In this document: positions 1-35,305 of the stretch, piece by piece
How positions within the stretch are numbered: position 1 is the stretch's first letter
Layout of the letters: each line of letters starts with the position of its first letter
DNA from: an uncultured bacterium
GTDB lineage: Bacteria; Spirochaetota; Leptospiria; Turneriellales; Turneriellaceae
DNA length: 35,305 bases
Assembly (NCBI GenBank): GCA_938038265.1
Contig: CALHRC010000086.1
Span: forward strand, 1-35,305
Direction of reading: 5' to 3'
The notes under the pieces: model-generated
Database searches by the model: none
Told to the model about the DNA's origin: nothing
The model's input: only the letters and a program-made list of their open reading frames with translations
Position numbers and translations under genes: made by a program

Positions 1-1
1 C

Positions 2-721
<720 letters not shown>

Positions 722-723
722 TC

Positions 724-1536
724 ATGAAAATTGCCGATGAACAATCCATAAGGCGCTGGCTGCTCTTAAAAACTGAAGGGGATGTCATTACCTGCTCCAT
801 GAACTTTCCCGAAAAACATAACGCCCTATCCCGTGATTTAATCCGCGCATTAACTGAATTTTTCAGTACCAAATTTCTCGCTCTCGGCATTAGAGCCGTG
901 GTATTGCGCGGTGAAGGCCCTTCGTTCTGCGCTGGCGCGGATATCAACTATATGAAAGCCATGGCTAATTTTAGCCGCGAAGAAAATATCGCCGATGCCG
1001 AAATGCTCTCTCTCTTATTTGAAACCATCCTCGCCTGCGAAGTGCCTGTCATTGGCTTAGCCCATGGCAATGTCTATGGGGGGGGCGTCGGCCTGTTAGC
1101 CGCCTGTGATATCCCCCTAGCCACTGACGATACTAAATTTTGCTTCTCGGAGGTAAAATTGGGTTTAGCTCCGGCGGTTATATCGCCGGTTGTGTTAAGT
1201 CGCATAGGCCATACCGCCGGCCGACGTCTTTTTTTAACTGGCGAAATTTTTTCTGCCCCACAGGCACAGGCAATGAATTTGGTCAGCGAAGTCGGTCCAG
1301 CGGCAGAGATCGAAGTGCGACTGCAGCAAATTCTGAAATACCTTTTAGCCGCCGGCCCCCAGGCTGGCAATTCTATCAAGCTTATGCTCAACCGCCACTA
1401 TGCCTTAACGGCAGAAACGTTTAGCGAGAAAAAGAAATACCTCACAAACTTGATCGCCGACCTGCGCGTTAGCCCCGAAGGCCAAGAAGGTATGAGCGCT
1501 TTCTTTGAAAAACGTAAACCTAACTGGGTAAAATAA
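724..1536 (+). CDS. liuC: Enoyl-CoA hydratase/isomerase family protein, probable methylglutaconyl-CoA hydratase
   Basis: A 270-residue crotonase-fold protein, the usual length for the family. It probably hydrates 3-methylglutaconyl-CoA to HMG-CoA, the step after MccB in leucine degradation. The oxyanion-hole motifs are FCAGAD (residues 68-73) and YGGGVGL (118-124). One catalytic glutamate is seen in FSEVKLGLAPAVISP (E143). The second glutamate of classical crotonase (GGGxEL) is replaced by the glycine of GGGVGL, which is how LiuC-type sequences known to me also read. The ATG follows the mccB stop by two bases, which argues for translational coupling. The gene ends seven bases from the convergent lpxD. 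The fold is certain; the precise substrate is inferred from the neighbour. Confidence 0.82.
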   Translation: MKIADEQSIRRWLLLKTEGDVITCSMNFPEKHNALSRDLIRALTEFFSTKFLALGIRAVVLRGEGPSFCAGADINYMKAMANFSREENIADAEMLSLLFETILACEVPVIGLAHGNVYGGGVGLLAACDIPLATDDTKFCFSEVKLGLAPAVISPVVLSRIGHTAGRRLFLTGEIFSAPQAQAMNLVSEVGPAAEIEVRLQQILKYLLAAGPQAGNSIKLMLNRHYALTAETFSEKKKYLTNLIADLRVSPEGQEGMSAFFEKRKPNWVK

Positions 1537-1543
1537 CCTAAAC

Positions 1544-2578
1544 CTACTCGCTGTTCAATTTTTTTTCTAATGCAGCGACCCGCTCGGCCAACTCTGGCAA
1601 ATTCATTAGCACACTCGTTACACGGTGCATCTGCTTAACTGGCATCGACTGGACCGCGCCAAAATATACTTGCCCCGGTTCAATGTCCCGCTGGGTGGCC
1701 GACATCCCCAATAAAACTGCCTTAGAATGAATAGTAACCCCTTGCGCAATCGTGGCCTGCCCCGCAATCATGGCATAATCTTCTACCTTAACGGAACCGG
1801 CTAATACGGCAGAGCCCGCCATATAGACATAGCGGCCAATTTGGCAGTTGTGGCCAATATGCACCTGGTCATCTAATTTGGTATGGTCACCGATTCGGGT
1901 ACTCTCAATCGTCGCCCGGTCAATGGTGCAACCCGAACCAATCTCTACATGGTCACCAATTACGACATTACCTATTTGGGGAATTTTATGGCGACTTTCG
2001 GGGCCATGATCATAAAAGCCAAAACCATCCGCCCCGATCACTGTCGCTCCAAAAATGCGGCAATAGTTACCCACAACACAGTGGTAGCCAATCACGGTAT
2101 TAGGATGAATTACTGTGTTGCTGCCAATTCTGGCAAACGGTTCAATTACTGCACAGGAATGGATCTCACTGTTCTCGCCAATCTCCGCGCCTTCTAAAAT
2201 GACCGCTCCCGGGTAAATAATAGCACTGTCAGCAATTTTTGCTTTTGGGTGGATGTAGCTTGTAGCAGCCCGCGCCTCAGCAGGGCGGTAGCTAAATTCA
2301 AACAATTTTAAGGCAGCAATAAATTTTAAGCGCGCTTCTTTAGGCTCACAGACCAGCGCGTTAGTAAAATTTTCGGATAGCTCGGTGGTGGTAAGCACCG
2401 CCTGCGCTTTTTTTATTTCAGGATGTTTGTTGAGATATTTTTTAGACTCAACAAAATATAACATATTATGAGTGGGCTCGCCTTTAAGCAGCTCTAAATC
2501 ACGAAACCCGGCTATTTCAAGTTCACCATTGCCCTTCACAGTGCAGCCAATGGCATGTGCAATATCCCCTAACTTCAT
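1544..2578 (-). CDS. lpxD: UDP-3-O-acylglucosamine N-acyltransferase (lipid A biosynthesis)
   Basis: LpxD adds the second acyl chain to UDP-3-O-acylglucosamine at the third step of lipid A synthesis in the cytoplasm. The 344-residue length suits the family. Residues 1-100 form the uridine-binding N-terminal domain. Residues about 107-295 are a run of hexapeptide repeats (IGENSEI, IGSNTVI, IGDHVEI, IGDHTKL and similar) that fold as a left-handed beta-helix. The motif DGFGFY is at 184-189. The catalytic histidine is H243 in HIGHNCQIG, matching H239 of the E. coli enzyme. The C-terminus ends in a short helix (LAERVAALEKKL), as in LpxD. A Shine-Dalgarno-like ACGAGG lies about eight bases before the ATG. 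The gene stands alone, without lpxA, fabZ or bamA beside it. Its presence shows that the cell makes LPS. Confidence 0.95.
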   Translation of the reverse strand: MKLGDIAHAIGCTVKGNGELEIAGFRDLELLKGEPTHNMLYFVESKKYLNKHPEIKKAQAVLTTTELSENFTNALVCEPKEARLKFIAALKLFEFSYRPAEARAATSYIHPKAKIADSAIIYPGAVILEGAEIGENSEIHSCAVIEPFARIGSNTVIHPNTVIGYHCVVGNYCRIFGATVIGADGFGFYDHGPESRHKIPQIGNVVIGDHVEIGSGCTIDRATIESTRIGDHTKLDDQVHIGHNCQIGRYVYMAGSAVLAGSVKVEDYAMIAGQATIAQGVTIHSKAVLLGMSATQRDIEPGQVYFGAVQSMPVKQMHRVTSVLMNLPELAERVAALEKKLNSE

Positions 2579-2734
2579 AAATACCTCGTGCTAAAATTTC
2601 TATAAGATGAAAAGAAGAATATCGAAGGCAATATCTGGTACCCCTTCATTGCCGGTGAGCAGGTGACAGGTCACCCAAAGCTACTATTGAAAGAAAGCAG
2701 CTAAGCAATCCCCTGTGGGGGGTAAACTAACTTT

Positions 2735-2775
2735 AGTTCAGGAATTCCTGAACTACAGATGGGGAATTCCCTACC
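2735..2775. repeat. P1-P2 palindrome pair
   Basis: A perfect 20-base palindrome AGTTCAGGAATTCCTGAACT occupies 2735-2754. Three bases later a P2-type copy, GATGGGGAATTCCCTACC, occupies 2758-2775. Both share the core GGAATTCC. It is followed by GGGAACCATGCCC, which resembles sequence after the P2 copy at 8313. Confidence 0.85.
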
Positions 2776-2874
2776 GGGAACCATGCCCGGTGAGCAGGCA
2801 ACGGGTCATTGATTACAGAGCTAACCGCAAAACTTACACAGATTTCGTTTGCCAGCGTATCTATATTTAGTTAC

Positions 2875-2906
2875 TTGACAAATTATTTAACGCTAAAAGT
2901 TATTTG
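2875..2906 (+). promoter_or_regulatory. Possible sigma-70 promoter for the zinc-ribbon membrane protein
   Basis: A perfect -35 hexamer TTGACA lies at 2875-2880. The region 17 to 20 bases further on (around AGTTATTT, 2898-2905) is only a weak match to TATAAT. The start codon follows at 2924. The call rests on the -35 box alone. Confidence 0.3.
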
Positions 2907-2923
2907 AACCGCAAAGAGGTACT

Positions 2924-3715
2924 ATGACCCCACTGAGAAAAAATTGGTATCGTGATCTACTCATTTACGCTATGCTTATAATAATAACCCAGACGGGCAT
3001 TTGGGCGCTGGCTCCCTATACCATTGGTATGCAAGATCTTAAAGTGGCTTTAGGCCAGGGGGCACTTGTGTTCCCCTATTGGGAGCGCAGCTTGAGCACC
3101 TGGGAAGTTACCCCATATGCTCTATCTATGATGGCCAAGCTCATTTTAAGTCTTTTTTTAATTATCAATCTTGTGCCAATGTTTTTAGTCTCACTGTTTA
3201 CCGGCTTGCCGGCGTCAAATTTACGTAAAGCCAATCAATACACCCGGCTTTTCTGGCGTTTTAAAAGTCCAGTCTATTATCTCTATTTGCCATTGATTGT
3301 AGCAAGTTGGATTATCTTTCCCTATTTTGGGCACATTCCGGGATTGCTTTATTGGCTGTTTACTTCAGAGCAAAATTTTCATGCCTGGATTTTTATGAGC
3401 GCCATGATGACATTTTCTATTATTTTTCTTTTATTATCTTGGCGCAACCACTTAAAAGCAACTTGCCCTGAATGTGGGGCACCGGTAGTGTTGCGTCCCC
3501 GTAGTCGTATTATCTGTAACAACTGTTTAACCATCTATCGGTTAAAAAATATCCATCATTACAATGATCTCTATGATTACCATAATGAAGTTTTAGAAAA
3601 GGCAGAGCGGGAATATCCTAAATTTCGCCAGAAGCCTTTACCTAAAAATGCGGAATTTCATACACTCTATCCACGCAGCCCTTTAGAAAAATATCTCGAT
3701 AGCTTATTTAACTAA
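2924..3715 (+). CDS. Membrane protein with four hydrophobic segments and a C-terminal zinc ribbon
   Basis: I do not recognise this 263-residue protein. Four strongly hydrophobic segments are visible at about residues 12-32, 70-94, 118-146 and 155-173. After them a soluble tail contains two CxxC pairs, C181/C184 (CPECG) and C198/C201 (CNNC), spaced like a zinc ribbon. The last 60 residues are charged and rich in Tyr and His. The start is supported by AAAGAGG about six bases before the ATG. It lies 56 bases upstream of lepA in the same direction and may be cotranscribed with it. The ribbon could bind nucleic acid or protein at the inner face of the membrane; that is inference from the motif only. 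Confidence 0.75.
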
Positions 3716-3771
3716 TTTCAATATGGTGGATGGCTTTACAGGCCATCTACCTATCCCAAAGAGACGCTGTA

Positions 3772-5607
3772 ATGGCTTTTGGTAATATTCCGGCATCCCG
3801 CATCCGCAACTTTTCAATCATCGCACATATTGACCATGGCAAAAGTACCTTGGCAGACCGCTTGCTCGAGCTTGGCCGCCTTACTGATGAGCGCACCCAA
3901 AAAGAACAAATTCTTGATAGTATGGATATTGAGCGGGAGCGTGGCATTACCATCAAGTCAAACTCAGCTTCTTTTTTCTGGCGGGGCAATGACGGTTTAG
4001 AGTATTTATTTAATCTTATTGATACTCCCGGGCATGTTGATTTTACGTATGAAGTCTCCCGTTCATTAGCTGCCTGTGAAGGGGTGCTATTGCTCATTGA
4101 TGCCACACAGGGAGTGCAAGCACAGACCATCGCTAATTTTTATTTAGCTTTAGAAGCTGACCTCATGATTTTACCCGTTATCAATAAAATTGATTTGCCA
4201 TCCGCCGACATTGAAAAAACCCGCAAACAAATTGAAGAATCTTTAGGGTTAAATCCCAATGACGCGGTGGCTGTCTCGGGCAAAACCGGGCTTAACGTTC
4301 CCGAACTCATGCAGAAAATCATTGATTTTATTCCGGCGCCTAAGGCGGATGCCACTGCTCCGTTACGGGCCCTGGTATTCGACGCTTATTTTGATTCTTA
4401 CCGTGGGGTAGTTGCGAAAGTACGGATTTTTGATGGTACAGTAAAAAAAGGCGACCGCATTCGCTTTATGCGCCGTGGTAGCGAACACTCCATAACGGAG
4501 CTTGGTATCTCGCAACTAAAATTAAAGCCACTCAACTCTCTGGAAGCTGGTGAGGTGGGCTATTTGGTAACAGGAATTAAAAATGTCTCTGAAATTGCCC
4601 TGGGCGATACCATTACCCTTTGTGAAAATCCTGCCAGTGAACCTATTTTTAAAATTAAAGAAGTAAAGCCCATGGTATTCTCTGGGTTATTTCCAGTAAA
4701 TGGCGATGACTATGAACAATTAAAAGAAGCCATGGAAAAATTAGCTCTGAATGACCCCGCTTTAGTGTATGAACCAGAGAGTAGTGAAGCGTTAGGTTTC
4801 GGTTTTCGGGTTGGTTATCTTGGCTTGTTGCACATGGAAATTGTGCAGGAACGCTTAGAGCGAGAATTTGGTCTCTATCTGCTGACAACAGCGCCTTCGG
4901 TAAAATACCGGGTAACCAAAACCAATGGGCAGGTTATTGAAATTGACAATCCCAGTGAATATCCCCAAGGCGATATCCAGCAAGTAGAAGAGCCTTATGT
5001 TAAAGTAAGCATTATTTCACCGGCAGAATATCTTGGCAATATTTTACAATTGCTACAAGAAAAACGCGGCGAGAATAGTGCTATCAATTATTTAGATCCG
5101 ACAACGGTACAAGTAATATATTTAATACCATTAGGTGAGATGATTTTTGAATTTTATGATCGCCTGAAGTCAGTCACCCGGGGTTATGCCACACTAGATT
5201 ATGAATTGCACGATTACCGGCGCAGTGATCTTGTCAAAGTCGATATTTTAGTACATGGTAACAAAGTAGATGCCCTGTCGATGATTGTGCATAAGTCGTC
5301 AGCAGAGCGCCGGGGTCGCGAGGTAATTAACCAATTGCGCAAACTTATCAGCAAACACCAATTTCAAATAGCTCTGCAAGCAGCTATTGGTTCAAAAATT
5401 ATTGCTCGCGAAAACATCAGTGCCTTGCGCAAAAATGTTACGGCAAAATGCTATGGGGGGGATATCACCCGCAAACGCAAATTACTCGAACGTCAAAAAG
5501 AAGGCAAAAAGCGCATGAAAATGATTGGTTCGGTGGAAATTCCCCAAGAGGCTTTTTTAGCAGTTCTCAAAACAGGCGATACGATTGAACGACGGGATGA
5601 CGACTGA
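3772..5607 (+). CDS. lepA: Translation elongation factor 4 (back-translocating ribosomal GTPase)
   Basis: LepA/EF4 is a ribosome-associated GTPase. The GTPase motifs are clear: G1 [10 protein letters not shown]2 RGITIKS, G3 DTPGHVDF, G4 NKID and G5 as SGKTG, where most LepA proteins have SAKTG. The EF4 C-terminal domain is present with [16 protein letters not shown]-type sequence (here [12 protein letters not shown]) and a basic tail [18 protein letters not shown] chose the ATG at 3772, which gives 611 residues, because it starts close to the usual [13 protein letters not shown] beginning and has AAAGAGA about eight bases upstream. An in-frame ATG at 3730 would add 14 atypical residues. The stop codon overlaps the start of the NUDIX gene by one base, so the two are coupled. 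Confidence 0.96.
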
Positions 5608-6128
5608 TGGCACGCAACATCCAACCTAATGATAATTTATTATATTGCGGCAAAGAAATTTCTTTTGGTTTAATTGCTACCAAGCATGGCCAGCGCCCCA
5701 TGCTGTTTTATCCTGAAGCGGCCGGTATTCTGGCATTTCAACCTAACGAAAAAGGCGAAACGGTTTTATTTGTGGAACAATTTCGCTATGGCAGTAACTG
5801 CCTCTCGTTAGAAATTCCCGCCGGCAAACGTGATTCACAAGAGACAATTGAAGAGTGCGCCAGAAGGGAATTAAAAGAAGAAACAGGCTATGAGGCCCGA
5901 CAGTGGCAATACATCATGTCTTATTATCCTGCCATAAGTGTGTGTACTGAAAAGTTATATCTTTTTGAAGCGCGGGAGCTGTTCTTTACGGGTGCTCAGC
6001 CTGATGCCGACGAAGAATTAAACGTTATGCAGTTGACTTTTGAAGAAGCCATGCGAGCTCTTGATAATGGTAAGATCATAGACAGTAAGACTATTATCGC
6101 GCTGCAGTACTGGCGTCAAAAACGGTAA
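5607..6128 (+). CDS. NUDIX hydrolase, ADP-ribose pyrophosphatase type
   Basis: A 173-residue NUDIX enzyme that probably splits ADP-ribose or a related nucleoside diphosphate sugar. The NUDIX box is complete at residues 73-95: G, five residues, E78 region, then REL-KEETGY, matching GX5EX7REUXEEXGU exactly (GKRDSQETIEECARRELKEE and TGY). Upstream the sequence VEQFRYGSNCLSLEIPAGK matches the ADP-ribose pyrophosphatase subfamily, in which a Gln-(Phe/Tyr)-Arg element precedes the box. The start overlaps the lepA stop as TGATG. The end overlaps the convergent beta-barrel gene by 13 bases, so there is no room for a dedicated terminator between them. The subfamily is likely; the real substrate is not shown by the sequence. 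Confidence 0.88.
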   Translation: MARNIQPNDNLLYCGKEISFGLIATKHGQRPMLFYPEAAGILAFQPNEKGETVLFVEQFRYGSNCLSLEIPAGKRDSQETIEECARRELKEETGYEARQWQYIMSYYPAISVCTEKLYLFEARELFFTGAQPDADEELNVMQLTFEEAMRALDNGKIIDSKTIIALQYWRQKR

Positions 6129-6940
6129 CCGAGAGATACCTCTATGAAAAGACGGTCGAAAAACGATATTACTGCAGCGTTCATCTGTTTATCGGCAAAG
6201 ACAACCAACCCCGGTCTTATTCTGACAAAATAATTTTCGAAGTGGCGTTCAGTAACTACCAGCAGCGAGGATGTCGGTCGCAGAAAATCAGGCCGGCCCC
6301 CGGAAAAGTTGGCATGGTTCAGTACACCAATAGCAGTTCCCAGCCAGTATTCTTTGAGACGAAACAACATTCCCATGGTTAGAAAACCATAAAGCAAGTG
6401 CGCGTCTTGATCTAAAAAGCCAAAATGAGCTTTTATATCTTCACCAACCTGAATATCCAGCGCAAATACAGGATATGACTGTGACAGTCGATTTTCAATA
6501 TATACTTTTTCTATTTGTTCTCCATCGCGCTCACGAGAAATGCGCCGGCCGGTAATAAGAGCGCTGTACCCTAACGTTAGAGAAATCATACCGAAATCAC
6601 GCTCAACCTGCAGGGATGGATTTATCGTAGTATATCCACTCTGCCGTGCTGTAACGTTTATACCGGGTTTAATGCTCGGCTCGCGCAATAGTTGCAACGA
6701 CAAATGGTAGCGAGTTCTGTCAGAAAAATTATCCGACCAGCGAAATCCCCCCAAATAAAAAATACCTGTATCGTAAGTGAAACTGTTCACAAAACGAGGG
6801 TCTTTGTAAATAAGATAACTGCTACCCAGCGAGTGGCGTAGCTCAACTGCTTTGCCTGGTGCCGCAAATGATGCGACCGGCAGCAACAACAAAACCAGCC
6901 ACCAGATGATTTTTGGCAATGGTATATCAAAATGTCGCAT
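6116..6940 (-). CDS. Probable outer-membrane beta-barrel protein (274 aa)
   Basis: No specific family is recognised. Residues about 9-27 are a signal peptide (KIIWWLVLLLLPVASFA followed by APG). The rest shows alternating hydrophobic and polar residues with many aromatic ends (YLIYKDPRF, FYLGGFRW, YHLSLQLL, TINPSLQVERDFG, SLTLGYSALI). The protein ends in EVSLGYRF, a terminal phenylalanine preceded by alternating residues, the classic signature recognised by the BAM machinery. The gene begins 14 bases inside the end of the upstream gene 6927-7877, which encodes a second protein of the same kind, so they form a two-gene operon. Function could be a porin, a transporter partner or a structural barrel. 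Confidence 0.72.
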   Translation of the reverse strand: MRHFDIPLPKIIWWLVLLLLPVASFAAPGKAVELRHSLGSSYLIYKDPRFVNSFTYDTGIFYLGGFRWSDNFSDRTRYHLSLQLLREPSIKPGINVTARQSGYTTINPSLQVERDFGMISLTLGYSALITGRRISRERDGEQIEKVYIENRLSQSYPVFALDIQVGEDIKAHFGFLDQDAHLLYGFLTMGMLFRLKEYWLGTAIGVLNHANFSGGRPDFLRPTSSLLVVTERHFENYFVRIRPGLVVFADKQMNAAVISFFDRLFIEVSLGYRF

Positions 6941-7877
6941 TCACGGCAATCTGTCCATAGAGAGAATCGGTAATCGCCACACGCGGCAATTCGGCTTCAT
7001 AGAAATTCAGGATTAAACCACCTTTTAAGGCAAATTCAAAACCAGCATACCTGATGACCGGCTGCAAAAATAAAGTTGCTCTAGGCGCTAGACCCACACC
7101 AGAATCGAGCCGAAAATTTTCACCCAGGGGAATGGCGACAGTAAGGTTCACGAAATCCGCAGTGTACTGGTAAACGCCGCGCAAGATATTAAAATACAGG
7201 TGGATGTCTTTTTCACGGCCATAGCGTATCTGCAGCGTCGGTATTAGATATATGTCAGAGATAAAAAGACCGCGACCCGGCACATATTCAGTTTTCACAC
7301 TGTTATCGGGATTTAAGACCGGGTTACCGTCCGCATCGATTACCCGGCGCAACCGCTGCTCCTCATAACGGATATCCACAGTCATCAGCAAGCCGCCATC
7401 AAAATGAAAATGTTCACCACCTAAACCCATGAAGAATCCCAAGCCGGTCAACCGCTCGGCAGCAAGCTCGGCTTCAACCCTGTCGGTAAACAATGGGGCT
7501 CCCGTTTCGGGAATGACGATATTTTTACCCTGGGGTGTCAACCAGCTAGACAACTGCAGGCCGACCCGCAGGTGATCGGCACTCTGCGTTATTGGCATAT
7601 CGCCTGTAAAGTTGTGCGCTACCTGAAAAGTTACTTCGGCGGCGATGGTGTGTGCATTTGATTTTAAATAATCTGATTTGTCTTCAGCGACATACAGGGG
7701 ATCTTCATACCCAGATAGCTTTTTGCCGTAACCATAAAATACCAGAGCCGTTGTACGGTTTAGTTCAGAAGCGGGTCGCTGTATTCTTGCTCGCTTGGCC
7801 GCTGGCTGTTCTGTTAGAATTTCTTCGGCGGCAAGCAAGTAGCCTGAAATTATGAATAACAACGCAAATCTTTTCAT
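6927..7877 (-). CDS. Probable outer-membrane beta-barrel protein (316 aa)
   Basis: No named family is recognised. The first 17 residues (MKRFALLFIISGYLLAA) are a signal peptide. The mature part has amphipathic strand-like segments (TALVFYGYGKKL, LRVGLQLSSWL, GLFISDIYLIPTLQIRYGR, IHLYFNILRGVYQY, RATLFLQPVIRYAGFEFALK). It ends in GQIAVNATF with a C-terminal phenylalanine, as in BAM-dependent barrels. It is the first gene of the pair with 6116-6940 and overlaps it by 14 bases. Upstream is a 631-base region full of hairpins and palindromes, in which the promoter must lie. The two proteins are not obviously copies of each other by eye. Confidence 0.72.
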   Translation of the reverse strand: MKRFALLFIISGYLLAAEEILTEQPAAKRARIQRPASELNRTTALVFYGYGKKLSGYEDPLYVAEDKSDYLKSNAHTIAAEVTFQVAHNFTGDMPITQSADHLRVGLQLSSWLTPQGKNIVIPETGAPLFTDRVEAELAAERLTGLGFFMGLGGEHFHFDGGLLMTVDIRYEEQRLRRVIDADGNPVLNPDNSVKTEYVPGRGLFISDIYLIPTLQIRYGREKDIHLYFNILRGVYQYTADFVNLTVAIPLGENFRLDSGVGLAPRATLFLQPVIRYAGFEFALKGGLILNFYEAELPRVAITDSLYGQIAVNATF

Positions 7878-8072
7878 ACGTAAGCTTACTTAAAAAGAAT
7901 AGCGCGTCAAATATTAAAAGAAATCTCTAAAAAATAACCCTCTAACGAATTCCGATAGCAGAACCCTCAGCTAATTCAGGAATTCCATAACTTAAGGAAT
8001 CTCTGAAAACTGAAAGTTTTGAAGAGATTCATGAAAACATGGATGTTTTCCAGCGCGTCCAGCGCGGCATTA

Positions 8073-8110
8073 CCTGTTGAAAAAGTCAAAGGACGGACTT
8101 TTTCAACAGG
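8073..8110. repeat. 15-bp perfect inverted repeat with 8-base loop
   Basis: The arms CCTGTTGAAAAAGTC (8073-8087) and GACTTTTTCAACAGG (8096-8110) are exact complements. The sequence resembles the ends of some insertion sequences, but no transposase is nearby, so it may be a MITE remnant or simply a strong hairpin. It is not followed by a T-run on either strand. Confidence 0.8.
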
Positions 8111-8226
8111 TTCCTTAAGATATTTAATGTACTTGCAAATTTAAGTAATGGGCAGTGGGCTTGCCCGCTCCCGGGCTTTTCATTGGTCGTGGCTGGTTCC
8201 TAAAAAATTCCATTATGCCATACCTC

Positions 8227-8258
8227 CAATAACCTATATAACGTTATATAGGTTATTG
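8227..8258. repeat. 32-base perfect palindrome
   Basis: The sequence is self-complementary without mismatch or loop, centred on AACGTT (8240-8245) with half-site CAATAACCTATATAAC. It is AT-rich, unlike the P1/P2 family, and stands 14 bases before the P1 copy at 8273. A dimeric regulator site or a cruciform is possible. Confidence 0.85.
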
Positions 8259-8272
8259 CTAATTTACTTTTT

Positions 8273-8330
8273 GTTCAGGAATTCCTGAATCGTGATATAA
8301 AAATTCATGCCCGATGGGGAATTCCACATC
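8273..8330. repeat. P1 and P2 palindromes, 22 bases apart
   Basis: P1 reads GTTCAGGAATTCCTGAAT (8273-8290, one mismatch from the perfect form). P2 reads GATGGGGAATTCCACATC (8313-8330). It is close to the reverse complement of the GATGTGGAATTCCCCACC subtype found at 14863 and 19419. The gap is wider than in other pairs. Confidence 0.8.
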
Positions 8331-8508
8331 AGGAGAACCATCCCCCATGGGAGATAAGGCTTTTTTGGGGGATAACGAATAACCTTGGATTGCCACACTG
8401 GTGTTCCAGCGAGGCGGCTTTGGGGTTCCACACACAGGAAAGGTTGGTTAGGTGGTTACTTCATAAATATATTTTCAATTGGTTGCCGTCTCAAACATAT
8501 TAGCAAAA

Positions 8509-9291
8509 TTACCAGTCGTCGCGCAGCAGTCGCAGAGCAAAAAATACTTCACGGGCAGCAGACGACAATTTTATCGCGTATCCCCGAGCGGCCAACGCTT
8601 TGTGTACTGCAGCATCATCCAAACGAAAAAAAATATTGGAGCGAAACTCATCGGCAAGGGTGCGCAGAATACTGCCCCCTTGATTTAGTGAAGATAGATC
8701 AGCGAGGATGTACTCATCATGCGGCAGCAGACTCGCGGCAAATTTAAGATTATTTTCAAGATAGTCATGTCCCGGATAGAGCAGAGTATTGCGCGGCAAC
8801 TTAAAAATTATTTTCTCAAAAGTCTCAAATAGAGTATTTACATCCCCCCCGTGGTAGCAATTGCCGACACCGGCATTAAACAGTGTATCTCCCGAAAACA
8901 GCATGGGCTGCTCGCTTTCATAAAAAAGAGAAATATGTCCCATAGTGTGCCCCGGCGTTGCTAAAACAGATATTTTTTCATGCCCCAAATAAACTTCATC
9001 CCCAGCTTGCAATCCCTGACCAAAAGCGGGAATAACCTTTCGCAAAGATTCTGGCGCTAAAACGACCGCTGCAGTCGCCGCTGCTAATTCAATATTACCC
9101 GCAGTGTGATCATGGTGTTCGTGAGTGTTAATAATGTATTTCAAATTTAATTGCTTTTCCCGCAATGAAACAAGAAGAGCGGCAACATCTAAAGGATCAA
9201 TGGCCGCAGCTTCCTGGGTGGTTCTATCCCAAATAAGGTAATTAAAATTGCGCAGGGAGTTTTTTAACTGAAGGCGCAGAACTTCAAGCAT
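8509..9291 (-). CDS. gloB: Glyoxalase II (hydroxyacylglutathione hydrolase) family metallo-beta-lactamase protein
   Basis: A 260-residue metallo-beta-lactamase-fold thioesterase of the glyoxalase II type, which hydrolyses S-lactoylglutathione or a related thioester to D-lactate. The metal motif is THEHHDHTAG with H57, H59, D61 and H62. Further ligands lie in TPGHTMGHISLFY, in FSGDTLFNAGVGNCYHGG and in LLYPGHDYLENNLKFA. The last is characteristic of glyoxalase II, and the length equals that of the human enzyme. It is the last gene of a five-gene operon. Its ATG overlaps the stop of the 77-residue gene by one base (TAATG). Spirochaetes may use another thiol than glutathione, so the natural substrate is uncertain. 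Confidence 0.85.
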   Translation of the reverse strand: MLEVLRLQLKNSLRNFNYLIWDRTTQEAAAIDPLDVAALLVSLREKQLNLKYIINTHEHHDHTAGNIELAAATAAVVLAPESLRKVIPAFGQGLQAGDEVYLGHEKISVLATPGHTMGHISLFYESEQPMLFSGDTLFNAGVGNCYHGGDVNTLFETFEKIIFKLPRNTLLYPGHDYLENNLKFAASLLPHDEYILADLSSLNQGGSILRTLADEFRSNIFFRLDDAAVHKALAARGYAIKLSSAAREVFFALRLLRDDW

Positions 9292-9524
9292 TAGCGCATG
9301 TCCATGAATTGTTTTTCAAGAGTGCGCAAGTCGCGGATGGTTTCTGTAGGTTGTGGCACAATTTGTTGTGCTAAAGTTAATGCTTGGCTAATTAAATCAA
9401 GTAGCAGTTTTTTCTCAGCGAAGTGCTGTGCCTCGCGCAACGTATGCCGCTTCTCTTTGAAAGAAGTTGCCCGGGAGTCAATTTCTGCTAAAATCTTATT
9501 GAGTACCTCAACTTTCTCACTCAT
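9291..9524 (-). CDS. Small helical hypothetical protein (77 aa)
   Basis: A short cytoplasmic protein that I do not recognise. It has no hydrophobic segment or cysteine and is predicted by eye to be almost wholly helical, with heptad-like spacing (VEVLNKILAEIDSRATSFKEK and then LLLDLISQALTLAQQI). It is supported as a real gene by AAGAGG nine bases before the ATG, by a 12-base gap after the upstream membrane protein and by a one-base overlap with the glyoxalase gene. It could be a small adaptor for the membrane protein encoded before it; that is only context. Confidence 0.7.
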   Translation of the reverse strand: MSEKVEVLNKILAEIDSRATSFKEKRHTLREAQHFAEKKLLLDLISQALTLAQQIVPQPTETIRDLRTLEKQFMDMR

Positions 9525-9536
9525 ACATACCTCTTA

Positions 9537-11192
9537 TTAAAGACGGGTTTCCAGCCATTTTTTTTGCGCGACAGCTTTTTTCACATTTTCAAGCACATCC
9601 CAGGTAATGGCTGTATTTAGATCATTGACCATACGATCTCTGGCAGTTACGCCAAATTCATCAATAAAATAATCTATCATTGCTTCGATATTACTCCGCC
9701 CGGTAGCGCTGGTTACCACGGCAAGGAGTGAAGCGCGCATTGCTGTGGCAAGAGCGCTGGCGATACCCCGACGCAGAGGGGCCGGCACGAGAGCCGCAAA
9801 GGAAATATCTTTTTCCAGATTTTCAGCAGTTTTTTCTGCCATCTCCCTGACCAACACGTCGTAGCGGGTATCGCGCAATAGCTGTTCGGTTTTCACAAGA
9901 GTTACGGTTTTTATACTCTGTCGCTGTTTAGCTAGAGCCTCGGAAATAATTTCCGCTGAAGCACCTGATTTTACTTCATTTTGTATTTCAGAGAGAATTT
10001 GCAGGGTTACCATATCCGCCAGCTCTTCTTTAATTATATTTGCATAATATCTAATGGTTCGCGAGATGATATCATCGCCTAGTACCCTCGTGTACTGGTT
10101 CGTTTTCAAGATAAGATAAATCTTATATATGCGGATCAGACGAAAAAGACGGAATTGCACCGCAGGGATCAGACCCAATACATCATACCAGTGATAGAGA
10201 GGGTACAGAAACCAAGCGACATATTCCTTGCGCCTGACTGACAAGAACCAGCTTATCAAAAATTCACACAGGAAGAAAACCAGAAACGGCGCATCGAGGC
10301 GCAGGTAATTATTAACCGGATTGCCCTTTTCGTCAATATGGCGGTAGTAGGCCAGTGTTAGATTGCGGCGGATATTTTTGTCAAAGAAAGCGTGCTTTTC
10401 TTCTTCTGAAAGAACGTTATTGCGCCACAGCCAACTGAAAGCAACTGTAGTAGAGGCGACTTCATATAAATCCGGAGACTGTTCTTTGATAAGAACGCGG
10501 AGTTTGCGATCTTCGGCAGGAGTGCGGTATTTTGAGTAGAGATTTTTTATCCGCGTCTGTATGTCTTTAAAAAGCGAGCTCTGCCCAGAATTGGCAAACG
10601 GATTGGTTTCAACAATCCGCTGCATAATTTTATCGGCCCGAGCTAATGTCTGTAATTTGCTGCGCCGCCGACCTTCTGCGGTGCGCCACTGCAGCTTAAA
10701 GGCCAACTCATCTTTCAGGCGAAAAAAACGTGTACTCTGTTCTGTCTCAGGCAGGCCCTCGACAGCATTTCCGGCGAGAAACAAAGCACCGCTTTCGCCC
10801 GAACCCTCGGCAAGAAATTCTTCAATCGTGAAATTCTTCTCGCCATGGGGGATGGTTTGGTATAGATTGCTTACCTGCCGTGATAGAGAGAGCAGATGCT
10901 CAGCTAACCATTCCTGGTCGGCCGCCCGGTCATTTTCTGCCAGACGCTTGACTTGTTCTAAATAATTCTCAGTTAAACGGTGTGGCTCAATTCCCAGAAT
11001 ATGCGCGTCATACCAGCGAGACAAATCAATAAAATGATCTTGCCAGAAAGGTCGAAAATAAAGATATGTTAGATCAAAGAGGATCAGTCCCAGATTGGCC
11101 AGCACAGTCAGCAACATCACGAAATCCCACAAAAGACGCAGAGGGTGCCCCCGAGGAATAGTTTCAGCAGGCTTATTCATTTTATCAGTCAT
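9537..11192 (-). CDS. Membrane protein with voltage-sensor-like S1-S4 segments and no visible pore
   Basis: A 551-residue protein resembling bacterial 'ion transporter' proteins. A first hydrophobic segment lies at residues 22-46. It is followed by about 255 mostly polar residues, a very large S1-S2 loop. Three further segments come close together: 302-319 (FLVFFLCEFLISWFLSV), 326-343 (AWFLYPLYHWYDVLGLIP, with the Asp and Pro typical of S3) and 345-363. In the last, R348, R351, R354 and K357 recur every third residue, the pattern of an S4 voltage sensor. No pore helix or selectivity filter follows; instead there are about 190 residues of soluble helices. It sits between lactate dehydrogenase (gap 10 bases) and the small 77-residue gene (gap 12). 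A voltage- or pH-gated proton pathway or a sensor is possible, but transport activity is not shown. Confidence 0.7.
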   Translation of the reverse strand: MTDKMNKPAETIPRGHPLRLLWDFVMLLTVLANLGLILFDLTYLYFRPFWQDHFIDLSRWYDAHILGIEPHRLTENYLEQVKRLAENDRAADQEWLAEHLLSLSRQVSNLYQTIPHGEKNFTIEEFLAEGSGESGALFLAGNAVEGLPETEQSTRFFRLKDELAFKLQWRTAEGRRRSKLQTLARADKIMQRIVETNPFANSGQSSLFKDIQTRIKNLYSKYRTPAEDRKLRVLIKEQSPDLYEVASTTVAFSWLWRNNVLSEEEKHAFFDKNIRRNLTLAYYRHIDEKGNPVNNYLRLDAPFLVFFLCEFLISWFLSVRRKEYVAWFLYPLYHWYDVLGLIPAVQFRLFRLIRIYKIYLILKTNQYTRVLGDDIISRTIRYYANIIKEELADMVTLQILSEIQNEVKSGASAEIISEALAKQRQSIKTVTLVKTEQLLRDTRYDVLVREMAEKTAENLEKDISFAALVPAPLRRGIASALATAMRASLLAVVTSATGRSNIEAMIDYFIDEFGVTARDRMVNDLNTAITWDVLENVKKAVAQKKWLETRL

Positions 11193-11202
11193 CTTGACTT
11201 TC

Positions 11203-12117
11203 TTAAAGTTGGGCTACAAAACTACGCAATATTTCAGCGCTCTTCTCCAGTTTTTCCTGCTCGGTTGCGGCTAATTTAATACCAATGGTGTCAACAATAC
11301 CCCGCTCGCCTACCAGCCTCGGCAGGGACAATGCTGTCTGAAACAGAGGAGTTGAGGCGCTGACTGTATGAATTGCCTTCTCTTTGCGGACAATAGTTTC
11401 AGTCAGTCGCGCTAAAATAGCGCCAATACCAAAATAGGTTGCTCCTTTACCTTCAATAATGCGATAAGCAGCGCGCCGCACTTTTTCATCTATCTCACGG
11501 CGATCTCTGTCAGTAAAATCAATCCTTCTGCTGCGGCAATATTCGTCAAAAGCCATCCCTGCAATCGTCGCGCTTGACCAGGCCAGTACTTCACTGTCAC
11601 CATGTTCGCCGACAACATAAGCGTGCACATGCCGCGCATCAATAGCTGCTTTCTCTGCTAATAACGCGCGAAAACGCGCGGTATCCAAAGTGGTTCCCGA
11701 ACCGAAAATTTTGGCTTGCGGCCCACCTGCTACCTGCTCCGTAAGCGCTGTGATAATATCCACAGGATTGGTAGCGACAATTATGACAGCATCAGGGGCA
11801 TTTTTCAACACCAGAGGTACAATTTCCCGAAAAATCGCGGCGTTGCGCCCCAAAAGCTGTAAACGAGTTTCACCGGGCGCCTGGTTAACCCCGGCGGCGA
11901 GAATTACCACCGAACAGTTAGCCAAATCGGGATAGCCACCCGCGCGCACCTCTACCGCGTGCGAAACAGGTGTAGCATGCAGGATGTCATCTGCTTCCGC
12001 TATGGCTTTTTTTTCATTGCGATCGATCAATACCAATTCGCGACAGCTACCCCGCAATACCAACGCATAGGCGGCCGCCGCGCCCACATAACCCGTACCG
12101 ACAATGCCAACTTTCAT
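11203..12117 (-). CDS. ldh: L-lactate dehydrogenase
   Basis: An NAD-dependent enzyme interconverting pyruvate and L-lactate, 304 residues, slightly short of the usual 310-330. The Rossmann motif GTGYVGAAAA is at residues 7-16, with D32 in VLIDRN for NAD binding. The active-site loop reads AAGVNQAPGETR. Q79 stands where lactate dehydrogenases have Gln and malate dehydrogenases have Arg, and R85 is the mobile-loop arginine. D145 and R148 (LDTARFR) and H172 (GEHGDSE) complete the catalytic set. A strong GGAGG precedes the ATG, which overlaps the upstream gene by four bases (ATGA). It shares its operon with a glyoxalase II, whose product is D-lactate. Confidence 0.93.
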   Translation of the reverse strand: MKVGIVGTGYVGAAAAYALVLRGSCRELVLIDRNEKKAIAEADDILHATPVSHAVEVRAGGYPDLANCSVVILAAGVNQAPGETRLQLLGRNAAIFREIVPLVLKNAPDAVIIVATNPVDIITALTEQVAGGPQAKIFGSGTTLDTARFRALLAEKAAIDARHVHAYVVGEHGDSEVLAWSSATIAGMAFDEYCRSRRIDFTDRDRREIDEKVRRAAYRIIEGKGATYFGIGAILARLTETIVRKEKAIHTVSASTPLFQTALSLPRLVGERGIVDTIGIKLAATEQEKLEKSAEILRSFVAQL

Positions 12118-12743
12118 TTTGCCTCCTTTAGAAGAAATTTGCCGTTACGATATTCCAGCGTGGCTATTTCCTCCACTGTTTCATTTGGCTGCAGACCGCA
12201 GACATAACCTAACTTTATTGAGGACTCCCGCGAGTCACGCGGCATGATGATCCGCCTTAGAAATGGGCACGGTTCATTTTCATCGGGTGCATTCTTTAGT
12301 GCGTTTTCATGCCGAGCTTTGATTTTTGTTTCAAGGTAGTCATAAAGATCATCGGGTAAAATATCCGCGGTGACGTCAGTCACCGCATCACCGATAACCT
12401 GGTAACATTGCACCGGGCTCTGCTCGCAGATCGGGCCGCAGGCAGACCTAACAGAACAGACCAACATTGCCAAATCCGGGCGATAGAAAACCAGCCGCGC
12501 TTCGTGATAACCCTCTTCGCCGGCTAACTCATATCTTAGATAGCGCCCCTCTCCTGAAATATCGGTAGCCAGAAAAATTTGCTCTGGATCAAGATCAAGC
12601 TCTTTGGCAGCTTGCAAGATGTTATTGCGCTCAATACGTCGTACAGCCTGCTCCAGAGTCTGACCCCACCCTTGGGAGAGAACTTCTGAAGCACACGGCA
12701 CAAAAACCCATAGCACAAGAAAAAACTGCCGGCAATTGCTCAT
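12114..12743 (-). CDS. Secreted cysteine-containing hypothetical protein
   Basis: I do not recognise this 209-residue protein. It begins with a signal-peptide-like segment (QFFLVLWVFVPCASEVLS, residues 6-23). The mature part has a cluster of cysteines in the pattern CSVRSACGPICEQSPVQC and two more near residues 158 and 180, suggesting disulfides in the periplasm. A possible lipobox is not convincing. It heads the operon of lactate dehydrogenase, the voltage-sensor-like protein, the small protein and glyoxalase II, and overlaps lactate dehydrogenase by four bases. The start is 101 bases from the divergent sppA, and GAGG lies about 12 bases before the ATG. A later start is possible but would remove the signal peptide. 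Confidence 0.65.
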   Translation of the reverse strand: MSNCRQFFLVLWVFVPCASEVLSQGWGQTLEQAVRRIERNNILQAAKELDLDPEQIFLATDISGEGRYLRYELAGEEGYHEARLVFYRPDLAMLVCSVRSACGPICEQSPVQCYQVIGDAVTDVTADILPDDLYDYLETKIKARHENALKNAPDENEPCPFLRRIIMPRDSRESSIKLGYVCGLQPNETVEEIATLEYRNGKFLLKEAK

Positions 12744-12844
12744 AGTGCACGATTGCCTCTTGTCTCAACCAGTCAAGTTTGTTTGACTCTACTGCAGAAA
12801 TCTTCCTTGACCCGCTAATGGATGTATAAACCAGGGGCATCCCC

Positions 12845-14650
12845 ATGAAATTATTTTTGAAACTCGTTATCCAGATTCTGCTGCTGCCGGTGACTATCTG
12901 GTTGTTCCTTTACCGCAAGATTCGCGGCAGAAAAAAATTATCTTACATTAGCATTTCTATCGTAGGCACTCTTGCAGAAACTCCTCCTGATAGCAATCTG
13001 CTGCATTTTTTTCGTCCCCAGGAACCACGCTACTATGATTTATTGCTTGGCTTATATTCCTTAGAGCGTGCGCTTAAAAAGAAAAAATTTCAAAAAGAAA
13101 TAAGGTCAATTTTGGTACACATTGATTCTCCTCAAATCGGCTGGGCACGAGCTTGGGAGCTGCGTGAGCAATTGCGTAAAATTGCCGCCTCCGGAGTCGA
13201 TCTTTGGGCCTTTCTACACAGTGGAGATCGCTTGAGTTATTATATTGCTACCGGCTGCCCGGCGATTGCAACCGCACCGGCAAATTCTCTGGAACTCTGC
13301 GGATTTTCTTCCGAGCAATTATTCTTCAAAGGTGCCTTAGATCGCTTTGGTATCAGACCTAATTTTATCACTATTGGGGATTACAAAAGCACAGCGGAAG
13401 CTTATACCCGAAAAAATGCATCCCCCTTGGCTAAAAAACAACTGAAGGAGATCATCAATACCATACATAACGAACTGAACAAGGCCATCAGTGAAAGACC
13501 GGGCAACCCAGACTTAAAAGCACTCCAGCGCAAAGCGCTTTTTACCCCCGATGAAGCCTATGAAAGCGGATTGATCAATGCTATCATGTACCCTGAACAG
13601 CTGGAATTTCTTCTCTCGCTCGGTATCCCAACCAAATATGTACCCCTTAAAAACGCATTGAATGTTATTCGCTGGCGCAGCACCAAGCTACTTGATTGGA
13701 GAAAAACTAAGCGCATTGCGCTTGTCGTAGGCGAAGGTCTCATCATTGACAGCGAAGAAAGCGTTCCTAATGCCATTTCACTGTTTGATTATGAACCTGC
13801 GATCCAAAAGCTGAAAGAAGACGGCTGCGATGCCATCATCTATCGCTGGAATTCACCCGGCGGTTCGGCCTATGCCTCGGATATCCTCTGGCAGCGCATC
13901 ATGTCGGCGGCATTCGATTGCCCATTCCCTTACATGCCGGACAACGATCCGTTCATCCGTGTACCCCGGCAAGCACAACTCGTTGATGAGCCCGATACAA
14001 CACAAAAGAGCGACAACGCTGGCCAGGACAAAGAAAGTCCTAAAGTACGTGAAGTACCCGTCTATGTTTCCATGTCGGATGTAGCGGCTTCAGGAGGCTA
14101 CTATCTTTCGGCAGTATCAAAACGCGTTTTTGCCTCCCCCCTGACCATCACAGGATCGATTGGCGTTGTCAGCGGCAAATTTAATATTGCGGGATTACTG
14201 GATAAGTTCGGGATCAGCACCGATGGGGTATCGGTCGGCGAAAACGGAAATTTGTTCTCTACGCTGGGTGATTTTTCAGAGACGCAGAAAAAAATTATTC
14301 GGCATAACATAGAAAACATATACCGGATATTTCGCAGCCGAATAGCCTTAGCCCGCGACCTAACAGACGATGAGATACTTGCCTCAGCCGGCGGTAGAAT
14401 ATTTTCCGGGAAAGAAGCAATCCAACGTAAACTGGTCGATGCCACCGCGTCGCTGGCGGATATACTGGACCAGGTGCGCGCTGATCTGAAACTCAAGGAG
14501 AATGACCAAGTCAATATAATGCTGCTGCCGCACATAAAAAGTCCACTGCTTTCGAAATCCCTCTGGGCCTTGCCGTTCTTTGCCAGTTATGGCGTCTGGC
14601 GCGCTCTGGCAAAAGAGAAGGTATTTACGTTGGAGACAAGGTTGTTTTAA
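12845..14650 (+). CDS. sppA: Signal peptide peptidase SppA, long (tandem S49) form
   Basis: A membrane-bound serine protease that degrades cleaved signal peptides. At 601 residues it is the long, two-domain form. One membrane segment lies at residues 5-22. The N-terminal S49 domain carries the general base K181 in TIGDYKSTAEAYTRKNAS. The C-terminal domain has WNSPGGSAYASDILW and the nucleophile S416 in SDVAASGGYY, then ITGSIGVVSGKFN. Between RIM (about 353) and VPVYVSM (404) there is a roughly 45-residue polar insertion, where most homologues have a short turn. It is transcribed divergently from the lactate dehydrogenase operon. The ribosome-binding site is weak (GGGGC six bases before the ATG). 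Confidence 0.93.
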   Translation: MKLFLKLVIQILLLPVTIWLFLYRKIRGRKKLSYISISIVGTLAETPPDSNLLHFFRPQEPRYYDLLLGLYSLERALKKKKFQKEIRSILVHIDSPQIGWARAWELREQLRKIAASGVDLWAFLHSGDRLSYYIATGCPAIATAPANSLELCGFSSEQLFFKGALDRFGIRPNFITIGDYKSTAEAYTRKNASPLAKKQLKEIINTIHNELNKAISERPGNPDLKALQRKALFTPDEAYESGLINAIMYPEQLEFLLSLGIPTKYVPLKNALNVIRWRSTKLLDWRKTKRIALVVGEGLIIDSEESVPNAISLFDYEPAIQKLKEDGCDAIIYRWNSPGGSAYASDILWQRIMSAAFDCPFPYMPDNDPFIRVPRQAQLVDEPDTTQKSDNAGQDKESPKVREVPVYVSMSDVAASGGYYLSAVSKRVFASPLTITGSIGVVSGKFNIAGLLDKFGISTDGVSVGENGNLFSTLGDFSETQKKIIRHNIENIYRIFRSRIALARDLTDDEILASAGGRIFSGKEAIQRKLVDATASLADILDQVRADLKLKENDQVNIMLLPHIKSPLLSKSLWALPFFASYGVWRALAKEKVFTLETRLF

Positions 14651-14661
14651 TAAAATTGCTT

Positions 14662-14679
14662 GTTCAGGAATTCCTAAAT
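14662..14679. repeat. Degenerate P1 palindrome
   Basis: GTTCAGGAATTCCTAAAT keeps the left arm and core but has lost the end of the right arm. It starts 11 bases after the sppA stop codon. Confidence 0.75.
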
Positions 14680-14862
14680 ATGCTGTTTTGAGGCCGTTTT
14701 GCCAAAGTCATTGCTTAAGAGTTCAGCATAGCTTTTGATTCTCAGCAAAATTCAGAAACGTTTGGCGGCGGCGCTCACCCCCGGAACCCATGCCAGCAAT
14801 AACTTTTTCGAGAATTGCCGCTATACGCCGGGGCTTTTGTTCTTGGAATTCTAAAAACTTCT

Positions 14863-14880
14863 GATGTGGAATTCCCCACC
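14863..14880. repeat. P2 palindrome, CCCACC subtype
   Basis: GATGTGGAATTCCCCACC, identical to the P2 copies at 19419 and 19557. The arm GTGG can still pair with CCAC. Confidence 0.8.
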
Positions 14881-14939
14881 AAAAATTTTCGTGGTGGGTT
14901 ATATCCCCCTATCCTTACTTAATGTGACATAATTCTGTT

Positions 14940-14977
14940 ATTTCGCAAATTGACGAAATGTACTTTACCGATAATCT
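14940..14977 (+). promoter_or_regulatory. Possible promoter with an overlapping inverted repeat, upstream of the phosphate transporter
   Basis: TTGACG (14950-14955) and TAATCT (14972-14977), 16 bases apart, form a reasonable sigma-70 promoter 54 bases before the start codon. The inverted repeat ATTTCG (14940-14945) / CGAAAT (14954-14959) covers the -35 box and could be an operator. Neither is proven. Confidence 0.35.
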
Positions 14978-15031
14978 TACTCTTATTAGAGTGGCAGATA
15001 AACTGTTTTTTGCGACGTAAGGGGCGTAGTT

Positions 15032-17281
15032 ATGGATATTTTTCTAATCATTCTGGTGGTGATGCTGGCTCTGGGGGTAACGGATCTTATCGTCGGGGTA
15101 TCGAATGATGCTGTAAATTTTACCAATTCTGCCATAGGTTCCCGGGTAGCAACGCGCCGGACTATCATGATTGTGGCGAGTATTGGTATTTTCATTGGTG
15201 CCTTGACTGCAAGTGGTATGATGGAGGTGGCGCGTAAGGGCATTTTTAACCCGGATGGTTTTACTTTATTAGAGCTAATGCAATTATTTTTAGCCGTTAT
15301 GATTACTGACGTAATTTTGTTGGATCTCTACAATACTTTGGGTTTACCAACTTCAACTACTGTTTCGTTAGTGTTTGAAATTTTTGGTGCGGCGCTAGTA
15401 TTGGCGGTGTGGAAATCCCCATCGCCAGGCGAGGCATTTAATTTAATCAACTCTGCCGGGGCGTTAAAAATCATCAGTGGGATTGTGCTATCGGTAGTGA
15501 TTGCTTTTTTTTCGGGGATGGTGATCCAGTTTATTTTTCGCTCCTTATTTACTTTTGACATCAACCGTACCTTACGTTATTTGGGTGGTCTTTTTGGTGG
15601 CATTGCCTTTACTTCATTGCTATTTTTTATTTTTCTCAATGTATTAAAAAGTAGTTCTCTTCTCAGGCCAGAGACTTCGCAATATATTATGGAACATTTC
15701 GGAACAATCATGTTGGTCACCTTTATTGTTTTTGCGGCAATCAGCCAGGTATTGGTGTTATTGAAAATCAACATTTTAAAGTATGTTGTGCTCTCCGGTA
15801 CTGGTGCCTTAGCGATGGCCTTTGCCGGCAACGATTTAGTAAACTTTATTGGGGTTCCTTTGGCAAGCTATTCGGTGTATGAATTGATTGGGCAAAATAA
15901 AGGTAATACAGCAGTCTTGGCAACTGCTCTTAGCGGCAATGTAGATACCCCGGGGTATTTATTGTATATTGCAGCAGCCATCATGACTGTTACTCTGTGG
16001 TTCTCTAAAAAAGCGCAGACAGTTACGAAAACCGAGGTGGGTCTTGCAACCCAGGGCGAGACTTATGAAGGTTTTAGTGCTAATAATATTGCCCGTGGTT
16101 TAGTGCAAATTGGGCTGACCCTTTGGGAGTCCATTAAGTTTCTTTTGCCATCGTTTATTAAAAATTTTTTTGCCCGTCGTTATATGATGACTCCCAACCA
16201 GAAAAACCGCTTGCTATTACAAGAAGGACATGCTTTTGACTTGCTGCGCGCTTCAGTCAATATTGCAACCGCGAGTTCTCTTATTATGATTGGTACTTTA
16301 AATAAATTGCCGCTATCCACTACTTTTGTGACTTTCATGGTGGCTATGGGTACCTCTCTATCAGATAAGGCTTGGGGGCGCGACAATGCGGTATTTCGGG
16401 TAAGCGGGGTGTTAACTGTGATTGGGGGATGGTTCATGACGGCCATCATTGCTTCTCTTACTTCTGGTTTTATTGTTTCATTTATCCATCTTGTTGGTTT
16501 TTGGTCGATGTTGGTGTTGGTACCGGCAACCATCGTTTTGATTTATGTGATGGGCAAGTTTCATCGGCGACGGCAAAAAGATTATGATACTCGCTTGGAA
16601 CAGCTCTCATTTATTAAGCAAAATCCTGTTAAAGCGCTTGAAAAGAGTGTGGAGGCCATTGCTGATAGTATGGCAAAAAGCTATGAAGTACTCAATGATT
16701 TATCTCGTGATTTAACCAGTGGCAAGACCAAACACATTAACTCTACCGGTAAAAGATTACGCAAGTTGTCTTCGTTTCACAAGATTTCAATTAACCAAAT
16801 TATTCAAATTGCCAATGAGCATTTCAGTGATCGCGACTTAGTTTCTATACACTCTCTTACCAGCGCTCTCAATTATGTAAAGCATGTAATTGAATCAATC
16901 AATCGAATTCGAGAGCAAACCATTGATCGAGTAACTCTCTACCAGATACCATTGACAAAAGAAGAAGCTGAGGATATTCGGGCCATGCGGCGCTTTTCTC
17001 AAGAGATGATTGACAAAATAAAAGAAGCTATTGATAAACGCAGTGTTAAAAATGACTTTGCTCTAAAAAAAATGAATGCTTTGACTAAAATCAGGATGCA
17101 AATTCACAATAACCAGTTAAAGCGTCTGAAGCATGGCCATAGCAAAGTTAAAACAAGTGTATCCTACTTAATTATTATTGACGAGATGGTTGAGATTAAC
17201 GCAAACCTCATTGAACTTTATAACAGCCTTACGAAAGTTATTCCGTGGTTGATTACCAAGAAAAAAAATAAAAAGAAATGA
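15032..17281 (+). CDS. pit: PiT-family inorganic phosphate transporter with C-terminal PhoU-like domain
   Basis: A 749-residue inner-membrane symporter for inorganic phosphate. The two PiT signature repeats are seen: GVSNDAVNFTNSAIGSRVAT (residues 22-41) and FAGNDLVNFIGVPLASY (from 264). GLPTSTTVSLVFEIFGAAL and LPLSTTFVTFMVAMGTSLSD are the paired transmembrane motifs of the family. About ten hydrophobic segments end near residue 505. The remaining roughly 240 residues are charged and helical (SVEAIADSMAKSYEVLNDLS, HVIESINRIREQT, YLIIIDEMVEINANLIELYN) and resemble a PhoU domain. Classical PiT proteins are about 400-500 residues, so this is the fused long form. AAGGGGC lies about ten bases before the ATG. 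The gene converges with the PEP carboxykinase gene across a hairpin at 17288-17312. Confidence 0.9.
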   Translation: MDIFLIILVVMLALGVTDLIVGVSNDAVNFTNSAIGSRVATRRTIMIVASIGIFIGALTASGMMEVARKGIFNPDGFTLLELMQLFLAVMITDVILLDLYNTLGLPTSTTVSLVFEIFGAALVLAVWKSPSPGEAFNLINSAGALKIISGIVLSVVIAFFSGMVIQFIFRSLFTFDINRTLRYLGGLFGGIAFTSLLFFIFLNVLKSSSLLRPETSQYIMEHFGTIMLVTFIVFAAISQVLVLLKINILKYVVLSGTGALAMAFAGNDLVNFIGVPLASYSVYELIGQNKGNTAVLATALSGNVDTPGYLLYIAAAIMTVTLWFSKKAQTVTKTEVGLATQGETYEGFSANNIARGLVQIGLTLWESIKFLLPSFIKNFFARRYMMTPNQKNRLLLQEGHAFDLLRASVNIATASSLIMIGTLNKLPLSTTFVTFMVAMGTSLSDKAWGRDNAVFRVSGVLTVIGGWFMTAIIASLTSGFIVSFIHLVGFWSMLVLVPATIVLIYVMGKFHRRRQKDYDTRLEQLSFIKQNPVKALEKSVEAIADSMAKSYEVLNDLSRDLTSGKTKHINSTGKRLRKLSSFHKISINQIIQIANEHFSDRDLVSIHSLTSALNYVKHVIESINRIREQTIDRVTLYQIPLTKEEAEDIRAMRRFSQEMIDKIKEAIDKRSVKNDFALKKMNALTKIRMQIHNNQLKRLKHGHSKVKTSVSYLIIIDEMVEINANLIELYNSLTKVIPWLITKKKNKKK

Positions 17282-17287
17282 GACTTT

Positions 17288-17312
17288 CCGCTCTCTAACA
17301 GGCAGAGAGCGG
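17288..17312. terminator. Hairpin between convergent genes, possible bidirectional terminator
   Basis: CCGCTCTCT (17288-17296) and AGAGAGCGG (17304-17312) form a perfect 9-bp stem with a 7-base loop. It lies seven bases after the transporter stop and seven before the PEP carboxykinase stop on the other strand. The T-run after the stem is poor on both strands, so termination efficiency is uncertain. Confidence 0.5.
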
Positions 17313-17318
17313 CAACAT

Positions 17319-19229
17319 TTAAAATCTCTCTGAAGTGTCCCACTGGTCGGGCGAACGGAATAGGCTTGAGGTGAACAGTTCTCTGATTAGCACCATTTCT
17401 TTGGGCAGCCGGTCATAAAGTTTCTTAAAAAATTCGTCGTGTTGGGCAATTTCTTGTTGCCACAGCTCTTTGTTAACGTTGATGACTTTATGAAATTGTT
17501 CGTGGTTAAAATCTAAACCTCTCCAGTCGATGGCATCATATTTAGGAACCCAGCCGATAGGTGATTCTACAGCATTCGCACGACCTTTAGAACGTTCGAT
17601 AATCCAGCGCAGCACGCGCATGTTTTCGCCAAAGCCGGGCCATAAAAAGTTACCGTTTTCATCTTTAAGAAACCAATTAACTCCAAAGATGCGTGGTGGA
17701 TTGCTCAATTTGCGACCGACATCCAACCAATGGTTGAAATAATCGCCGGCATGGTAACCCATGAAAGGTAGCATAGCAAATGGATCGCGGCGCACCACTC
17801 CTTGCTTACCAAAAGCAGCGGCAGTGGTTTCAGAGCCCATGGTGGCGGCAAGATAGACGCCAAAAGTCCAGTTAAAAGATTGATAGACCAAAGGTACGGT
17901 GGTAGCCCGGCGCGCGCCAAAAATAATTGCTGAAATGGGAACACCATTAGGGTCATTCCAAGCGGGGTCAAGGGAAGGGCATTGGGTGATGGGTGCGGTA
18001 AAACGTGCATTAGGATGGGCTGCGGGTTTACCGCTGTTTTTGTCATAGGGTTTTCCTGTCCAGTCAATTAAACCATCGGGCACTTCTTCGGTTAAGCCTT
18101 CCCACCAGACATCGCCGTCGGGGGTTAAAGCGACATTCGTGAAGATAGTGTTTTTCTGTAGGGCGGCCATGGCGTTGCGGTTGGTTTTCTCATTTGTACC
18201 CGGGGCAACACCAAAAAAACCAGTTTCGGGATTGATGGCGCGCAGTTTTCCTTCTTTGTCGGGTTTAAGCCAGGCGATGTCATCGCCGACCGTGGTGATT
18301 TTCCATCCCCCCATGGCTTTAGGCGGAATCATCATGGCAAAATTTGTTTTGCCGCAGGCGGATGGAAATGCTGCAGTGACGTAGCTTTTTTCTTTTTGGG
18401 GGTCTTCAACGCCGAGTATCAACATATGTTCGGCAAGCCAACCTTGGGTATGGGCTATGTTAGAGGCAATACGCAGGGCAAAACATTTTTTGCCCAAAAG
18501 AGCGTTGCCGCCATAACCTGAGCCATACGAGATAATCATATTCTCTTCGGGGAAATGACAAATATATTTTGTTGTCGGATTGCATGGCCAGGGTACGTCT
18601 TTTTGTCCGGGCTGCAGGGGGGCACCGACGGTATGGAATGCTTTGACAAAGTCTTTATCTTTCAAAACGTCATAGACTTGTTTGCCCATATTTGTCATGA
18701 TGCGCATATTCACGACAACATACGCGGAGTCGGTAATTTGAATGCCGATATGTGACATCTCTGAACCTAATGGTCCCATGCTAAAGGGAATTACGTACAT
18801 CGTACGCCCCGCCATGCAGCCGTCGAGCAGCGGTTTAAGAATAGTTTTCATTTCAACGGGATCAATCCAGTTATTGGTGGGGCCGGCGTCTTCTTTTTTG
18901 CGTGAATTTATATAGGTACGGTCTTCTACCCGGGCCACGTCAGAGGGGTCAGAGAAAGCAAGAAAAGAATTAGGTTTTTTTTGGGGATTTAACCGACGGA
19001 AAGTGCCGGCGGCGACCAGTTCGTTGCATAGTCTGTCATATTCTTCCTGGCTGCCGTTGCACCAGTAAATTTTTACCGGGCGGCAGAGTTCAAAGGCCTG
19101 GTTGGCCCAGATGACCAAAGTATCATTCTGCACGTATTCTGGTACCTGCAATTTTTGTCGCATCTGTTCGATGGTTAATTTTTCTGGTGGCGTTCCGGCG
19201 GATGGAGCGGCAAATAAGGTTGTTGGCAT
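17319..19229 (-). CDS. pckG: Phosphoenolpyruvate carboxykinase (GTP)
   Basis: This enzyme converts oxaloacetate and GTP to PEP, CO2 and GDP (gluconeogenesis or anaplerosis). The P-loop with its hyper-reactive cysteine is FPSACGKTN (C292), and the metal site GDDIAW is at 315-320. Other family blocks are [70 protein letters not shown] and [21 protein letters not shown] chose the ATG at 19229 (636 residues) because TAGGAGA lies eight bases before it. An upstream in-frame TTG at 19259 would place that ribosome-binding site inside the coding region. The length and motifs exclude the ATP-dependent PckA type. Its upstream region contains a 130-base tandem duplication. Confidence 0.96.
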
Positions 19230-19307
19230 ATTTTCTCCTAATTTTATTTTACCAGTCAAATTGTTTTCATTCTGTAAACCTTTTTGCGGTATGGTGGCTT
19301 ACCCCCC

Positions 19308-19437
19308 AAATCCACACCAAGAAAACCAGCCACCATGTGACATAATGTAAGTTTTTAGTAACTAACAACCCCTTGCGGGGGGTTCTTAGTTACTCCTGTT
19401 CAGGAATTCCTGAACAAAGATGTGGAATTCCCCACCA
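19308..19437. repeat. Tandem direct repeat, copy 1 (130 bp)
   Basis: This unit recurs at 19446-19575 with a single visible difference (T at 19383 versus A at 19521). The copies are separated by eight bases. Each unit contains, in order, a degenerate P2-like start, ATGTGACATAATG, a long hairpin (AGTAACTAA ... TTAGTTACT enclosing CCCC/GGGG, 19357-19394), P1 (19398-19415) and P2 (19419-19436). Confidence 0.95.
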
Positions 19438-19445
19438 CGGTATGG

Positions 19446-19575
19446 AAATCCACACCAAGAAAACCAGCCACCATGTGACATAATGTAAGTTTTTAGTAAC
19501 TAACAACCCCTTGCGGGGGGATCTTAGTTACTCCTGTTCAGGAATTCCTGAACAAAGATGTGGAATTCCCCACCA
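19446..19575. repeat. Tandem direct repeat, copy 2 (130 bp)
   Basis: Second copy, offset 138 bases from the first. Its hairpin is at 19495-19532, P1 at 19536-19553 and P2 (GATGTGGAATTCCCCACC) at 19557-19574. The near identity points to a recent duplication or ongoing homogenisation. Confidence 0.95.
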
Positions 19576-19587
19576 GGAACGATTCCC

Positions 19588-19642
19588 ATAGGTAACAAAA
19601 AGCCCAGCAAGCCTTATGTTTGGGGGTTACTATGCGGCTTGC
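19588..19642. other. Possible H-type pseudoknot in the leader of the coiled-coil gene
   Basis: Two helices can form that cross each other. ATA-G-GTAAC (19588-19596, one bulged G) pairs with GTTACTAT (19626-19633). GCAAGCC (19607-19613) pairs with GGCTTGC (19636-19642). I see no match to a known riboswitch. Confidence 0.3.
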
Positions 19643-19723
19643 CTTAGCCTACCCAACGAAGTCTGAGAGATAAATCTTAACTTATGTGAGCTACTAACTG
19701 TCTTGCGGCAAAGCAAAAAAGAG

Positions 19724-19745
19724 TTGCGCTGGCTGCGCAAGGGAG
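19724..19745 (+). promoter_or_regulatory. Hairpin abutting the ribosome-binding site of the coiled-coil gene
   Basis: TTGCGC (19724-19729) pairs with GCGCAA (19735-19740), loop TGGCT. GGGAG (19741-19745) follows without a gap. The distance from GGGAG to the ATG at 19761 is about 15 bases, longer than usual, so initiation may be weak or regulated. Confidence 0.4.
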
Positions 19746-19760
19746 TTAATGTGACATAAT

Positions 19761-22700
19761 ATGCTCGAATTGGCCATTCCGTTTCTCGGATCGCTGGCGG
19801 TGTTTTTTCTCTTTCGCCGTCTCGACAGCGCAAACGTTAATCTGCGTAAGTTGAAGAATATAATGGAAAAGGGTCAGCGTGATATCCAGGAGATCACCCA
19901 AAAGAAAAAAGAAGAATTAAAAGATGCCACCACGCGTTTTGACTTACTGGTGATCAATGCCAATAAATATTTAGATACGCTAAAAAAACAATTAGAGGAA
20001 GCTCGTTCTTCCTTTGCTGCCGTTGAGAGCAGTCGCACAAATTTAAAAGAGATGGATATCGAATTACAAAATCTTGAGGGCCGCAACCGCAATATCATTG
20101 ACCAGTTGAAATTTATCAATGATTCTCTCGATCGCATTGACCAGCATCAGAAAAAAATCAAGCGTATTCAGGAGCACCTTCACCAAGTAGATCACGATGC
20201 CGGTCGTATGGTCAGCGCTTTTCAGGAAGCTCTGCGCGATAAATCCTCGGAAATTCTTGTTACGCTTGAAAAAAAGATCGCTGAGATTGCTCAAGAGACC
20301 CGCGAATACCAGAATTCGCTCAGGGAAGAATTGCTCGAGAAGCAACGTCAGGTTGCCGAGAGTCTTGATGAGAGCTATGCCGATTTGGAGCATGCTCTCA
20401 AAGAGAGCGCCCGTGAATTAACGCACAATTTGGAAGATAGAATCAGTAAACAGGTATCTGCAGTAAACGATTTGGCGGCAAAGGTTGCTGGTTCAGAAGA
20501 AATGCTGCGGGTCACCCTGCCATCCCTGATCAGCGAGATTAAAGAAGACCTTGCTAACGATATTGCGCAACAGCAGCAAAAACTAGAGGCATTGAGAAAT
20601 GGGCTTGTCCAGGCAGATGAAGGAATCCGTAAGAAACTCAGCCAGTTCCGTGAGGAAATAGAAACCCAAAGAACTCTGCTTTTTAAGGAATTACTGGAAG
20701 AAACCGACAGAATCAGAGAAAACATTAAAACCCTCGATCTCGATGCCATAGAGAAAAGAGATGAGATTGTTCGGGCTTCTCGGATGGAAGCGCAGAAGAT
20801 ACGCGAGAACATTGATTCTTTTCAAGAGATATACCAAAAGGCGCGCGAGACTCTCTATGTCGAGGCTTCTCGCCGTGAAGCTGAACTCATCAAGCGCATT
20901 GAAGAACTGGAGGAAAGTAGTAAGGATGTCATTGAGCAATTAAATAACACTAAGCATTCCAGTCTGCAGACCGTGCAGCAGGCATTGCAGGAAACACTGC
21001 GTGATATCCGCAGTCAATCAACCCGAGCTTTTCAGGAGGCATATCGTGAATTCAGCGAAGAAGAAGCGCGTATGCGAACTGGTATTGAATCGCTGCGTCG
21101 CGAGCTTGATACCGTGGTTAATGGAGCTGAGAGAAAAATTCAGTCATTGACCAACAGAGCGGATGAAATTATTGAAAAAATAGAGCATGAATTTGAGGAT
21201 TATCTCTCCCGCCTAAAGACAGAAGCAGGTTCCATTACCGGTGACTTTGAAGATCAGCTAAATGAAAAGTTGCTCACCGTAACAGCTCAGATTTCCGGTC
21301 TTGAAGGTGATCTGCATAATTTAAGAGAGCATTCTGCTGAAGATTTAGAACGTCGTATGAGCCAAGCTTTTGCTAAAATTGCTGGGTTTGAAAAGTCGCT
21401 ATCTGAAGTGCAAAACCAGCTTTCTCGTAAATGGCAAGAAGATGCAGATCGCATTATGTCTGCTATTCGCGATCAGCAAGATGATTTCGATAAAATGGCA
21501 GAGACTTGGCATGCCCGTCTTGAGTCCCTGATTGCTGAAACAAAAGACCAGATGCATAAGTCCACTGTTGAGTGGGAAAGGAACAAGGCTTCAATGCTAA
21601 GTAGCTTTGAAGAAGAGCTGGATGAGCGGCTTGCGCGGATGTCAAGCCGTAGTGAAGAAATTGCCGAAGAGTCAGAAAATCGTCTGCACCGTATGGTAAC
21701 CGATTTCAGAATGAAAATCCAGGAAAGGGAAGATGAAATATTCTCCCGTACTGAAGGCATGATACAGCGCTTTACAGAAATGAAGAAAAACTTAGAAGTG
21801 CGCCAGGAGTCTCTCGTTGAATCGCTTTATGCTGAGAAAAAAAAGATCGAGTCGGAATTAAAGGAAACTTCAAATAAGCAGCTTGAACTGTTTATGGTTG
21901 AAATGGAAGATGGCGTAGATCGATTGAGCCAGCAGTTGCGGGAGGTCGCCCAAGCTGCTTATGGCGATTTACGCAACCGCACAGAAGCAGTTCTTGCAGA
22001 TTTCTCTGCAATAAAAGCTGAGATTGACAATACCTTGGAGCTGTTCCGCGATAACCAGCAGGGAGTATTGAACGCTATCATAGAAGAGACTAAACGAAGT
22101 GGCAATGATATCCGCGAGTTGCAGAACGCAATGAAGGAATTGAAAGCTGAATCGCTTACTATTGAGAAAGTTAGATCGTCATATGAATCGATACGTAAGG
22201 CCAGGGAAGAGTTAAGCGCTCAATTAGCGCAAGTTGACGAAAAAAACCTTACCCTTAACGAGATGTTCCGCAAGATCGAAGAATTGCGCGATATGCGACT
22301 CAAACTTGACGCTGAGATCACGCTGATGAGTCAGAAACGTGAAAAAGTAGATCGCTTAGACGAACAGCTTTCGATGGTTGTCGCTCTGAAAACCCAGATT
22401 GACGAGAAAGAAGCCGACCTTCAGAGAATTCGTCAGAATATCAGTGAAATTTTTGAGGGTTATCGTGAACTTGAAGTGCAAAAAAATAAGGTGGATGGAC
22501 TTTTAGATGAATTCATGGACCAGCAGCGGCTGGTGCGCAACGTAATAGATTCTATCGGTCATCATGAAAAGTCCAGCATGGAAATTCGTGATGCAATTGA
22601 AAAGTTGAGCGGAAATCTGCAGCGGCTTGATGCTAAATCTGCTAGTTTGAGAGAAGAGATTGACAAACTTGAACATCAAATGATTTCTATTAGACGTAAC

Positions 22701-23117
22701 GAAGAACAAATACAAATGGTGAATCGAAAATTCCTCGAGATCGAAGATCTGCTTGATGATATCGAAAAGAAAAAGCAGCAGCTTGAACATATTCGTCAGC
22801 GTTATGAAGAGCTGAGAAATACCATGAGCAGTAATGTGCGCGAAATCGAAGAAATAGAACATAACGCCGAAGCAAAAGTAAAACAGCTGTCAGATTTTGT
22901 CAACGCTGTCGGTGGAACCGTTATGGCATCGGGCGAGCCGACAATTAGCAAAAAAATGACGCCTCTGAAACCTAATGATCAGAAAGATACAGTATTGAAA
23001 CTTGGTCAATTTGGCTGGACTGCTGAAGAAATTGGACAGCATATCAATATGGAGCTGGCTACAATAAAAACCATCCTGGCTACTTATGGAGATAAAGGTT
23101 CTGCAGGTCGCAGTTGA
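19761..23117 (+). CDS. SpiroCoCo-type giant coiled-coil membrane-anchored protein
   Basis: A 1118-residue protein built almost entirely of coiled coil. One hydrophobic segment at residues 3-17 (ELAIPFLGSLAVFFLF) anchors the N-terminus in the inner membrane. The rest faces the cytoplasm and is rich in Glu, Arg, Lys, Leu and Gln with long heptad patterns. The last 50 residues break the pattern: DTVLKLGQFGWTAEEIGQHINMELATIKTIL looks like a small helix-turn-helix, the sort found at the end of several membrane-anchored coiled-coil proteins. This architecture and the position directly before recG match the family named SpiroCoCo in spirochaetes. A role in cell shape or cytoskeletal organisation is assumed for such proteins, not shown here. 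The stop is three bases before the recG start. Confidence 0.85.
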   Translation: MLELAIPFLGSLAVFFLFRRLDSANVNLRKLKNIMEKGQRDIQEITQKKKEELKDATTRFDLLVINANKYLDTLKKQLEEARSSFAAVESSRTNLKEMDIELQNLEGRNRNIIDQLKFINDSLDRIDQHQKKIKRIQEHLHQVDHDAGRMVSAFQEALRDKSSEILVTLEKKIAEIAQETREYQNSLREELLEKQRQVAESLDESYADLEHALKESARELTHNLEDRISKQVSAVNDLAAKVAGSEEMLRVTLPSLISEIKEDLANDIAQQQQKLEALRNGLVQADEGIRKKLSQFREEIETQRTLLFKELLEETDRIRENIKTLDLDAIEKRDEIVRASRMEAQKIRENIDSFQEIYQKARETLYVEASRREAELIKRIEELEESSKDVIEQLNNTKHSSLQTVQQALQETLRDIRSQSTRAFQEAYREFSEEEARMRTGIESLRRELDTVVNGAERKIQSLTNRADEIIEKIEHEFEDYLSRLKTEAGSITGDFEDQLNEKLLTVTAQISGLEGDLHNLREHSAEDLERRMSQAFAKIAGFEKSLSEVQNQLSRKWQEDADRIMSAIRDQQDDFDKMAETWHARLESLIAETKDQMHKSTVEWERNKASMLSSFEEELDERLARMSSRSEEIAEESENRLHRMVTDFRMKIQEREDEIFSRTEGMIQRFTEMKKNLEVRQESLVESLYAEKKKIESELKETSNKQLELFMVEMEDGVDRLSQQLREVAQAAYGDLRNRTEAVLADFSAIKAEIDNTLELFRDNQQGVLNAIIEETKRSGNDIRELQNAMKELKAESLTIEKVRSSYESIRKAREELSAQLAQVDEKNLTLNEMFRKIEELRDMRLKLDAEITLMSQKREKVDRLDEQLSMVVALKTQIDEKEADLQRIRQNISEIFEGYRELEVQKNKVDGLLDEFMDQQRLVRNVIDSIGHHEKSSMEIRDAIEKLSGNLQRLDAKSASLREEIDKLEHQMISIRRNEEQIQMVNRKFLEIEDLLDDIEKKKQQLEHIRQRYEELRNTMSSNVREIEEIEHNAEAKVKQLSDFVNAVGGTVMASGEPTISKKMTPLKPNDQKDTVLKLGQFGWTAEEIGQHINMELATIKTILATYGDKGSAGRS

Positions 23118-23120
23118 TGA

Positions 23121-25187
23121 TTGACAGTGATTTCGCTGGCGCAAACAAATTTTTTCAGTGAGGCCCAGATAAAGGTTCTCAATCGCAGAGGATTGCGAAA
23201 TATTCGGGATTTACTTTTTTACCTTCCCCGTCGCTATATTGATCGAACTAAAATTCTCGATCTGCGCACCACACGCCTGGGAGATACCGTTACTTTTATC
23301 GGAAAAATCGTCCAATGTGAAGTTGTTTACGGACGTAAGCGTCGTCTTGTGGCTCAGGTTGAATACCAAAATTTCATTGTAGATTTGGTTTTTTTTCAGG
23401 GAATTCCTTATTTCTCAAAAATTTTGTCACCTGGAACTGTGGCAGCTTTTTCTGGAGTTATCGAAAGTTTCAGAGGGCATTTTAGTATGCTGCATCCCGA
23501 AATTGAAATTCTATCGGGCGATGAAAGCTTACACACCGGAAAGATTATCCCTCTGTATAAAATTACCGAGGCGATGAAAACGGCTTTTCTTTCATCCAGA
23601 GTATTGCGCGAAGCAATTCACGGTATTTTGAAAAAGTACGGTAAACTGATCCAAGACCACCTGTCTGAGAAAACCGCACTTTCTAAAGGAATTATTGAAC
23701 TGTCGCGCGCTCTGCAACTGGTTCATTTCCCAAATACTATGGAAGATGTCGAAATTGCCCGCCGCCGTTTGGCGTTTGATGAGCTATTGTATTTTGCGGC
23801 AATGATGATCGACAGAACTGAAGCCCGAAAAAAGATCAAAAAAGAATTTTCGCTCAAAGATATATCGCCTGATCTGTCCATTTCAAATAAGTTAATTGTC
23901 TCTTTGCCTTTCGCTTTGACGGCTGACCAGAAGAAAGCGATTTCTTATCTTGGGCAACTCGCCCAGGAAGGATATCCGTTCGGCGCCCTATTACAGGGAG
24001 ATGTCGGCAGTGGCAAGACTTTAGTAGCGTTGCTGCATGCCCTGCGCTATATTGAATCGGATATTCAGGTTGCTTTAATGGCTCCTACAGAGATTCTCGC
24101 TCGGCAACATTTTCAGACATTTAGAAATCTGCTTACTGATTTTCCTTTTCTCCAGATGGATCTATTGCTTGGCGCGGAAAAAGCGAGCGAACGACGGGCT
24201 AAGCTCGATCGTATTGCCCGCGGTGATACCAGCCTGATAATTGGAACCCATTCTCTTATTCAAAATGACGTGAAATTTCGTTCCTTGGGTCTGGTCATTA
24301 TTGATGAACAACATCGCTTTGGCGTGGAACAGAGAGAAGCCTTGCGCGCCAAAGGCATCACTCCCGATATTCTGGCAATGACAGCAACTCCTATTCCCCG
24401 CAGCCTTACTCTCGCCCTCTATGGCGATCTCGAACAAATTATTATTCGCGAGAAACCTGCTGGGCGCAAGCCCGTAGATACCCGCATGTTTGCCGAAAGC
24501 GATTTACCTAAAATATATCGAGCAATTGAAAAATATTTGGATATGGGACGACAGGCTTATATTGTATATCCCATGATAGATGAAAATGAAGCCGGCAACT
24601 GGGCTTCTCTCATGAGTGATTACGAATTACTTGAAAAAAAGATTTTTCCGACCCGCCGTCTGGGACTTCTGCATGGTCGGCTGAGTTCAGACGAAAAAGA
24701 CCGTGCCATGCAAAAATTCAAGGAAGGATTGATTCAGATATTGGTGACAACCACAGTAGTCGAAGTTGGGGTGGATGTACCTAATGCTACGGTAATGGTT
24801 ATTCGCAATGCCGAAAGATTTGGCCTCTCACAGCTTCACCAGTTGCGCGGTCGAGTTGGGCGTGGTGAACACCAGAGTTTCTGCATTCTAGTCCCTTCAG
24901 CTCGTATCACAGGTGAAGGGGAAGAGCGCTTAAAGGCCATGTTAGAGTCTGAAGATGGCTTTTATCTGGCGCAAAAAGATTTTGAAATCCGCGGTACCGG
25001 CGAACTTACTGGTCTCAGACAAGCCGGAGTGTCTGAATTTCACATTGCTGATCTGCGCGTCCACGGCGACCTTGCAGCAGAAGCCCGCGATTTATTGCTG
25101 TCCGATCCTGAATTGCGATCCAAAATTACTGCGGCAAAAAACTGGCAGAAAGAACTACAGAAAGGTATGATATTATTTGCTAATTAA
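23121..25187 (+). CDS. recG: ATP-dependent DNA helicase RecG
   Basis: RecG remodels stalled replication forks and branch-migrates Holliday junctions. At 688 residues it has the usual size (E. coli 693). The N-terminal wedge region has LRNIRDLLFYLPRRYIDRT. Helicase motifs follow: QGDVGSGKT (Walker A, about 292-300), DEQHRFGVEQ (Walker B as DEQH, from 395), TATPIPRSLTLALYGD, and QLRGRVGRGEHQSFC (motif VI). GTGELTGLRQAG near the end is also typical. The start is uncertain. TTG at 23121 is used here, and GTG at 23127 is also in frame. The ATG at 23117 is out of frame. The gene follows the SpiroCoCo gene within three bases and must be translated from the same message. Confidence 0.96.
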   Translation: MTVISLAQTNFFSEAQIKVLNRRGLRNIRDLLFYLPRRYIDRTKILDLRTTRLGDTVTFIGKIVQCEVVYGRKRRLVAQVEYQNFIVDLVFFQGIPYFSKILSPGTVAAFSGVIESFRGHFSMLHPEIEILSGDESLHTGKIIPLYKITEAMKTAFLSSRVLREAIHGILKKYGKLIQDHLSEKTALSKGIIELSRALQLVHFPNTMEDVEIARRRLAFDELLYFAAMMIDRTEARKKIKKEFSLKDISPDLSISNKLIVSLPFALTADQKKAISYLGQLAQEGYPFGALLQGDVGSGKTLVALLHALRYIESDIQVALMAPTEILARQHFQTFRNLLTDFPFLQMDLLLGAEKASERRAKLDRIARGDTSLIIGTHSLIQNDVKFRSLGLVIIDEQHRFGVEQREALRAKGITPDILAMTATPIPRSLTLALYGDLEQIIIREKPAGRKPVDTRMFAESDLPKIYRAIEKYLDMGRQAYIVYPMIDENEAGNWASLMSDYELLEKKIFPTRRLGLLHGRLSSDEKDRAMQKFKEGLIQILVTTTVVEVGVDVPNATVMVIRNAERFGLSQLHQLRGRVGRGEHQSFCILVPSARITGEGEERLKAMLESEDGFYLAQKDFEIRGTGELTGLRQAGVSEFHIADLRVHGDLAAEARDLLLSDPELRSKITAAKNWQKELQKGMILFAN

Positions 25188-25236
25188 ACAATTTCTAAAC
25201 AACTCAAAAAAAGTCTCTTGGGTGGCTCGTGTAAAA

Positions 25237-25866
25237 TTAGATATCCAAAAATACGCGCACATACCTCCACATAATATCGGTCACATCGCCCAATTGGTGA
25301 TCTGAATTGAGCAGCACCAGTTGAGCTTGTGTGTTTTCTTTGAGATAATTGATGCTGACCTCATAGGGAACAATCTCATCCTTGATGCCATGAAAGATCA
25401 GGCATGGTAACTGACGGCGAAATTTCTTTTTTTCCAGAGAGAGTGCATCGGCATGAAAAGCATAGTTCAGAGGCAGGGATTTATTATAGCCATAGTGAAA
25501 GTATTCTCTGCTACCGTTTTTTCGCCATGCTTTAATTTCGTCTTTAGTGAGCTGTGTGACTCGTCTTGTTGCCAATTGAAAAGCGGGAGCAAGCAGGATG
25601 GTTTTTATGATCTGAGTTTTTTTTTCGGCAGCGTGGGCAGCTGCAAAGCCGCCGAGACTTGAGCCCATCAAAATAATTTCTTCGTTATCATCAATTAGAT
25701 CGAGAGTCTGGCAGACAATTCGGCTGACAGTGAGATTTTCGAAATCGGGTAGGTTGTAATCGGGGATGGTTACATCCACCCCTAAACTTTTGAAACGTGC
25801 TGCAAAAAAATTTGCCTTAGAAGAATTAGGCCCTGACCCCATACCATGCAGGTAGATAACACGCAT
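25237..25866 (-). CDS. Small alpha/beta-hydrolase esterase (YqiA-like)
   Basis: A 209-residue alpha/beta hydrolase with a minimal fold and no lid domain. It opens with [17 protein letters not shown], the oxyanion HG motif. The nucleophile is S70 in GSSLGG, the acid D163 in [10 protein letters not shown], and the histidine H190 in NSDHQL. This order and the length resemble the YqiA/UPF0227 esterases, which act on short acyl esters. It has no signal peptide, so it is cytoplasmic. It is transcribed towards recG, with 49 bases between the stops, and divergently from floA. The natural substrate cannot be read from the sequence. Confidence 0.82.
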
Positions 25867-25888
25867 GAACCAGACTTGCAGCCAACTA

Positions 25889-25917
25889 TTGGCAGAAAAG
25901 AGAAAAAGTATTTATAT
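25889..25917 (+). promoter_or_regulatory. Possible promoter of floA
   Basis: TTGGCA (25889-25894) and TTATAT (25912-25917), 17 bases apart, lie in the 87 bases between the divergent esterase and floA starts. The AT-rich block TATTTATATACT allows other -10 choices. Confidence 0.25.
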
Positions 25918-25953
25918 ACTTGTCGGGTTATTGTAGCGTTACAAGTAAGAACT

Positions 25954-26940
25954 ATGTATTTGCCCCAGACAGTTATTCTTGCTCTATTAGGATTATTTGT
26001 ATTTGTACTGTTGTATTTTGTTCCGGTAGGCCTGTGGATCAGCGCACTGGCCAGCGGAGTTCGCATTGGACTAATCGCCCTTGTTGGCATGCGCTTACGC
26101 AAAGTGCCTCCCCGGCAGATTATTGAACCGCTCATTGCCGCAAGAAAAGCGGGGCTTGATGTGAAACGAGACCAGCTTGAGAGTCACTACTTAGCTGGTG
26201 GTAATGTCGGCAGAGTGATTAACGCACTCATTGCCGCAGATAAGGCAAAAATAAAATTAACCTTTGAGAGAGCCGCTGCGATTGATCTTGCCGGACGCAA
26301 TGTTCTTGAAGCCGTGCAAATGTCCGTCTTACCAAAAGTGATTACTACTCCGTTAGTTGCTGCAGTTGCCAAAGACGGTATCCAGCTTAAAGCTGTAACC
26401 CGCGTTACCGTGCGCACCAATCTTGATCGGTTAGTCGGTGGTGCTACTGAAGAGACTATCATCGCCCGGGTCGGCGAGGGTATTGTGAGCAGCATTGGTT
26501 CTGCTAAAGATCATAAGATGGTTTTAGAAAATCCCGATATGATATCGAAGGCGGTGCTCGCCAAGGGGCTTGATGCGGGCACGGCATTTGAAATCCTCTC
26601 TATTGATATTGCGGATGTTGACGTGGGTGAAAATATCGGCGCGAAATTACAAGCTGACCAAGCCGAAACCGATATGCGCGTGGCACAGGCCAAAGCAGAA
26701 GAGCGCCGGGCTATGGCAGTTGCCAAGGAGCAGGAAAATCGCGCCAAAGTTGTGGAAATGGAAGCCAAAATTAAAGAAGCTGAAGTTGCTGTGCCCCTTG
26801 CCATGGCTAAGGCTTTTGAAAAAGGAAATTTAGGCATAATGGATTATTACCGTCTCAAAAATATAGAATCAGATACCAACATGCGAACCTCAATTTCAGA
26901 AAGTGGGCGCAGTAAGCAGCAAAAAAACCAGAAGCAATAA
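25954..26940 (+). CDS. floA: Flotillin-like protein FloA
   Basis: FloA is a membrane scaffold of bacterial lipid domains. One hydrophobic segment ([35 protein letters not shown]) lies near the N-terminus and is followed by the family block [15 protein letters not shown]. Later blocks are [30 protein letters not shown] and [17 protein letters not shown]. An Ala/Glu-rich helix ([21 protein letters not shown]) precedes the closing [19 protein letters not shown] chose the ATG at 25954 (328 residues), which gives a standard FloA N-terminus. An in-frame ATG at 25846 would add 36 non-hydrophobic residues and run into the divergent esterase gene. No NfeD protein, the frequent FloA partner, is next to it. 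The next gene starts nine bases downstream. Confidence 0.93.
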
Positions 26941-26949
26941 GGCGGATAT

Positions 26950-27342
26950 ATGGAAGAACTTGTTGAGCTCGCGCTTCTGCTGCTTACAGTTTTTTTCTAT
27001 CTGTATAACACGTTGAAAAAAAATCCCGAGGAGGATGTACTGCCGGTTCCGGGACTTCCCGAGGATGTGCGCAAAGGTAGCCGAAAAAAACCATCTGCAC
27101 CTTCAGTTGAAAATGAACGCAAAGATTTGTCTTTAGAGAATTTACAAGTTCGCCGGGAAAAAAACAAGCAACCCAATAAAACCATTAGGCATCCCTTAAA
27201 AGAAGTATTTCAGCAGGCAACCACTGAAGTTGATGACAGAGAGCCTGACAGTATCACTATTTTTGAGACGCTTGAAAAACAGTATTCAGCAGAGCAACGG
27301 ATGGTGATCTATGCAGAAATAATTAAGCGTCCCGATTTTTAA
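26950..27342 (+). CDS. Small single-pass membrane protein downstream of FloA
   Basis: A 130-residue protein without a family I can name. Residues 3-20 (ELVELALLLLTVFFYLYN) form one membrane segment. A long basic, proline- and lysine-rich linker follows. The C-terminal end EQRMVIYAEIIKRPDF resembles short helical tails seen on several small membrane proteins. AAGGCGG stands about eight bases before the ATG, and the gap after floA is nine bases, so it is very likely translated with FloA and may work with it. Its stop codon directly abuts the stop codon of the convergent crotonase gene. Confidence 0.75.
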   Translation: MEELVELALLLLTVFFYLYNTLKKNPEEDVLPVPGLPEDVRKGSRKKPSAPSVENERKDLSLENLQVRREKNKQPNKTIRHPLKEVFQQATTEVDDREPDSITIFETLEKQYSAEQRMVIYAEIIKRPDF

Positions 27343-28143
27343 TCAAACCGAAAAACGAAACGTTCTCTTTTCGCGTTGCGCAGCAATAGCTTCTGCCATT
27401 TCTCCGGCGATAAAACACTCTGCTTGGGATTCTGCCTGTTGATCTAATGATGAGGCGAGATCACCTAACGGATTTCTGATCTGCTGGAGTGAAAACGCTA
27501 TGGCCTTCTGTGAATTGCCAGCAATCTGAACGGCTATGTCATAAACCTGTTCTTCGAGTTGCTCAAGAGGAAACAGACCTTCAAAGATAGAGTAGTTTGC
27601 CAGCTCCCAAGCGAAATAGATATGTCCCGTGGCAATCATTTCGGTGAGCTTGCCGCGGCCCATAGTTTTGAGACCAAAATATTCGGCGGCCATTCCCGGA
27701 GCAAGGCCAATTTTGACAAAATTTAAACCGAGCTTGTTCTCATGAAAGGTGTAGCGCATATCGCAGGCCAAAGCAAAACAAAATCCAGCCCCCACAGCAG
27801 GACCATTGAGCATGGCAATTGTCGGGCAATCTAATCTGGCAAGGTTGAGAAAAGCGTCATAAAGACGACGCATAGTTTTTTTTGACTGGGATTTTTCCTG
27901 TTCTGTTAGCCATAAAAGAAGATCAAGATCCCCACCAGCAGAAAAAGCCCGGCCCTCACCACGAAACACCACCACCCGTGGCTTGCGCCAAAGTAGTTCC
28001 TGATGTAGTCTCTCAGCCTGCTCGGTCATCTCAAGATCAAAGGCATTGAGTTTTTCTGGGTTGCAGAAATAAACCGTAGTAACCCCAGTACTATTTTCAG
28101 AGGCACGTAGTTTGCCTGCAGTAAAAAATTTTGTTTCACTCAT
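27343..28143 (-). CDS. Enoyl-CoA hydratase/isomerase family protein with atypical active site
   Basis: A 266-residue crotonase-fold protein. The CoA and oxyanion-hole motifs are FSAGGD (residues 67-72) and GPAVGAGFCFALACDMR (114-130). Neither catalytic glutamate of classical hydratases is present: the first site is in AVGAGF, and the second reads FVKIGLAPGM with K144. Isomerases of the PaaG type have FVKIGLVPD with a catalytic Asp at the next position, but here it is G150. It may be an isomerase, a thioesterase or decarboxylase-like member, or act with another residue. The start overlaps the HMG-CoA lyase stop by four bases (ATGA), so it belongs to the same leucine/acyl-CoA operon. Confidence 0.8.
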   Translation of the reverse strand: MSETKFFTAGKLRASENSTGVTTVYFCNPEKLNAFDLEMTEQAERLHQELLWRKPRVVVFRGEGRAFSAGGDLDLLLWLTEQEKSQSKKTMRRLYDAFLNLARLDCPTIAMLNGPAVGAGFCFALACDMRYTFHENKLGLNFVKIGLAPGMAAEYFGLKTMGRGKLTEMIATGHIYFAWELANYSIFEGLFPLEQLEEQVYDIAVQIAGNSQKAIAFSLQQIRNPLGDLASSLDQQAESQAECFIAGEMAEAIAAQREKRTFRFSV

Positions 28144-28982
28144 AAAATATCCTTTGATGCCATATTAATTTTTTGGATGTCAATGTCACAAGGTATGCTC
28201 AAGTCGTGAGCAAGTTTTATCAATTTCATAGTGTCTATATTGCCTTTAGCCCCTGGCGAAAAAGGGCAGCCGCCGATGCCGCCGGCCGAGCTGTCAAATT
28301 TGCGGTAACCGGCGGCAAGCGCCAGACGGGCTAACTCTTCAGCTCGCTGCCAAGTGTCATGAAAGTGCCACCAGATTTTGTCTTTGTAAGATTTTTTTGC
28401 AAGCCAGCCGAGAAGCTCGCTCATATTCTTTCCATCCCCCCGGCCGGTGGTATCACCCAACGAAATTTCATCTACCAGAGAAAATAATGGTTCAAATTGC
28501 GGTAGATCCTCAATTGGATTTTTACTCCCTTCATAAGCGCAGTCAAACACCGTGGAAATATAAAGACGCAAAAGATTACATCTACCCTGTCGCGCTTGTT
28601 CTGCCATGGAGCCAATCAGGCTGATGGATTCCTTAACGGAACGATTTATGTTTTTTCGATTAAACGTTTCTGAAGTGGCTGTAAAAAATGCAATGGAACT
28701 CACACCAATCTCCAAAGCTCTTAACAATCCTTTTTCGTTAGGAATTAGTAGGCTCAGTGAAGCATCTGGAAATTCTTTTTTCAGAGAAATGAATACCTGG
28801 TCAGAATCTGCCATGGCCGGCACCGCCTGCGGGTTGACCAGTGCCCCCACTTCAATTTTTGTGAGACCAGCTCTTATTAATCGGCGACAAAATTCAATGC
28901 GCTGGTTGACTGTTAAAACTCGACCGAGAGATTGCAGCCCGTCACGCGGAGCTACTTCGCAAATTTGTAGCCTATCGCTCAT
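28140..28982 (-). CDS. liuE: Hydroxymethylglutaryl-CoA lyase
   Basis: This enzyme splits HMG-CoA into acetyl-CoA and acetoacetate, the final step of leucine degradation. With the start at 28982 it has 280 residues. It begins with the typical ICEVAPRDGLQ (R13 and D14 are catalytic), then GALVNPQAVPAMAD, SLGDTTGRG and HFHDTW (metal ligands H206 and H208). The HMG-CoA lyase signature SAGGIGGCPFSPGAKGN contains the catalytic C239. A longer frame starting at 29042 would add 20 residues that overlap the upstream gene by 71 bases and look unlike the family. With the chosen start the overlap is 11 bases. Isopropylmalate synthase and homocitrate synthase are excluded by the GGCP signature. Confidence 0.94.
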   Translation of the reverse strand: MSDRLQICEVAPRDGLQSLGRVLTVNQRIEFCRRLIRAGLTKIEVGALVNPQAVPAMADSDQVFISLKKEFPDASLSLLIPNEKGLLRALEIGVSSIAFFTATSETFNRKNINRSVKESISLIGSMAEQARQGRCNLLRLYISTVFDCAYEGSKNPIEDLPQFEPLFSLVDEISLGDTTGRGDGKNMSELLGWLAKKSYKDKIWWHFHDTWQRAEELARLALAAGYRKFDSSAGGIGGCPFSPGAKGNIDTMKLIKLAHDLSIPCDIDIQKINMASKDIL

Positions 28983-29937
28983 TCTTTTTTTTCTGCCGCA
29001 TAGCGCTGAACACAATTCCCTGCGCATTAATACCGGTGTCAATCCGCAGCATCTGTAATTGTTCTTCTGTCGGATAAATACCGCGCTCAGCCAACTCTCT
29101 CAAAAACAAGGCTTCAAACTGTTCTTCTGCGTAAGTCGTGGCTTTTTCCTGACTTAAATCATGTTCGAGCAAATAGCCGTATATTTTTTCAATTTCATTC
29201 ATCAGCCGGTGAAGCTCGGCAGCACCATAAGAGACATCCCCCCATTCGCCAAAATGAGTTAGCATGGCACGCCGTGGTTTGAGCGAAGTAATCAGATCAT
29301 AAGAACGGTGCGCTTCTATAGGGTCAAAATCCGTCGGTGTCGTAGTGGGATAGATAAAAGGTCGCGAACCTGACTGCAGCAGAGGGTAGGCAATGCCAAA
29401 AGAATCGCCCGTATAGACAGTGCGATCTTGGGTGTCAAAAATGACAAAGTGATGATTGGCATGACCGCGAGTATAGAAAAAACGCAGCTCGCGATCACCT
29501 AATGTAAGCGAAGCGCCATCTTCTGGAGTGATGACTCGTTCAGCCGGTACTCTTTCAATGGCGCCATACAATTTTTCAAAGAGCTCATGTCCGTACACCA
29601 TACGGGCACTTTCTACCAGACGCTGTGGATCAATGACATGGCGAGCTGCCCGTGGGTGGGCAACTACTGTAGCGTTAGGGCAGTGTTGCAGCAGCGCGGC
29701 AGTACCACCCGCGTGATCGAGATGCACATGAGTTATGATAATGTACTTTATTTTTTCAGCAGAAATATTTTTGTCTTTAAGCGCGGTGAGAAGATAAGGC
29801 AGGGCATGGCTGGTATTGGTTTCTATAAAAGCAGCTTCGTTGCCTGCGTTAAGCAAAAAAGCTGCTGCGGTTTTTTCATAGACATAGTGGCAGTCGATGA
29901 CGGTGACGCAGTCTTCGGTTGCGGGTCGGGTTTTCAT
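28972..29937 (-). CDS. Metallo-beta-lactamase-fold hydrolase
   Basis: A 321-residue MBL-fold hydrolase. Metal ligands are seen in THVHLDHAGG (H70, H72, D74, H75), in TRGHANHHFVIFD, in YTGDSFG and in LTHFGEWGD. It lacks the glyoxalase II tail, so it is a different branch from the enzyme at 8509-9291. The ATG at 29937 is preferred to an in-frame TTG at 29946. It is the first gene of an operon with HMG-CoA lyase (11-base overlap) and a crotonase, which suggests hydrolysis of an acyl-CoA or lactone in branched-chain metabolism; that is inference from context. A P2-like palindrome (29980-29997) lies upstream. Confidence 0.82.
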   Translation of the reverse strand: MKTRPATEDCVTVIDCHYVYEKTAAAFLLNAGNEAAFIETNTSHALPYLLTALKDKNISAEKIKYIIITHVHLDHAGGTAALLQHCPNATVVAHPRAARHVIDPQRLVESARMVYGHELFEKLYGAIERVPAERVITPEDGASLTLGDRELRFFYTRGHANHHFVIFDTQDRTVYTGDSFGIAYPLLQSGSRPFIYPTTTPTDFDPIEAHRSYDLITSLKPRRAMLTHFGEWGDVSYGAAELHRLMNEIEKIYGYLLEHDLSQEKATTYAEEQFEALFLRELAERGIYPTEEQLQMLRIDTGINAQGIVFSAMRQKKKNER

Positions 29938-29979
29938 AGGCAACAATCGCTCTTGGCAATAGGTAGAAAATGTTTTTTT

Positions 29980-29997
29980 GATGTGGAATATCCATTC
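29980..29997. repeat. Degenerate P2 palindrome
   Basis: GATGTGGAATATCCATTC keeps the left arm and part of the core. It stands 42 bases upstream of the MBL-hydrolase start. Confidence 0.6.
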
Positions 29998-30320
29998 CGA
30001 GGAGATATGTTACACTTAGGATTGCTAAAATAAGTGTAAAGCCTCTTAAATGGTTTTAAGTAAAAAAACTAACTTGAAGGGATGGGCAAAGGTACAATTA
30101 GTTGGGATATTCACCAGCGCTTAGAGCGAAATTTTCGCTACTTCAAAGGCGGGCCAGGGTCATGACACTGCATGTGTGTGACTCCAAATCGGGCGATGGT
30201 ATAATGTCCGCCGTTCTCACTGGTTGTTTAACGGCTTGGCACCCCATGAAGAGTTCTATGGACTTAAGATTGGCTAAAATCGCTTAGGGTGTATGTTTTC
30301 TTCCCGGAGGCGACATTTTT

Positions 30321-30338
30321 GATGTGGAATTCCACATC
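30321..30338. repeat. P2 palindrome, perfect
   Basis: GATGTGGAATTCCACATC, an exact 18-base palindrome. The GC-rich structured unit begins 14 bases later, the same spacing as at 34279. Confidence 0.9.
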
Positions 30339-30352
30339 AATGGCAGTAAAAT

Positions 30353-30490
30353 GGGGGCCTCCCGGGCGCCCCCCCTCGCTACGTCCTGGCTTGTCTCTAA
30401 CATGACAACCTCAGCAAGCATGGCCTTGTAAGACCACCGCTTCTTACTATCGCGCGAAGCTTGACCGCTGCTGCCAGTCCGCTATCCCCC
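30353..30490. other. Structured GC-rich intergenic element, copy A
   Basis: This unit aligns with 34311-34447 through CCCTCGCT, GGCTTGTC, GACAACC, GCATGGCC and CTAYCCCCC and has the same overall length. Possible stems are: I, GGGGGC (30353-30358) with GCCCCC (30368-30373); II, CTGGC (30386-30390) with GCCAG (30473-30477); III, TTGTC (30391-30395) with GACAA (30404-30408); IV, CAAGC (30415-30419) with GCTTG (30459-30463), extended by CAG/CTG; V, TGGCCTT (30421-30427) with AAGACCA (30430-30436), one mismatch. The strand that folds is unknown. Confidence 0.55.
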
Positions 30491-30632
30491 CAGAAACATC
30501 CTTCACAAAATTTTTTATCAATTTTAAAATTTTTTTATTCTAAAATGCAAATTTTGACCCCACGACAGGGTATATAACAGTAAGGGGCAATTTCTCTCAT
30601 GTCCCCTAAGTATATTGAATACTGGAGGATCT

Positions 30633-31187
30633 ATGAAATACAAAGGTGATAGTAATCCATATAATGTAGATGCCGTATGGGAAGTTCGGCTACGGCCTGA
30701 AATTATTGAAGATATTAGAAAGGCCGCAAGTCATTACAAGACAACCATGTCGTGGATCGTGCGTTGGTGTACGTTTCGGCTTTTTCTTAGAAAGAAAATG
30801 AGTTTGGATAAACTGCATAACATAGCGCAGGAACTGCGGGAAAGAAATCAACCCAAGCCCATGTCTGCCGGAGAATTACACCGACTGCGGGTTTGCCTTT
30901 ATGGAGGAGATGAGAGAATTTTTCTTGAATTGAAATATCGCTTTGGGTTGACAACAACTATGTTGGTCAGAATAGCTTTGCAACTTTATCTCAAATACTT
31001 ATTAGACAAAGCTGAATCCTGGAGAAATGTTTTCTTCTACGGTTTAAAATTTTTTTCTCAAACAAAAGCGCTATACTCTCGCCGTGTTATAGTGCCTCAG
31101 GTGGACTTTCATATTCACAAGTTTTTTCATTATTCAGACTATTGGGATATCCCGCCAGGAAAAATGCCTAATTTTATAAGGGTTTAG
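30633..31187 (+). CDS. Hypothetical protein with two ribbon-helix-helix-like segments
   Basis: A 184-residue protein that I cannot assign. Two segments look like ribbon-helix-helix DNA-binding units: residues 14-52 (strand VWEVRLRPE, then two helices separated by KTTMS) and residues 83-121 (strand HRLRVCLYG, then helices separated by GLTTT). A protein with both would form an RHH pair within one chain. Leptospira DUF1564 proteins have a comparable build, but I cannot verify homology. The last 55 residues are aromatic and basic. I chose the ATG at 30633 because GGAGG lies five bases before it; a TTG at 30615 is in frame but lacks such a site. A perfect P2 palindrome lies on each side (30321 and 31207). 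Confidence 0.7.
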   Translation: MKYKGDSNPYNVDAVWEVRLRPEIIEDIRKAASHYKTTMSWIVRWCTFRLFLRKKMSLDKLHNIAQELRERNQPKPMSAGELHRLRVCLYGGDERIFLELKYRFGLTTTMLVRIALQLYLKYLLDKAESWRNVFFYGLKFFSQTKALYSRRVIVPQVDFHIHKFFHYSDYWDIPPGKMPNFIRV

Positions 31188-31202
31188 TGGCTTTCAGAAA
31201 GA

Positions 31203-31228
31203 TTTTGATGTGGAATTCCACATCAAAA
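31203..31228. repeat. P2 palindrome extended to 26 perfect bases
   Basis: The 18-base P2 (31207-31224) is flanked by TTTT and AAAA, making a 26-base exact palindrome between two convergent genes. The T-run precedes and the A-run follows the stem on both strands, the reverse of an intrinsic terminator. Confidence 0.9.
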
Positions 31229-31259
31229 AAAGGATGGCTAATGATCGAGGTAGATTTTA

Positions 31260-34175
31260 TTAATAGCCAGGGCGAGTAAGTACAGTCTCACAACGCCAAG
31301 AATTCTTCCCCTGCTGTAAATCATTGACCCGCATAACCCCCTTACAGCTATTGGAGCAATTATAAGTGGCGTTTTCAGAGGCAAGACTATCGGCGGCAAC
31401 ACAAATCCCCTCTAATTGCAAATCACGGTCATTGAGACCAGCAACTGGCAATTGCGATAGCGGCCAAAAATTTTGTAAGTTATAATAGACTTCCCGCAGA
31501 GCGCCTTCGGCAAAACCACCTGTCCAGCTGCCATCGCGGTTGGTGTAATAAAGTACATCCTGCACCCCATAGTTTGGTAACGGGCAGCCTGCACTATTCT
31601 CTGTATTGGTGCCGCAGTAGGTAAGTATAATAACCGCATCTGTTGTGGTCAGTGTGGGAGCCATAGAGTTAATATGGTACGGCGAACCATTGCGGGTTGC
31701 TGGCGTACAGCTTGGACTGCTAAATCCCGTATCACAGCCATTGGCATTATAGGTATCTTCGTTTTTTAATAAATTTGCTTCGCTGCGCCGGGTTGAGACT
31801 ACCAAAATATCATTGGCAGCGACAGACAGCTCACCAAATTCATGCACTAAGTCCATTCCCTGGTAGTTGTAGTAAAAAACACGCAGCCCCCGTACTGTGC
31901 CAGCTGAAGTAGCACGGATTTCAATCCAATTGGTGTCATTGTTGACACGATTTAATAACACCTGGGCTCGACTACTGTTATAACCATTAAAGTATAGCGC
32001 ATCGGTATTGGCAACTACTGACCAAAAATCTTGGCAGCTGGAGGTGGGGGCAGCAGAGAACAAAGTATCGCTGCCATTAAAATTACCGCTGGTAGCCGTG
32101 AGACGCAATACCCCCAAAGAGGTTTGTGTGAGGTTAAACGCAGTAGGGACACTACCGCTGCCAGAAATTTTATTTAATAAAATGTCGAATGATGGATTCA
32201 TACAGTTAGTCATGTTGCTATTAAAATTTAAGATAAGTTCTGTGGGGGATGTCAAATAAGCCGAGAGCAACCGGGGCTGGGCTGCTGAAGAATAACCAGT
32301 ACCCGCCGAGGCATAGGTTTCACCAGCAGCCGCGTTACTACAGGCGTCAAAAGTTTGGCTCCAGTGAGAGCAAGTATATTTAGTAAAAGCAGTAAACCAA
32401 GCAGCTTTTAAATAACCAGGTAGCATGTTGATGTTGGTATGGCTGCGCCGCTCCATACTGCGGGAGATTTTGGCAATACTATCCATGGCGCCTGCCGGCG
32501 CGTTAAAACCATCCCCTGCTTCATCAACTAAATTCATGGCTTTGTCAAAGAGACGCACCTTAAATTGGGCATTACTTAACCTAAAATTTTTGACCCCTGA
32601 AATTCTAAAGTGCTCTAAACCAGTTACCCGGGTATAGAGGGCGGCGCCATCTTCATTATAGACAATGTCCTCATCGGGGGTAGGAGGGGCAAAAGCCGAA
32701 TTACCATCCGCATAAAAAACCCGGTACATGCCGGGGCAGATTACGTTATCTACCGTTTCAGAAAAATTTTGGTAGCCGGGATAACCTGAGCAAGTTTGTT
32801 TGTTTTCATAATACCAGTTGTGTCTGTCGGGTATGGGATAGATATTGCGCCACTCATTGGGCCCCCACTGTATAGCCCAGTGAGAGAGATCCACCGGTTG
32901 CGAACCTTTATTATAAATTTCAATGAAATCATCGCTTTGTTTTAGGTTGCTTGTGGTGCTTGAACCAGCCCAGTTAATTTCGCTAATTACAATGTCACCA
33001 GGGTTGGCAATATGACCGCGGCGACCCACGCGTAGTGCTAAATCATTCGATATCCCCCAGGCTTGTTTAAATTGTTCATAAATTGTGTTAGCAATTTTGG
33101 GATTATGGATTACAATCATATTTTCGTCGTTATTATTGATGGCGTTATTGGACCAATTAAACGAGCCGGTCGCCATTTTAGCATTGGGTGTGCCGGCATC
33201 AATGATAAGGGTTTTGCAGTGCATTTTACCGCCATGGGCGGGGTTGCCGCGAATCTTGGTGTTTTCGTTGCCATCCCACCGGGGGAAGGGGCCGGTGGGG
33301 TGGAGGGAGCCATCGTTATTAAACGCACTCGTATAGATACGAGGCGCTTCTTCAGAGACGCCGACAACAAAAGTATTGTCATGGATGCCATAGACGGGAA
33401 TATTCCTTTGGCGGGCTGCGTGAATCATGGCGCTGGCTAACTCATCGTGAGTGTGCGCAAAGATCATATAGTGCACGGAATGCTGCGCACTGTTTACGAG
33501 CTCAATTAAGCGATCCATGGCATCTTGGCCATCATAGGGTGAAAAATAAACCTCTATTTGGTGGTTATTGACTGTAAAAGTGCGGTTGATTGCTCGGGGA
33601 CGTTTTTTACTGGCAAAAAGCCCGCTGTACATCTGCATAAATTCATTGCGGTAATGGTTGGCAATTTCTGGGCTTTCAATAATATACCAGTTATTGTTAT
33701 TGCGATCCATATCGGTATCGGAAAGGTTGCCGGTACCGGTAAAGACCAGCCGCCCATCCACAACGGCAAATTTATTGTGTTGGATGCCGCTGGCATTGCC
33801 CAGTGACATGTCGATATTGTATTGTTGCATTTGCTGGTAGCCGTGGGTATAAAACTCATCGATATCCCCCACTACCTTAACTTCAATATTGCGCTCCCGT
33901 GCGCGCAGTACAGCATCGATGATGGATTGCTTATTGAAATTATAAACTGCCAATAAAACAGATTGTTCGGCTTCATCGATGATTTTTACCAATTCTAAAT
34001 CAATGAATTTGTTAACCATGGTTTCGGGGTCGCGCCCGGGATCATTGAAATACACTGAAAAGCGAGCTGTGCCATCCCCGAACCCGGGATCTTTAATACT
34101 TGTGACATTGGTACAAGCCGCTGTTAGCAGTAGTACTGTGGTCAATAGGGGGCATGTAAGTCTCTGGAGACTCAT
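31260..34175 (-). CDS. Large lipoprotein with two phospholipase D motifs and lamin-tail-like domains
   Basis: A 971-residue lipoprotein. The signal peptide ends in the lipobox LTAAC, with C21 as the lipidated residue. The N-terminal half is a phospholipase D-superfamily domain with both HxKxxxxD motifs: H133/K135/D140 (HNKFAVVD, followed by GTGNLSD) and H319/K321/D326 (HCKTLIID, followed by GSFNWSNNA). A lamin-tail-like domain follows from about residue 394 (GDIVISEINWAG, DDFIEIYNKGSQPVDLSHWAIQ). A middle Ig-like part has LTSPTELILNFNSNM. A second lamin-tail-like stretch reads NDTNWIEIRATSAGTVRGLRVFYYN. The last 150 residues carry several cysteines. It may be a surface-exposed nuclease or phospholipase; whether it faces the periplasm or the outside is unknown. 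It is monocistronic and ends 72 bases from the RHH-like gene. Confidence 0.85.
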   Translation of the reverse strand: MSLQRLTCPLLTTVLLLTAACTNVTSIKDPGFGDGTARFSVYFNDPGRDPETMVNKFIDLELVKIIDEAEQSVLLAVYNFNKQSIIDAVLRARERNIEVKVVGDIDEFYTHGYQQMQQYNIDMSLGNASGIQHNKFAVVDGRLVFTGTGNLSDTDMDRNNNNWYIIESPEIANHYRNEFMQMYSGLFASKKRPRAINRTFTVNNHQIEVYFSPYDGQDAMDRLIELVNSAQHSVHYMIFAHTHDELASAMIHAARQRNIPVYGIHDNTFVVGVSEEAPRIYTSAFNNDGSLHPTGPFPRWDGNENTKIRGNPAHGGKMHCKTLIIDAGTPNAKMATGSFNWSNNAINNNDENMIVIHNPKIANTIYEQFKQAWGISNDLALRVGRRGHIANPGDIVISEINWAGSSTTSNLKQSDDFIEIYNKGSQPVDLSHWAIQWGPNEWRNIYPIPDRHNWYYENKQTCSGYPGYQNFSETVDNVICPGMYRVFYADGNSAFAPPTPDEDIVYNEDGAALYTRVTGLEHFRISGVKNFRLSNAQFKVRLFDKAMNLVDEAGDGFNAPAGAMDSIAKISRSMERRSHTNINMLPGYLKAAWFTAFTKYTCSHWSQTFDACSNAAAGETYASAGTGYSSAAQPRLLSAYLTSPTELILNFNSNMTNCMNPSFDILLNKISGSGSVPTAFNLTQTSLGVLRLTATSGNFNGSDTLFSAAPTSSCQDFWSVVANTDALYFNGYNSSRAQVLLNRVNNDTNWIEIRATSAGTVRGLRVFYYNYQGMDLVHEFGELSVAANDILVVSTRRSEANLLKNEDTYNANGCDTGFSSPSCTPATRNGSPYHINSMAPTLTTTDAVIILTYCGTNTENSAGCPLPNYGVQDVLYYTNRDGSWTGGFAEGALREVYYNLQNFWPLSQLPVAGLNDRDLQLEGICVAADSLASENATYNCSNSCKGVMRVNDLQQGKNSWRCETVLTRPGY

Positions 34176-34256
34176 CTTGAGGCTTTATTATAGTACGAAT
34201 TGCCCCAGTCAAGAGAAAGTTGTTTTATTTTGTCTGCCAGCAGCCAAGGAATCCTT

Positions 34257-34296
34257 AGTTCAGGAATTCCTGAACTATGATGTGGAATTCCACATC
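34257..34296. repeat. P1-P2 palindrome pair, both perfect
   Basis: AGTTCAGGAATTCCTGAACT (34257-34276) and GATGTGGAATTCCACATC (34279-34296) are both exact palindromes and are separated by only two bases. This is the cleanest example of the pair in the window. Confidence 0.92.
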
Positions 34297-34310
34297 AAAA
34301 AGTAAAAAGG

Positions 34311-34447
34311 AGGGGGCTTAAGCCCCCTCGCTGCGGCCGGGCTTGTCCCTACGGGGACAACCGGCTCCGGCATGGCCGCAGGCGGCCACCGGTTTTCGCT
34401 ATTCGCTCAAACCTTGCCGGAGCCTGCCCGGCCTTTAGCTACCCCCG
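34311..34447. other. Structured GC-rich intergenic element, copy B
   Basis: Possible stems are: I, AGGGGGCTTAAGCCCCCT, an exact palindrome (34311-34328); II, GGCCGGGC (34335-34342) with GCCCGGCC (34426-34433); III, TTGTCCC (34343-34349) with GGGACAA (34354-34360), closing a TACG tetraloop; IV, GGCTCCGGCA (34363-34372) with TGCCGGAGCC (34415-34424); V, TGGCCGC (34373-34379) with GCGGCCA (34382-34388). All are perfect. Stem II encloses III and IV, and IV encloses V. Copy A at 30353 can form the same arrangement with different bases. Confidence 0.6.
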
Positions 34448-34515
34448 GCATTTCCTGAATGTAAGACATTACGGAATATGGTATGGATTTCCATGCCTCA
34501 AGAAGGAAGAGACCT

Positions 34516-34553
34516 ATTCAGGAATTCCTAAACTATATGTGGAATTCCCCACC
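34516..34553. repeat. Degenerate P1-P2 pair
   Basis: ATTCAGGAATTCCTAAACT (34516-34534) and TATGTGGAATTCCCCACC (34536-34553). What follows (ACCATCCACGATGTGCCATAA, then TTTTTAGTAACTAA and CCCC/GGGG) is related to the start of the 130-base repeat at 19308. Confidence 0.75.
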
Positions 34554-34648
34554 AAAAACCATCCACGATGTGCCATAAGAGGGGTTTTTTAGTAACTAAA
34601 GATTCCCCTGCGGGGGATGTCGCCGCCTTGTTCTAAGAATCCCAAGCA

Positions 34649-34672
34649 CTTGATGTGGAATTCCACATCAAG
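34649..34672. repeat. P2 palindrome extended to 24 perfect bases
   Basis: GATGTGGAATTCCACATC (34652-34669) with CTT and AAG on its sides. Confidence 0.9.
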
Positions 34673-35113
34673 CAACTGGCTATAACATCCCTAAGATTCG
34701 AAACCCCGCAAGAAAATTGTCCCCACCGAAGAGAAAACATACATTTAAGCGGTTTTAGCAATCTAAAACTTTTATGGAGCGCCACGCTATTCAGCAACCA
34801 ATGCCCGCTGCGTTCATTGTAATAGAGCAAAAAGTCATTGACCTAGCGCTCAAAATCCTGAAGGCTCATGCTATTGCGGTAGCCCCTGTGGCCGCGTTGC
34901 CCTTTCGACAGAGCAACCCCTCTTGGTACTTTCGAGCACCCGCGGCTGTTGCATTTGGCATAGTAAAAATTGCGCTTTAAGCACTGGTGGATATCTCAAG
35001 TAATTGTAGCTTTTCCCGTCCTTTTAAGTTTAGGGTTCTTTAAAAGTCTTGCTCTCACACCGCAAGAACTCGCCTTCTCTGATGCCATAGGTGCCGATAA
35101 AGGTGAGTACATT

Positions 35114-35199
<86 letters not shown>

Positions 35200-35277
35200 A
35201 ATAGGTTTAGGGAACAGGTTAGCAAACGACATTCAGGCTGTAAAATCTGATTTGTAGTAACCACCCAAGCAATCCTT

Positions 35278-35295
35278 GTTCAGGAATTCCTGAAC
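35278..35295. repeat. P1 palindrome, perfect, at the window edge
   Basis: GTTCAGGAATTCCTGAAC, followed by TAAATGGGGA, which looks like the beginning of a P2 copy (compare GATGGGGAATTCC at 2758) cut by the window end. It is about 80 bases upstream of the tRNA-Ser gene. Confidence 0.88.
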
Positions 35296-35305
35296 TAAAT
35301 GGGGA

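Follow-up and report, generated by a model that had tools for sequence, protein, structure and literature searches.

A probable mobile palindromic repeat with a conserved fold in Spirochaetota, plasmids and microviruses

Two related units in a 35,305-nucleotide stretch of DNA from an uncultured member of the Turneriellaceae (contig CALHRC010000086.1; hereafter the window) belong to a family that we consider likely to be a non-autonomous palindromic mobile repeat, with a folded single strand as its conserved unit. It is strongly supported that this strand is conserved as a fold, in RNA or in single-stranded DNA. The first-pass annotation of the window had described two units, which follow the perfect GATGTGGAATTCCACATC palindromes at 30321 and 34279 with a gap of about 14 nt, and had suggested that both form the same stems under selection for a folded molecule of no known class. 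The units lie where it placed them, and the stem pairs that it listed are real, corresponding to helices P1, P2 and P4 of the family (Table 1). Compensating changes in two sets of copies (41 and 19) strengthen its case that a folded molecule, RNA or single-stranded DNA, is conserved; the interpretation now has to be carried further, to a high-copy mobile repeat across phyla rather than one regulatory RNA.

Table 1. Positions of the two folded repeats, their parts and the adjoining palindromes in the window
Feature	Position	Strand	Remarks
Folded repeat, copy 1 (type B)	34309..34447	minus	Model R1, 131.6 bits (seed member); fold z -7.6 (RNA parameters) and -6.9 (DNA parameters)
Copy 1, termini	5' end 34447; 3' hairpin 34329-34310	minus	5' end CGGGGGTAGC
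Folded repeat, copy 2, diverged and decayed	30350..30490	minus	Model R1, 50.4 bits, E 6.3e-10; outside the seed
Copy 1, helix P1	34335..34433	minus	34433-34426 with 34342-34335; closes the multi-branch fold
Copy 1, helix P2	34363..34424	minus	34424-34416 with 34371-34363
Copy 1, hairpin P3	34391..34413	minus	Tandem GA/GA internal loop (34408-34407, 34397-34396)
Copy 1, hairpin P4	34372..34389	minus	Helix 4 of the covariation test
Copy 1, hairpin P5	34343..34360	minus	Helix 5 of the covariation test
Copy 1, terminal G/C hairpin	34310..34329	minus	GAGGGGGC..GCCCCCTC, then a T-rich stretch
P2 palindrome GATGTGGAATTCCACATC	34279..34296		Adjoins copy 1
P2 palindrome	30321..30338		Adjoins copy 2
TTCAGGAATTCCTGAA palindrome	34259..34274		Another nested repeat, often beside copies

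The family was modelled from five seed copies (covariance model R1; three of the seeds were shortened by one to three bases, for alignment guidance only). A search of the window with this model returned both units on the minus strand and, on the opposite strand, a single weak hit at the terminal hairpin. Copy 1 folds better than its shuffles on both strands and with RNA and DNA parameters alike (z about -7.6 and -6.9, respectively). Copy 2 by itself folds at the level of its shuffles (z -0.64 and -0.50 for the two strands), so its structure rests on homology and covariation instead of folding energy. It is a decayed member of the family, identified through its model score of 50 bits.

Read on the minus strand, the element consists of an outer helix (P1), helix P2, hairpin P3 with its GA/GA loop, hairpins P4 and P5, and then the G/C hairpin and a run of Ts. 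Its core can be written as GGGG-U(A/G)GC-GNA-(hairpin of any sequence)-GNA-GC(G/C)A-GGGG..CCCC, with the 5' GGGG(G) and the 3' GGGG..CCCC hairpin almost invariant. At the GNA/GNA foot, 76-77 of 82 copies have the G and the A on both strands, with a variable base between them, and the retention of this non-complementary loop argues for recognition of the fold rather than of a mere palindrome. P3 repeats the foot motif (GUUU-GA-GC .. GC-GA-AAAC), and its GA/GA is retained in 17 of the 22 copies with a recognisable P3. The conserved G.A oppositions fit the minus strand, because the plus strand would turn them into T/C mismatches. Copies range from about 54 to 162 nt and from two to six hairpins; the differences in length are due to the variable inner arm and the additional palindromes within it, which we infer to be nested insertions. 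The foot also bears a tag that differs between groups: G-GTAG-C in type B and in Treponema-like copies, GGAG in type A, and GTGG in genomes G013 and G032. The Treponema-like form has an additional 5' hairpin, GGGGCGTTGCGGGG..CCCCGCAG.

Compensating change between the paired positions exceeds chance by far. In the alignment of 41 copies, pairing holds in 93% of cells and both sides change in 32 of the 41 pairs, including five of five in helix 1 and nine of nine in helix 2; double-change cells number 228, against 71±6 after shuffling and 24-64 with the partners slid, in an alignment that was fitted to the model and is hence biased towards it. A second test, on a MAFFT alignment of 19 copies from seven genomes with a hand-written structure, gave 47 double-change cells against 13.6±2.7 shuffled and 4-16 slid. 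Could such paired changes arise through correction of quasi-palindromes or conversion between the arms, with no selection on the fold? Long near-perfect palindromes are indeed prone to template switching. Arm conversion would, however, erase the mismatched GNA/GNA loops, which persist across phyla, and conserved letters are also found outside the stems; we regard this explanation as improbable. As to the class of the fold, Rfam returned nothing credible at gathering or relaxed thresholds, in agreement with the earlier reading. A literature search with exact sequence strings, covering mostly open-access texts, found no relevant paper, and an earlier description is possible.

The expectation of further copies was amply confirmed in the window's own draft genome (G000, 83% complete), where a BLAST search with the 34.3 kb unit gave 64 matches and model R1 gave 76 at E<=1, of which 65 had E below 0.01. 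The window's FloA shares 87% identity with that of a Leptospiraceae MAG, which places the window in class Leptospirae. Extended to the order (model R2), the count was 48 copies in G000, 24 in G013, 12 and 11 in G014 and G016, two each in the same-family genomes G002 and G006, and one in G003, with no copy in the remaining eleven genomes; searching the class contributed two further copies, in G032. A core-only model (R3) matched 54 of 296 Spirochaetota genomes, with dispersed copies reaching at least 11 per genome among the matches listed. Relatives extend to alphaproteobacterial and acidobacterial plasmids: BLAST with the Treponema-like form hit plasmids of Sphingomonadales, Caulobacter, Magnetospira, Agrobacterium, Granulicella and Treponema, and a second query hit many more alphaproteobacterial ones. 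They are also present in eight microviruses (bajarodmic viruses 342, 796, 799, 930, 947, 959 and 985, and MG945216; loci include L153 and L154), on the packaged-sense strand and ahead of the DNA pilot gene. No copy was found in E. coli genomes. In IMG/VR a narrow pattern matched nothing and a wider one matched nine stretches; L214-L223 are IMG/VR contigs with pattern matches to the element core. So broad a distribution implies horizontal spread.

The element is a mobile repeat, as filled and empty orthologous sites, dispersal and in-frame insertion attest. In genome G246 (locus L188) it lies in frame inside a 685-residue open stretch of carB, and the carB orthologues of G303 and G345, 94-99% identical, are without it; divergent copies occupy the same interdomain linker in G320, G317 and G283. 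A target-site duplication was not seen in carB, where the junction is too unclean to read. This linker is a recurrent landing site in several species with Treponema-like genomes (L188, L235, L244, L247). Another in-frame copy, its frame read by hand, is found in a transporter-like gene (L151). In bajarodmic virus 342 the annotated ORF of the small protein preceding the DNA pilot gene ends in DSLRGGSGEPEVRSEGETSPS and a stop, which is the translated element forming the C-terminus; virus 988 is 80% identical to this protein over residues 1-99, and the tail is unmatched. By mechanical ORF calling, 7 of 40 copies from other Spirochaetota lie inside ORFs, four of these in antisense.

Plasmid copies adjoin genes of ArdC or ParB type, and in several cases their other flank is occupied by AbiEii, SIR2, restriction-type or ATPase genes, a pattern seen by inspection, without statistics, in a handful of plasmids. 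On alphaproteobacterial plasmids (L224, L228, L229, L230, L231 and L233) the element often stands between the ArdC/ParB-type backbone and genes with AbiEii, SIR2, TIR, restriction endonuclease or ubiquitin-like system annotations. The copies beside ArdC or ParB genes on conjugative plasmids, the strand and position of the microvirus copies and the folding with DNA parameters would all suit a folded single-stranded DNA signal, such as a primase-type initiation site or a single-stranded DNA promoter, spread by single-stranded DNA phages and conjugation. Yet most chromosomal copies are distant from transfer or replication genes, and in the phages the end of a gene is translated from the element, which suggests that it may be a mere insertion; we find this the hardest of the alternatives to credit.

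In chromosomes no single rule of context holds for all groups. Type B copies of G000 point at a downstream gene in 20 of 24 cases, mostly from 115-230 bp away (22 of 26 when different ORF cut-offs were applied), with promoter-like boxes between element and gene in several cases; in G013, 12 of 13 copies are also directed at a downstream gene. This orientation could reflect a regulatory role, and it counts against a mobile repeat. A cis-leader or riboswitch was considered and rejected, as promoter-like boxes often fall between the type B element of G000 and the gene and the orientation is inconsistent elsewhere. The copies of G013 sit in a larger unit ending GTAAGCG..CGCTTAC, those of type A often end against a convergent stop codon, and those of G014 and G016 often closely follow a stop codon, several of them starting 5-45 bp after one on the same strand.

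Some of these positions would be expected of a mobile transcription terminator or insulator, kept since its 3' hairpin and T-rich tail stop read-through with help from the upstream hairpin. The terminal hairpin of copy 1 with its T-rich stretch resembles an intrinsic terminator, and the GGGG..CCCC hairpin is at the 3' end throughout; tails are T-rich in type B of G000 (mean 4.8 T in 8) and in G014/G016 (3.9), the stop-codon neighbours of these two genomes and of type A are where a terminator would be placed, and copy 1 lies in sense orientation upstream of a PLD gene, with promoter-like boxes after it. In other Spirochaetota, however, the tails are weaker (3.6), orientation bias is absent and the copies inside ORFs, antisense ones among them, are at odds with such a role; moreover, terminator function needs neither the GNA/GNA foot nor the 5' GGGG. 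We therefore think it unlikely that termination is what keeps the element, while the terminal hairpin and the Ts following it probably also serve as a terminator in some places.

A different alternative is suggested by genus g3, both species of which (G002, G006) have a copy of type A and another of type B at matching places. This looks like vertical conservation, counts against the mobile-repeat reading, and would be in order for a family of trans-acting small RNAs with types A and B as duplicated paralogous genes. The strong fold and its covariation would fit as well, and type A copies between divergent and convergent genes would need a transcript of their own. Such genes would hardly be expected, though, as 65 dispersed copies, many of them truncated, or in frame in carB and a microvirus, and a consistent upstream promoter was not seen; there seems little chance that the family is of this kind.

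The window also contains, at 30615-31187, a 190-residue ORF that is ribbon-helix-helix-like by eye and has no Pfam match. The genome holds 16 matches to it (15 besides itself), four of which are preceded by a copy of the repeat no more than about 350 bp away, and a similar-looking 208-residue ORF adjoins copies in G013 (L072, L075). A tie between this ORF family and the element is suggestive; the four upstream copies are in both orientations.

Palindromes around and within the element are themselves repeats. The P2 palindrome (GATGTGGAATTCCACATC; as a family, GATGNGGAATTCCNCATC) occurs 65 times in the genome against 0 for a control pattern, at 30321, 31207, 34279 and 34652 of the window and at about 60 further sites; it is a separate, abundant repeat family that is frequently but not invariably beside the folded element. 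The TTCAGGAATTCCTGAA palindrome represents another. At L149 (1501-1594) the inner arm of one copy contains a nested GTCCCTGAGCCTGTCGAAGGG palindrome, which looks like yet another widespread repeat. One intergenic spot (L065, 2716-2780) carries a minimal 55-nt element in G014 and a different repeat (CATAGCCACGGGTTTAAACCCGTGGCTATG) in G016; it thus attracts unrelated repeats.

What could be the mechanism that spreads the non-autonomous mobile repeat favoured here? An enzyme acting in trans might recognise the folded strand by its foot loops and terminal hairpin, and would copy or paste the element on single-stranded DNA or RNA. The surviving copies would then be those in harmless spots, whether intergenic, behind a stop codon, ahead of a promoter or in frame in a protein linker. 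A Y1 transposase (IS200/RAYT, PF01797) was found in none of G000, G002, G003, G013, G014 and G032, which are drafts where genes may be missed; that no enzyme able to mobilise the element turned up counts against this reading, as does the want of a visible target-site duplication in carB. A GxxExxY protein (PF13366), put forward as partner from one neighbour on a Treponema plasmid, was rejected, since most carriers lack it and the element does not flank it. On a Treponema saccharophilum plasmid (L160, about 820-1330) a GxxExxY gene stands between CACACGGATTCG / CGAATCCGTG repeats in inverted orientation, an arrangement that resembles an intervening-sequence unit. More speculatively, the family may be a new class of mobile element common to several phyla, plasmids and single-stranded DNA phages, which lengthens proteins in frame and whose folded single strand, with its GNA/GNA foot and terminal hairpin, is the substrate of an enzyme acting in trans and not yet described, be it a recombinase, a reverse transcriptase or a primase; we entertain this tentatively and consider it doubtful.

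Among known systems, the element appears to work most like the Rickettsia palindromic elements, a likeness of behaviour. Those are dispersed palindromic repeats of about 100-150 bp that lie in frame in unrelated genes (PMC10969869), as does the present element in carB, at L151 and in the microvirus ORF; it differs in its far wider range (Spirochaetota, Alphaproteobacteria, Acidobacteriota and microviruses), in its multi-branch fold with the GNA/GNA foot and in having only a minority of copies in genes. REP/BIME sequences are extragenic hairpin repeats in mosaics, with GTAG-/CGTC-tagged palindromes and RAYT (PMC3733652), and share with it the mosaics of hairpins; the tag at the hairpin foot of the element is GTAG in type B and GGAG or GTGG in some other groups. 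That the REP motifs of Spirochaetota resemble those of other taxa most (PMC12306157) fits too, in a study that names no such element. Membership of REP/RAYT was nevertheless rejected, both on size, the element having two to six hairpins in 54-162 nt instead of a single one of 20-40 nt, and on the absence of the Y1 transposase from the drafts of the main carriers. MITEs (including RUP, SPRITE and Correia-type elements) are likewise small non-autonomous repeats, and the copies of G013 lie within units that end in GTAAGCG...CGCTTAC, but the ends of the element's core are not inverted repeats, carB shows no target duplication and the IS200/RAYT search of the drafts found no partner transposase. 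The Rhizobium-specific intergenic mosaic elements (RIME) are GC-rich mosaics of two palindromes in alphaproteobacterial intergenic DNA, and probably differ from the element in sequence order. Integron attC sites likewise enclose a variable-length hairpin between conserved ends, with a GTTRRRY core against GTTGNAG at the matching place, but the copies are dispersed over contigs and chromosomes and do not form cassette arrays. As for intrinsic terminators, a U-run is present in some groups only and the orientation is mixed. Given the likeness to the Rickettsia elements and REP/BIME and the mismatch with REP/RAYT and MITEs, we assign the element to the palindromic interspersed mobile repeats, as a new variant.

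A mobile repeat with conserved structure and this broad a range, absent from Rfam, is unusual. In-frame insertion of a peptide by a palindromic repeat is now shown outside Rickettsia, and on plasmids the copies adjoin genes annotated as defence-like. Now that a motif, a covariance model and naturally occurring filled and empty sites in carB and a microvirus gene are available, it becomes possible to test how palindromic repeats spread when they have no transposase, a question of long standing.

Follow-up and report, generated by a model that had tools for sequence, protein, structure and literature searches.

Ribbon-helix-helix (RHH) proteins are DNA binders, and in Arc, CopG and the antitoxins a dimeric RHH protein binds palindromes at its own promoter. 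DUF1564, a family of unknown function, is highly multiplied in Leptospira. An 18-bp operator is given for the MazE6 antitoxin, with the accessible part of that source not naming the protein as RHH (PMC9477884), and in the available text of a further paper RHH proteins appear in toxin-antitoxin lists only (PMC3493377). In the available portion of its source, F TraY is described as monomeric, with one chain folded like an RHH dimer and the molecules touching along the DNA (PMC12117103). The REP/RAYT systems, as portrayed in portions of three papers, comprise a family of genes that have their own type of short palindrome on either side, with many intergenic copies (PMC2817692, PMC3116915, PMC3733652).

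The gene considered here lies in a window of 35,305 nucleotides, the whole stretch of DNA that was analysed, which is contig C86 of an assembly (2.61 Mb, 234 contigs, 83% complete) of an uncultured bacterium of the Turneriellaceae. It probably belongs to a family of autoregulated tandem-RHH transcription factors that recognise their own palindromes, exert local control and have diverged together with their operators. Fold prediction, family, site positions, co-segregation on the protein tree, DNA conservation within the genes and local clustering were all computed. Like F TraY, which we take to be its best structural match (Z 10.8), the protein is predicted to carry two strand-helix-helix units in one polypeptide. 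It differs in sharing about 12% identity with F TraY, in being chromosomal, in having many paralogues and in about 60 additional residues at the C terminus; the palindromes of its family are genome-wide, whereas for F TraY the site is oriT. Compared with Arc, CopG and the antitoxins, the family has two predicted units per chain, putative operators inside coding sequence and paralogue-specific local territories. Unlike antitoxins, the window gene has no toxin partner among neighbouring ORFs of at least 80 amino acids, and PADLOC gave no match for the window protein. No description of the tandem-RHH family was found in the literature searched, a body outside which most subscription journals fall.

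Predicted fold and family membership

The window gene encodes 184 amino acids, from an ATG at 30633 to a stop codon at 31185-31187 (30633..31187, plus strand); a TTG at 30615 would yield 190 amino acids. A short out-of-frame ORF beginning ATGTCCCCTAAG overlies the gene start at 30599-30649 and may be chance. An AlphaFold2 model built from a 28-sequence alignment (pTM 0.67, mean pLDDT 72, residues 140-184 mostly at low confidence) places a first RHH unit at residues 12-52 (30666..30788, plus strand), with a strand at 12-20 and helices at 22-35 and 39-52, and a second at residues 83-124 (30879..31004, plus strand), with a strand at 83-90 and helices at 93-104 and 108-124. The first eleven Foldseek matches are F-relaxosome chains, which we take to be TraY, with a best E of 0.007 and none below 0.001. 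VIA-align likewise ranks an F-relaxosome chain best (Z 10.8, 102 aligned residues, 2.5 A); the next matches are a permuted single-chain Arc (7.2), a CRISPR-related protein (6.6), AvtR (6.4) and DndE (6.3), and Z values below 8 may reflect just a common arrangement. At the sequence level, Pfam RHH_1 (E up to 1) is matched by 13 of 35 family members, with a best E of 3.4e-6, and the family profile finds weak RHH matches among PDB sequences (E 0.34 and 0.98); a Pfam search of the window protein alone gave no RHH match. The tandem RHH architecture proposed in the earlier note is thus supported by the model, the structure matches and RHH_1 in 13 of the 35 members, the window protein itself being without such a match. 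The predicted strand-helix-helix units have the fold of the RHH superfamily, and their predicted arrangement, in tandem within one chain, is that of TraY-like proteins.

Positions invariant in the 35 members include S40, R44, C46, C88, Y90, G91, D93 and R113. Cysteines 46 and 88, one in each RHH unit, could have a redox or metal role. Position 86, in the second strand, is R in L001-L003, Y in seven P1-side copies, F in L015 and N, M or I in L004-L006, and on this pattern is a candidate specificity residue.

The genome of the window holds 16 family matches, 15 of them full-length or nearly so and one a fragment (L016), which was left out of gene counts. Members occur in 13 of the 41 genomes searched, this one included, with up to 18 in one genome; metagenome-assembled genomes that carry them include Leptospiraceae SKYG28 and HKST-UBA14 and Spirochaetia Bin24 and Bin25. 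Searches of viral contigs, plasmids and phages found no relatives. No transposase family, including the tyrosine (HUH/Y1) transposase domain, is among the best 25 of 26 Pfam families for the 35 members (E up to 1).

A likeness to DUF1564, suspected in the earlier note, did not hold. PF07600 is absent from the best 25 of 26 Pfam families for all 35 members, with 0 in the genome of the window, and hhalign of the family against DUF1564 (7 sequences on the DUF1564 side) returned a probability of 1.5% (E 0.034, 28 columns); membership was rejected on both grounds. PF07600 occurs in 18 of 48 genomes of the class, all of them f5 or f6 and 0 of the 18 from f1-f4, whereas the tandem-RHH family was found only in f1, f3 and f4. 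DUF1564 members read, from their sequences, as two RHH-like units, and DUF1564 is possibly a parallel family rather than part of the tandem-RHH family. Both are large paralogous families of the same class, and two DUF1564 loci share the layout of an upstream and an in-gene palindrome. At these loci, L140 and L160, GTAGGANNTCCTAC lies upstream and in the gene, the in-gene copy read as VGTPT. The in-gene form there is GTAGGAACTCCTAC, again VGTPT, with a copy 74-136 bp upstream, so that a different family shows the same layout. The two loci were picked because palindromes had been noticed at DUF1564 genes. They are 2 of 38 loci examined, of about 270 matches, and the remaining 36, drawn from the list of PF07600 matches, have no palindrome of the L140/L160 form. 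A class-wide DUF1564 palindrome, TGTNGGANNTCCNACA, was also tried and rejected: among the matches listed it has mostly few copies, mixed with unrelated TGTCGG repeats, and only those in G040 and G018 looked cognate. No paper on DUF1564 was found in the literature searched.

Palindromes at and within the family genes

The palindrome P2, TTGATGTGGAATTCCACATCAA, occurs as exact copies on either side of the window gene. The first, at 30319-30340, lies 292 bp before the ATG and is the proposed operator; the second, at 31205-31226, is part of a perfect palindrome that stretches to 31203-31228, in a convergent gap and 15 bp past the stop codon. The bracketing by perfect P2 copies described in the earlier note is confirmed, its starts of 30321 and 31207 marking where the 18-bp core begins. 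Within 3 mismatches P2 has 42 sites genome-wide and the reversed pattern 0, an occurrence far beyond chance. The large neighbouring ORFs, 28972-29946 and 31260-34175, are both on the minus strand. A terminator scan placed one minus-strand terminator-like site over the downstream P2, with a total of 2 against 1.6 in shuffled sequence. A half-decayed P2, TTGATGTGGAATATCCATTCC, stands at 29978-29998, some 30-50 bp ahead of where the divergent ORF 28972-29946 starts, and might be a further target.

With each locus turned to the gene strand, a palindrome with the GGAATTCC core lies upstream in 13 of the 14 copies of this genome that have upstream DNA (L012, with 15 bp of it, was left out). The one copy lacking it within the 450 bp scanned is L015. 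The earlier note had counted an absence of flanking palindromes at the paralogues against its reading, and the reverse was found. Four upstream types can be told apart: GATG[T/G]GG (L001-L003), GCTATGG (L004, L006), GATATGG (L005) and GTTCAGG (L007-L011, L013, L014). On a protein tree of 29 sequences, built from the first 140 residues and with 13 rows carrying an operator label, the type changes 3 times, the lowest number attainable, whereas shuffles average 5.7 and 0 of 200 are as low; because upstream DNA duplicates along with the gene, this match alone is no proof of recognition. Among the family genes of G005, the closest copies found outside this genome, most have no clear upstream palindrome.

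Given upstream palindromes in 13 of 14 family genes, the unusual side of the bracketing is the downstream copy. Among the paralogues of this genome, some with little downstream DNA, a downstream palindrome (arms of at least 8, within 700 bp) was found only at L001, 15 bp past the stop, and L002, about 130-150 bp past it. A mobile cassette, which the earlier note had offered as another possibility, was rejected as the main reading because the paralogues are not bracketed by matching outer palindromes; nor is it favoured by the Pfam families listed, with no transposase among them, or by the lack of relatives in the viruses, plasmids and phages searched.

A family promoter signature, TGCAAATTTT-N12-GGGTATATA, lies at 30546-30576 on the plus strand. 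It joins a [TC]GCAAA box to G[G/T]GTATATA, exactly 12 bp apart as counted from the 10-bp box, in 14 of the 14 copies of this genome with that DNA; the second element begins GTG in L014 and GGG in the remaining copies. This constancy points to shared control, perhaps through an alternative sigma factor for L001-L015. The ATG stands 5 bp past the signature in 8 of 15 genes, and the family promoters may possibly yield leaderless mRNAs. Related promoter-like sequences, judged by eye, precede family genes in other genera. From the spacing of the repeated module described below, P2 would lie about 42 bp before the presumed start, a position that fits repression or activation alike.

Palindromes also occur in frame within many of the genes, where they are translated as AMEFHS, VQEFLN, DMEFHI or DVEFHI. 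A gene of matching type holds the same or a closely similar peptide, the loosest case being L006 (VMEFHN against AMEFHS). Over 13 genes the in-gene sequences match their upstream counterparts at 201 of 234 positions, against 168.8 when shuffled and with 0 of 20,000 shuffles as high, in a test that takes no account of relatedness among the 13 genes. Conservation at third codon positions indicates selection at the DNA level. In the P1 clade (8 genes) the in-gene copy is the top six-codon window, at 0.89 against a mean of 0.41 (rank 1 of 155), and it also ranks first of 158 in the 12 genes of Bin24/25 (0.84 against 0.50); in the 11 genes of genus g5 it ranks second of 162, behind the first six codons (0.71 against 0.36). 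The Bin24/25 and g5 statistics were taken without L104, L108 and L110, which contain stops, and the broken L126, and the g5 set also without L024 and L036. The in-gene motif is placed around residue 155 in the P1 clade and Bin24/25 and around 130 in g5; in several HKST-UBA14 copies and in G014, there as a diverged AMKIHS seen in the peptide only, it is found around 62-63. L001-L003, the window gene and its two closest paralogues, keep the peptide VDFH over a decayed DNA palindrome (rank 58 of 160); in the window gene the decayed copy lies at 31098-31115 on the plus strand, with codons for QVDFHI, to be compared with DVEFHI, which is P2 translated. L001 and L002, with decayed in-gene copies, have a palindrome downstream of the gene instead.

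Genome-wide sites and local territories

The core pattern GGAATTCC has 674 sites in the genome of the window, or 258 per Mb against about 8-64 per Mb in 40 relatives. The reversed pattern, CCTTAAGG, has 20 copies in the same genome and 0 to 58 across 41 genomes, making it a poor control, so that the comparison of 674 with 20 overstates the excess. Arm length is the better measure, and 48 of the 84 sites in a 290-kb sample have arms of 7 perfect pairs or longer. The second palindrome, P1 (GTTCAGGAATTCCTGAAC), has 256 sites here with at most one mismatch, and no more than 6 in each of 40 relatives. In other genera the common form is GCTATGGNNNNCCATAGC, which outnumbers its reversed control by over 15 in 10 of the 13 genomes with family members, the exceptions being G011, G014 and G015, and in 0 of the 28 without. 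The P1 and P2-like sites are more numerous and more widely distributed than a purely local regulon would allow. At L066, L070 and L076 the contig ends are arrays of palindromic modules; because contigs end in such arrays, copy numbers from the draft genome are probably underestimates.

With ORFs taken from a simple longest-ORF script, 71 of the 84 sites in the sample fall outside ORFs, edges included, and gaps with sites are 14 of 19 when divergent (at least 200 bp), 5 of 15 when codirectional and 1 of 4 when convergent. Among the 19 pairs of neighbours no more than 60 bp apart, the spacing is 19-22 bp in 14, 40-41 bp in 4 and 34 bp in one, mostly two or four helix turns. Such side-by-side sites, about 20 bp apart, suggest cooperative binding of neighbouring molecules. 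One pair lies in the window, where P1 at 34256-34276 is followed about two helix turns away by a P2-type site at 34277-34298 (GATGTGG in both halves, centre 21 bp from the P1 site), upstream of the minus-strand gene that begins at 34175. Many sites form part of a repeated promoter-like module, in which P2 is followed about 28 bp on by a GACATAAT-like box, a AGTAACTAA hairpin and P1; 9 of the 27 pairs of site and box are spaced by 27-29 bp. The module (GACATAAT, AGTAACTAA hairpin, P1, P2) stands at 19308-19575 as two tandem copies of 130 bp, and TTTTAGTWAC has 34 matches on both strands of the 290 kb sampled.

The subtypes occupy local territories. A search of the assembly that allowed up to 3 mismatches over 22 bp found four copies of GATGTGGAATTCCACATC, the subtype of the window gene, and all of them lie in the window contig, the fourth being an exact site at 34650-34671. 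The whole assembly has 2 exact GATATGG palindromes, both on the contig of L005, and 10 exact GCTATGG palindromes, 4 of them on that of L004; less the genes' own sites, the cognate-contig counts are 2 of 2 for GATGTGG, 1 of 1 for GATATGG and 3 of 8 for GCTATGG. Half-sites behave alike: with own sites excluded by hand, several neighbourhood contigs covered in part and 20 other contigs as background, those of the local type number 8 of 36 at L001 against 1 of 128, 6 of 10 at L004 against 3 of 128, 3 of 12 at L005 against 0 of 128, and 5 of 8 at L002 and 7 of 22 at L003, each against 16 of 128. The enrichment p-values are rough, since half-sites within one site or within duplicated modules are not independent. 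Around L006 its own type is not significantly enriched (1 of 24 against 3 of 128); L006 is thus the exception as to territory, as L015 is as to upstream palindromes. The pattern recurs at one locus of another genus: in G003, 24 sites were found in 12 stretches around family genes, with half-sites that start ACTA making up 12 of 12 within 5 kb of one gene that has ACTACGGAATTCCGTAGT upstream and 0 of 36 elsewhere. At 14701 and 16127 of L183, near L005, are two GATATGG-type sites with flanks that look coding rather than promoter-like.

Recognition of P2 by the protein, as proposed in the earlier note, gains indirect support from a subtype that follows the paralogue, from the conservation of in-gene DNA in other clades and from the local, private subtype, all of which would be consistent with binding. 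The same observations bear on other readings. Of these the one that survives best, though we think it unlikely, is that the palindromes are REP-like miniature mobile repeats and the tandem-RHH proteins accessory or domesticated mobility proteins, with local spread giving rise to the clustering. It would accommodate hundreds of copies that are mostly intergenic (71 of 84 sampled), their composite and partly tandem modules, the concentration of private subtypes around family genes and the differing placement of in-gene copies across lineages; as in REP/RAYT, moreover, the gene is flanked by its own palindrome type, upstream in 13 of 14 copies and downstream at L001 and L002 only. RAYTs, however, are tyrosine transposases, whereas the tandem-RHH protein has a predicted RHH fold, its Pfam families listed include no transposase, and its sites prefer divergent promoter gaps. 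The flanks of local copies are also mostly unrelated, 24 of 27 pairs being at or below the 95% random level and 3 of 27 above it, so that the local copies are not long duplicated tracts, and no matches were found in the viruses, plasmids and phages searched.

Less probable still is that the family consists of nucleoid-organising or insulating proteins, which would mark promoter regions genome-wide rather than act as classical regulators. The 674 GGAATTCC sites, the regular 20-bp phasing of close pairs and the presence of sites in most of the long divergent gaps sampled are in its favour, but the paralogue-specific variants, concentrated locally, and the conserved promoter signature point to specific control. 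That the palindromes are RNA hairpins of leaders or of mRNA stability, with the protein unrelated or RNA-binding, is very improbable: perfect palindromes can fold as hairpins, and in the promoter module P1 is often found on the downstream side of the presumed -10 box, but perfect palindromes of 18-26 bp, 20-bp helix phasing and covariation with protein clades better fit dimeric DNA recognition, and RHH proteins are established DNA binders.

Proposed mechanism and its implications

An autoregulated family of tandem-RHH transcription factors is therefore the reading preferred here, and from the computed features we infer binding, repression or activation, autoregulation and cooperativity. As in F TraY, a single chain would supply the two halves of an RHH dimer, and each member would recognise its own variant of the palindrome, built on the GGAATTCC core in this genome and represented for the window gene by GATGTGG-AATT-CCACATC. 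By binding the palindrome upstream of its own promoter, together with a second copy in or just past the gene, the protein would control its own transcription, and the same variant would be bound at promoters within a few kilobases. Following gene duplication, protein and sites would diverge jointly, giving private operator variants with local territories, while in this genome two variants, P1 and P2-like, now stand at hundreds of sites, most of them intergenic and often side by side about 20 bp apart.

A broader proposal, which we hold tentatively and as less likely than its local counterpart, is that this system is class-wide. The operator inside a tandem-RHH gene would also be a translated peptide, the specificities of protein and DNA would drift together and each new copy would found a territory, with DUF1564 as a second instance, either independent or very distant.

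If true, the family would be a natural record of how the specificity of a transcription factor diverges, with some fifteen paralogues, paralogue-specific palindromes and genome-wide lists of targets. It would permit a direct test of why regulators adjoin their targets, and a role would be suggested for the highly multiplied DUF1564 family. Together, these observations suggest a family of gene switches, little known so far, whose territories are local.
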